A stretch of DNA of 64,000 nt, from positions 434,001 to 498,000 of the forward strand of contig JAHLEZ010000017.1 of the NCBI GenBank assembly GCA_020726505.1, written 5' to 3'. The notes under the pieces were generated by a model, which saw nothing but the letters and a program-made list of their open reading frames with translations, had not been told where the DNA came from and did not search any database. The translations under genes were made by a program, and so were the position numbers. Shown here in pieces: positions 1 to 64,000 of this stretch. Origin of the DNA: Leptodontidium sp. MPI-SDFR-AT-0119 (Eukaryota; Ascomycota; Leotiomycetes; Helotiales; Leptodontidiaceae). Every line of letters begins with the position of its first letter. The stretch's first letter is position 1.

Positions 1-825
1 TGTGGATCGAGCAGATGCAGCTCGTTTTCTTGCAAAAAAAGTCATTAGCGAATGATCGAAGATGAAATAACTAATCGTGTATTCACCTGTTCGAGAGTTC
101 TGGATCTCCTGCCTTAGCCGTTTGAACGCGTGCTCTCTCCCTTCGCCATAGATGAGCGGCAAATAAATGCCGAACATGCCCAAGAGCGAGTACGCCTTGT
201 CTTCTTCGCGCGTCGTCTGTCGATTTTTTGCCCACGACAATCGCTCATCGACTCCGAATTGAGACAGAGGAATTCCTTCAAGTGCTGAAATTGGAATCCC
301 CGTTATCTCATGGATGTGTCGCTTTAGATTTTCCTTGTCTCCCAGTCGCTCGTCATATCGGGAGAAGAATTCAACTGAAGTTGGAGCGAGGAGTTCTTGA
401 AGGGTCCACCCCCGCGTGAACCACTTGCTTTCCCGAAAAGCTGGTTCCCAGGGCACCAGGTGAGATTTGTTGTCAGTGTTGGAGGTAGATCCCGGAACAT
501 CTGATAAATAGACGTAGCATTTAGCAGCATCGCGGTACCAGCAAAACATTGAGTTGATGGCCTCTGCAAGCTCAGTATTGTTCGTTTTGTCGATGCAACA
601 TGTATCAACCCAGAAGTATTGTATACCATCCCGGCCAGCCTGTTCTCCGCAGAACCGGATCTTCTTGTAACCAGCTTTGTTCTTGCCCGTACCATCTATC
701 AAGTCTTTGAAGGTAACCTCCTCGGCTTCCCATCTGTGCGAAAGTATAGCATATCGGGGGATTTTCTCGCCCAAATCCTCGGTCAGGCTGAACCCGCCAT
801 CATTGTTTGCTTCCAGAAACCGCAT
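1..825 (-). CDS. HET-domain protein, probably HET-NACHT STAND receptor (3' end beyond window)
   Basis: Starts at ATG 825 and stays open to the window edge. The HET (heterokaryon incompatibility) signature is clear: AILSHRW at residues 26-32, WVDTCCIDK at 72-80, RGWTLQELLAP at about 138-148, then a SWAKNRQTTREEDKAYSLLG segment. HET domains trigger vegetative-incompatibility cell death. A likely intron lies at 29..86 (donor GTGAAT, branch GCTAATGAC, acceptor GCAAG). Removing it gives an exon continuing ENELHLLDP, which resembles the HLxxTDPxDD linker that joins HET to NACHT in Podospora HET-E/D-type NLRs, so a NACHT domain probably follows outside the window. Without splicing the frame also stays open, so the intron is inferred. 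The HET assignment is firm; the NACHT part is inference. Confidence 0.88.
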   Translation of the reverse strand, partial: MRFLEANNDGGFSLTEDLGEKIPRYAILSHRWEAEEVTFKDLIDGTGKNKAGYKKIRFCGEQAGRDGIQYFWVDTCCIDKTNNTELAEAINSMFCWYRDAAKCYVYLSDVPGSTSNTDNKSHLVPWEPAFRESKWFTRGWTLQELLAPTSVEFFSRYDERLGDKENLKRHIHEITGIPISALEGIPLSQFGVDERLSWAKNRQTTREEDKAYSLLGMFGIYLPLIYGEGREHAFKRLRQEIQNSRTGEYTISYFIFDHSLMTFFARKRAASARST

Positions 826-2133
826 TATTCGATTAGATTTGAAAGGCCTGAAGGGAAGGAATTCTCGGCGAATATTAAGCCACCAAGTCGGTATGTATAT
901 AAACTTGCTTATTGAGTTGGGAGAGGAGGTGGGATCTCACATCGACTGAGCTGGATGGCAGCCTCATTGGCAACAGCATCGCCGTCCATCACTGCGAACG
1001 CGCGAAACCAGCCAATCGCCAACCGGTTTACTGCAGGACATCATGAGCTGGCTGTCTAGACCATGCCACACTCATACGCAATGGAACCTTGATTTGTTGA
1101 TATCGTTGATGGCGTACCCTCACAGAATAGCAAAAGGAGAAAAGGAAAGAATAATAAGCCCAACTTAAAAGTGAACTAACACACCAGACAGGGGCGATTA
1201 GGTAGCGCTTTTGGATGTCGGTATTCTCGGCCAAGAATGGCTGATGGTCTGTGCTCAGAATCTTTTTGGGGTGCGGAATGGCGAAACCGATTTTGCATGC
1301 GACTGTACAAACCACTATCAAGTCCAATAAATTATTACCTATCTGGCCGCATAATCTTTCATCTGCATATATGCATGCAACCACGCATGCATACCTACAG
1401 TACATGCATACATGCATTTGACGGCGCAAGCCCGCTTCTGCACTGCAAGTCAGTCAAGTATGCGATGCGAAAAGGAAATAGCGGTAAGAGGAAATATCTA
1501 TTGGTCGATTTTCTCGTTTGTCCGAAGGCAGCTATGTACCACCAGTACACTATTTGTCCTTCCCTTCCTATCCAAGCTCAGGACCTCGAGGTATGACTGG
1601 TTTCAACGAGCAGGAGCACATGCGAATTGGTTTTGAGGGTCCATGAGGCTACTTTCCGTACTTTCTCTACATCCCCTTCTCATCCAGTGACAAGTGACTA
1701 GATTCACCAGTGTTTATTTCCTGCCATGGAGGAACGACCACCACTTTCGCATTTCACACCCCTTCAATATCAAACAAATTTCAAACAGTAATATAAAAAG
1801 ACTTTCCGACCAAATCCCCATTTTTCTCTCCTTTTTTTTCACGCTCACGAGATAGATACCCACTTATACCCACTTCAGCACTTTAGCATCCCCCCACTTT
1901 CTCAAACTCTAAAAAAATCTCACGATGCCTGCCCTACCTAAATATCCACCTTCCATACTCTACCTACTCTACTCCACCACACAGTACATTAGGTACATTA
2001 ATTACCATTACCGAGATCCCGAGAGTGGAGAACCCACCTCACCCAAAGCGTCGGGCAAGCCGGGTAAGGTTGCTTCTGGAACTTCTGGAACTTCTACGGA
2101 GTACAGCACCCGTCCAGTAGGTAGAGTACGGAG
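826..2133. other. Intergenic, no supported gene
   Basis: No convincing coding frame on either strand. A cluster of overlapping TGCATGCA/ATGCAT words lies at about 1366-1416. The segment 1730-1920 is pyrimidine- and A-rich, like fungal promoter or UTR DNA, but no gene follows it. Confidence 0.5.
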
Positions 2134-2257
2134 GTACGAAAGGCGGTTTTCCAGTGGGTCTCGTCACCCCTTGTACGGCAGTAAGGTAATTCTTCCAATC
2201 TACAATCTGAAATTCTAGAATTTTCTCCACAAGTTTCCTTATGTTAAGTCAGAAACT

Positions 2258-2288
<31 letters not shown>

Positions 2289-2319
2289 GACGAGACCCAT
2301 TGGAAACCCCCTTTCGTAC
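2134..2319. repeat. Imperfect inverted repeat (36-37 bp arms) flanking a G30 run
   Basis: The left arm 2134..2170 begins GTACGAAAGG and ends GGGTCTCGTCACCCC. The right arm 2284..2319 is its reverse complement with about two substitutions and one gap. The arms are 113 bp apart. A run of 30 G at 2258..2287 abuts the inner edge of the right arm. This could be a small MITE-like element or a hairpin-forming locus. I see no target-site duplication beyond GTAC at the outer ends. Confidence 0.7.
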
Positions 2320-2386
2320 GAAAGGTACTTAAATTCTTAATATGCAGTGTGTTATTGGCTAAGTAGACGGTTCCGAGGTGGAGAAA

Positions 2387-2416
2387 GGAGATGGAGATGG
2401 AGATGGAGATGGAGAT
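2387..2416. repeat. Hexanucleotide microsatellite (GGAGAT)5
   Basis: Five perfect tandem copies of GGAGAT. It lies inside a non-coding stretch; the reading frame over it is low complexity (repeated GDGDGD) and is not accepted as a gene. Confidence 0.9.
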
Positions 2417-3931
2417 GTTTTCTTCCTTCCTTCCTTTAAGAGTAACGGTAATGCGGTTGAGGTGATATGCCGGGATGGGATGGGATGGAGGCAGGGGATG
2501 GAGACCCTCATCTATGGACTTCTCTTGTGGAGGGACGATTTATGGGACAGTGAGCTCTACTCTACGCTGCGGTATCTAGCAATGTCGTTGCCGAAACAAC
2601 CGTCTGGAACGGACGGGGATGTTAATGTAAACAGTAGGGGAAGGGAAAGGGGTCTGATCCCAAAGATACCTTTCAACTTCCACTTCCATTACACATTACA
2701 GGGGGATTACGATGTAGATCGATACCATCATATTCCATCTCATCTCATCTCATACTACTATTTCCCTCAAAACTAAACTATACCCAGATCTTCCAACGAG
2801 ACAAGACGGACGATGAAATAGGTGGTACGACAAGATCTGTATGTATAATCAAGTACGATGAACCAATCACCAAACGAGCTCGAAACTCGAAGCCATACAA
2901 TGCAAGTTCCCTTACTAGATGAATCAATCAGCACACCATGCAGGTAGGTAGGTAGCTTCCTTACTTTCTTCCAATCGGTTTGAAAAACGAATCCGATACG
3001 GTTTCCAGATTGTAAGTAGTAAGCGATAGGTACTGTAGGTTTTTACTTCGCCTTATCATAGATATCTACCCAGCTACCTACCAATGGTACTCCAACGCCA
3101 GTATCGAAATACAGTCCATTGGCTGCATTTCCCCCTGACGCATGGAAAGCAGCTCAGGTGTTAAAATTCCCCATCGGTTATGAACGAACGGTTTGTTTTG
3201 TTCGCCTCGTCTCTCACGTGTAGATACATGCACCACCAACTTGAAGCCTGACCATTCTTCCTCCCTCTTTTCTTGTTTCCTGCTATATATCAACGAAATA
3301 TCAATCTCTTCTTCTTCTCTTGTCCTACACCATTCTATTCTTGACTTTCTTTCTTTTACTACATTTCTACTGTACCAATTTCCTTGAAGAATCGCTGAAT
3401 CAGATGTTCGAATCTCAATTTCATCGGTTGCAAGCGCACCCATATGACTCATCTTGCTTCCAAGCATCTCACATGGCAAGTTGTCAACTGTGACTTGACT
3501 ACAGTACCACTTCAGTATTTCAATATCCCATATTCTTTGAAAATCCCCCGACTTCCCCTTAGTTCATTCTAATAATTGGCCACCAGTCCCAGGTTATCGA
3601 TACCCCCAAGCTCATTTACAACTCGTCCAAGGGGTAGAAAGCAACTAATGGCAAGTTTTGTTTCTGGACGAGAGATTTTCTACTCTTTATGTCTTTTTCT
3701 TCTTGACTAGCTGTCCAGTTAGGCCAATTTTTGTGCCAGGAACATCACCTTCAATTTCCATACAACCTTCCTCTGTCATCCAGTGCAGTATAGATACAGG
3801 TATACTGATACATCCCTAGCAAGGCAGGTTGCCACATGCCACACCAAAGTCATTATAATATTCATTACAGTACCATTTTGGCCAACCAGCCAATTTTCCG
3901 CAACTCCAGCTCACTCGTTGAAACCTGATCA
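2417..3931. other. Intergenic, low-complexity, no supported gene
   Basis: Short open frames on both strands lack family resemblance and splice logic. The tract contains GGTA-rich and CT-rich stretches. The last 400 bases lie downstream of the ankyrin gene on the minus strand. Confidence 0.5.
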
Positions 3932-6004
3932 CTACCCATCATCATCACCATCATCATAATCACCATCCTCACCACCCATCAAAACATCAACACAATTCTG
4001 ATGCTGCTTTCTGAGCGCCAAATCCAACGGACTTCCCAACCACCCCGTCTTCACATTCGGATCCGCGCCCATATCCAACAAGATCCTCAGCACATAAACA
4101 TGGTCCTTCTCCACCGCAGCATGCAAAGCCGTGCCTCCCAAATCAGCATAAACACTATCTTCACTAGACAGCGCATCAATATCCAGACTCTCGATCTGAA
4201 GAAGTCGCGTCACGATCTCCGCATGGCCGTTCTTAGCCGCCAGCCAGAGCGTGCCTTTCGGACGGTTTGGATTAGCCCCAGCTTCGAGGAGTAAGTCGAC
4301 GAGTTCGAGAGAACCGTTTGACACCGCGACTTGGAGAGGGCATTGTCCTTTAAACGTGACGCCTGCGTCGGCGCCAGCTTCCTCCAGCAAGTAGCGAACG
4401 ACGTCTATCTTACCCAAGCCGCACGCAACAGATAGGGGTGTCTGGTCGTTGATGGCGTGGGCTCCGCTGACGTTGAAAGCGTTGATATCGATTTTGTGGT
4501 TGAAGTCTCCGTATCTCGCCAGGCATAACTTGAGCATCTCAAGGCTGTGGTTGCTGCGTGCCAGAGGACACCGAGTTTCCCTGGATCAGCACCGGCTTCG
4601 AGGAGTATTTTCACTAAACTTGGCCGGCCATGCTTGATGGCTGACATCAGAGGCGAAATCTCAAATCCACCGCCAGCATCGGGATCCGCTCCGAAGAAGA
4701 GGAAGGTCAGGACAATCTCTTCGTGGTTCAGATTTACGGCGTGTTGTAGAGGCGTGGTTCCGTCTGCAGCTTTGGATGTGACTTGGACTCCTTGCTGGAG
4801 GACTTGGAGAACCATCTTCTTGTTCCCCGATTTGGTTGCTGCGAATAGAGTGTCGATGGATATGTTGATGGGGATTCTCTTACGGCCGGGACTTGGACTT
4901 CTGGGTGGTTTTGGATGCTCACTTGCGAGACTTTTACCTTGGTTGGGAGTTGGTGGAGTCTGGATGGTTTGTGTTGATGGGGATTGCGCCGGCTCTTGCG
5001 TTTTCCTTGTGATTGAGCCGGATTTAGAACCCTCGGAGGGTAAGTCACCACCATCCTTTGTCAGTGGCTCATGCAGTGTCCCAGTGGTTGAAGGGGACTT
5101 GGAGCCTTCAATGGGCACGTTAATGCCACTTTCTGTCGAGCCGACATCTCTTGCTTGAATTCTATGTCCAGTAGGAAGAATAGACTCTTGGGAAGTCATC
5201 TCCGGCTCTGAAGTGGGCTGAGTCGGCGAAAGAACAATTTCAGGGACCGCCGCCGGCGGATTTGATCTTGGGTTGTCCGCTTCATCGATCCTAGACACAG
5301 GCGCGGGGCTGATCTGGATGCTGTTTGTTGTATTCAACTCAGGTATTTCCGCCGCGAGTTCATCACTTGTAGGAGTTGGGATATCAGATACAGCAGCCGC
5401 CGTATTAATGCTGATTTTTTCCAGACCTTGCTCCAAACACTTCATGAGATGATCCCTCTGGCCTCTACCTCAAAATCAGCAAGGCTGGCTCACATTACCT
5501 CAATCTACGTAAAACAGAAGGAGAAAGAAACAAGGAAAGAAAGACTTACACCAAGATAACCAAAAGCTCTAAGCTAAGCGCATTCTTCTGCCTCTCCAAA
5601 CTCCTCTGAATCTTAACAATATTCTTCTCCTCCCTCACCCACCTAAACTTTCGCCTAATACCCCTAATACCCACCGCCTTACCCCTACCCTCCAAATCCG
5701 AGAAGCTCTCAAACTTAAGCAAGACCTTCTGGAGATTGGCGATAGGCGTAGAGCAGCTCGTGATGGTAGTTTTCAAATTTGCCTTCGCGTGCGAGGAGTA
5801 CTGTATTCCCTTCGCCACGCTCTGGTTCAGTCTACTGGATGTCTGGAGGAGGACGGAAGAGAAGGCTTCGACGTCCGCATTGAGTGCTGTGACGGCGCCT
5901 TCGGCGTCCACGAAGCTCTCGCGAAGTTTGTTGAGGGATTTGCAGAGCTTGAGACAGAGGTCTGAGAGCCCGGCTAGGGCGGACACTGCTGCTACGACTT
6001 CCAT
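3932..6004 (-). pseudogene. STAND-type N-terminal domain / ankyrin-repeat protein, frameshifted
   Basis: The start is ATG 6004 (MEVVAAVSALAGLSDLCLKL), typical of the fungal N-terminal helical domain found on STAND/NLR-like proteins. Exon 1 is 5550..6004, the intron 5465..5549 (donor GTAAGT, branch TTGCTGAT, acceptor GTAG), and exon 2 starts at 5464, joining in phase. A Pro/Ser/Thr-rich linker (about residues 160-340) precedes ankyrin repeats (for example EIVLTFLFFGADPDAGG, LVKILLEAGADPG). Near 4566 the ankyrin frame breaks: LGVLWHAA runs into a wrong frame that stops at 4405, while the proper continuation (SLEMLKLCLARYGDFNH) is in another frame down to the stop at 3932. The break sits in GCAGCAACC, so a slippage indel is likely. 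No NACHT is present. This could be a real pseudogene or an assembly error; all other parts are coherent. Confidence 0.72.
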
Positions 6005-6793
6005 TTGAGTGACGATGTTGAATGTTGACGTTGACTTTAGATATGGATATGGATATGGAAGTGGCAACACAAGGCCCGGAGCTAGTAAATAACTAGGTTA
6101 CATGGTTAAAGCTTGGACTACGAACAGTAAGTGCTTCTCCGCCGTGGCTTGAATGCCCCGATGGCTTGCAGCGAGATGAGTTGGGCGGTCGTCTAAGTCA
6201 CGACACCTCATGGGAAACGCCTTACCCCACACAGCTTCATGGGGAAGTGTATGCTAGCTGTACTTAATGAGGATAAAACTCTGGGATTCGACTTGAGATA
6301 TATAGGCTTTCTCACGTTCCTATCAGCTGGCAGTGTACTGCTCAAACTCTTTAGAGCTAAGTGGTCAGGCTGGTTTATCTTCCAGTGTATTCAACGTCAA
6401 GTGGGATTCATAGTATGAAAGGCGAGGTAGAACAAACACGGAGGATATATCAGAGTTTGTATTCTTATTCTGCGTGACTGCCGACAAGATCCCCATAAAC
6501 GAGCAAGGTATGAAACGCGCATCAGAGAAGAATCCGTGAGCAAATCACCGTCAGTTCTCTCTGCTGAGCAAGAAAGAACATCGAAACCAACCCGTACATT
6601 TTACGGAAGCTTTCTTTTTTGCAATAATCAATGAGGCGCAGCTTAAACCCTACACTTCCACTTGACTTGTTTAGCCATCATCCGTCTTGTCTTCCTCGAC
6701 ATTGCACGTCAGAGCAACTGATGCATGACCAAGTACCTCCTCAATTTCTTGCCTTAGGTGGTGTAGCAGATGCAACTCCAAGGGCTCGTCGAT
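6005..6793. other. Intergenic, divergent/convergent spacer without supported gene
   Basis: This is the upstream region of the ankyrin gene, with repeated GGATAT words at about 6040-6060, followed by the 3' flank of the next minus-strand gene. I saw no coding signature. Confidence 0.45.
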
Positions 6794-7773
6794 TCAGGTA
6801 TTCGAAGTCCGCCGAAGTACTGTACGTTGTTCCACCGTCGTGAAGTCATCGCCAATGTAGAAGTGAAGAATGCTATCAATTCGAGGGCCACCTGTGTCTT
6901 TTGAGAAGTAGTATCTGACTTCGTGCTCGTATGACTTGATGAATATGCCACATGCGGTGACACTAGCATCCACATGTCCGCCTCTCTGCCATGGTTCAGC
7001 CCAAAGTTTTAAGGAATCTCGGCCTGAGTACCCCGAATCTTGCACCTGAACTTCGTCTCCACTGGCGCGATATATTCTTGCTTGCCCAATGGAAGGAGGA
7101 TGAAGGAGATGATGTCTTTCGAGAAAATGGCACCGTGGAGGGGTTGGTCGTCATTTAATGTCGGGGATATCGAGCTCTGAGTCGTAGCTGTGGATGGGGC
7201 GGGTCTTGTCGTATTCCATCCTGGAGGTGAATTTATCGGTGAGCCCCATCCTCCTGGTATGGATTGGCCACTCATAACACTCACGACTCCGCCTCGGCCT
7301 CCTCGGTTGACATGTAATAGAGGGTGGACAAATGTAACATAGCTCACTCGACCATCTTCGTCATAGCCCCAAGCACTGCCAGTGCGGTTCATGACGGTCT
7401 GCAACTCGGCCTTCACTTCTTCCCGGAGATATGGCCACCAGAATGGTAGCTTTGGCTCCTTCTTGGGGTAATTGAGGTTGTTGGGTCCTGCATACAATGG
7501 TCAGTGTCAACTCCGCAAGTTCGATCTTGTTCATCTACCAACCGCTGTCCAGACTTGGCACTCGGCCTCGTACTCAACCCAGGATCTATCCTTGCCGACC
7601 CAGTTGGGGTCTAGTTCAAGACAAACGTCGATGTCGAAAGTTCTTCTGATATGTTGATCGATTGCGAGTTCAGCAATGTCAACCAGTGCGTCTACGTCCT
7701 GCCAGGTGTACTCAAAACCAGTCGCTATGGCATAGCCGTTGAGCCGCTTTCGCCTCCACAGTTCGTCCCTCAT
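6794..7773 (-). pseudogene. Unknown fungal protein, frameshifted, 5' end uncertain
   Basis: I do not recognise the family. The first clear in-frame ATG is at 7773 (MRDELWRRKRLNGYAIATGF), but the open frame extends to about 7893 and an earlier exon is possible. A good intron at 7488..7538 (GTAGAT...TATGCAG) joins TAV-G to PNNLNYPKKEPKLPFWWPYL in phase. The second exon runs to VETKF and then leaves frame. About one base is missing near 7050, after which the frame VQVQDSGYSGRDSLKLW continues to the stop at 6794. The protein has a Trp-rich N-terminal part, a Gly/Ser/Pro-rich middle (about residues 130-190) and a C-terminal part ending TVLRRTSNT. No signal peptide or membrane segment is seen. Either one-base sequencing error or gene decay would explain the break. 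Confidence 0.5.
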
Positions 7774-7893
7774 CTTGCCTGGTGACTCTGGAGTCTGGTC
7801 GAATGTTAGGTGCTTTGTGGTGTCAATGGTGAAGGTAGAATGACGGCGATAAAAAGGTGGGGGATAATTTGTTGACGCGAACCTGGAAGTCAA

Positions 7894-9092
7894 TATTGGG
7901 GAATAGCGCTAACAGAATTAAGCGAAATAGTGACAACAAAAACAAGGTGAGCTTCACGGCGCACCACTATCATTGAGAAGCCCAAAGTGATTCCCCGTGA
8001 CCTCTGGCAATCATTTTCATATCTGAGGTCGATGCACAGGCGGGGAGCAGGTGGGTAACCCAAAGGATGACGCGCAAGTCTCATCATCACACTAGGATCA
8101 ACGATTGTTCCGTGAGCGGTTCAAGACTCGAAAACTCAATAATCCTTACGTTAAGCACTAGTCAACATCAGATTCCTCCAATGCCAGCATGGTTGGCAAG
8201 TAATGCTATTTGGATCGCTAGAAGGAAATTTTGACCCGGTAGACGGAAATGGGTCTTGAGGATTTGGGTGTTGAGTTCAGTGGCCATCCTGTTGTTGGTT
8301 TGGCCTGGGGATGGAAGAGTGACGGATTGTTTTAAAAGTAAAGAATATAAAATAAAAGAGATTTTGATGCAAACTCAATGTCATATCACTTAGAGGGACA
8401 TGAGATTCATGCTTCCCAATTGAGACAACTTCGCTTCGGTGAGGAAGTACGGCTCGCACTCTGGCACAGTCGCAATACTACAACACCAACTGGTTTCTTT
8501 CCTTCTGGGGGACCAAGGAGTCTAAAAAAAATCCAACTACCCTATACAGGGTTACATCTGAGTGGTCCTTCCAAAGGACGGGAAATGTTTTCCGGACCAC
8601 CTAATAGCAGGAGCTATTGAAGCTGCTGCAGCTCTTGGCAAAATCTCTACATCCTCAAGTCTCAACTACCCTACCATCCAGAACATTCAGAAGAACCAAT
8701 TATACATATTGAATCACAACCAGAACAGTAAAATTTGTTCCTGTAGATCTGATTACAAAAGGTACCAAAAATCTTTAACATCCCAGATGCAGATCTCCCG
8801 TCGGCATTTCACACCACTCTTTATTCCCGAAATCCTTATTGTAGTGTACGTGTACAATTCGCAGGGTATGTAGGAACTCTGGTATTAGTGGGGGAGCCGG
8901 GCTGACATCATCACTCCGAGCGAGCACTCTACCCCCGCCCAAGCACAGGTCAGCTTTGAAATAAACTCCTACTGCCTGGTGACCGAATCCTGTTGATTAT
9001 AAAGCAATGCAATTAGCCAATCTTTCAATCCACATAAAGTCCGATCTCTCTCTAGTCAGAAAACAAGCCAGTAGGCGCAAGAAAGAAAAAAG
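7894..9092. other. Intergenic, possible 5' exon of the minus-strand neighbour; otherwise nothing supported
   Basis: A minus-strand open frame from ATG 8087 reaches 7894 and could hold an upstream exon, but no good splice pair joins it. A short hairpin with 7-bp arms GTGGTCC/GGACCAC lies at 8562-8600. Nothing else is recognised. Confidence 0.4.
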
Positions 9093-9100
9093 TATAAATA
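9093..9100 (+). promoter_or_regulatory. TATA box of the glutathione transferase gene
   Basis: TATAAATA, with clean spacing to the downstream gene. A start site about 30 bp downstream would be near 9125, which is past the upstream in-frame ATG at 9108. This favours translation from ATG 9237. Confidence 0.55.
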
Positions 9101-9236
9101 ACGGCTCATGCGCTTCCTCTTCCGCTTCATTCTCCTCTCCTTCACACTCTTCATGTTCAACTCACCCCTCCGGAGAATCTACCAAACCTCCAAACAACTC
9201 GTCCAAATACCAATCCCTGCAACATCTATAAGCACC

Positions 9237-10143
9237 ATGTCGTCGTCCGAAAGACCAACCGGCCTAATCGCCAAGTCCGGCATCGAGCTCCTCACATTCG
9301 GCACGCCCAATGGCCACAAAGCGTCCATCATTCTCGAGGAACTGAAAGCCGCGTACGGAAAAGAGTATGTCTACCAGAGCATCAACATCATGCAGAACAT
9401 CCAAAAGGAGCCGTGGTACACGAAATATTCTCCCAACGGCCGCATCCCAGCCATTGTCGATCACGACCGTAACGACTTTTCTGTTTTTGAAGGCGCGGCC
9501 ATCTTGTCGTATCTGACTAGACATTATGACCCTGAGCATAAATTCAGTTTCGAGGATGCGGATGATCTGAGTCGTTGTGAGCAGTGGGTTGCTTGGCAGA
9601 CTGGTGGCTTGGTATGTTCCCCCCCCCCCCCCCCTCTTCTTTCCAGACAGGGTTATATATTATAAGTAGAAATAGAATTAGAATGTTTACCAACGCAATC
9701 AGGGCCCAATGCAAGGACAAGCCAACCACTTCTACCGCCTAGCCAAGGAGCGCATCCCGTACCCCACGCAGCGCTACGTCGGTGAGAGCGAGCGTCTCTA
9801 TGGCGTCCTGGACATCCAGCTCGCAGACCGTGATTACCTCGTCGGTCCCGGCAGAGGCAAGTACAGTATCGCCGATATTGCCAGTTTTGGCTGGGTCAAC
9901 GTTGCGTATTTCGCAGGCGTGGATCTCGCTAAGTTCCCGAATGTGGAGAGGTGGTGGAAGAGTATTGTTGTCAGACCGGCGGTTAAGAAGGGTTTGGCTG
10001 TGCCGGGTGAGAGTAGGATTGTCAATGAGGCTTATCAGAAGAGGTTGAAGGAGGAGGACGGGTTCAAGGAAGCGGAGGATAAATTGAAGGATCTGGGTGA
10101 CAAGGCCAAGGAGCAGTATAACTATAAGTTTGCTTCGCCTTAA
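9237..10143 (+). CDS. Glutathione S-transferase, Ure2p-like
   Basis: Conjugates glutathione to electrophiles (cytosolic detoxification, redox). Exons are 9237..9611 and 9703..10143; the intron 9612..9702 has donor GTATGT, a C16 run, and acceptor ATCAG. This gives 271 aa, usual for the family. The N-terminal thioredoxin-like fold shows TFGTPNGHKASIILEELK, then the cis-proline region YSPNGRIPAIVDHD and FEGAAILSYLTRHYD (Glu/Ala-Ile glutathione-binding segment). The all-helical C-terminal domain includes YSIADIASFGWVN, the conserved N-capping box. An in-frame upstream ATG at 9108 would add 43 residues beginning MRFLFRFILLSFTLFMF, a possible signal or targeting peptide, but the TATA box at 9093 argues against it. 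The Lys/Glu-rich tail ends YNYKFASP. Confidence 0.92.
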
Positions 10144-10386
10144 AGTGGAGGATGGATGGGATGGGAATGTAAGATGTACGAATATCGAAATACTGAATGC
10201 TGCAATTCGGAGTTAAACTAATGGTATGGAGTTTCTAAAAATGAAAAATCTCGTGATATGGTAAAGCTGTCCTCTGGAGAACAAAATCCTCGAAAGAGAA
10301 TCCAAGAACTACTCAGCTAGCTAGCTATGGATTGGGGGGAAATGTAGAAAACAGGTTCCCGCGCAGTAAATGACAGAATCCTGACC

Positions 10387-11229
10387 TCAGCAGTCAATTT
10401 GTAAAACGTTTACGTTGTATCCATCCGTGTCCCAGGCCTGGCCCCCAACCTGGTTTGTACTATGTCGTCCGTCGCTAACAAGATTTCCGGTGCATCTATT
10501 ACGGAGGTCTTGAGCATAATACGCCATGTACTCACATGATAAACCCTTCTTGTTAGGTGTCTAGAAGAAATAATCAGCTCCATCCCATTCGATATTCGCC
10601 AAAGAAAAGCAAAACGACGACTAAGTAGGAAAACAGAGGGAGAGGTTTCTTCTGATAGGGAAACTTACGACGCTACACAGTGTAATAGCACTATCCCACG
10701 AGCAAGAAATCCGAGAACAGGCATGTCCGTCAACCCAACACAAAGCTTTCACTTTCTTGAGATACGCAATGCCGATATCGATCTCGGCGTCTCTAGCACG
10801 TATCCAGTTCTGCCCTGGAACTGGGATACATTTCCAGTCTGACTTGCTTCTCTGATAATCATTCATTAACTTGCATACATTGAATACGAAATATTCTCAT
10901 CCTCATCCTTTTAGTCATGCTTATTTTAGATGTAGAAGAATGAATACCTTATCACGAGCCTCAACAGCAAACTCAGAAACTTCGTCTAATTCCATAAGGC
11001 TGAAATCAGGGTGTTCGGTAGCTAGTTGAGCGTAGATCTCCTGGATTGTTCCGGTGTGGTTGAGGATGCTGTCGCCAATAGTTCCGGTCATGTGGAGAGG
11101 AGTGAACTTGTAGCCTTTGTGTTCGTCTTGGGCCAGTTGGAGGTCTGCGGTAGATGAAGCGTTGGTTGGGGTGAGGGCTAGGAGGAAGATGGTTGCTACG
11201 AAGAGCAGGTATTGGGTTATGAAGAGCAT
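10387..11229 (-). CDS. Secreted eight-cysteine protein, paralogue A
   Basis: A predicted 212-aa secreted protein of unknown function. Exons are 10948..11229, 10669..10851 and 10387..10560, with introns 10852..10947 (weak donor GTATTC) and 10561..10668 (GTAAGT), all in phase. Residues 1-24 form a signal peptide (MLFITQYLLFVATIFLLALT). The conserved block LHMTGTIGDSILNHTGTI includes an N-glycosylation site. The C-terminal domain has eight cysteines, KxGIAYLKKVKALCW, HACSRISCSWDSAITLC and a final GGQAWDTDGYNVNV stretch ending in Cys as the last residue. It is close to the gene at 11958..12871 but lacks that gene's third intron. Similar CSRVSCSYNSAI domains occur in small secreted fungal proteins, some of them effector candidates; no activity is known to me. 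Confidence 0.85.
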
Positions 11230-11957
11230 GTTTGTTGGGATTTGAAGAAGTATGAGTACGCTGTAGGTGTTGTGTTTTGTTGTGTCTAGTTTTTTTTTTC
11301 AGGGAGGAAGGTGTACAGCTGAGAGGGGGGTGGGGGTAGAAGTGTTTATTTGTAGGAATAAACGTTTGGATGCGAATAATGGAGGTTATGGATTATATGC
11401 CAGGAGTGAGTGAATGATTGAACTTGTCCCACTACTCTCTACTTGCCTTGACCATCCACTTGATATCGGCTCTGCTTCATTATACTAGAGCTGTCAGTCA
11501 TCCATGAGACCACCGACTTTGTGTGATATGACTGCAGGTTCAGAAGAAAGGCTAATGTAGGTATAAATGAAGCTTAGGGAGAAACCTAAACAAAAATGCT
11601 TATGTCTACGCGCTGTTCGGCTATTCGCTTGTCCACGGAAGTCCAACACCGGAGTAGATGTGAAATCATATAGAATCGAGGGGAAGCTCCAGCAATCACA
11701 GTTCCACCTAGGGGCATTTGCAGTGATGGAAAGGGAATGCATGGTATCTAAACGGCAAAGAAGAAAATCCAAGGGAAATTATTACCAAAGTGATTGCGAC
11801 TAATGTGCACGAACGATCACAAGTCAACGCATGTTCCATTCCCAGCCCAAGTTACCAAGCTGGCAGAAGTCGCAGATCTCTAAATCGCCAAATCCCAAAC
11901 TCCCCAATCTCCTCCACGCAATGACTCATGAGAACCGAAATGATGGTGAACCAGACC
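11230..11957. other. Spacer between tandem secreted-protein paralogues
   Basis: Contains the promoter of paralogue A and the 3' flank of paralogue B. I see no coding sequence. Confidence 0.5.
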
Positions 11958-12871
11958 TTAGCAACTCGTGTCTCTCATGACATTGACATTGTATCCATCC
12001 GTATCCCAAGCCTGCCCTCCAACCAATCTCATAAGACCAACGGAGTAAGCACATCTGTTCAGGATATCCTGGACGTAAGAGGCCACTATTAAAGTAAAGA
12101 TAAGTGAGTAATCTTGAAAATAAAAACGACCGCTATCAATGACGAGTGAGTAGAGTCTATAAGATAACTTACTGTAGGTACACGAAAGACCCATCGTGTT
12201 AGGTGTCTAGATATGGAGTGAGTTAGTGACATCTTCCTTGCCTACTAGACATACTGATCAAGCTAGTCTTCTGAGAATGAAGGCAGACTCACAACGTTAC
12301 ACAGAGTAATGGCAGATTTGTACGAGCAGCTGATTCTCGAGCAGGCATGTCCGTTCACCCAGCAGAGCGCAGTGACTTTCTTCAGATACGCAATACCGTC
12401 GTCGATGTAGCGAACCTCAGCTGCTCTCCAGTCTGGCTGGCCCGGGAAGGGATAGCATGCGAGATCTGATTTGGTTTGCTGCGAAGGGTTGTGGTTAGCT
12501 CCTCTCTCCTCATGGGTACTTGTTCTCTTTTGATGATGGGATTGGGTACTCACCTTGTCGCGACTTGCAATGCTCTGTCCACCAGCAGCACCGGTAGAAG
12601 TGGAATCTAATTCCTCGAGTTTGAAACTAGGGTTCTCATCCGCGACCTTGGCCAGGATCTCCTCGATGGTACCGGTGTGATTAAGAGTGATATCGCCAAT
12701 CGTGCCAGTCATGCGGAGAGGTTCATATTTGTATCTAGGAGAGAGGGTCTGTCCATGAACGACTTGGAGGTCCTCAGCAAGAGCAGGGGTAGCGAGGACT
12801 GCGTAACTGGCAAGGGAGAGGATGGTGAGGGTGAGGAACAAAATGTGCGAGGAGAGAGTTGTAAGATGCAT
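11958..12871 (-). CDS. Secreted eight-cysteine protein, paralogue B
   Basis: A predicted 221-aa secreted protein. Exons are 12554..12871, 12293..12478, 12173..12206 (34 nt) and 11958..12085; all four join in phase. The signal peptide covers about residues 1-31 (ending AVLATPALA). The block LRMTGTIGDITLNHTGTIEE matches paralogue A, as do all eight cysteines (HACSRISCSYKSAITLC, GLSC, NRC and a C-terminal Cys). The tandem arrangement on the same strand indicates local duplication. The first intron (12479..12553, 75 nt) is a multiple of three without a stop, so retention would add 25 residues. The intron between exons 3 and 4 is absent from paralogue A. Function is unknown; an extracellular or effector role is only a guess. 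Confidence 0.87.
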
Positions 12872-12991
12872 TTTTGTAGAGATAGTTTGGAGTGGGATTC
12901 TGGTGGTCGGCGTTATTCTTGTTGGATTATGAGGATCTTGTGGTGTTGATGGAATAGCAGCGGAGCTGTGAGAAGGAGCGAATAGAACTGG

Positions 12992-13002
12992 CTATTTTTA
13001 TG
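12992..13002 (-). promoter_or_regulatory. TATA-like element upstream of secreted paralogue B
   Basis: CATAAAAATAG on the minus strand about 120 bp before the ATG at 12871. The position is plausible, but the evidence is only sequence and distance. Confidence 0.3.
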
Positions 13003-14698
13003 GGAACGAATAAGTTCAAGATGAGTGATGGAATGTCTACGAGGCTGTAGCGTTTCGCTCCACGGTGAATGATTACGCAAGGTCATCATTGTCGTTACGT
13101 TCATAATCTCAGAAGTGAAAAAAGGCAAGGCTAAAAGGGTCATCTTTGAAGAAGAGAGAAGCTAAGCCGTAGGCTGTTCATTCTAGAGTGATAGCACCTC
13201 AAATTGTCACTGGTCTGCTATTGACAGAGCTGAATAGGAAAAGAGAACTATCCTGGATCCCCTCGGCGGGTCTATTTGAGCTACTCGATGCATGTACAAA
13301 TCGTATGTTTCCTCATGCAGAGTCCTATGCAAATTGCGCCAAGGAAAGCGAGTAACCAAGTCACACCACATAAACTTCTAATTCTCCGATACGTGAAAGG
13401 AGAGAAGGACAGCATGTAGAAGTAAATACCAAGTTCCTGAGAAGTAACCCCGAATGGCAGCTGGTAATGCCAATCACTCAACTCAAACATCTTAATATCT
13501 AGATCAGAAACCAAAATTGACATCTCAGGCTCATGATTCCCCAAAACAAAGCGCTTTTAGATATTCTTTCCACACCAATGCCCACGAGCAGGTATCTAGG
13601 TAAGGAAGTTTAGCAGGAGGAAGCCTAGCTTGCACGGTCCCATATCTGCCCTTCCTCATTTATCAGATGATGTAAATAAAGGAGTGGATACAGTGAGTGT
13701 GTTCTCCTAGCTGATGTTTGGAATTGGTGTTTTCATAATGCCAATGCTTGTCTGTTCAAGAGAGCCGATGAGGAAACCAACAAAAGGGCTTGGGAAAGGG
13801 GGGGAGGAGATGTAGGATGTACGGAGTATGTACGGAGTAATCAAAGCATAATAACGACGTGGCTGGTTTTGAAAAGATTCAGATGCCTAGAAGGATGAGT
13901 GAGTAACACATTTCGGTTGAAATTGAACCTCGGCTTCCTGAGAGACTTGTGCAGTGGGAATCCCCAAAAGTCAAGGAGAAAGCTGAGTGACGAACACACG
14001 AGCGAAAACAGCGTTTACAAAACACCAAGCCAGTAACGGAAGCATGTATAGTTTTAAGAAAACCGTTTGCCACTCAGCTCCTAGTAGAATGATTGGTTCT
14101 ATGACCAAACTGAACATCCAGCACGACTCGCAATGCACAGACTTTGATAATGACACTTTACATACCGGAGATACATCTTATGGAGGGGTAAACAAACCTA
14201 GCTAACCACCGTTTATATCCGTGTAAAGTTGAACCAAAATTCATTCATTCATTCTGCATATCAGGGCCAGACGGGGGAGTGTATTTTCTAATGTGGGATC
14301 AATTCCGGGCTAGACTACCATGGATCCTCCATCTACCGCAAAGCTTTTATACCATGCTGAAACACACAAGATTGCACCGGTAGAGGTAGGAAAGTCGAGA
14401 GGCCGGGAGAAAAAAAATGGGACACCGCGCGCGCAGAAAAATCAAAAGGGAAGAACGACGAGCCCTGCAATTTCCTCCGGGCTAGATGTGATGCAAAAGC
14501 CAGGGAAAACACAGTAGCTCGATTCATCGTACAATGACCACCCTTGCGCCTCTTATGGAAGTGGAAGTGAAGAGACCGGAAAGATTCGTGATGGAGAGCA
14601 CCAATGACCGAGAGATGGGAAGGTGTATGGACGTTTCGTTTCGATTGCTTTTGGGAGCTCGTGAAGACAATCGACGGATGGAAGAGATGACGCCAAAT
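13003..14698. other. Intergenic, no supported gene
   Basis: Two minus-strand open frames (13281-13544, 13971-14156) encode hydrophobic stretches but have no ATG in place and no convincing splice partners. Two direct TACGGAGTA words occur at about 13820-13838. Confidence 0.4.
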
Positions 14699-16278
<1,580 letters not shown>

Positions 16279-17047
16279 ATGCGATTCTCAACCTCTTCGA
16301 TACTTCTGGCGGCGACCAGTCTGCTTGGAACTGCTGTTGCGCATAACATCCAGCTGGCGGCCCACGGCAGAGAATGTTTCCACGAGATGCTGCACAAGGA
16401 TGATAAGATGACGGTCACATTCCAAGTTGGCGATAGAGAGTTTGGCAGCGCAGGAAACTTGCATGTGGACTTCTGGGTATGGCGGATCCTCTTGTCTATT
16501 AGGACAATTACTGATTTGGCAGATCCAAAATCCTCAAGGAGGTTACGAGACACATCAGCGATCCGTTTCCAATGGAGATCACTCCTTTACGGCTCAGCAT
16601 GATGGCAAGTTCCTCTACTGCTTCAGCAACGAGCACTGGTCTGCATCAAGCAAGGATGTTTCTTTCAATGTCCATGGCATAGTCTACGTTCCAGAAGCAG
16701 AGGCCCCATCAGATCCATTGGAGGCTGAAGGTAAGCATAGCATCTCCCTGCCATTGTGGCTCATTCTGATAGCACCATAGTCCGCCAACTCTCCGAACTC
16801 CTTGCCCAAGTCAAGGACGAACAATCCTACATTGTCCTCCGCGAAAGAACCCACCGAAACACCGCAGAAAGCACAAACTCCCGAGTCAAGTGGTGGAGTA
16901 TGTTCCAGATGGGTGTCTTGGTCGGCGAAGGCATCTTTCAAGTCTGGTGGTTGAAGCGCTTCTTCGAGGTAGGCAAGAACAGTTCCGAACGCTATGGCGT
17001 GTTGAGTCGGTGACTGAATGCCTTCACAGGTCAAACGGGTTGTATAG
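16279..17047 (+). CDS. emp24: Emp24, p24-family COPII cargo receptor
   Basis: A p24 protein cycling between ER and Golgi; it selects GPI-anchored and other cargo into COPII vesicles. Exons are 16279..16476, 16523..16730, 16781..16968 and 17030..17047, with introns of 46, 50 and 61 nt. The last exon is only 18 nt and encodes VKRVV plus stop. The result is 203 aa, the family's usual length. A signal peptide covers residues 1-21, followed by HNIQL. The GOLD domain holds the paired cysteines in GRECFHE and FLYCFSNE. A coiled-coil stretch SYIVLRERTHRNTAESTN precedes one TM helix (MFQMGVLVGEGIFQVWWL). The tail RFFEVKRVV carries the FF COPII signal and a basic COPI signal. Confidence 0.96.
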
Positions 17048-18823
17048 AGTAAAGTGACTGGACTGGACTGGACCGGACTGGGTTTCACAACATATTGGGC
17101 GGCGCAACAGCGTATTTGGTGCAATGGGATGGAACAGCATGATGTACGACCAGTTGAGGTAGCTGGGGACTTTGTCTGTAATTTACCTCGACAAAAGCAA
17201 TATACCATTCTGAGAGAACTCGACAGGACACGAATCAGTCAAAGGTGTGAAGTGATTGGCAAGCCATTGCGAGGTTATTCAGAGACCTCCATTGGAATTG
17301 ATGGCATGCCGTGAGGTCGAATATCACTGCTTTTACGATCTCGTGGCTTCCAGGTTCATGCAGTGCTCCCGCTCTTCTTGGTGGAACTTTGAGTTTATGA
17401 TATGGATACTTTGACCCCAGTCGATCCCCACAGAATGCTAGTTCTATGTCTGTCAATGGTCAGCACTTTGTCAAGTAAAGTCAGAAAGGTACAACCTCTT
17501 GAAAATTCAGTGTTCCTCTTCCGCTGCAAGTGAGCCAGGAGCAGCTTGATGTTGCAAGTCCCAAGTCTACCGGTATCTTTCCATGTCTATACATCTCTCG
17601 TGCAATTGTAGTATTCCACAACTTTGCAGATATTCGGCTGGTCTCAAGTTATATCTCTTGTCGAGTGGCAAGTATTACTCCTAAAGGGATGTCATTGATT
17701 CAGCTATTTTCACAAGCTAAGTCGATGGCAAACAAATATGGATACCAAGGAAGTATTGCAAAGCGCAACGACGAGTGAGTAGTTTCCCTGCCAAACTGGA
17801 GCCACAGCTATGGCATGGTCGCGTGCAGCCAAGTAAGTATCCACTGTTTGAAGATGCGACTTGCGCTCAAAATGCACCAGAAACCTGCCAAGTGGCTCTC
17901 TTTTTCCTGGCTATTTCCAAATCCAACTTCATGGAGTCGGAGCATACCTATGTGGGCAGGTAGTCCCTTCGTGCCAAGACTGCAATTTATGCGCTGAATG
18001 ACGAAAATACAAGGTGTTTAACAAGGGCGCTCCTCGAGGGTATTTCGTGCCAAGATTTGGATTTTGTGTGTTAACATGAACTGCTCCAAGGATATAATTC
18101 GGAAGATCCTTGTTCAGATTTAACTTTAGAGCCTAAACATCCTATCAAACGGATTCGATACGTTGCAATATATACTGTGAGGGACTGTAGGTAGGTACAG
18201 CGTTTCTTGACTTTGAACTTCAGGCTATTTAACGTCAAGTACGGACAACCCTGGCCTCGTCTACTTCTTCTTTTTCTTCTTTCGCAACGCCAATCACCAG
18301 ACGAAACAACCAACCCTTCCCTTCTCCCATCCCTGCCAAATTAGCAATTGCAGCCGAGATCATTGGATAGGATAGGCCAAACACGCTTTTGCGATGCATC
18401 CATTACCGTCTTTCAGCGTATTCGGTTTTATATCCGCTACTTTCATTGGTCGGGCGATTCAACAACGCTCAAAGATCTGCCCGGAAGAACGCCATTCCGT
18501 TTCGTACTCGTAAAGTCAGTCAAGGGAAAGGAGGGGGAGGAAGCACGTCGTTCGCTCGTCACTACTTCCCTCTGCCATGTAGACTTTCTTCTCTTCTTCA
18601 TCCCATCTACATCTACATCTCCATCTCATATACACATGTAATCCAGATACCGGTACACAAAATCAAACGCCTCCAGATAATTTCATACAAGCCAAATTCC
18701 CCGCAATCTCGCGAAAAGGCTTCTTCCACCTGCACAGCTGGGGTTTAGAGGGGTCTCAAGCCTGGATCAGCGCAGTGAGATCCAATCACAGCGCACGCTG
18801 CCCCCGACACTCCCGCCCATATC
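17048..18823. other. Intergenic, no supported gene
   Basis: Contains the 3' flank of emp24 and the promoter of the MFS transporter. Short open frames have no recognisable composition. GAAAAGGCTTCTTCC at 18715-18729 is a weak match to the motif family described at 51.5-61.1 kb. Confidence 0.45.
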
Positions 18824-21252
18824 ATGGCAAGTTCCGACGCTGCACTGCCTGGTACCAGCGGCACGACGAACCAGAGCGAGAACGAGAAGCATAATCCAAC
18901 GACATTGCATGGACACAGACATGTCTCTTCCTCTTCGCCTGTTCCTATACCTGAGGGTGCCCCCGTGTTAGGGGCTGGTGGGTTGGTGGGTGAGAAGTCT
19001 GAGAAGGCGGAGGTGGATGCGCATTCGTTAAAACAAGATCCGACGGGAGAACCTCCGGTTTACGATAAGGATCGGGAGGATGCTGGGAAGGAACATAATA
19101 CCGGTAGTGAGAAGGGCACACATATTATCGAAGATGGGGCTGTTGTCGGGGAGGGAGATACGAGTAAGGAGAATACAGATGGAGAGGACGATGATGTTGT
19201 TGTGTATCCTGGGAAGCTCCAATTGGGACTTTTGACTTTGGGGCTTTGTTTGGCTACATTTACGGTTGCTTTGGGTGAGTTATATTTCTTTCGTGGTTTC
19301 TGAGTCGCGGAGTACGATTCTGGGTGGCATTGTGGGATTGTTGGAAAGTCTTGTGATTAAGTGTGGACTTTCGTTTTGGTTCGACTTGTTGAGTTCGGAG
19401 ATGTTGAATGTGACAATCAGTAAGTGAATTTTACTAACTCAAAACAGACAACACTATTATCGCAACGGCAATACCAAAGATCACTTCGGTGTTCGATTCG
19501 TTAAACGATGTTGGGTGGTAAGTTTGTTTTATTTTCCAATGACCTGGACCTCGGAAGTTTCACCCGTGCATGATTTGTATTCCATCTCCACAGGATGGGG
19601 CAGCCAAATTCCAACATTGAATCCCGATTCCACATTCAATCCAACTTCATACTAACTGCCACCACCCAGGTATGGCTCATCATACCTCCTCACAACCACG
19701 GCATTACAGCCTTCCTTTGGCCGAGTCTACACCTACTTCAACGTCAAATACACCTACATCGCAGCTCTCGTCGTCTTCGAACTCGGCTCTATCCTCTGCG
19801 CCGCAGCAAAAGATTCCGTCATGCTCATCGTGGGTCGAGCCGTAGCTGGTGCTGGAGCAAGTGCGCTATTCTCAGGAGGTATGACGATTGTCGGATTCAG
19901 TGTCCCATTGAATAAACGCCCGATTTTCATTGCGGCGCTGTCGAGCATGTTTGGTATTTCCTCGGTTGTGGGACCGCTTTTGGGAGGTGCTTTGACCGAT
20001 AAAGTGTCTTGGAGGTGGTGTTTCTGGGTGGGTACTTTCTGAAACTCCTTATGGATCTGGCTAATTGAGTGCTTTAGATCAATCTACCCTTTGGTGCAGT
20101 GTCGATAGTAGCTGTTTGGTTTTTCTTCAAACCTCCAGTACGGAAGGACTCCGGATTGACATTCAAGCAAAAGATCCTAGAGATCGACCTCCTCGGTGCT
20201 CTCTTTCTCATCTGCGCCATTGTATGTTTACTACTCGCTCTTCAGTGGGGAGGTACAGAGTATCCATGGAAGAACTCGAACGTGTGGGGATGTCTACTTG
20301 GCTTTGGACTATTGATTATCATCTTCATTGCTCAGCAATTCCGACGTGGGGATAGAGCCACTATCCCGCCTAGAATATTTGGTCAGAGAACAGTCCTTTT
20401 CGCGAGTTTGTATTCCTGCTTCTTGTCAATGGGTCTATATGTAAGTCGTCTTGGGACATCTCTTGCCTACATGCAGCTAATTGGCTCAAGGCACATATCT
20501 ACTACCTGCCTTTCTACTTTCAAGCCGTGAAAGGAACGACGGCCGAGGAGTCTGGGATTCGCACTATTCCTTATCTGGGATCGGTCATTGTATCTTCTAT
20601 CGTTGTTGGAGGCGCCATCACTGCCCTGGGATGGTATAAACCATTTATGATATTTGGGAGTGCCATCTTTGTTGTTGGCGCTGGGATGATATACACCCTT
20701 GCTGTGAACTCTCCAACCGGGAAATGGGTTGGTTATCGTAAGCTTCTTTCAATCTCCTCAATTCAATCAATCAACTAACATGATTTAGAACTCCTCTCGG
20801 GTTTTGGTGCCGGTTCTGGTGTCCAGAGTAAGTCTCCAGCTTCACACCCTTGATACCCGTTCTGACACAACACAGTCCCATTCATAGCCGTCCAGGTAGT
20901 CCTCGATTCCAAAGACATGCCAACTGGCAACGCGATCGCAATATTCTTCAATTCCCTCGGCGGGGCAATATCCATCTCTATCGCACAAAACATCTTCTCC
21001 AACGGCCTGAAAGCCAACCTCCCGAAATACGCTCCCGGCGTCAACGCAACCACAGTCATCAGGGCCGGAGCCACGTATCTAAAGAATGTCGTCGAGCCCG
21101 ATCAGTTACCGGGTGTGCTTCATGCGTATATGATTGCGCTTCAGCAGGCGTACGTTATTCCTATTGTGGTGGGTGGTATTGCGACGGGTTGTGCTTGTTT
21201 TGTAGAGTGGAAGAATGTTAAGGGGAAGAAGATCGTGGCTGCTGCTGCGTAA
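18824..21252 (+). CDS. Major facilitator superfamily exporter, 14-TM (DHA2) type
   Basis: A proton-antiport multidrug or toxin exporter of the plasma membrane or vacuole. Seven exons (18824..19274, 19448..19517, 19670..20027, 20078..20440, 20491..20737, 20789..20827, 20876..21252) join in phase to 634 aa. About 135 hydrophilic N-terminal residues precede TM1 (LQLGLLTLGLCLATFTVALD). The DHA motifs LDNTIIATAIP, GWYGSSYLLTTTALQP, GRVYTYF and the motif-C-like GGMTIVGFSVPL...SSVVGPLLGG are present. Introns 1 and 2 are longer (173 and 152 nt) than the rest. Closest in style to fungal 14-TM pumps of the HC-toxin/aflatoxin exporter type, but no biosynthetic cluster lies beside it, so the substrate is unknown. 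Confidence 0.93.
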
Positions 21253-21549
21253 GGTGGCTTGGAATTATAGATGAGCGTTTTGGGCGTGGTATATATTTGG
21301 GAGATTTCTTGTATATTGTTATCTAGAAAGAATAAATATAACGTTCTTCTCTCTTAGCTGTTTAAGATAAGATAGGTATTTCTCCTCTCTCGCTTTTTTT
21401 CCATTCGTCCTACTCTTCCACCTCTCTTCCATTTCTCTTCAGATTTACCCGCTCCACACGAAAGAGTATCACGTATTTTCGGCTCTAAAAAGTTTTGTTG
21501 CATGACCGGAATCTCGACACCTCCTAACCCTCTGGCCCATGTGACCCCG
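21253..21549. other. 3' flank of the MFS gene
   Basis: AT-rich trailer followed by a pyrimidine-rich stretch (CTCTCTCGC, TTCCACCTC). I see no gene. Confidence 0.5.
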
Positions 21550-22080
21550 CGCTCCTTTTGCTTAGGCGGCTTAGGTCTGGTTTAAATTCGGCTCAAGTCT
21601 GCTTAAGTCTGCTTACTTATCTTATTAGAAATCGTCAACTTTTAATAAGAAGCCTAAAAAGGTCCCCTCTCTTAGCTAAGGGTCTCAAATTTATTCTTAT
21701 TATACGCTTATTCTTAAATAATTATCTTAGTTAGCTTCTTTTTATACGTGAGACCTTTTTTTATCTTTAAGTTGTTTTAAGCCGTCTTTTGCGTTTTGCC
21801 TCGGGTTATGTATTTTATAAATGACCAGTTCCCTCTTATATTTACCTTTCTTTTTGCCCATCTTCTTGCCCATCTTCTCACCTATCTTCTTATCTATCTT
21901 CTTATAATCTTACCTATCTTCTTACATATCATTTCGCTTATCTTCTCATATACCTTTTCACACAGCTCCTTATATATCTTCTTACTTATATTCCCTCCCC
22001 CTTCTCTTATATTCCCTCCCCCTTCTCTTTTTTCTCTAATCCCTCTTTCATTTCTTTAGGAAGATCTTAATGAGATGCCC
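21550..22080. repeat. Degenerate AT/pyrimidine-rich repetitive tract, possibly RIP-mutated remnant
   Basis: Words such as GTCTGCTTA, CTTATCTTATTAG, and then many imperfect copies of TATCTTCTTA(C/T) at about 21850-22000 form a strand-biased T/C-rich tract. CCTCCCCCTTCTCTTATATT is duplicated near 21990-22030. TpA-rich, CpA-poor sequence like this is typical of transposon relics degraded by repeat-induced point mutation, but no coding relic remains to prove it. A 74-residue all-hydrophobic open frame over it is a composition artefact. Confidence 0.45.
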
Positions 22081-22530
22081 TTTGCAAGTTTCATTCAGCC
22101 TTATTTCTCTTCTCTCACCTTACGCCAAAATCCGGCATTCTGGATTCACTACAAATGCACCACCCCGTTCAAGTGAACAGGCTGGTGCCGAGACAATGCT
22201 TATCTTCTAGATTCAAAATTGTTGAATATGGAGGGGTACAACTCTCTAACCTATTGCTCGGAATAATTCCACCAACTGGCAATACCATTTTAGATATGGT
22301 GTTGGCACAGAGCATTGGTCAAACACATTTCCATTGAGTAGTTGGGACTTGGCTTCGATAGCAGGCCACTGGCATGGGACTTAAGGGAGAAGCGATCACC
22401 AATCTTAGCATATCGTGTGGAACTCAGGCTTCCTCGCACAGTGTCTACAGGCTATGACCACCTCTTGTTGTCTACTGCGATCCCAAGACTTTGGCCGAAA
22501 TCCCTGTAAATTGGCACCTAGGTCTCAGCA
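22081..22530. other. 3' flank of the NACHT-ankyrin gene
   Basis: A small plus-strand open frame at 22155-22337 has no recognisable relatives. Nothing else is seen. Confidence 0.4.
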
Positions 22531-25500
22531 CTAGTAGTTGAACAAACTCCTATACCCCTCCTCCTCCTCCTTCTCCTCCTCCTCCTCCCGCTTCTTCTGT
22601 TCACATAACTTGGCAATATAGCCTGCAGGATTGTCCTGCAACTTCCTCAGGCGACGAACCCTCAGTTCGCCCTCAAATCGTGCCTTAATCGTCGAAAGCA
22701 GCACTTCCCATTCCGCCCCTGGCGGATCTACCTTCGCCCCCTGCGAGAAAAGTATCTCCGCAGTTTTGGGCTTGTCTCCGGCAATAGCAGCCTGCAATGC
22801 ACTACCAAACCCTCCACCTTTGGCATTAACATCAGCACCTCTGTCGATTAATAGTTGCACAATGCTTTCGTGGCCTTCAAAAGCCGCTTCTTGCAATGCA
22901 GTGCCATATCCTCTACTTTTAGCGTTTATATCGGCACCTCTATCGAGCAAAAGTTGTACGATGTTTTCCTGGTCGTGGAAAGCAGCTACTTGTAATGCAG
23001 TACTATATCGTTCACCTTGGGAGTTTACATCAGTACCTCTGTCGAGTAAGAGTTGCACGATGTTTTTATTACCGCCGTAAGCTGCTACTTGCAAAGCCGC
23101 TCCATACACTCCTCCCTGGGCGTTTACATCGGCACCTTTATCAAGTAAGAGCTGCACGATATTTTCATCGCCGTTAAAAGCTGCTGCTTGCAAAGCCGCT
23201 CCATACTCTCCTCCTTGGGCGTTTACATCGGCACCTTTGTCGAGTAAGAGCTGCACGATGTTTTCATTGCCGTGGTAAGCTGCTGCTTGCAAAGCCGTTC
23301 CATTCTTTCCTCCTTGGGCGTTTACATCAGCACCTCTGTCGAGTAAGAGCTGCACGATATTTTCATTGCCGTAGTAAGCTGCTGCTTGCAAAGCCGCTCC
23401 ATACACTCCTCCCTGGGCGTTTACATCGGCACCTCTGTCGAGTAAGAGCTGCACGATGTTTTCATTGCCGCGGTAAACTGCTGCTTGCAAAGCCGCTCCA
23501 TGCTCTCCTCCTTGGGCGTTTACATCGGCACCTCTGTCGAGTAAGAGCTGCATAATATTTTCATCGCCGTTGAAAGCTGCTGCTTGCAAAGCCGTTCTAT
23601 TCTTTCCTCCTTGGGCGTTTACATCGGCACCTTTGTCGAGTAAGAGCTGCACGATGTTTTCATTGCCGTGGTAAGCTGCTGCTTGCAAAGCCGTTCCATT
23701 CTTTCCTCCTTGGGCGTTTACATCAGCACCTCTGTCGAGTAAGAGCTGCATAATATTTTCATCGCCGTTGAAAGCTGCCACTTGCAAAGCCGTTCCATTC
23801 TTTCCTCCTTGGGCGTTTACATCAGCACCTCTGTCGAGTAAAAGCTGCACGATGCTTCCGTATCTAAAATATGCTGCTGCTTGTAACGCATTATCATCTT
23901 CTCCACCTTTAGCATTTACATCAGCACCTCTATCGAGTAAGAGCTGCACGATGTTTTCATGGCCGCGGAAAGCTGCTTCTTGTAACGCATTGCCGTAACG
24001 TCCCTTATCTGCAACTTCCTGAACGTTATGACCGTTTTTAATGAGCAGTTCAACAAGCTGCAATTGGCCCATCGAAGCAGCATAATAAAGAGGCAAAGCC
24101 AGTTTCCAAACTGGTAGAGAAATTTGTGAAAAGATAGAGTTATGAAGATTTCCGATTCGTACCATGTTAAGCAAAGCTTGCGCACCAGGTTTGAATATTT
24201 GCAAGATGCGATTGGTGGTATGGGCGGCAATATCTGTCTGAGAGAGATGATCGAGATGTCTCGCCCAGTAAGAAGCAGCATATTTCCAAAGTTGGAAGAG
24301 TTTCATTTCCTTCTCAGTGGCCAATATGGTTTTACTTCGATCCAAATGATAAGCGAGACAAGAATCCGTGATGTGGGCGTGCGCATCAATCTCGTGTATC
24401 GAGAATGTCGAGGCTGGGCTTTGTGATATGCGGCTCGAGATTAGATATTCCTTGATGGAGAAGTGGGCCAGCCGAATCTCGACTGCCTCTGTTCCCCTTC
24501 TGGCATTATGACCCATACCATATCTATCTATGTATCTTGGAACTGCTGTAACAAGTCCAGACAAGAATCCCTGTACCTCATCTGCCTTGAATAGCCGATT
24601 TTCTTCGTCGAACGGCACCTCGGCGTTAGGATCTAGGATAAAGATCTCAGCAACTTCTTCTAGAAGGAGGGGCCGGAGCGAGAATGTAAGCCATTTGAGC
24701 ACGCTTGCTACTTGCTGCTGATCTTCATGCTTGACGGATGTCAGCATCCGGTCGTAGGTAGCATCGAGTCCTTGGGGTAGATCTTGGAGAGCCTTTCTAA
24801 TTTTTGCTGCCGCCTTCAGGGGACGAAGAGCGTCAAATTGGCATGAGATGTATTGGAACCTAAATGAAGACATGGTTAGCCAGTAATCACATCCAGGTGC
24901 TGTGAGAATGGCAAGTTGCTTCAACTTACATCCCGTCCGCTTTCTCAATCAAAGAATTTCTCGCCTCGTTCTTGAGATCCATTGGCCAGCTTTGGTAGTC
25001 GTCTGAATTGAATCTCTCATCAATGTAAAGCCCAATGTCGTAGTCTACGTCCTTTTTCTGCAGGCCAAGATCAATATGAAAGAGTCCTGCTGTGGGCCGG
25101 AGCGCTTTTGCAATATCATTTTCTGGACGACTGGTGCATAGTAGATGCAAGTTCTCTGATGCTGCATTGTGAATTCGGCGGATACTACCCAAGAGCTTTA
25201 TTCGTTGCTCACCATCAAAGGGGCACTCATCCAGAGCGTCGAGAACCAGGTAAACGCTCGTGAATCCATGAAGGGTAGAGATGAGTGTCGTCTCGAGTAC
25301 GTCCAAGCCGGGCGTCTGACCGTTGTCCATATACTTTCGGAGCTGTTTGACCCGTTCCGGGGTATCTGGACGATGACAGCACATCTGTTTGATAAGGGAC
25401 GATAACATCTCCCGAGTGCTCTGCTTCCTTGTATCGTTGAAGCTGAAGTAGAAAAACGAAATCACAACTTCCGGGTCATGGCTAAATAGATCTCGGAGAT

Positions 25501-27094
25501 GTTTTATTACAGAGAAGCTATTAGTTAATCAGCGATGTGCATACTTCTACGCAATGAATTAGACCAATGACTTACCTTAGAACGGATTTTCCTGACCCGG
25601 CTTGACGGATTGGTAATTAGCAAAGATTCAAATAACTCATATTGGAAGCTTATCCCACCTTTACCATGAAGCCAGAAGAGCGAGTTTGGAGCAGTCTTCC
25701 ATCTTTTGAACTCAGCGTTTCTTTCCAGGAGCCATTTACCTGTAAAAGCTGCATGTTTCTCCTGGGCATTGTTGAAGTTCTCTGAGGGGTCAACAGCTGA
25801 TAGCCAACCGAGTAACTTCGCACGATTTGCATCATTTTGAGCTTCGGCCACTGCGTTTCGTAAACCGCTGAAGTCTCGACTCATAGTTCCCATGGCCAGC
25901 ATATGCTCTCTGTGGCGCTTATCAAGGGCTTCACTCTCCTCTTGGTCCCTCGTATCTTTCCATATGTCGTAAATGGAGCAGAAAGATGTCTCTTTGTTCT
26001 GTACATCTAAAAGCAACGACTTCCAGTCGTCCCACTTGATACTGTCCAATGCGATCCTTGTAGCTCCATTTCTGTACAGATAGCAGACACTCGTAGCCTG
26101 AAACTTCAGCACTTGAGTGTACAGTCCATGCAGGGCTTTTCGATACTCCGCATGAGAAAAGAGAGGATCATGTCGCTCGTTAGCCGGCTTCATCTCATAT
26201 CGGCGAGTGTATAGAGCTTCCCGCATCGAGCTTTGATCGATCAAGTCAGAAATGTAATCGAGACCCTTGACTAGAGCAGTTGCTTGCTTCGAAGGGTTCA
26301 AGAATAGCTGAAGTTGTTAGTATCGCTTCTCGCACATGAAACGAATCCGTTGTCGTACATACCGGAAGCAATAGCCCAACTCCCGCCCAGGCTATCGAGG
26401 CGTATGGATTGGCGCTGAGAGCGCTGTTGATATATCTATTCGCTTTCTCTATTATGCCGACTACTGGCTCCATCAAGTCTTTGACCGGCACTTCCTTGCC
26501 ACCAAACTTCAGCTTCCAAGTATTTTGTTGAACTTCTTTCAGTTTTCCTTCAAGAATGACGGCCATCTGCTCCTTTCGTCCAAACTGTGCATGATCTAGT
26601 GATGCAGGGACTTCATTTTCTGACGCACTTCGGGACAGAGCAAGTTCATAGTTGATTACGAGACTTTTGTCCAACTCTCGTAAGGTTTCATATGCTTCAT
26701 TCCAGAGCTGGGAAATCGGGATCGTCTCTTCATGTACCGCTCCTCGTTCTTCTCCAGACTTTTCGAAAAGTTCACATCTAGTGTCAACTGCTGCAAGTAG
26801 CTGCTGTGGTGGTGATACAGTCCTACTATCTACTATGTCGCTGGCTGAGGCAGCATTCGCGTCGGACTGCTCATCAGCTCTAGGAGAAAGTATAAGGGAA
26901 ACATCTCGCGCGGCGGCAGGCACCAGTGCTTCGCTTGTGATATTGGGCCCACTCGAAGCCGAGCCTGTTGCCTGGGCCTCGGGAGAGAGTTTCACGACGT
27001 CTTTGGCTTTCGAACGGGAGGATATTTTGTTTCTCAGCCTCGAAAACCCGAATTTCGATCCAGCCCTGCTGCCTTGATCATTCTGCCCCGCCAT
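22531..27094 (-). CDS. NACHT-ankyrin NLR (NWD-type STAND receptor)
   Basis: A fungal NOD-like receptor: NACHT ATPase switch plus ankyrin sensor. The start is ATG 27094. Exons 26363..27094, 25659..26307, 25576..25600 (25 nt), 24930..25517 and 22531..24859 join in phase to 1440 aa. The N-terminal part matches the NWD/NACHT_N domain (AWAGVGLLLP-LFLNPSKQATALVKGLDYIS across intron 1). The P-loop GKAGSGKS (about 460) is assembled across the 25-nt exon. FFYFSFNDTR and Walker B LVLDALDECP (about 561) follow, then LLCTSRPE and ADGMFQYISCQFDALR. Residues about 910-1370 hold about 14 ankyrin units, several almost identical. The C-terminus is a Glu-rich coil. It is probably non-self recognition or regulated cell death; the effector output of this N-domain is not known to me. 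Confidence 0.93.
22790..24004 (-). repeat. Tandem 99-bp ankyrin-coding repeat array with high internal conservation
   Basis: About 12-13 head-to-tail units of 33 codons. The core NIVQLLLDRGADVNAQGG is nearly invariant in protein and DNA. Variation concentrates in the residues after GG (KN/EY/VY/EH), in A/V at the Q-x-AA position, and in the Y/F-x-G-x loop. Units 4 and 8 (KNGTALQAAAYHGNENIVQL) are identical in protein. Outer units at both ends are more diverged, the pattern expected of unequal exchange in the centre. Confidence 0.95.
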
Positions 27095-27576
27095 CTCAAC
27101 GAGCAAAGGCCACTTGGGAGGTGGTTCAACTCAGAGGCGCAATCGGTAACTCGTAATTCGGGTTGGGTTAATGGAATTATGATGCGTTCGTGGCCGACTA
27201 TTGTTCACGGGTCCCTCTGTTCGAGCGGTCGAGCCGAAGGACAACACTGGGCGGCGCCAACGGGGACAAATCATTACCCTGGTATCATCTGCAGCCATTC
27301 CGCCACAAATTCGTGATGTCTGCCACAGTGCCACTTTTGTAATGCAGTTCCTTCATGTTTTGTGCCTACGAAGCTTGATAAATAAAACCAAGTCTCTAAA
27401 TTGAATTGCCTTTATCTCCAGTCAACCTATCCACAACTATTTCTCGTCTTGAAAATGTTGCTGCCAGAATTGAATGACAGATATCGTCCGGGTTCAAAGT
27501 TCTTTGCAAGCGTGGTAAGAACTACACGATAGTAATAGTCCTCTTCTTCACTTTCACTTGATCGACTTCATCATAA
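27095..27576. other. Promoter region of the NACHT-ankyrin gene
   Basis: Lies upstream of the minus-strand NLR and downstream of the HET relic. No gene is seen. Confidence 0.45.
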
Positions 27577-28777
27577 TTAAGCCAGATTTTCCAATGCCAT
27601 GAACAAATACGAATCCGCTGTCGCATCCTCCTCGTATGGCAGTTGATTCTTCCTTACGCTGGATTCTCCAATACGACGAAACTCATCGCCCTTCTCTCCA
27701 GTCGATTCCAACAACAGGAAGTCCATTCCCGGAAGACCACTGCCAGAGGCCCCTTTCACCGGATGATTTCAAAGGCCCCATATATTTGTCCGGGATGCGA
27801 TTTGTGTTGTTGATATCTTTCGTAAATGATTACATCGACTACCCGCGCGCTGTTGTAGACGATTTGTTGAAACGGAGACAACTTTAGGAAGTATGAGGGC
27901 TCATCGGGGAATTAGTTGTCGGTTGACCACACCGGGGGTAGATGTTCAATAGGGAAGAATCGGCCACGCATTTTAAGCTCCCCGCCAATGACTTGACCAT
28001 ACGGATCATAATTCTTCGTTACCGTGTGCAGGTCGAGAATCTGTGCAACTTTGAGCGCAGATATTGCCAGAGCGTCCCGAGTTTTCGAGATATTCGACAT
28101 AGCCGATAAATTTCCCAGAATACTAGCCCAACTCCATGACGGCGCAAGGTACTCTGACGGACGTGTTGGATCAAATCGTGTTGACTCATCGGCAGGATAT
28201 TTTGGGTCCTGACTCCACATCAGACTCGCCATGATGTCTTTCTTCCAATGTCCAGCAAGATATTCATCCTTGAGGACGGGCTGGAAAGCCCGAGCAAGTC
28301 CTGATAGCGCTGGCAGAGCATCAAGTCTTTGGTGAGGGAACGAGTCATGAATTGCTCTGCAATCTACCACCATTTGTCGTAAGGACTTTCGATCGCAAGT
28401 GCCTTCCACCATTCGTCCGGCTTTGGGGACCTTATATGGAGCTTCTGAAGAAGTGAAGGTTCTGGTTTCGGTGCCTCCTGTCTCCCCGCACGGAGGACTT
28501 GCTGAATAAAACCCTTGGATCTGTATTCCTGAGTGGGTTGAGTAATTCTGCCCCCTTCGTCCGCTTGATATTCTGGACACTCCCACATCATCTGCTGTGC
28601 CCCGTAAGATAGCGTTCGTGGCGCAAGTCGGCCTTCTTGCAAAGTCCAGCCCCGCTGCTCGACACAATCTATGTTTTGTGTAATGCGGAGTGGAAGTCGG
28701 TGTTCGTGGGCCAGGGTGGCCATAGTCTTGTGGAGTGGTGTAGGCTGACACGAGTCTGACTTGGTGTGGGCAAACAT
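27577..28777 (-). pseudogene. HET-domain gene relic, truncated and frame-broken
   Basis: Recognisable HET-protein parts on the minus strand. They are RGWTLQEGRLAPRTLSYGAQ...WECPEYQAD (28,600 region), then SLTxxxLDALPALSGLARAFQ...DEYLAGHWKKDI, EYLAPSWSWASI, YDPYGQVIGGELKMRGRFFP and, after a stop at 27912, DFLLLESTGEKGDEFRRIGE. Breaks are an in-frame TAG at 28364-28366 (after YDKWW; the same frame then reads IAEQFMTRSL), a frame change near 28340, and further stops between 27912 and 27760. The N-terminal half of the HET domain (SHRW, CIDQ motifs) is missing, so the copy is 5'-truncated. It lies head-on beside the NLR gene. Confidence 0.8.
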
Positions 28778-31122
28778 GCTACACACCGTGGAATGGAACT
28801 GGGTCGCCTCGACTGGCGAAGAACAAAAAGTTGCTAGTCCTTATTACCGCATCAGGACAGAAAGGACAGGCTACTTTTTCCCTCCTCGTTTCAGCTAATA
28901 CAACACTCAATGGCGCAATGACACCAGAATGTTGGTAGATTAGATAAGATCTTCGTCTATCTCAGTATCTGCGTGTCGATATCATGTAACTTCAAACATA
29001 GGAAAGCATTTGGGGTAATAGACTTGAATGGGATGAATGATCAGATCCCCCCTACTCAATAGTTAGTTCGCTGTGCAGAATTCAATACTGTAGCTCTATT
29101 TCTATAAGTTTGCTAGATAGAGTCTATATAGTCTTCAAGCTGGAGTAAGGCATTGGGGCGAGATTAAGGATGATGCTACATTTTCATCGTTATATTTTTT
29201 TTTTAGCGAGGTGTGTAGCAATGCTGACTCTGACGAAGTCCTGTGGATCGCAATTGGCGAGAGTGGCGAGGATGAACGGGATTAAATCTCGAGTGACCAG
29301 TTCGGGATGTTTTGGATGGGGGATGCTGAGAGGAAGGGGTGTGCGAGTGGATGATGGAGCTATTGAGAGGCTGAGAGGAGATTGGCTAGCTAGATGGTGT
29401 GGAATTGAAGAACGAAATGTCGATGTCTGTGATAGGTTTGTAGACTTGGCGACTGGATGGATGGATGGCTGATCAATGTTTTGGTGGAAAACCTTGGGGA
29501 TGTTTAATTTCTGAAGCCGTCCGTCCTAGTCGACATCTACCAAGCTATGATAGAGTTCATATTCGCCGTCGAATATTGTTGAGATGAATTCCCCAGAACC
29601 GCACACTAAACGTAGTAGCATAGGATGATATCTCAAAATCTAGAAACTAGGAAGCGAACACATACAGCCAGCCCATTTATAAATACCGGCAGCCTCGTTT
29701 CGCATGCGGCCTGCCCGAACCCAGATTCCAGTGGCACCCAACACCATCTTATACATCTGCAGTGACTCATTCCCAACTAGTATTGGATTAGGTCGACCTA
29801 ATTAGGAAGCTGTCGTATCCAGTCCCGCGACTCTTCCAATAACAATTCTTTATTTTGATTACACATTCATCCTTTTGCTAAGCGAGAACTCGGGTACGAC
29901 ATTCCATGCAATGTTCGCTTGACTGTTTTGGAACTCAGGTCACATCACTCAGATCAGGAATCATTTTGTATCTATCTCGATCGATTTAAAGTCTCGGTTT
30001 AGTTATCTCATTATCACCCAAAAGTGTAGGAGAAAGAAGAAAAAAAGTCAATCTTTATCTCAAAAGGGTTTTCCTCCTATTTTTTTCAATTTTTTTCTTC
30101 TTCACGGTTGTCCTCATTTCTCATTCTAGCATACCTACCTACTCACCTCAACTTTGGAAAAATTGCAGTTCCCAGAATACGGGGCTTACCAGATTCCGCC
30201 GCAAATGAGAAGCGATCTTCCAAGCAAAAAGGAACCACGCCCCCAAAAACACCAACAATCATACTCATCAACGGTTTCTTTCTAGATGAGCCCCTCCTCC
30301 TCCTCTTCCTGCTGCTGGGGAAATTGGATTCTCATCTTCCAATCCAATCCAATCAGAAGGCTACACTGTTCTCGCGCCAGGCTGGTAATATTAAGAATAA
30401 GATGTAAGAGCCACGCGTGGTTCTCCGTTATCGTAAACAACAACACTTCACCATGAAAGTCTCTCACCTCGCGAAAATTCCACAGAAGCAGTACGGTATA
30501 AAACTATTTTATACTGTACTATTTTATACTATAATACCAACGCCCTCTCACCAAAGCCAGACCTAGAAGATCGCACCGCCTCCCCCCTCTATCTTACGCC
30601 TCACCCTCACCCTCACCCTCACTCACGCGAGAGGTGTAGAAAGTAGATTTCTTTGATATTGATATGGATATGCAATGCAAGTTTTGTGTGTTGACACTGA
30701 TGTTGAGCGCGAGGTTGGAACTATTATTACCCCTGAGTAAACGAGGTTAGCCAAGAAAACATTACATACCTAAGTATCTCAACTTTCACATGCAAACGTT
30801 ACTGTAATTGAAAATTTCAGATAGATGTAATTCATGATTCGCTAAATACATAACAATTACCATGTCACCAGATCAGGCCATCCTGTCCGTTCATCCATTC
30901 ACATGTCCTCGATGACTTCATCCGAATGAGAGCACGCCTGTGCTTTTGAAATCTCCATCGCTCTCGCCGCTTGTCCAATGCCCTCCAGATAACCCCAAGA
31001 TCGATCAACATAACAGAGACTGTTTATCCCAAAGCTGCCCAAAACGCCTATGCAAAGCCGAACAAAGCTGTACATTATCCCATCCAAACTCCAAGCAGAA
31101 TATCACGACGAACAATCGGTTT
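28778..31122. other. Intergenic, no supported gene
   Basis: 2.3 kb with only short open frames. Features: TGGATGGATGGATGGC at 29455-29471, a pyrimidine/poly-T block at 30060-30110, and a TCACCC/CCTCAC hexamer-like run at 30600-30622. None suggests a gene. Confidence 0.45.
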
Positions 31123-33509
31123 TCACGTCCATAACCATACACAGCCACATGCTACTGAATCCAGATCCCGTGTGCTCAGCGCAGTTTCACTCCCATCGTA
31201 CGAGCGTTTTGAGTTCATGTCGACAATGGTTGATGAGAATGTCTCGTTGAGGTAGACGATCACGGGTTGGCCGGTACTGTTAGTTGCAACGTTTGCTGCA
31301 CCGTAGTCATCGATGACATGTTGAACGCCTGTCGATATATTAGCTTGATCCAGAGTATTTCAAGGACGTGAAATTGACGAGTGAAGACAACGCTCTAGTA
31401 ATAGGGTGTGACTTACAGTATGGTGGGATCGCCTGTGGACCTGGGACTCGGCGCTCTTCAATCTTCAAAACATTCGGATACGCAGGAGGAAACTTGAACT
31501 GTTGACTGGGACCAGAAGGCGAGCCGGATGACTGTACTCCTGTAGCAGATGGTATCGAGCTGCCATACGTGCTGGTGGCAGCAGCTGTGGTGGAAGCTGG
31601 AGAAGTAGAGGCCGAACGGCCTGCACTGCTAGTAAGGTTGACCTGAATAGATGTTAGCAGCTGATGGAGATAAAATTTGTTAAATGTAACAGCAGGACAG
31701 AGATGATCAAGGCTGTTGTCTATGCGAAAACAAAGAGCTTACATAAATAAATGCCTCCAGGAGAGTTCCATTCCAATAGCAGAACCACGGCCGGTCACCT
31801 GGTTGGGCAACATTCTTTCGCATAAAACCACCTGGCGGACGATCATCGTCTTTCTCTCCACTGCCCCGCTTTACGTTAGCACCAGGCGCCGTGATCGCCC
31901 CCTCTGGTAGGATCACAATTTTGTTGTATGGCATTTCGAAGAACCAGGCAGGACCTTTTCCAGGCTCTTGAGAGTCCATTACCAGATTCAAAACTTGGTC
32001 CTGGCTTAAAAGGGGCGGCTGTGTACCAAAAGCGTAATAGTCCCCGAACGTATTATTGCCGAGGCTCAAACTGACTTCGTTATTCGCAAGCTCACTACCC
32101 GCACCAACCAATGGAGTTACTACTATGGTGTAGGATGTCATTGGTATTGAGCAACTCCATGCAGCGCTCTGTTGAGTGTTGGAAAGGCAGCTGTTCTGGA
32201 TAGCCGAAGGGGCTGAAATGGGCAGTGCGAAGGTACCGGTTGGAAGATCTGGTAAGCCAGTTGGAGATGCAGTAAGTGGAGTGGCATCAAATGTAGTTGT
32301 CATGGTTGTTACGACAATACTTTGTCTATTGGGTTTAGCATGTATTGATTGCTCGGAAGGGGGTACTTACGGATTCTTGCCAGGTGGGTGCTTGTTGTTT
32401 GGATGTTTGGGCTTCAGGACCGCGAGCACAGTCCCCAGGATAATTCCGAACATTATGAAGACCAGAACAACGAGGATCATGACCCATAGTGGAACGATGC
32501 CACAAATCTTCTTCCGTGCAGTCTTTTGCCATTTCTTCAACTCTGGCTTCTCTGACATTTGAATGGCGGCCATGTTAACTTGGTGCTCACTGGTCGCAGA
32601 GTTTAGGGTGCGTGTAGATTGTCGAGAGGGAGAATTAAGGTCTTCTCTTGAAGCGAATTCAGGGTTTCGGGTGGCCAAACCCATACCCCCAGCACCAGCA
32701 ACAGGTATCGCGACAGTGGGACGAGTCTTCCTGGCAAAAGCTTCATCTGGGTATTGGGTATATGGAGGAAGTTGCTCAGTGTGCCCATCTGGTCCAATGA
32801 TATCTGCTATCTCTTCGCCATCTGGACCCAGTCGACGTTGATAATTGTTGTTCAATCCAGGGAACCCGACTGGAACAGGTGCCAATGGCGTTGGTTCATC
32901 CGCAACTTCTGCTTCGGGTACAGTATTTTGAGGGTACATTCCGTACGGGTGTGTTGGGCCACCAGGGCCGTTGTATGGCCTATCCGGAACTGGCATGGTT
33001 GAAGTGGTTGCTACACTTGCTGTTCTGGCCAATCGTGACTCCTGCGGGTACATTTGGTATGGATGTGAAGGACCAGAAGGTCCTCGATAGGGACTTTCCG
33101 CCCTCACATACGGCATGTCTGTTGAAACACTTGATGCTCTGGTTGGGGCTGCTGCATTGAAGTTCGATGCAGCCGTTGAACTCCTCCTTAGGCTCGCACC
33201 CATTCCCCCATCATGACGCAGAGCAAATGTATCGAGTGCCTGGGGTTTTGTCGTACTCGAGGGTCGTGGCGGGGGAGTTCTTCGTCCGTTCATGAGATGT
33301 TGTGAAGCCTGAGACGACATCCGATTGTGACCAGTCATTGCACCAGATGGACGGAAGCCATCCGCTATTCCCATCGCCTGTAAATCATAATCATCATCAT
33401 CCTCGTCATCGTCATCGAGATACATTGGTGTCTGTTGAGGAGGGATTGACGAGCGTGCCGATAGCCTCCTGTCGACTCCCATCGACGACCGATGTTCAGG
33501 ACCAGCCAT
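31123..33509 (-). CDS. Single-pass membrane protein, DUF7820-like, function unknown
   Basis: Start ATG 33509; exons 32371..33509, 31743..32325, 31417..31642 and 31123..31328; introns of 45, 100 and 88 nt in phase; 717 aa. A long disordered cytosolic N-terminus contains an acidic run (DDDDEDDDDYD) and two PYxGPxGPxHPYxMYPQ repeats (about residues 150-205). One TM helix follows (IVPLWVMILVVLVFIMFGII, about 345-365). The extracellular part has TGTFALPISAPSAIQNSCLS, AAWSCSIP, YAFGTQPP, GPAWFFEMPYNKIVILPEG and PWFCYWNGTLLEAFIYV, then a Ser/Thr-rich segment and a Cys-ending tail. I recognise the layout as an ascomycete family annotated DUF7820; the name is from memory and should be checked. No function is known. 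Confidence 0.85.
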
Positions 33510-36500
33510 TTTCCACTCTGCTCTTCACTTCACCCGCAATGCCGAGACTTCACACACTCTCTCTCTCCTTTTGTCGTGACACCCAATCCACCTAGCTGAG
33601 GACCTGCGACTTCAAGTGCTACTCATCAATGTCGTGGAGGATGCGAGAGACAGACGATGCGGTCGTGATGGGGGGCGTGGAAGGTTGTGGTTGTAGTTGT
33701 GGTGGTCGTGCTGGTGGTGGTGAGAGAGGTTGTGGCTTGATGTTTGAAGTTGTTCGTTCACTTCACTGGAGAAGAGGAGAGGAGAGCGGAGTAGCACAGG
33801 GCAGCCAGCCAGCCAAAGAGAGAGCGAGCGAGCGACTGGAAGAGGGAAGGCACTCAGGGCAAGGGAAGCAAGGGAAGGGAAGGAGGGAGGGAGGGAAGGG
33901 GAGTCGAGGCAGGGCACGGCACTCCTGGCTTGGCGCTACTTCCCAGACTGAGACGCTCGCTTACTGGCTGGCTGTATCGAAACCTTAGTCGAGGGGGGGC
34001 TAGGGGGGCAGGGGCAGTGGAGAGTGTGCTGAGTGGAGATTATTTTGGGATGGCACGCACCGAGACGAGATGGCTGAGACAGCTCGCTGGCTGGCCAGAA
34101 GAGGGCAAGTGTGTGTTTTGGTAATTGGAAGAGAAGTGAAGAGGCTTTTGAAGGAAGAGAAAGTGCTGACTGTTGTCTTGTGCATAGTACAATACATACT
34201 TCGTATTGCGACTACTAACTACTCCTGAGCTGACTACTTCTACTGCTGCTACTTCACGCATATACGGCGTCTCTTTCAACTTCATCTGGATTCCTGCGAT
34301 GCTCATGCTCGGTGGCTGACTCTGGCTGCACTTGCACCAATTTCTCCATCCATCAATCACATCTGGCTAGCACTTGCTTGCACTTTGGATTGGATTGGCT
34401 GCCCCCATTTTAAGCCCCGGTCCATGTTTCGGGCACATCTCGCTGCTCTACCCTGCCCTGTTGTGTTGTCCCAGATAATCCAAGATACAGTACATACAGT
34501 ACTGTACGCCGTATCTTTATCGCCCCTCTACCTTATTTCCCCTGCCAGCTCCCCCTTCAAGCTTCTCAAACTGGCTTCCAGGCGTGTCCACAGTGCCACA
34601 GGATGTGCAGGCCCTCTTCCCAATCCAGCCCTTTCCGCGATGGATGTGGAGTTGACTCTGCACAGTGGGTGCCCACCCACCACCAGACAAATCCAAACTT
34701 CAAACTTCAGAAACGGCAGTGGTCTCCCGTGCTGCTGTTTGCTTCGCTGCTTCACATCTCTCGCTCCGTGTGAGGTTCGTCCTGAGCTTCTGCTTCCATG
34801 GGTCGAGCTGGTCAGATGCACTGCACGGTACTGTTTTGTTATCTTCTCATCAGTCGATTTGAGAACATGAGGAACGTTTTAAACTTTTCCCGCATCTCAG
34901 ATTCGAGGATATTGATATCTTGGCAATACTCGGCATATTCCAGTGCTTATGCCCTTCCTTGTCCATAAATCCACCCTCCTAATTTCATCATCCAAATCAT
35001 TCACTCACTCACCAACTTTTTCACCACCCATCCATCGTCCTTCAGCCAGATTTAACCACTCATCTGCCTACCAACTTTGGCAAAGCCTGTTTCGGTATCG
35101 ATATCGATATCGATCTCATCCACTCCAAATTTCTCCGAGCACATGATTGGTTTATCTGCAATTAATCTACCTCCTGCCAGCCCTCGTTCCATCTCTGGTA
35201 CAGCAGATCCTTGACAAGCTTTCTGCCCTAGAGTCTGGAATTTTTCGATCGATCGCTCGATCGGATCAAAAGTGGCCAGGTGGTTGTAAAACTTATTACT
35301 TCACTGGTAAATTTATCTGACTACTTTTCCGCAACGATTCTTTCGTCTGGAATTTTGAGGGGGAAAATGTGATTTTCCGTCCATGGCGGCTGTTATCCTC
35401 CCTTTGCCTTGATATTAGGCTCTTATCTTGATCTCCTCTCCCTAGAACCGAACGGAATAATGCAGACTGACTCCCAGTAGAAATTGAAATTGAAATTGAA
35501 TTGTCCGGAGTCAGAGGGCCCTGAGAGCAGAGAGCAGACAAACAGTCAGATGTTTTCGAAATCGTCCAATGGTGCTTCAGCTTGAGGTTTTGGTGTCTCA
35601 TGTGTTCGATGCTGATACTTTAGATGTGTCTTGGCTGGGCATCGACCGATCTTTTCGGTACCGTACTGACAAGGTACGGAGAGTGGGTGGTGCATGAAAA
35701 GGAAGTAAAAGACGAGTACCTAGATATTTGATTGGGTTTGGAGGAAGTTATTACCGTGATTCCCTGGGAGGCCGGCTCAGTGATCAATGCCAGTTACCTA
35801 AGTCACATGAAAATCATGTGACGTGGACATGTGACTTGAAAGCCTGCTGGCCATCAACTCGCTCCAGCAGGTTCTACTCAAGCATTCATATGCCTGAGGA
35901 AAGAGGTGTTTAGCGCCATCTCACTTTGGCCGAAAGGCTTGTTAGTCCTTGAACCCTGTGCAGATAAGTTAGAACAAGTTGACTGGTCCAGACTGCACAA
36001 TTCTACTGAGATACTTCGAGTATTTGAAAGTAACTTTCGATATCAATCAATCATGTACCTGCGCAAGAGAACAGAACAAACGGCTGTTCCCCCCCCCATG
36101 AGAGCTGCCAAAGCTACCTATACTTTCGACATTGAGTTCATCCAGTAACTTTTTGACTTCCCGTCCGGGCCGTACTTGAATCATGACCAGCAGATTCCCA
36201 TGTAGATAAAAGAAAAGAAATACATCCGATCAAGGCGATATCTCGTAACAGAATGAAAAATCACACCCACCATCTCCATCGAAAGATATCCGCCACCTCC
36301 ATCATGGCTCCATAGCAAGACAGGATGATTTATACTTTGGCACTTGTCATGCTTGATCTAATCTAATCAGATCGCTCGCTGATGAAGAATCTGACTGGAT
36401 CCTGCTACTGTACTGTAGGCGGTGGGGGGAAAAGCGGTTGGTTCTGGATGATGCATGCGGCCCGAAATGGATAGGTACTCTTCTTGTTCGGATTCTTGAG

Positions 36501-37469
36501 GTTTTTGATCAAGCTTTTCTTGAAAGGTCTTTTGGAACAGAATAGGCATGATACCGAGGGCTTCGTAATAGCATAGTGGCTCAGCACAGCTATCATTCCG
36601 TCTGACAGGCACCACTACTTCTCAATCAGGCAGCTCTGCACTGGCTGATTCTCTGAATGCGGTCGATGCGGTTCGTTCCTGTTCCTGCATCCGCATCACC
36701 AGTTCGTCACTTTGCCTACCTACCTTGGGGACATTGCTTGGTGGTGCGTGGTTGGTTGCCCGAGGTCGGCGGTAACTTGCAGAGAAAGTGGCGTGGCAGT
36801 GCAGATTTCTTTCCTCGCTATCTTTCCGCGCAGACAATAGGTTTGTATGCAGGTGAGTTCATAGGGGTCCTGGTCTTTTGCTGGTATTGCGTGGAGTGAC
36901 TGGGACACGACTCTGCTGGCTGGTACGATACTTCATAGATACATGCTGCCTGTGTGCTGTCCCAGTCCAGATAAGGCAAAGCACGCACGTAGCGGCCAAG
37001 ATTGTGCTGCATCCCATGCCAGATCCCTGAAGCTCTTTGTTGCGCCGTCAACAGATAAAAACCCTCCACTCCCCATACCTTCCCCTCTACTCCTCCCCCT
37101 TTTTCCTCTTCCTCGCCCTGTCCTTTTTTTATTGAAGATATATACCAAAAAATCAAAATACTCTCTCCCTAGTAAGTGAAGAAATCTTCCTCATTGGGCG
37201 GCCGTCAGCCATTTGTTGGGGTTTGCGTTAGTGGCGGAAGCTACTGAAACCCAAAATTAATTGATTATCTTTTTTTGTTGACGCGGAGCGATAAAGCCCC
37301 TTTCCTGCCCACTCTCTCCAGACATCTGGCAACCTTCCGAGACTGACACACGACACAGTTCAAGGTTCCTTTTTGAATATATCCTCGATCTGGTACGATA
37401 AATTCCTGCGGATTTCCAATTTGCAAGCCCTAATTGTGCAAAGTACACCCCCCGCTTCACCGCCTCAAG
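33510..37469. other. 4-kb intergenic region, no supported gene
   Basis: Divergent promoter space between the DUF7820-like gene and HMG-CoA synthase. It contains a GT/GA-rich block at 33650-33900 (GGGAGGGAGGGAAGG), an (ATCGAT)-type run at 35098-35117, and several CT-rich leader-like tracts near 37060-37140. Open frames here are low complexity. Confidence 0.5.
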
Positions 37470-39048
37470 ATGTCTGCCCGCCCCCAGAACATTGGCATCA
37501 AGGCCATTGAGATTTATTTCCCAAGCCAGGTATGCCAGAATGTCCAGACGATGCATATTTAGTATGCTAAATACTTGCGCACATATGCTAATTGTATTTC
37601 CCGAGTAGTGTGTTGCTCAAGTTGAGCTCGAGAAGTTCGATGGCGTGAGCACCGGGAAGTACACAATTGGACTCGGCCAGACCAAGATGAGCTTCTGCGA
37701 TGACAGAGAAGGTATGACTCGGTTCAGATCTTGCTCTGGGAACATGGACTGACCTGTGGAAGATATCTACTCCTTCGCCTTGACCGCAGTCTCCAACCTC
37801 CTCAGCAAATACAACATTGATACCGACTCTATTGGTCGCCTGGAAGTTGGCACTGAGACACTCTTGGACAAGTCGAAGTCCGTCAAGTCAGTTCTCATGC
37901 AATTGTTTGGAAGCAACACGAATATTGAGGGAGTGGACACGGTTAATGCGTGCTACGGTGGTACCAACGCTGTATTCAATGCAGTCAACTGGGTCGAGTC
38001 TTCAGGTTGGGATGGAAGAGATGCCATTGTGGTAGCAGGTGATATTGCGTTGTACGCCAAGGGTGCTGCTCGTCCAACTGGAGGTGCTGGAGCAGTTGCC
38101 ATGTTGATTGGTCCCAATGCGCCAGTTGTTGTCGAGCCAGGACTTCGCGGAAGTTACATGCAACACGCCTACGATTTCTACAAGCCAGATCTGACCAGCG
38201 AGTACCCAATCGTCGACGGGCACTTCTCTAACAGATGTTACACCGAGGCCGTTGATGAGTGCTACAAGGCATACAACAAGAGAGAAGCAACTCTCAAGTC
38301 CCTCGTCAATGGTCACACGAACGGCCACACCAACGGCGAAGCCACTGACTCCAAAACTCCCCTGGATAGATTCGACTACATGTCTTTCCACGCACCAAAC
38401 TGCAAACTGGTTGCAAAGTCCTATGCCCGCCTCCTCTATAATGATTTCCTCACCAACCCCACTTCCCCCACTTTCGCCGATGTCCCAGCCGAGCTCCGTG
38501 ATTTGGACTACACCAAGTCTCTGGCCGACAAAGTCCTCGAGAAGACCTTCATGGGTTTGACCAAGAAGCGCTTCAACGAGCGAGTTGCACCCAGCACCAT
38601 TGCCCCAACAATGTGCGGAAACATGTACACTGCCAGTGTTTACTCTGGCCTTGTCAGTCTGTTGAGCACAGTCGACAGCGCCGCTCTCCAAGGCAAGAGA
38701 ATTGGAGTCTTCAGTTACGGAAGTGGATTGGCCTCGAGTTTGTTCTCCCTCAAGGTCGTTGGATCAACAGAGACTATCGCCAAGACATTGAATCTCAAAG
38801 AGAGACTCGATGCCAGAGTTGTCGTTGCACCAGAAGTCTACGACTCGGTAAGCACTAACCCACCTACCCCCTTTTCATAAAGTCACATGTCACTAACGAA
38901 CCCACTTCAGATGTGCGAGTTGCGAAAGAAGGCCCACTTGCAAAAGAGCTACACACCCACCGGCAGCGCAGAGACCATCGCCTCAGGCGTCTACTACCTT
39001 GAGAAAGTAGATGACCTGTTCCGCCGCGAATACAAGATCAAGGCATGA
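37470..39048 (+). CDS. erg13: Hydroxymethylglutaryl-CoA synthase
   Basis: Condenses acetyl-CoA with acetoacetyl-CoA to HMG-CoA, the step before HMG-CoA reductase in the mevalonate/ergosterol pathway. Exons 37470..37529, 37609..37711, 37763..38847 and 38911..39048 join in phase to 461 aa, normal for fungal cytosolic enzymes. The N-terminus [20 protein letters not shown] is typical. The catalytic Cys is in [11 protein letters not shown] (about residue 117), the general-base Glu in [16 protein letters not shown] and the His in FHAPNCKLV (about 264). [16 protein letters not shown] closes the active site. A short [11 protein letters not shown] insertion lies near residue 200. No biosynthetic neighbours lie beside it. 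Confidence 0.97.
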
Positions 39049-39608
39049 ACCTGAAACCGGACAGCCAGCCATCTTCTTTCCTGCTTGACAGCATAGACGG
39101 TGTTAGGGGTTGCATTTCTTACTACGTGCTTGCTCCATCTTCTGCTGCTGCATTCTAGAAGTTTCATCCACCTGCATTTCTTCTCTTGATAGACCATTTG
39201 GCGACAGACATTACATTACCTACCTTTAAAGTCGGCCAGCAATATGGGTTTTTAATAGGTTTCGGTTTTCATTGCTTTGATTGGTGGTTCGTCTGAGATG
39301 GCGTTCTGCATTAGCATGATACAAAACTGCATTGCACATTGCATCGAGAACAATAAAAGCTTCTCAGTTATGATTTGAAAACGACTATAACTTCTTTATA
39401 ACTTCTTCACTTCCTCTAAAGTATATTGTCGTTTTAATATAAGTAATTTGTTGTTCGGCAGAGAGTAATAAGCGAGCTTGTGGTAATCTTAAACTTCAAC
39501 TTCTCATGTTTTGTATTATCTACTACAAAATCAACCGTTTATGCAAAACACATCTATATATCCATCTATGATGCAAATCCCAATTCCTCCCCCCTTTAAC
39601 CATCCCAT
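39049..39608. other. Convergent 3' spacer
   Basis: 3' flanks of HMG-CoA synthase and the esterase; AT-rich, no gene seen. Confidence 0.5.
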
Positions 39609-41172
39609 CTACAACTTCGCCACCGGATCCAGATCCATCACCTCCCCACTCAAAACCCTAACCCTCTCCCTCATCCTCCCCAACACCTCCTCATCACTCC
39701 TCCCACTCAACATCTCCAAATCCACCCTCCTCTCCTCCAAACTCTTCGGCCTCACAATCCTCCCACCGCCCACAATCTCCCCCGGCTCCATCGTCGCCTG
39801 GTTGATAAACCGCGCCCAGCCATCGAAAAACATCCTACTCGCCGGCAACGTCTCAAGCACCATCGCGAAACAATGCGGCATCGTCTCGAACTCCTCATAC
39901 ACGACCTTCACGCCCTGTCTCGCAGCTTTACACGCAACATGTCTCGCCTCGTCGGTGAGCAATTCCTGCCCCGTCTCGATATACAGCGGACAGGACCCCG
40001 CCCAGCTTTTTGCTGCTAAAGGAGATACGAGAGGATGGCAGAGTACGGCGTCTTCTGCGTAGAGGTTCTTGCGGGGTGGGGTCGATGGCCAGATGCTATC
40101 TGGTGGGTACCGCTCTGAGGTGTTGGCTTCGGCTAGGGAGGGGAGGTAGTCGAATTTCTTGTTTGTGGAGTAGGATGGTGAGGAGTGTGTTATATCCGTC
40201 CAGGGCGAGCAAGTCGCTACGCCTGCTGGGAGGGGGATGTCGCGCTCTTCTCCATTCCAAGTTATCTTGAGATCTTGCCGACGAAGCTCGAGGATTGTTT
40301 GGAGGAGGACGAGGGAGAGGTTTCCCCCGGCTGAGTCGCCTGCAAATACGATGTGTGAGGGTGACACGGGCGTGTGGAGGGATCGGGGGGGTGGGTAGAG
40401 GAGGGTTAGGTAGGAGACTAGGGCGTCGAGGAGGGCTGCTGGGAAGGGGTTTTGTGGCGCGAGTCTGTATCTGATGGAGAGGCAGCGGCCTTTTGTGAGT
40501 TTGGCGAGTTTCTTGGTGGTTGGACGGTGGGTTGCTGGATCCACTGGGTTTGGATATGTTAATATCATTTTCTCTTTCCCCTTCTAAGTGCAAGAGAGGT
40601 ACCCTCTTTAAACAGTTTTCTATGGAGGATAAGGTTGATGAGGGTGGAATTCTTGACTTACTCAGATAATAAGCACCACCATGGAAATACAGAACCGTAG
40701 TGGGAGATTCCACCTCCTTCATCATCTCCTGATATTTCTGCTCCTCGGATATCCTCAACTCCGTACTCCCCTTCGTAGCACCAGCTCTATACCCAACCCA
40801 CTCCGCCTCAACAGGCCCCAACTCCGGCTCTACGAACCCGCCTTTCTCATCCCCATCCTCTCTCAAGCCCACGATAGCTTTAAACAGCGCCTGTCTAACA
40901 TCATCCTCATCCGGCCTCGGCATCGTGACCCTGCTAACCCATATCCGGCCCTTGATCTCGGGCACTTTAATGGACATGCGCTGGAGCTGTGCGAGAGGCC
41001 GGGGAGGCGAGTCGTTGATGAAAGAACGTAGTACATTGATCGTTAACTCGGTGCGGAGATCCCAGTATTTCGAGTGCTCAGAGAAGCCCAGCGTGTGGAA
41101 GACGGCAGTCTTGCCTATCAGAGGGACCTTGGGCAACATGGCCTTGATGATGGGGATTGGTGACGTATCCAT
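39609..41172 (-). CDS. Alpha/beta-hydrolase, HSL-type esterase/lipase
   Basis: Hydrolyses carboxyl esters; the substrate is not predictable. Exons are 40662..41172 and 39609..40543; the intron 40544..40661 (GTAAGT...CCCAG) joins HGGAYYL to MDPATHRPTTKKLAKL in phase, giving 481 aa. The oxyanion-hole motif HGGAYYL (about 164-170) and nucleophile elbow GDSAGGN (about 238) define the hormone-sensitive-lipase family. The likely acid residue is in ETGQELLTDEARH (about 363) and the catalytic His in MPHCFAMV (about 396). No signal peptide is seen; residues 1-25 are mildly hydrophobic. The C-terminal ~60 residues are charged and extend beyond the core fold. Confidence 0.92.
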
Positions 41173-41913
41173 CTTGTCCGTCCTCGAGCTCCTCTGGAAT
41201 GAGAATGGATGAGATGTTTGAGGATAGCGAATTGGATTCTTGAAGAGGAATCCGGATATGAAGCAAGGATAAGATTAAGATTGAGAGATTGAGCACACGA
41301 GAATTTGTAAGGAAATAGAGAAAGAAGAACTGTACATACAGAACCTGCAGAGACAAACCTACCTGTTCCTAGTTGGGGTATCAGCGCGGTGTCTCGAGAT
41401 GCCGAGGCATTCTTCCTAGCCTTGTGGATGGCAGAACACTTGACCGATCGCGTGGCCTCTTCCAAATAATGTAATGTTTCATATGCCATAAAGAGACGCC
41501 GGGCTTTCACTTGGTGTTGGATGCGATATTCTGGTTGAGGTGCGAAGGACGGGTTGTTTGGAGATTGGTTTAAGATGTCGTGGGATGGCTCCCCGGATTT
41601 CGAGTTGTTTTGAGTTACAAGCATCTTGCGAAGGGGCATGTACTCCGTACGGCATGGTGGAACCTCGCCATGCAAGGCTGACCTTCTTCGGGAGCGCACG
41701 GTTTTTGGCCCCGTTTTTGGTATCATACTGTAGTCTTACTGTGGAGCATTTGCTTTTTTGTGTCACTTGCGACTGGCTCATCTCATACTGGTGGCTTCAT
41801 CTGTTCTTAACACATAATACATTTGAATATTTGATTATCGAAAATTCAAGCACCCATTGACGCCTTCACATGCAATCCTCCTAGCCCAACCTTCCCGTTT
41901 TCATCCCACTACA
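41173..41913. other. Intergenic, no supported gene
   Basis: Esterase promoter and pex14 3' flank. A TACTCCGTACGGCATGG word lies at 41641-41657. Minus-strand open frames here resemble no family. Confidence 0.45.
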
Positions 41914-43135
41914 CTATGCAGATCCGCTAGCCTCTTGAGACCCGCTACCAGTACTGGCTGCATTGTTGCTTTTGTTGGCAGCAGCCATTTGCCAGGCTGG
42001 GATAGCTGCCTTTCCAGATGGTGCACCAGTATTGAAGGGACTGCTTCGACCTTGAACAGAACTTTGAACAGAGGCCACAGATTCGGTGCCAGTTCCATTG
42101 CTCACGGAAGCTGGCTTCGGAGTGACTACTTCAGTTGTTGATGGTCCATTGGTAGAGGAAGTTGCTGGTGTCGGTACGCTCGACGTTCCCATTCCTGAAG
42201 GTCGGCCATAAGAGTTGCTGGTGGTTGTCGACGATACAGGGTTCATTCTTTGACCCATCAAGGTCTTGAGACTCTTCAACTCTGTGTTGAGCTCTCTTAA
42301 TCTGGTGTCGGTGGTTTCCTTTTGTCCTTCCATTGCTCTAGGTATCAAATCCTTCAGTCCTCGGACCTCATCGCCTATCCTCCGTGACTCTTCCTCACGT
42401 CGTTTGCTTGCGGTCTTCAGCTCGCTGATAACAGTTTCAACCTCCGTCAAAGCTGCATCTAGTCGTTCTGTTCGTGCTTGCTCAGAAGCCTTGAGGGTCT
42501 CGGTATCCTTTGCCAGTTGGTCCAGAAGAGAGAATGCCTTCTCGAAAGACTCATCGATAGCCTGCTTGTCTTGTTCTAGCTGTGGTGCGGTTGGGGGCGC
42601 AATCATCGGATAGACATAACGCTAGAACAAAAGTCAGTAATCAGTAACGCTTAGTATTTCCTGACTAGGCAATTTACCTTCGCAACGAAATACAGCCCGT
42701 AACCAACCCCTCCCATGACTGTCGCCATTATAAACCAGTCCCTCCAATCTCTCTTTGGTATCTCCGGGGGTGGCTGCTGCCATGGATGTTGCTGGTACCC
42801 GCCATATCCAGGTTGTGGTTGGCGTATTACTTGCTGCTGTTGAGGAGCATAGCTGGAATAGTTTGCTGGTGCCGTCTCGCCTCCTGCTCTTGCGAGGGCG
42901 GTATCAATCTCCTCCTGGGTCAGGTTCTTCGATTGTAGAAATGCGATCCGGTTTTCGATCGGAGATCCTGCGACACTTGGGTCTTGCAGAACTGGAAGGG
43001 TCAGTACGATGGGAGGAAGGTCATGATCATGGTCTCTCACATGTAACCTTTGGGTTGATCAGCAATCAATTAAAGTTGAGGGGGTTTTATCATGGTACTC
43101 ACTGCAGATGCAACGATATCTTCACGAATCGCCAT
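41914..43135 (-). CDS. pex14: Peroxin 14, peroxisomal import docking protein
   Basis: A docking factor and channel component for the PTS1/PTS2 receptors Pex5/Pex7 at the peroxisomal membrane. Exons are 43099..43135, 42678..42991 and 41914..42621, giving 352 aa. The Pex14_N domain begins MAIREDIVASAV and continues LQDPSVAGSPIENRIAFLQSKNLTQEEIDTAL with the Pex5-binding helix. A Gln/Pro-rich linker precedes the membrane segment DWFIMATVMGGVGYGLYFVA. A coiled coil follows (about residues 125-225), then a Ser/Thr/Gly-rich tail. The first donor is awkward: the strong GTGAGT at GCA|GTGAGT gives the wrong phase, while the weaker GTACCA four bases downstream keeps it, so exon 1's end is slightly uncertain. 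Confidence 0.93.
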
Positions 43136-43497
43136 AGTGATATCACCGACTTCTGCGCCCGTTAGCCTTACGACTGAGAATTCGACGATGCGGTGCGATG
43201 TTGTCAATGAAATAAATCCGGGGAAGCATCAAGTCGACCGCGGGTCTGGTAAAGGCAGTGGCCGGAGCCGAGGCTTCGAGCTTGTCAACCAAATGCTTGG
43301 CGGAAAAAAGACGCTAAGCCTATTTTAGTGCTTTGTTTACAACTTTTGTTGTTGTCGCATCCACCAACTCTTCATAACATACAACTACAGCGCTATCGCG
43401 TGCATCCTCACCACAACTTGCGCACCAGAACTCTAATACCCTTTTGACCTACGAATTCAATCATAACACTCTCATCTGGCAAATATCGCGCATCGAA
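43136..43497. other. Divergent promoter between pex14 and ndc80
   Basis: 362 bp shared by two outward-reading genes. No further feature seen. Confidence 0.5.
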
Positions 43498-45908
43498 ATG
43501 TCGCAAGACACGGGTCTCTTCTCCGTGCGGCGGCCCCGAGAGGTATGTTGCGCCCCAGCAATACTTGCCCAAATTCCTTTTCTGCCTCCCCCAGCCATCA
43601 TTCCACCTTCATATGCTGATATTTATCTCTCTAGACCCTCGGCGGTATCAACTATAACTCCAGTATTCCACAACCTGCTTCCGCCATGAAACGTTCGAAC
43701 TCGATGTCGGGATCCAACATGAACGCACCTTTCACCGTCAGCCATGTGCGATCAATCTCTGGATCCCGCGCTTCTCTAGCACCACCTCGCCCGAATCAGC
43801 CCCAATTTCAGCGATCGTCCTCCGGTACAAATCTAGCAGAAATGGGAATGTCATCAGTAAAGCGCACATCGTTCCAGAACAATAGTGGAAGGAAGAGTTT
43901 TGCGCCGGGCACAACTGGAAGGGCTTCTGCAGAGAGCGCGGAGCGGAGAAGTAGTGTTTACAGATCGAGGACCTCGACCAATGGACCAATGGGACATCAG
44001 AGTTTCTTTCAACAAGCACCACAACCAGCAGGCGTACCAAAGGACCCCCGTCCGCTCAGGGACCGTTCGTACCAGGCCAAAATCGGACAGGAACTCTTGG
44101 ATTATATGGCTGCAAATAATTTCGAGATGGAGATGAAGCACCCTCTCTCTCAGAACATCATAAAGTCGCCAACCCAGAAAGATTTCAATTTCATGTTCCA
44201 GTGGCTCTATCATCGCATCGACCCCAGCTATCGCTTTCAGAAGAGCATGGACCAGGAAGTCCTTCCTATCCTCATACAGCTAAGATACCCATTCCATAAG
44301 ATGATCACTAAGAGTTCGCTCACGGCATGCGGATCGGCGAATTCATGGCACATTTTCCTCGGACTTCTACACTGGATGATGCAACTATCTCAGATGCTGG
44401 ATGGTTACGCGGCAAACCAGTACGATGATGCATGTGCCGAGACAGGCGTAGATGTTAGCGGCGATAGAATCATCTTTGGCTTCTTGAGCGGTGCATACCG
44501 AGATTGGCTTTCCATGGACGAAGATGCTGGAGACGAGGATCAAGACAGGGTTCTTGCACCGCATGTGGAGGCAATGGCCCAGGAGTTCGACCGGTCGAAT
44601 TCGAAATACCTTGATGAATTGCACATTCTAGAAGGTGAGAACAAACGCCTCCAAAAAGAGATTGAGCTGCTCGAGAAATCTGGATCCGATGTTGCGATGT
44701 TAGACAGGAACTTCAAGATCATGGAAGAAGACAAGGTCAAATTCGAGGAATTCGATAACCGTATGAACCAAAAGTCGGAGAAGTACGAGTCTCGAATCGA
44801 ATTTCTTCAAGGAGAACTAGACAAGGTCATGGTGGAGCTGAAAGAGGCTGATGATGAGCGAGCAAGCCTTCAGAAGGCGGTTGATGATCAGGGAATCAGC
44901 ACGGCTGATATTGATCGCATGACCGTGGAGAGAGAGCGTCTTCAAAAAGGCATTGAGTCCACCTCACAGAGACTGGAGGAGGCAAAGAAGAAGGTTTCGG
45001 AGAAGGAAGGCGAGGCGAGTCGGAAGCTTGAAGATCTAGAACACATGGTCGACAAGTACAACAGCCTTGGCTATCAAATTGGTCTCATCCCAGCAACCGC
45101 AGCAAATGCCAAGGGCAAGAACTACGAACTTCAAGTCACTGCCAACGACGGGCCAAACTTTTCTTCTTCGCAAATGGGTGGGTCTGGAACTGGCAATGCC
45201 GATAGCGACAGACTTCTAGCAGATCCCGTCACTGGATATCAGCCAGCACACATTCTCAATCTTGATCTCCGTGGTCAGGTCAAAGCTAGCTTCCTCAGCT
45301 TACGCAAAGAGATCTCAGAGAGACGAACAGTTGCAATGGATGAGATGATGAAACATCATGATCTGTTGGATGGAATCAAGGAAGCCATCGAAGACAAGCG
45401 AGGCGAAGTCGAGGCTCTTGAGCATCGTGTCAGAGCGGCAGAAGAGGAGTATGAAAAGACGAAAGAGGTAAGACGTTGAACAGTATCGGCCCAGGTTGTT
45501 TATACTAACCCTCGCCTAGGTCACCACCACTCAAAAGATTGCTTCCGACACCCAAATTGAGAAGATGGAGAAGGAGCTGGCAAAGATGCGAGCTGGTCTT
45601 ACTGAATCTGTACAGCTCATGGAACAGCGAGAGATGAACACCAACATTGAGTAAGTCGCAACGACCTTCGGGGAAAAACCATCATACTAATAGGCGCTAG
45701 GTACGAACAACTCACTCTTAAGGCAAATGCTCTTCGTGAAGAGCTGCACACGGAGATTGAGAAGATGCTCAATGACATCATCAAATTCAAGGTTCACATT
45801 CAAAAGAACTTGGAAGACTATGAGGGCTTCGTAGTTGACGAGGTGGAACATGAGCTTGGAGGCGATGATGAAGGAAGAGAAGATACCCAGGATGTCGAGA
45901 TGAGATGA
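43498..45908 (+). CDS. ndc80: Ndc80/HEC1 kinetochore protein
   Basis: The microtubule-binding subunit of the outer-kinetochore Ndc80 complex (with Nuf2, Spc24, Spc25). Exons 43498..43542, 43635..45467, 45520..45650 and 45701..45908 join in phase to 738 aa, the usual fungal length. A basic disordered N-terminal tail (about 1-120) precedes the calponin-homology head, with [39 protein letters not shown] and the Ndc80 signature [17 protein letters not shown]. From about residue 300 a long coiled coil runs to the C-terminus, with a loop region near [15 protein letters not shown]. The acidic end is [30 protein letters not shown] repeat overlaps the stop codon. Confidence 0.97.
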
Positions 45909-46690
45909 GATGAGATGATGTAAAGGTTGAGGTCTGTTTGATCGTTTGATTGTTTGCCTGCTTTGGAGGAGCTTCTAGGGTTTGGGTTGGATTGTGCACA
46001 TGAAAGCTGATCGCCGTGATTATATGGGTACGTGCAGACGGGCGTTTGTTATCAGTTACTGTGGATGAGGCTGGGCTGGAGGGAGTTTGGTTGTAGCCAG
46101 GCTTGGGGAGTTGGGTAATGACCATGAATTGAATGCCACAATGTAATCAATCTGTAATGGCTTTGAGCCGTGCCAATGCAGTCTGTGAGATTTGATATTC
46201 ACATTCAGTATGCATATTATATGTATGTATACGCGAGATCCAACAGAGACAGGTAATAATCCAAGGTAGATTCAGCCCTGCCTCAAGTCCAAGATGAGAC
46301 GAAAGCAGACTAACTCAAATATCATGTGACAGATGGCTTGAGCGTGGCTTGCTTGGCCCAAAGCGCACTGCTCCAACGCCCAATGGATCTCCGCCTCTGG
46401 TCGCCTGGTCGCCTTGCTTTCTATTCCCTCTCTTCTCCTCACGCCCGACTTCTGTGTTGCGCATCGCACCGCATCATCTCCCATCACCTCCCCTCCCATC
46501 CCATCCCATCGCAGCATTTCACTTTACCGCCCTGCCTCATTGTGCGCAACGTCGACATTATCAACGGCATCTGCTAGCGCCAACCAGTGATAGATATCTT
46601 GCGTTGTCCCGTCGCTTTCGCCATTCCTTCTCGCCACTCCTCAAGCTTTCGCTGAACCCCACAGCCAGCGCGACAACAGCCTCACTTCAC
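45909..46690. other. Intergenic between ndc80 and SR protein gene
   Basis: 3' flank of ndc80, then a C/T-rich promoter-like stretch (CATCCCATCCCATC near 46490-46510). No gene supported. Confidence 0.5.
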
Positions 46691-48282
46691 CATGACTGAG
46701 GTATCGTCGACCAGGCTCTACCTGGGCAATCTACCTCGCAGTGGTCAGTACCGTCGACGCGACAAGTTCTCGATCAGTCCCAGCGTATGCGCCGCTCCGG
46801 ATCTTTGCTAATGCTATCGTAGCTACCAAGGCCGATGTCGAGGCGCACTTCAACACTCATGGCACTGGAGAGATCACCGAGATCAAGCTCATGAATGGCT
46901 TCGGATTCATCGAATATAAGGATGCGATGGATGCCCGCGATGTGGTTCCCGGTATGGCCGCATCAACAACTCCCAAGGTCCATCTCATAACTTACTCCTC
47001 GTGTAGCCTTCCATGGCTCGGACTTCATGGGTGAGCGCTTGACTGTTCAGTTTGCTCGTGGTACGCGCAACCGTGATACCTTCGCCAACACTGAGCGCAC
47101 TGCTCCGCGTCCGAGACGTACCCCTCATCGCATGCAAATCTCTGGACTTCCAGGTGAGACCAGCTGGCAGGTCTGTTTCCCCCGTTCCTTCATCCGGACT
47201 CTTGGATCTCAAAGAATAATGCTATTTGGACTCTGCGCAACATGACATGATATTTGGACGCCTTCATTGTACAGACAAACCTTCCTTCGGCAGCAGAGTT
47301 AGTAGTCAGTCAGTCAGTCCTGGCCAGCATCACGCCCTGCGTTGGTGATCAGAACCATGCAGCGTGCTAGTGCATTTGCCTGAGCAGCTTTGGACTTGGT
47401 GGACTTCTCTCCCCCTCTTCTGGCCTTTCTTATCCTGTTTCGACTTCTTTCTGCTATTGTACCTTACTGCCCATTGCATGTCTGGATAGCGATCACTGTG
47501 CGCAGGACGAAGCTCAAACCGTTGGACCATGTACCTATCTCGGGAACTGTTTGGATGGCAACAACTACTACCTCCTTGGCGTTTGTACACCAACCTGCCT
47601 GGATATCGACTTACATGGATTCTGGATATAGGACCTGAAAGACTTCGCTCGCCAATCAAGCCTCGATGTCGTCTACTCCGAGACTGGTCGTGACCGGGAT
47701 GGCAAAGGGTAAGTCATTTGGTCTCTTCCCAGTGGATTTTAACTAACACCCATCATAGAAGCTTTGTTGAGTTTGAGACTGCTGCGGACCTCAAGACTGC
47801 AGTAGAGAAGCTTGACGGCCGCGAGTTCAAAGGAGTTCGTGTCACTTGTGTCGCTGATGTACGTCTACGTGTCTTCCTCTGCGGCTTGATCTAATGGTAT
47901 CTAGACTCAACCGGATGTTCCCCGCGACTCCCGAGCTCGTTCCCGATCCCCAGTTCCCCGCCGAGCCCACCCTGGTGATGAGTACGACCGTCGTGGCCCA
48001 TCCCGTGGATACAGCCCTCGACGTGATGGTTACCGTGATAGAAGCCCTCCCCGCCGTGGTTACTACGATGATGATCGTCGTGGATACCGCTCTCCTCCAA
48101 GAGCTCGCGGTCCAGTTGATGACTACCCACCCCCGCGTGGTCGATTTGAGGATCCTTACCGTCGTGATTACCCGCCTGACCCATACGTCAACGGCAGAGC
48201 TCCTTATGATCGTCCTCCACCAAGAGATTATCCTCCAAGAGATGCTCCTTATGATTATGAGCGACCGCCCCGCCGTTACTAA
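46691..48282 (+). CDS. SR-family splicing factor, SRSF1-like
   Basis: An RNA-binding splicing regulator, nuclear/nucleolar speckles. Exons 46691..46742, 46823..46951, 47007..47170, 47632..47708, 47759..47858 and 47905..48282 join in phase to 299 aa. RRM1 has RNP2 LYLGNL and RNP1 GFGFIEY. The second RRM begins MQISGLPGETSWQDLKDFAR; SWQDLKD is the hallmark heptapeptide of SRSF1-type pseudo-RRMs. RNP1-like SFVEFETA follows. The tail is rich in RS, RG and PPR dipeptides (RDSRARSRSPVPRR, RDRSPPRRGYYDDDRR) and ends RPPRRY. The third intron is 461 nt, far longer than any other here, and splits the SWQ|DLKD heptapeptide. This is a candidate for autoregulated splicing. Related to S. pombe Srp2-type proteins. 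Confidence 0.94.
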
Positions 48283-48703
48283 GTCGGTATGTATTCACCC
48301 CACGAATGGTTCGCAGCTATTGACCTTCTACAGATTTCAACTTCAGGAGCGGATGATACGTTCTTCAAATAAGGAATGATGGCTCTTCACCTGATTTCTA
48401 AACGTTTTGAATCGTATCAGGAACGACTGCGATGTGGATAAACGAATTTTCTCGCACTAACGTCTCGTCTATTTCCTTCTCTAAAAGTAAACAATTCTCT
48501 TGTGGAAATTCTAGGGCGGGCTGGAGAGTGTACAATACGGTGATGAGGTCAAAGTTATGATCGATTCGCCAGCGTGTACTCCATAGGAATAGGGAAAATT
48601 GCGATAGCTCTTGCGAAATGCATATTCATGACTTGTGATTAATGTTTGTACAATGCCTGGTGATCAAGCTCTAAGTGATAAAATCCCCCGCCATTACGAT
48701 CCT
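48283..48703. other. Convergent 3' spacer
   Basis: 3' flanks of the SR gene and the metallo-hydrolase gene; no gene seen. Confidence 0.5.
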
Positions 48704-50170
48704 TCAAAAGTCCCTGCTCTCTCCAATATCGCAGACATCAAAAACTCCGGTCTCTGGCAACCCCTTCCACTTCATCGCCTTCTTCAAAAGCTGTGGCGGT
48801 TCCAGCACGTCCTCCGTAGTCAAAACCCAAGTGCCCCAGTGAATACCCATTGCCTTCTTACATTTCGTATCGATGAAGATATTCACACTATCAAACGGAT
48901 TCGCATGCATAGAGCTCATAATAAACCTCGGATCATAAGCCCCGATAGGAATAAGACCCAAATCGAACGGGCCTCTCAAATCACCGATCTGCTTAAACGC
49001 CGGACAGTGAGGGAGGTCCTTGTACTCTTCTCCGTAATCATCGACCCCCTTGGGCAGTTCGGGCACATGGCGATATCCTGTGTCGCCTCCGAACCACACG
49101 CTCTTCCCGCCGGACTCGACAGCCCATGAACACCATAGCGTAGCGCCCTTATCGAACGCCGTTCGCGCCGAGGTATGCTGGCAGGGTAGACACGATATCC
49201 TCGCTTTGATATCCTCTGATTTCTTCGCGTCCGTGGAGTTAGGTTCCGAAGAGGCGGAGGAGATACGTTTCTCGCCCGTGCTTGGGGAGAGAGTGACATC
49301 GACATCAGTCCACCAATCCATCTCCTCTACATTCGTGATCCCGCACTCATGGAACCATTTCTTCAATCCCAACCCGACGAGGAAATGCGCGTTCGGGTGC
49401 GCTTCGTGGATCTTCACGACTGAGGGGTGGGAGAGGTGGTCGTAGTGGCTGTGGCTTATGACGACGAGGTCTACGACGGGGAGGTCTTTGATGTGGCATG
49501 GTGGCTCAGTGTACCGCTTGGGTCCCATGAATGAGAAGGGGCTGCAGCGGTCTTCGAAGACGGGGTCGAAGAGCACGCGCAAACCACTGGGGAATTCGAC
49601 ATAGTAGCATGCGTGTCCGAGCCAGGTTGCGCGGAGGGAGGGGGAGGATGTGCGTGTTGGGAGGAAGGTAGGTTCGATTACGGTTACGGTGGGAGGGGTT
49701 GTGTCGGGGAAGCTCAGTTTTCCTGTTATTCTGCGCCTGGTGATCTAATTAGCTGAGGTTGTCTTTTATTCAATTCTGGACTCGAAGAGATGTGTGTAAA
49801 ATGTTGTTTGTAAAGGAGAGGAGGGCAAGTGAGTTGAAGGTGGATTTGACAGAAGTGACAAGAAGTAAAGTAAACAAAAGTAAGCGTACCATATCATAGC
49901 CCCTCCAATAGCCATAGGATTGAAATCCACCCAGCTGGGCCATGGATTCACGAATCCCTTCCCATTCTTCGCATGATGCGCCTTCGTCGCCGATTCCTCA
50001 GGTACAGCTCCTAGAGCTTTCGGACTGCTCACCGAGCAGGCGTACAGAACCGCTGCGGCCATTCCTCCAGACATCGCTCTCGTCACTATCTGCTTCTGCG
50101 GGGCGGGAGTGGTAGCTGTTTTCAGTGGACGACGCCGTGTGAATGATCGGAAGAAGGAGCGCATTGGCAT
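48704..50170 (-). CDS. NAPE-PLD-like metallo-beta-lactamase-fold hydrolase (Fmp30-like)
   Basis: Likely an N-acyl-phosphatidylethanolamine phospholipase D homologue of mitochondria. Exons are 49890..50170 and 48704..49736; intron 49737..49889 (GTACGC, branch GCTAATT, CACCAG) joins MIW to [11 protein letters not shown] in phase; 437 aa. The N-terminus is basic and Ser/Thr-rich ([19 protein letters not shown]), a probable mitochondrial presequence, followed by NPWPSW. Then come [19 protein letters not shown] and the zinc-binding HSHYDHLSH (about 186), [18 protein letters not shown], and the final metal ligand region MGIHWGTW. Compared with yeast FMP30 the fold elements are complete. The enzyme activity is inferred from family membership. 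Confidence 0.92.
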
Positions 50171-50902
50171 AAGAAAAGACAGAGAGAGAAAGATATGGAG
50201 GCGAAATTGGAGATCTTATACTGTACTGTACAAAAGACAAAGACAAGACAAGAGCAGGCTGCAAGGTTGTATGTAGGTTGACGCTGAACACGTTATGCTA
50301 TGGTCTGGAGACCGACCGCGTCGGAGTTAGGAATTTGGCTTTCCCAGCGGACACGCCTAGCGGAGGACCGGCTTTCGGGCCAATGTCAAGAACCGCTCTC
50401 CGTTACAGGCCTACTTACAGCACTCTGGCTTGCGTATATCTTTAACTTTTGGAAGATGTCTGACTCTTTATTGGATGTGTTTTGGGAGGCTTTTCATGCT
50501 TTCCTGTCAGCAGCGTGCAGGGCCAAGTCTACTCGTCATTTGAAGATGCCTAGTTTGGCGAGAGCGAATCCGAAGCTTGATACCCCGGCCTCTAGAAGGA
50601 AGCTCGTGAGAAGCGAAGATAATGAGCTTCGATTCAAATAAGTTTAGTTTGAGACTCAGTAGAGTAACATAACAAGAAATATTGCTCATTAGATAGGAGA
50701 CAAGCACTAGAAGTGATACCGAATACCCCATAACTGCGAGTTCTCCCATCAGACTCCACTGATACCCGTACCTTGCATATATTTGGACGCACTGACCTCT
50801 GCTCTCCGCTATTAACAACTCAACGACTGAAGCTCATATATTTTGAAATAAGCAGAGATTGCGTCACCGTCTTTGCAATGAGCAAGCAAACTTGTTCCGG
50901 TC
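50171..50902. other. Spacer upstream of the tRNA gene
   Basis: Promoter of the minus-strand hydrolase, then a plus-strand open frame (50300-50641) without recognisable relatives. No snoRNA-like boxes noticed. Confidence 0.45.
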
Positions 50903-51135
50903 GGTTCATTGGGTAATTTTGACTTTTTCCCGGCCGATGCACAACAGACAGACTAACGCAAAACAGTGTAATGGTTAGCAGTATGTGAACTATTTGTTTC
51001 AACATAATTTGAAATGTTTCCTAATGTTGCCTCTAGCGTCGGATTCTGATTCCGGAGATATTGGTTCGATTCCTATATGTAAGCTTCCATCGTCCTTCAA
51101 GGTGATAGGCAACTAAGTACAATTAATAGGAACCT
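50903..51135 (+). tRNA. tRNA-Gln(CUG) split by three spliceosomal-type introns
   Basis: Exons 50903..50912, 50967..50980, 51037..51078 and 51130..51135 total exactly 72 nt. Joined, they give acceptor stem GGTTCAT/ATGAACC (7 perfect pairs), D-arm GTGTAATGGTTAGCAC with GG in the loop, anticodon stem TCGGA/TCCGG with loop TTCTGAT (anticodon CTG), a T-arm ATTGG/CCTAT (one T-T mismatch) with loop TTCGATT, and discriminator T, as usual for tRNA-Gln. The intervening segments 50913..50966 (GTAATT, GACTAAC, CAG), 50981..51036 (GTATGT, CCTAAT, CTAG) and 51079..51129 (GTAAGC, AACTAAG, ATAG) are 54, 56 and 51 nt, like ordinary fungal mRNA introns. None is at the canonical 37/38 tRNA-intron site. Pol III B-box GGTTCGATTCC is intact at 51063..51073. 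Assembly is seen in the sequence; splicing is inferred. Confidence 0.88.
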
Positions 51136-51150
51136 TATAAAGGTTGTGCG

Positions 51151-51161
51151 TTTTTTTTTTT
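51151..51161 (+). terminator. T11 run, candidate Pol III terminator of the split tRNA gene
   Basis: Eleven T on the plus strand 15 nt after the last tRNA exon, the place and sequence expected of a Pol III terminator. A T4 and a T5 run also occur inside the first intron (50917-50920, 50924-50928), which could hamper Pol III. Confidence 0.55.
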
Positions 51162-52048
51162 CCCTCCCTAGCCAGCTTTTGTGCATCTCGCTTATTTTGC
51201 TCTCAAGCGAGTGCCTATCGGGTGACAAAAAAGGTGGCCGATTTTGGCGAGATACCCAATGCAACTTTATGGTGTTTTGAGCCACAACTTTCTAATAGAT
51301 TACCTACTGGGGTATAGGCGAAGTTGTGCAACCAGGTTAACCCGGCTACAACCTCAGTTTAATTCGATTCCGACCCCGACATATATATTTTGGCCTATAT
51401 TTTGACCCGAGACTAAACTAGTATTGACTTATATTCACGTGATGGTTTAAATCGGATTAACCTTAAACCCGGTATTGACTTGGTATTCAATTAATAGAAC
51501 ATAATCCCTAACTCAGACTTCATAAGTACTAGTAGCCTCCCCAGGTAAGGTGAGGCTTTTCCAAAGGGGTACCTTATCATACTACCTACTAGGTTATGTT
51601 GGCCGTCTTACAGCAGCGAGCATCGTTTATATTTAACTCTGGTACTTCTAGGTAGTGCTAGTAGCTGCAGAGGTTTGGCGCCAAAGAATTGTAACGTTAC
51701 ATCATGACAGCTTGATGTAGGTTAGCGTTGTGAGCAATGTTGTACTTATTACCGATATCGCGTGAACTCGTCGGTCAATTACGACTGGTGTGGTAGCATT
51801 GTGTTGGTGGTGTGTATTAGTTGTATTGGTGTTGTAGAGCACATTACACGATGCGGAATTTAATAAATGGCATGTATTGATAAACCCACGCCAAAAACAC
51901 CTGGAAAAGCCTTTTCCTCCTTACCCTGGGTATCATACGTTGCGCAAAATCCTTTACTGCTACACAATAAGCAAATAAAAACGAAAGATAAAGCCTGTCC
52001 CAGCGTCTAAAATTACCTGGTGCCGAAGTAAAGAAAAAACACATCTCT
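51162..52048. other. Intergenic, start of the palindrome-rich island
   Basis: AT-rich, with repeated words (TATTGACTT three times at 51421-51490; AACCCGG twice). The first motif half-site AGGCTTTTCC is at 51553-51562 and the first full copy at 51901-51917. No gene seen. Confidence 0.5.
51901..51917. repeat. Intact motif copy, intergenic
   Basis: CTGGAAAAGCCTTTTCC, a complete 15-mer core with the left CTGG flank, in the 3' flank of the decayed C2H2-like gene. Confidence 0.85.
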
Positions 52049-53086
52049 TTACTCTTCATCTTCGACCTCGTCATCTTCCTCGCTACCAAAAAAATCCTCC
52101 TCCTCATCAAAGTCGGTATCCTCATCCAAATTGATGCTTGGTAACTGTATGCGCTTGTTTGAGGTTGGGACATCACGGAAAGGGAAGTCATCGATAGTTA
52201 TGCTCTTGAATCGTTTCTTGGAATGAAAGCTGTCGTAAACGGTTGAAAGATGGCTGCGAGTGTATTTGGACAAATCATCGTTTTGGGTTTCTTTGAAGCG
52301 GAGGGTGAGATGTTGTTGAACCATCATATGAACCAAAACATCTATCTTGGGTAAGCCTTTTCCAGGACACTCCCGAAAGCAGAACTCACATCGAATAAAA
52401 TCAAACCCAGCTTGCGAGACCTTCACCCAATCAATCACAGTACTGAATAATGCAAAGATGTCGGTTATCTAGTGATCTTCGAACTCTTCGTTGACACATT
52501 TGACAAGGTACTTGTAATCAATTGATGTTGCAATCGCGACATCCTTGCGGTGATCATGAAACCAGGTGCGTGAGAATGGTAGGAGCGTTTTCAAGATTTG
52601 GGTCTTCCAATTCTTGTAATCGTTCGTTGTTTTTTTGATGCAGTTTTTAAAGATTGCATTAGCTGAAGAAAGGCCATGGAAAACCTTACTCGCAGGTAAT
52701 GTAAAATTGCGACGATTAAGCCCTGCAACACAGGTACGGCGATTCCAGATTTCCAGCTCAGTGAGGGCTTGCTCCTCCGTCTTTGTGTATTCGATGTAGA
52801 CATTCGCCGCTGCTTTCGGATGCAAGTTCTCGAGAGTCCGCCGCACGCAAGAACTGAGGGACAGCATTTTTCGGAGCACGTCCCGGGGCAGCCTCATTCG
52901 ATGATTCCGCTTCATCCTCATCGTGGTCTGCTTCGGGGGTAGGTAGTTGGGGGGGGGGGGGGCGGTTGTGGCTGCGAGCAGCGGGAGTCTTCGCAGATAG
53001 TGGAGCTGGAGTCTTTGCTATGGATATGGATCGATTGGTTTGGTGGACTTGCGCTTGGCGCCACCACAGCCCCCTTGCGAGGTCAT
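52049..53086 (-). pseudogene. Decayed gene with C2H2-like segment, island-specific
   Basis: I do not recognise the family. ATG 53086 begins MTSQGGCGGAKRKSTKPIDP, then the frame meets TAG; a shifted frame reads SIAKTPAPLSAKTPAARSHN, crosses a C13 run (G13 on the plus strand, about 52950-52962) and gives acidic PTPEADHDEDEAESSNEAA. A further shift near 52850 leads to ENLHPKAAANVYIEYTKTEE...LPFSRTWFHDHRKDVAIATS. An in-frame TAG at 52469-52471 separates NEEFEDH from ITDIFALFSTVIDWVKVSQA in the same frame. Next comes RCEFCF...VLVHMMVQQH, a possible C2H2 finger, and an acidic end FDEEEDFFGSEEDDEVEDEE. One nonsense codon plus two frame breaks mean decay, unless the homopolymer is mis-sequenced. A motif copy lies at 52353. 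Confidence 0.6.
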
Positions 53087-53874
53087 GGTGGATTGACTAG
53101 ACCAGGAATTCCGTAAGTAAGATGCCATGAATACGATGGTGGATGTGATATGTTGAAGTGATAGTGTTGTTGGGAACATTGGTTAGTGAAGAGAGTGCTG
53201 GAGAAGGCTTTTTTTTCAAGAACATACTGGAGGAGGTTTTTAAAACGCTTTCCCAGATGTTATACTACTGTTTATTGATAGGCTTGATGGTCGAGTACAG
53301 CTTCGATGAAGCTTGGATTTATGCCTGGCGTCGTAAAGGTGGACGGTTTCGGCGTGGTTCAAGTCACGGGCAACTGTAACCAGTTAGCATCCAGTTCATG
53401 CGCCAAGGGGGTAAGGGTTGGAAAGCCTATTCCCAGGTATCTTATCACTGTGATAAAACCGGAAACCTACAGTACCAGAATGAGAGGCTGGTGGTTCCAG
53501 GGTGGTTTGGATGAAGGTTGTGAGGGTATTGAAGATGTTGAGAAGGTAGACCTGGATTACGGACTGTCCTGCCAAGATGCGCTAGTACAAAAGAGAAGGC
53601 ACACAGCCTTGCGAACCCGCTAAACAGCCTCGCCATTGTTTACTTTCAACTTCAACCTCCCTCGTCTTCAACTCTACAATCTCTTCAACAACACAAAACA
53701 CTCTCTAAACAATTGCCTCTACTTAACGCGCTCGTAGCGCATACCCATTCTCGATCCCCTACGCAGACTGAAGCCTACTACATAAACCCCCGTCGCCTCG
53801 CAAGGCTCAAAATCGGTGAGTTCACTTCAAAAAAGGCTTTTCCAAGACTCTTTAGCTAATTGACATTAGCAATT
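53087..53874. other. Spacer and 5' leader of the SNF2-like gene
   Basis: Two motif copies (53198-53216, 53420-53437). A likely 5'-UTR intron 53816..53869 (GTGAGT, branch GCTAATTGAC, TTAG) ends 5 nt before the ATG and carries a motif copy at 53831-53843. A plus-strand open frame at 53306-53623 has no recognisable relatives. Confidence 0.5.
53831..53843. repeat. Motif copy inside a predicted 5'-UTR intron
   Basis: AAAAGGCTTTTCC within the intron 53816..53869 that precedes the SNF2-like start codon. Confidence 0.75.
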
Positions 53875-56800
53875 ATGGCTCCCACTACCCGAAAGAACAA
53901 GTCGAAAGCATCCAAGATGACCTTTGCTCAACAATTGTTATCTTCTCAACCTGCCGACCAGCGATCGAAGTTAGTGGGTACCGATATACCTGCGAACGCG
54001 CACACCAACTTGAAGGTGATGGCTCAATATTTAGGACTCGGTGAAGGAAGATCAGTGAAGCGGTGGCTTGAATCCCCAGAGTTCAAGAAGCATTTCGATA
54101 AGCTTTACACCAAGGTTATCTTACCTCGAGACCTGGCCAACGGCGGTCAAGGTCCTCAATTAGCACGCGTACAAGAAGCACTGGCAGCCGGGGAGGATTT
54201 CGGTGACATGAAGTATTCTGATGAAGACAAGGATCGAGATGATTGGGATGATACGGATCATTATGCCTTATGTCTATACAAATTACGCAACATCAACCGT
54301 ACATCAAAGAATGGGGTATTCCGCGGCCGATTTTCGACAGACGAAGAGATCGATGCGCGGTTGTGGATGGCCATTAAGCGCGAAACCATGGCCCGTCATA
54401 ATGAGCGTATAAAGGCACTAAAAGTCAACCAGGCTGCAAAAGCCAAGGAGCCAATCGTTAACCCCTTGGGTGATTCGCCAGCAAAGGCGCAGCAGCTGTC
54501 CACATTTGAAAAGCTCAAGAAGGCCTTGCTCCCCTCAACCCCGAAGCAGAAGGTCTTTACGCCAAGCGCATCTCGACCTACCAAGAGACCCAGCGATATA
54601 CCACCACAACCAGATGGGTCTGTCTCAAAAAAGACTTTTACAGGAGGCCGGTACAAACCCCCCACCGTCGAGGATGCACCTGAGGTGGATGAGGCTTTAT
54701 TCAAGAGTGGTGATGAGATGGAGATCGAGATGGACGATGCTCTTGACAACGAGGACGATCTTCTGAGAGGAAACCAAGATGCCGCTGGGCCCATAGCTGA
54801 CGACAAAGAACCTGACGCATCACTGGATATTTGGCAACGTTTAATTGCATCCAAGAGTCCCGATAATCCTTGGGATTTGTCTACACCATATGGCATCTAC
54901 GGCACTATCCACGCTGTACTTGCTAACTACGATGACCGCGAAGCTTTACAACGCCTCTCCAGAGGTCCAATCATTGATGTGGATGCAGACGCTGCAGAGA
55001 TGAACGCCTCCAGGGAAGAGTGGGAACGCGAGATTGAGGCCACTATCTCTGCCAAAAAAGCCTTTGATCTGAAACCTCTTACCGAGGCCGAGATGCTTTC
55101 CTTAAAGCAAGCAGAGTCACTACGAGATAACCCCGCCTACCAACCTATGAACTACGAAGATGCATGCAAGCGTATGTACAATATGCGTAAGGAGCGCCCA
55201 CAACTCCCAACTATGATTCTGGGAAAGGTTTTTTCTGGTTGGCAAGTTACCGGCATGCGCCGCATTCTGGATCTGTACGAGACAAAGAAGACCCGTGCTG
55301 CAATTCTCGCCGATGGAACTGGCTTAGGTAAAACCATTACTATCCTTGGAGTTTTACTCCACGTAAGTACCTCCTGGGAAAGGCTTTTCCAGATCATTGC
55401 TAACTTTCGCAGATGTTTTTAAAGCACAGAGACTCTATCACAAAGTACAATACCCTTTACGCAGCCTACGAGGATTCATTGCGCCAGCTATATCAACATT
55501 CTCAGGAAAACCCCGATGGTATTCCGTACAATGGCGAGGTCCTCGATGAGCCAGAAAAGCCTGCTTTATTGAAGCCAGTCTTAATGGTTATGTTAACCGA
55601 CTTGATTGACCAATGGGTAGGGGAAGTAAAAGGCTTCTCCGACGTGTTTGACCCGATTATTTATTACGGCGATGATAGAGAATGCAAGTCTGGCGGTACG
55701 GTTAAAGTCAAAGGTCATCTGGAAAAGAATCACGACATTTTCAAGCCTCATCCTAAGGATAAGCAGTTCTTGGTGTTTACTTCTCTCTCAACGTTTATGA
55801 AACGTCACGGCCCCAGCGAAGTCCAAAAGTACAGATTATCTGAAAAAGGCTTTACCAAGAAGCAGTCGGAGACCACCTACTTCATCAACGAACCCGAATT
55901 CCCTGGAAATCTCGATGGTTGCTTCGATGTCATTGTTATTGACGAGGCTCATTCGATCAAGAATGACGAAACCTCGGGACATGCAACCATCCGCTGGCTC
56001 AACGCTCAATTTCTTATCCTTGCTACTGCATCTGTGGCTCCGAATAGAGTCAACGACTTTCAAGGTTACATGGAATTTGTCGACACTGGGATTGATTTAT
56101 GGACAGACGAAAACCTTCGGAAATGGGAGGTGACTGACAAAATCAACCCTTATGAACTAGCAGATAATCATCCCGCGGCTTGTCTTCGATATACCACTAA
56201 AGCTGTCAAGAAGTTTATTACCAACGTTGATAAGGCTAAAAAGCCTTCTCCAGCACCTCCAGACAAGTCCGGTTTTTACATGTCGATGGTTTGGCAGCGA
56301 TGTATGATCAGACGTACTTACGCATCCAAGAATCCAGCCAAACCCAACCATCTCATCGGCGAAGACATATGCAGATTCTTCACTCGTCGCATTGTCTGTC
56401 GTTTCACTAATGCTGAGTTTCAAAAGTACGAAGCTATCTCTATGGAAGCCGAGATGAAGCTCATCAAGTTCATTGATGATAAGGTAGTTTGGAATCGGAA
56501 GTGGTCACGCAAGCTTCTCTTGAACTCAACATGGCTCGGCTTCCACTACATATCCGACCTTCTACATGCCAATAGCGTTCAGTATTGGAAGCAAGAACCA
56601 CGAAAGATGCTACACCAATGGCTTCGCCTGCTTATCGATGCAATGAAGACATCCGATGAACAGAATATTCCAATCCTCCCAGATGAGGACGATGTCTTTG
56701 GCATCCTTGCTTTGTTTTGCCGCGGATCTCCCAAATTGCGAGCTACTCTTCGAATCATCGCCGATCTAATAGTCTTACAAGGACGCAAGTTAGTCATTTG

Positions 56801-57485
56801 GTGTGCTGTTCCCGCAAACCAATTACTCCTCCAAGGATGCCTTTCCTTACTTGGGATCGGCAATGTATGTTATAGTTCCGAACTCGACCGAAAGGCCAGA
56901 ACGTCCTCAGTAAAAGCCTTTACCGAAGACATCAAGTGCAAGGTATTCCTAGGATCATGGTACGTAGGCTCTACGGGTTTGAATCTTCAAGCTCAAGCCA
57001 ATCATGCACTAGAATTCGACCATCCATGGTCTATGGGTGTCCAAGTGCAGGGTCGTGGTCGACTTCGTCGGATGGCACAACTTTACGACGTGGAGAACTT
57101 CGAGCTGTATTGCGCTAATTCTTTTCAATCCCGGGTTATTGCCAACGCTATATCAAAATACATCCCTAATGCTATGGCGGAGTTGTCGTTGAAGCTGAAT
57201 CAAGACGATGGCATGATTGACCAGGTGACCGAAGAAAAGGAACTTGTGGTTGCGGGCGACAAATGGTACTTGCATGGTGATGAGTTGTTCCAGGGCCCCG
57301 ATCATCGTATCGCAATCCACAAGCTACAGCCTCTCTCCCCTACTGAACTCTGCTTCGCCATTCTTGACACCGCCCGTGGCTCTCGTATTGAAGCCGAGGA
57401 GGACAAGTCAGACTGGGAAGAGGCTGAGGCAGAATTCGAACCCCCAATCCATCTTCCAATTCGAGAGTTCAACACCGCTATCTAG
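53875..57485 (+). CDS. Divergent SNF2-family helicase/ATPase
   Basis: A SF2 DNA-translocase-like protein, 1186 aa, from exons 53875..55362 and 55413..57485 (50-nt intron, GTAAGT...CGCAG). The start MAPTTRKNKSKASKMTF follows the predicted 5'-UTR intron; an upstream in-frame codon at 53860 is TTG and is not used. Residues 1-460 are a lineage-specific N-terminus. The motor has motif I ILADGTGLGKTITIL (about 478-492), DEAH in VIVIDEAHSIKND (about 672), an atypical motif III LATASVAP instead of LTGTP, and motifs V-VI GSTGLNLQAQANHALEFD and QGRGRLRRMAQ (about 1042). The Walker lysine, DEAH and the arginine pair remain, so ATPase activity is plausible. The partner and target are unknown. Six motif copies are read in frame (for example VKGFSD, EKGFTKK, VKAFTED). 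Confidence 0.88.
55374..55392. repeat. Best-preserved motif copy, inside the SNF2-like intron
   Basis: CTGGGAAAGGCTTTTCCAG occupies 19 of the 50 nt of intron 55363..55412, between donor and branch site. Confidence 0.85.
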
Positions 57486-58893
57486 GCTTGCCTAGTCTCA
57501 CACCAACATCATCACATGTGCCTACAAGAAAAGGCTTTTTATGAGTCTGTATAATTCATACGATATTCATCGTCAATATTGCAAAAAAAAGGCATTTCCA
57601 GGACATCGGGACCCCCTTCACAACCACAAACATCACTTGTGCGTTACACCCGTCTCGGCCTTAGGGTCATTGCGGCTTGTACACCTCTTCTGACCCGACT
57701 GGTAAACCGCCATAGACCAGTCAACAGCGGTCTCCCGACGTCGTCATATTGCATACCGGACACGTCGTCCTCTTCTCTTCGATGTCCACCTGCAAGAACA
57801 CAACTTAACGTTGTAGATCCCAGCAGCTTCATTCGCACCAAAAGTTTCTCTTCACATAAAGCATTCCATGTAAGCTCTACACTAGCGCCTCATCACTTAC
57901 ATATACTAACGATATCTAGATTTTGCACGTTTTCCTTGCCTTCAACGGCTAATCCAGTGGAGCATTGTTGTTGGTGGAAATTGGAAAAGGCAAATCCAAG
58001 ATCTTCAGATCTTCCAATCGCATCCATGTACTTAAGCTTCATTATCAATTCATCATTGATAAAACCTTTTTGATTTGATCATTTTGATACTGCAATTAAG
58101 GTAAGGGGTATGTTATTAACTGTGAGCCTAGCGGACGCGTCAAGCGCGGCTTCCTTTCCCGTGTTTACGCGCCGAGCTCTCTAAAGTCTTCACGTCTCAA
58201 CAAACTCGCAACAACAGCGGTAGGTATGGAAAAGGTTAATCCCAGGACGTATGAATCTTCTTCCAATCGAGCTCTTATTGATAAGCGCGGCTATTAAGCA
58301 GCACGTAATTGTAACTTGACTTGTGCAAGATGTTTGTTGATTTTCGCGTTAAGCGTGACATTTTTATTGGTGATGCTTGGTACGGGACTTTGTCTTAACC
58401 GCGTCCCAAGGGGCATGAGGCCATTTCCAGCCCTCACTCATCACATTAATAGCATTGCGTGAGTTCAAAACTTTTAGGTGACACTCAGAGGGTACCTTAG
58501 AGACATGTCCCGTCCTCGTGGGTTTTGTGTCGCAGAATCTGGCGAGGGTAGACGGGTAGGTACCAGCTTCGCTTCTTAACACAGAAGGAACGAGGACGGT
58601 GGGTGCCTTCCCAATCGAGAGGCAAGCTTGTTCTCGGCACACAGCACATTTTTGAAGTAAATGACATGGCTTCTTTCTTATGCCGTCCCGTAAACCTTCC
58701 TCTCTATCCAAACCTCAACCAAGTGATTTCTAACGGCGACGTGTGTTTCCCCCTGAGTCTCCCTTTGATCTAGTATTTTCTTCCTTCCATTGCCTTTCAA
58801 ATCTCTCTGGAAAAGCCTTTTTTTAAACCCTGCATCTCTTACTCTACAACTCTACAATTCTTCTAAGACTCAAAGAAGCAAGGCTTTCTCAGA
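57486..58893. other. Spacer between the two island genes
   Basis: 1.4 kb with motif copies or fragments at 57525, 57584, 57984, 58225, 58807 and 58876. A CAATCGAGCTCTTATTGATAAG stretch near 58263 partly echoes TTATCAATTCATCATTGATAAA near 58042. No gene supported; the last 150 bp are probably the leader of the downstream gene. Confidence 0.5.
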
Positions 58894-60889
58894 ATGAACA
58901 AGGGAACGTTCCGCCTCTACGGCGATTTATGGCTGGAAGATCCGGCGCTGCACCTGAGCTCAGCAGCTCTGAGCGAAGTTCTTTCAATACAGGCTGTAAG
59001 TGAAATGCCGTTTACTTTCAAGTTGAATGGCGTATCCTGATGAACTCTTCTAATAGAAATTGCATGCATTGGAGAAGAAGGTTGTCGGCGATCCAAGCTT
59101 CAATCTCGAACACAGCTGGGCGGAATTCGGTAAAGAGGAGACTCAACATCATAATCGTCCTATCTCCCAGCTTGTCAAGCCCTCCGGCAATATCCAAAAG
59201 GCACCGCTCGCCATCCGCTGGAACTGGCCCTCGTTCGCCACGCAGAATATCAATAACTGCACGGTGTGCGATCCGACCAACCCTTGCATCAACTTATTGA
59301 TACAAAAAGGCTTTTCCAATGTCAACTCATTCATGTTCGAAGACTACTACCGTCGAGAGCGAAGAGGTGGCCGTGATCTCAATCCTCCCAAGCTCAGAGC
59401 ACTCCACAAAAATTTCTCACTCTCACTTCTTCAAGCCATGTCTGCCAAAGTTGAGCTTGTCTTAGGAAAGGAAAACCTCCAGTACTATCAGAAGTTATAT
59501 GGTACTTCCCTGCAACAATTTCCTCTCTGGTCTTCATCATCTTCTGTCTCAATCCACCTTCTATATGATGAGAGCAATGATATTTCTCGAATTATTGTCT
59601 TTGTCCCACATGCCGAACACTTTTTCCACAATTGGGGATCTGACGCTGTCCGACTCATGGATGCCAAGTGCAATGTTGTCGCCAAGTTGGCGAGAGTGCC
59701 AGAAGACCAGATCAATGCTGCTTACTTCGAACAACGAGCAAGACAATATAGTACCATACAATTCCTCTTAGAAGGCAGTGCTTTGGCAGAGAACGGGTTT
59801 GGAAGCAATGCCCTGGAAAAGCCTCAACCAAATCCCACCGGTCGCAAAGCCAACATGCAGACGACAGCAGCCGCTTTACCAATATCCCAAGCCGAAGTAC
59901 CCCTGGAAAAGCCTCTCCCAGAACAAAGCCACGCTACTGCTGTGAATGATGTGCCTACGGTTGTAGCTAAATCCAACCAGATGCCGGAAAGCCTCATCGC
60001 CGATGATAAGGAGCCAGAAGCAAGCAGTTACGTGGGAGAGCATGCTGTGCCAGGCAAACTTGTGCGTGCTAGAGACAGAACAGCACTTGGTGGTCTCGAG
60101 CACCATGCTTCTGAAAATGACGAAGACAACGACGACGACGACGACGCAGAAGACAAGGCGTCTAGGAACTCCCAAAAGGAAAGCGAACGTGGAGTGTTCA
60201 GCGGGCTGCTGAAAACCATGATGCTACTAGAGGAGGATGGCGTTGAATTCTCCTGGGACGAGCTTCCTTCCGGTGTCAAGGACTGGCTGAAAAAGTCTTT
60301 TCCAGGTGTCATGTCTGAGGCTACTCTGAAGGCAACTGCTCTGGCTGAATGGAAGAAACCCAGGCATAAGAATAGAAAACCCCAATCGCCATCTCCTGTT
60401 GGGATATGGGGCAGTATCCGATACCTATATTATAGGCGTCTGGTGATGAGGAACTTGACCTCGCGTTGGAAGGGGCACGTACCATTCAAAAATGGCAATT
60501 ACAACCCCGAAGGCTACAATGACAATGCAACGAGGAGAGATCTCATTGTTAAGGCAGAGAAAGGAGTCACTATAGCTGTCAAATGCAATGGGTGTGGCGC
60601 CAAGGGCGTTGATGACACGGATGTTAGGTGGTGGACAACAGACACCTCCGTGTACGTTCAGAGAACCCGGAAATGCACGTCTTGCGGAAAGAGTCGATGG
60701 ATGATACCAGTTGACACCGCCATGAAGAGCATCCGAGGAGATACGAGAGAAATGAAGAGACCTGCTCTCGCAGCTGATGATGCACCGACAGGAAAGAAAG
60801 GGGTTAAGCGACCAGCCGAGATAACCACGAGGACTGAACAGACACCAATCAAAGGAGCAGTAAAGAAGGCAAGGATGGGATATGTTTGA
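58894..60889 (+). CDS. Unknown protein with C-terminal zinc-ribbon-like segment, island-specific
   Basis: A 644-aa protein from exons 58894..58995 and 59057..60889 (intron 61 nt, GTAAGT...AATAG). I do not recognise a named family. The N-terminal domain includes PLAIRWNWPSFATQNINNCT and CTVCDPTNPC, possible metal ligands, then VELVLGKENLQYYQKLYG and an IRIIVFVPHAEHFFHNWG-like stretch (observed ISRIIVFVPHAEHFF). An acidic run (DEDNDDDDDAEDK) lies near residue 390. The C-terminal part carries CNGCG and CTSCGKSRW about 35 residues apart (about 542-580), a likely zinc ribbon, followed by a basic tail. It lies downstream of the SNF2-like gene on the same strand. Four motif copies are read in frame: QKGFSNV, LEKPQPN, LEKPLPE and LKKSFPGV. 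Confidence 0.82.
59903..59921. repeat. Motif copy inside coding sequence
   Basis: CTGGAAAAGCCTCTCCCAG encodes LEKPLPE, about 90 nt after a related copy at 59813 that encodes LEKPQPN. Confidence 0.75.
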
Positions 60890-62150
60890 AACGAGACTTT
60901 GACGATCTGACCAAGATTTAACGACATCTGGCGTTGTGGGTGCTCTGAGCCGAATGTACGATTGCAACTGGAGGGCTGGGAAAGACTTATTTTGTTCATT
61001 TCAACGCATGAGTTACGACTCGATGCCATGGAGGCTGGAGAAGCCCTTTTTTCTGCTTCTTAAATTTGACACATGTTCGCTATGCTTAGCTGTCAGATAT
61101 CTAGCTTCAATACATATGAATGACAATAACTGATGGAAAGGATGCTACTTACTTGATGTCTCCAAAGTGACACGAAGATCAGACGACGACAAGGAAAGTG
61201 AATTAATGAAAGAATGTTATGCGTCCGTATTTACCAACCTGACATACTATCTAGATTCCTATAGCGACCTACATTGGTCTTGTGCATCTTTTTGCTCTGG
61301 AAGCATTTTGTAGTTCTGGTGGGAATTTTTGCGTCGTAAGCGGGGAACCCCTTTTTGACAGTGTTAGCCGAGACCAAACAACCTTGAACCGAGATCAAAC
61401 AACGTTAAACGAATACCCAAATCCTATCCGAAGCAAGACTATATGGCAAAGCCGTTACAATAGATTCTGTAATAATGTATCGCCGATTTGACTCTTTCGA
61501 TTTTTGTCGGTTTGCTTGCATATGTTTCTTTGGTTTGCAACTTGTGGTGCACCTGTTTGCTAGCAGGGCAATAGCGATGAAGCTCTACCTAGGTAGGTAG
61601 GTAGGTGTGCTTCAAGAATCTAAATATCTATAAGAGGACCTGGAAGAGGGATTTATTAATCTTGAAAAGCGATTAATTTTTCAATATCTACTTTCCACGG
61701 GCTTTGATATGCCCGTCTTCTTTTTTTACTTTGTCAAGCGATCATGTCCTCACAATCAAAGGTTGAACTTAGGGGTTTGGCTAGGGTGAACTCACGCTCA
61801 AATCCGTAGCTAGGTTTTCTGTTCAGAGTTGTGGTTTATTGGCATTTGGTATATCTTGAAGGTAGGTGCTGAAACTACTTGAATATGGGGACTATTAAAA
61901 AACTGACAAAACCATCGTCAAACTCCGGTTTTATTTGTCATTTGTCCCCTTTCTCTTTTAATGAGTTATGGAAGAAGAGAAAAGATCAATGGACGTGATT
62001 AGATGTACCACAACCCGCTATCTACAGCTTCACTTAACACAACCAACATGAGAACGCCATGAAATGCATACATGCCTTCAAAGCACAATCCTATCCCAAA
62101 CGCCAGTGCCTACGCCAATGCTAATACGCAATGCATACCTACTCACTCAC
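60890..62150. other. Intergenic, right margin of the palindrome island
   Basis: Last motif copies at 60974 and 61035-61052. Beyond that an AT-rich spacer with GGTAGGTAGGTAGGTG at 61591-61606 and a duplicated GAACCGAGATCAAACAACG-like word at 61370-61405. No gene seen. Confidence 0.45.
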
Positions 62151-64000
62151 TCAAGTTCTCACATCACCAAATAGTACATCAACAATCTCGTCTAGCATCG
62201 TAAAAGCGAGATGTGCACTAGATATTATCAGCATTAACTCAAACCACAAGATCCGCTTGAGAACAGGGGGAGGGGATGAACATACTTCAACCGTGGGTTA
62301 TTAAACGTAGCAAAGATCCTCCTACTAGCAGCTTGAGCATTCACCCTTCCAACCACACTTGCTGCAAGATCTGGAACGAGTGTAGCGAGCATGAGACTTG
62401 CTTCCGTTCTACTCTTCGACTTCTCGAGTGGCGTCCGAGGTTTACCGTCTTTCTTTTGCTGGCCACCGGGCCACATGGAGTCTTTGAGCAGAGTGACGTA
62501 TTTGATGATCGCTTCTTCCGAAACGAAACTTTTGACGTTCTCGCGGACTTTACGTTCGATGGTTCCACCGAGGAGCTGGTGCAGTACTACGACGACAGCG
62601 CGGCCTCGCAGCCAGTTGTTACCGCGGTTCAACTCGAAGACTTCGAGGAAGATGTCGCAGATGGGTTTGACGAACGGTTCGAGCTCGCGGTCTTCAAAGG
62701 CGTTGAGCTCGGCTTCGGCTTCGGCGACTGTTATTGGGTCTTCGCTGATGGTATTCGGCATTGTGATCAGTTGACTCGTGGCGGCTGAGAGCAGGTTTTG
62801 ACCTGCAACAGAGATTTGGTCGAGGACGGGAATGTTGCCTAGGATGTCTTCCATGCCATCTGTGACAGAGTTGTAGAAGCGAGTCATGATATCTTTCTTG
62901 TCTTCACCGTCGTATGCCCCATCGACACTTGGTGCTATCACGCTTTGAGACAAGAAAGCACGGAGATCTCGACTGCGACACACATCCGGTAGGAGGAGGA
63001 TCTCATGAAGGTATTTCTCAAGAGCAACCCGTCGTTTATGTAGGAAGTCGCTCTGTAGTTTCATGACCATCCGCCTGCGAGGGAAGTCAAGATTCCGAAC
63101 GGATGGGTACTTCATCCTGAGTCGTTGATGGAGATCATGAAATTCGCTGTAGCGGCGTGTGATGGTCCATGTAGCTGCTGGCATCTGCTCTCCTGCTTTG
63201 CGCTGAACTTCCACGACATACAGAGCGTACTCTCTCCCATCATCTTCTTTGCCCACCATGATCGATTTGATCTTGATAGTAGATCGGCCATAAAGACTAT
63301 TGTCGCTTTCTTGAATGACGTATTGTTGTCGTTGAAGCTCTTTGCGCCGAATCTCTCGTTGTAGACTGGCTTTGGATTTCTTCAAGATTCGTAGCTCGGC
63401 AGTATTGTTTGTCAATTCTGCCTTTCGTGTCAGAGAGTCAACTACTCCATCTTGAGCAACAAGTCGGTCAATATCTGTGGTAAGGGCAGTGATAGCTTCA
63501 GCGAGACCCAAGTCCCCTGGTGCAGCTTCGTGGACCTCATCGTCATCATCTTTATCTCTTTCGTCTTCCGGGTCCTCATGTTCATCAGAGATAAACTTCT
63601 CCTCGTCTGGGAACAGATCATCATCCGTAAACACGCCGATCCGAGAAGAGGTATTCACGAGACCGAGAGAGGCAATACTTGGTTTCTCGGCTCTCTCTGA
63701 CTTGCTAAACTTCTCACCGAATAAATCTGCCTTGTCGGCCCTATCTATCTTGTCCCCGAACAAATCCACTCTCTTGTGGTCGATGGAGCTTCTTGTTGAT
63801 GCATTTCCTGGTGACATCAAACTTGGATTTGGCGATTCCAAAGGGTAATCATCTCCAAAGAGCGACTTTCGTAAATCATCAACATCAGGCTTGTCTTCCA
63901 TAATATCGTTCAGTGCTGCCTCCATAGCTTGGACGACATTGTTGTCAGGCACATTATTATCAGCATCTTGATCAAGACTGTGAACGGAATTGACCATAGC
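62151..64000 (-). CDS. Mdm1/SNX13-like sorting nexin, C-terminal part (PX and Nexin_C)
   Basis: A membrane-tethering sorting nexin of the PXA-PX-Nexin_C type (yeast Mdm1 links ER to vacuole). The gene enters from the right edge. The exon 62286..64000 and last exon 62151..62217 join by a 68-nt intron (GTATGT...TCTAG) from NNPRL to AHLAFTMLDEIVDVLFG, the conserved family ending. Without splicing the frame would end in an unrelated tail. In the visible part, an acidic disordered linker with repeated DLFG words (LFGDD, DLFGDK, DLFGEK) precedes the PX domain (WTITRRYSEFHDLHQRLRMK, FPRRRMVMKL, LPDVCRSRDLRAFL) and the Nexin_C domain (FLEVFELNRGNNWLRGRAVV). The N-terminal PXA region should lie beyond 64,000. 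Confidence 0.92.

Follow-up and report, generated by a model that had tools for sequence, protein, structure and literature searches.

Introns of nuclear tRNA genes are commonly viewed as the task of the tRNA endonuclease, and the spliceosome usually works on RNA polymerase II transcripts. A short locus in the genome of this fungus raises the question whether a tRNA gene can be interrupted by introns of the spliceosomal kind. The locus spans positions 50903-51135 of the window, by which we mean the whole 64,000-nt stretch of DNA that was analysed (C9:434001-498000, in a genome of 77 Mb and 69 contigs). From its sequence and from that of related loci, we consider it probable that it is a tRNA-Gln(CUG) gene with three predicted spliceosomal introns, likely transcribed whole by RNA polymerase III and likely processed by the spliceosome into a tRNA of 72 nt, and that it is one of at least eight such genes.

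The exons were placed from the sequence and from the ARAGORN call on the joined exons, and all features of the gene lie on the + strand. Exon 1 (50903..50912) carries nucleotides 1-10 of the tRNA and is followed by intron 1 (50913..50966, 54 nt), which reads GTAATT...ACTAAC...CAG, includes a TTTTT, and has a branch-like motif CTAAC (50953..50957) whose A stands 11 nt from the 3' end. Exon 2 (50967..50980; nucleotides 11-24) precedes intron 2 (50981..51036, 56 nt), which reads GTATGT...CCTAAT...CTAG, with the motif CTAAT at 51021..51025 and its A 13 nt from the 3' end. Exon 3 (51037..51078; nucleotides 25-66) holds the anticodon arm with CTG and the T-arm with the B box GGTTCGATTCC; intron 3 (51079..51129, 51 nt) reads GTAAGC...ACTAAG...TAG, with the motif CTAAG at 51113..51117 and its A 14 nt from the 3' end. 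Exon 4 (51130..51135; nucleotides 67-72) then closes the acceptor stem. The joined 72-mer is called as tRNA-Gln(ctg) by ARAGORN, with a 7-bp acceptor stem, a D-arm, an anticodon arm and the T-loop TTCGATT. Its discriminator is T, a base that it shares with L038 and L042, both Gln(TTG) genes; its T-stem, ATTGG/CCTAT, carries one U-U mismatch. The B box is whole, and the A box is broken after nt 10.

The original prediction, according to which removal of three GT-AG segments of 54, 56 and 51 nt leaves a 72-nt tRNA-Gln(CUG), proved exact to the base, in agreement with ARAGORN. We also reproduced the coordinates of the breaks that it had placed after nucleotides 10, 24 and 66, and recovered in all three introns the GT donor, branch-like site and AG that it had described. 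It makes no mention of the U-U mismatch of the T-stem. Since none of the breaks falls at 37/38, the introns are not of the ordinary tRNA type. Left unspliced, the DNA from 50903 to 51135 gives no tRNA by ARAGORN and none by Rfam at gathering score, and the whole unspliced window gives zero tRNA calls by either program. No Rfam family of group I or group II introns was matched at gathering score in the window, and introns of 51-56 nt are too short for either group.

We searched the genome for further tRNA genes of this kind, starting from the B box. The pattern GGTTCGAWYCC occurs at 142 sites, as against 103 for the reversed pattern; 100 of the 142 were listed and 79 stretches around new ones were taken, and a second pattern, in which the B box is combined with a T-run, returned more sites, from which 20 further stretches were added. 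In each B-box region an intron-tolerant finder cut out one to three GT...AG segments (40-110 nt long and carrying a CTRA-type motif close to the end) and submitted the remainder to ARAGORN. For the count, every junction had to be 3 nt or more away from both ends, and loci L001-L055 were set aside. Eight of 136 distinct B-box regions yielded a split tRNA whose acceptor stem has 7 bp, and 27 of the 136 hold an intact tRNA gene. The eight are the Gln(CTG) gene of the window, two Pro(AGG) genes (L074, L183), one His(GTG) gene (L089), one Glu(TTC) gene (L113), two Glu(CTC) genes (L190, L200) and one Leu gene (L124). At the same stringency of seven acceptor pairs, controls gave 3/2720 when the upstream part was shuffled and 0/2720 when both sides were; with at least six pairs, 8/136 real regions compare with 4/2720 in each of the two shuffles. 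The window gene is therefore not a lone oddity, a view that the seven additional genes rule out, and further split genes may exist beyond the eight.

Several observations define the limits of this set. GT-AG ends and a CTRA-type motif are requirements of the finder, so these features are partly there by construction in introns that lack a paralog check. The finder also returned false matches at loci with intact genes (L006, L024, L026, L030), where an edge segment was removed and the junction fell at nt 1 or nt 68; these were rejected. We kept L050/L166, L088, L118 and L022, whose fold or anticodon is not clear, out of the class. Two of these, L050/L166 (C2:157628) and L088 (C3:399919), are tRNA-like genes whose anticodon region contains long insertions, a poor match to either intron type; the insertion of L050/L166 can be removed in 1548 registers, 11 of them GT-AG but none with a branch motif. 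If any segment of 40-80 nt may be removed, 32 of the 136 regions give some 7-bp match, mostly at intact genes, and non-GT-AG registers are far commoner, GT-AG making up a small share, as expected with wandering boundaries. Because many registers fold, such free removal does not by itself single out GT-AG. The whole 72-mer, used as a DNA query in the genome, matched only its own exon 3, in a search that is not sensitive. Rfam places at least 46 tRNAs in the genome, a lower bound given that 63 of 2877 candidates were scored and the gene at C1:5546327 was missed.

Curated models of the eight genes contain 12 introns of 49-79 nt, all of them GT-AG, as the finder demanded. Their donors are GTAATT, GTATGT, GTAAGC, GTCAGT, GTATGA, GTAAGC, GTACGT, GTAAGC, GTTTGT, GTGAGC, GTGAGC and GTATGT. 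In 12/12 introns the A of the CTRA motif lies 10-14 nt from the 3' end, a band narrower than the finder allowed: it demanded the presence of the motif with a start anywhere from 8 to 35 nt from the end. For comparison, four mRNA introns that we mapped in the window by protein alignment, in Ndc80 and part of HMG-CoA synthase, measure 52, 50, 63 and 92 nt and have their branch A 12, 11, 15 and 16 nt from the 3' end. (Over 612 residues, the Ndc80 frame shares 99.7% identity with a protein named for Leptodontidium sp. 2 PMI_412, a genus of the Helotiales in the Leotiomycetes, and the window also holds, at 22531-24873, an ankyrin-like protein frame with many repeats that appear near-identical by eye.) The tRNA introns interrupt the acceptor stem after nt 6, the D-arm and its edges after nt 10, 12, 16, 19, 24 and 26, the variable loop, the T-stem, and the tRNA after nt 66. 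The two Glu(CTC) introns share one site (after nt 16) and the two Pro introns another (after nt 26); within neither pair does any local match reach a score of 20. The idea of a single intron copied round the genome is unsupported, as the best local matches among the 12 introns score only 20-24. The introns of the Leu gene are the least secure of the set; the first was placed by hand, since the finder excluded its donor GTTTGT, and ARAGORN reads the anticodon of this gene as TTA.

A test independent of the finder is provided by uninterrupted paralogs. Removal of a 49-nt intron from the Glu(CTC) gene L190, and of a 52-nt intron from L200, leaves a sequence identical over both exons to the uninterrupted gene L193; likewise, once a 60-nt intron is taken out of the His gene L089, what is left equals L044, a His gene with no interruption. 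The breaks fixed in this way can slide by one base, and in 3/3 cases a register exists that is GT-AG and has the branch motif; we estimate that, with even base use, two random registers would offer GT-AG in about 2/256 cases per gene. As a claim about sequence, the original proposal of a tRNA-Gln(CUG) gene with three introns of spliceosomal type holds, and it is strengthened by the seven other genes that carry introns of this type, three of which have been checked by paralogs.

The ordinary introns of the same genome serve as an inner control. Among 35 anticodon-loop introns placed by ARAGORN, 0/35 are GT-AG, even when a shift of 3 is permitted, and 0/35 contain the branch motif. After removal of the GT-AG segments, ARAGORN still predicts an ordinary intron in the anticodon loop for seven of the eight split genes, and two splicing systems would therefore meet on one RNA.

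Signals that could direct transcription surround the genes. We trained a matrix on the sequence upstream of 59 tRNA genes called by ARAGORN, a small number of which are of uncertain identity, with the split genes excluded. It converged on (AT)CAAATAA, a CAAATAA(G)-like element whose best match has a median position 47 nt upstream of the gene. The window gene has a TATA-like element TTGAAATAA at 50843..50851 on the + strand, 60 nt upstream of exon 1, with a matrix score of 10.7 that 0/165 control windows reached. Of the other seven split genes, five have an element within the best 2% of control windows and L074 one within 6%; that of L190 is weak (within 24%), with TATATAAG nearby. Downstream, a run of 11 T (51151..51161, + strand) begins 15 nt past the end of the tRNA and is a candidate RNA polymerase III terminator; both the upstream element and the T-run of the window gene resemble those of other tRNA genes here. 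L089 has no run of four T within 60 nt. Inside the introns, T-runs longer than three are absent from 11 of 12, the exception being the TTTTT in intron 1 of the window gene.

These data fit a scheme in which RNA polymerase III would transcribe the window gene whole, introns included, and the spliceosome would remove the three GT-AG introns from the precursor to leave the 72-nt tRNA; in seven of the eight genes, precursors would in addition pass through the tRNA endonuclease and ligase for the anticodon-loop intron. Transcription by polymerase III, action of the spliceosome and formation of a mature, charged tRNA are what we infer from these sequence features. That the endonuclease and ligase might also excise the off-site introns, as they do the ectopic introns of archaea and Cyanidioschyzon, would have a precedent in two reports, which describe ectopic and multiple introns in those organisms (PMC3978253, PMC4090602). 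We regard this as very improbable, since GT-AG ends and a branch motif occur in all three introns checked by paralogs and in none of the 35 anticodon-loop introns; moreover, a bulge-helix-bulge (a 3-nt bulge, a 4-bp helix and a 3-nt bulge at the junctions) is formed by 0/12 introns of the split genes, in a test of low power that only 3/31 ordinary introns pass and that therefore says little. The usual substrates of the spliceosome, together with the split A box, would sit easily with an RNA polymerase II transcript spliced like an mRNA, whose tRNA-like fold may serve a non-coding RNA, but the upstream elements and T-runs like those of other tRNA genes here, and the 11 of 12 introns free of T-runs longer than three, make this improbable too. 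As for tRNA-like pieces brought together by chance, or a fault in the assembly, one may object that the three segments were chosen after the fact in the original prediction and that GT-AG was built into the finder; the shuffle controls, the exons identical to those of paralogs and the occurrence at eight separate loci reduce this explanation to a negligible chance.

A different doubt concerns the window copy itself: the class may be real and this member decaying, a formerly working gene now poorly expressed or not expressed, whose CUG reading has been taken over by another gene. The T-stem U-U mismatch recurs in 0/54 other distinct tRNA sequences called in the loci examined, and, together with the TTTTT within intron 1, it suggests a weak or declining output of the copy. 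The view that the window holds the only Gln(CUG) gene is ruled out by L059 (C1:5546327), a Gln(CTG) gene with an ordinary intron, in which both sides of one anticodon-stem pair differ from the Gln(TTG) gene L042; because both sides have changed, the stem is kept. L059 resembles a Gln(TTG) gene with a switched anticodon plus the matching stem change. The original prediction had envisaged an intact tRNA-Gln(CUG) gene elsewhere that would supply all CUG tRNA and leave the window copy a relic, and this is borne out only in part, by the ordinary-intron gene at C1:5546327 and an odd Gln(CTG)-like sequence at C23:2338851. The latter (L022, C23:2338851-2338935) has the acceptor stem CGCCCCT/AGGGGCG and a discriminator C. 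Against decay stand the 7-bp acceptor pairing maintained across three introns, the splice signals and B box that remain whole, the good upstream element and the T11 run, and we hold a decaying copy to be possible but unlikely. The class is nonetheless firmer than its member in the window, because of the T-stem mismatch, the TTTTT in intron 1, the split A box and the second Gln(CTG) gene.

The preferred reading, spliceosomal introns in tRNA genes, has relatives among known systems. In fission yeast, U6 snRNA is described as being made by polymerase III and carrying an intron of the mRNA type (PMC10484740), which gives a precedent for such introns in polymerase III transcripts. Like it, the genes described here are small RNA genes of the polymerase III kind that contain GT-AG introns; unlike it, they encode tRNAs, are interrupted by as many as three such introns each, and in seven of eight cases are predicted to hold a tRNA-type intron as well. 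In the present genome we found two U6-like places. L189 (C13:138532-138689) scores 40.8 bits in Rfam, under the cut-off of 44, and by eye reads best as a U6 gene with two GT-AG introns, the Rfam alignment having an insertion at the second; TATAAG lies upstream and T-runs downstream. L188 (C13:117239-117337), an uninterrupted U6-like copy of 70.9 bits with an unusual 5' stem-loop, is perhaps a pseudogene.

Fungal U3 snoRNA genes, according to one study, have spliceosomal introns with normal signals, and intron-bearing and intronless paralogs occur in one genome (PMC5832005). The likeness lies in a structured non-coding RNA, normal splice signals and paralogs with and without intron; by that same account, U3 introns almost all sit in one 5' stem-loop, whereas here they are spread over the tRNA. 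Two papers (PMC4090602, PMC3978253) report introns off 37/38, up to three per gene, in tRNA genes of archaea, nucleomorphs and algae including Cyanidioschyzon, bulge-helix-bulge signals in archaea and C. merolae, and insertions of 3-24 nt in Guillardia nucleomorph tRNAs whose mode of removal is given as not known. The split genes share with these, so far as described there, the off-37/38 position and the number of up to three introns in one gene, but their introns are 49-79 nt long, end in GT-AG and contain a branch motif. Introns of the ordinary eukaryotic 37/38 kind are present here and predicted in seven of the eight split genes themselves, yet have neither of the last two features. We recognised no report of spliceosomal introns in tRNA genes in the open-access literature searched, a scope that excludes subscription papers and preprints; two papers that deal with splice sites and with non-canonical splicing (PMC11782384, PMC13149111) do not mention one in their available text. 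A review states that eukaryotic tRNA genes with insertions elsewhere are supposed to be pseudogenes (PMC4090602).

The sequence evidence makes it likely that this fungus uses the spliceosome in making a group of its tRNAs, those of at least eight nuclear genes, and that most of their precursors would need two unrelated machines, spliceosome and tRNA endonuclease, to become functional. If this is true, the spliceosome can act on pre-tRNAs, and the supply of some tRNAs would be tied to it; real tRNA genes would escape standard finders. There would then be a further class of tRNA intron, with introns invading polymerase III genes, and the pairs of paralogs with and without intron would allow a direct test of intron gain in a gene transcribed by polymerase III.
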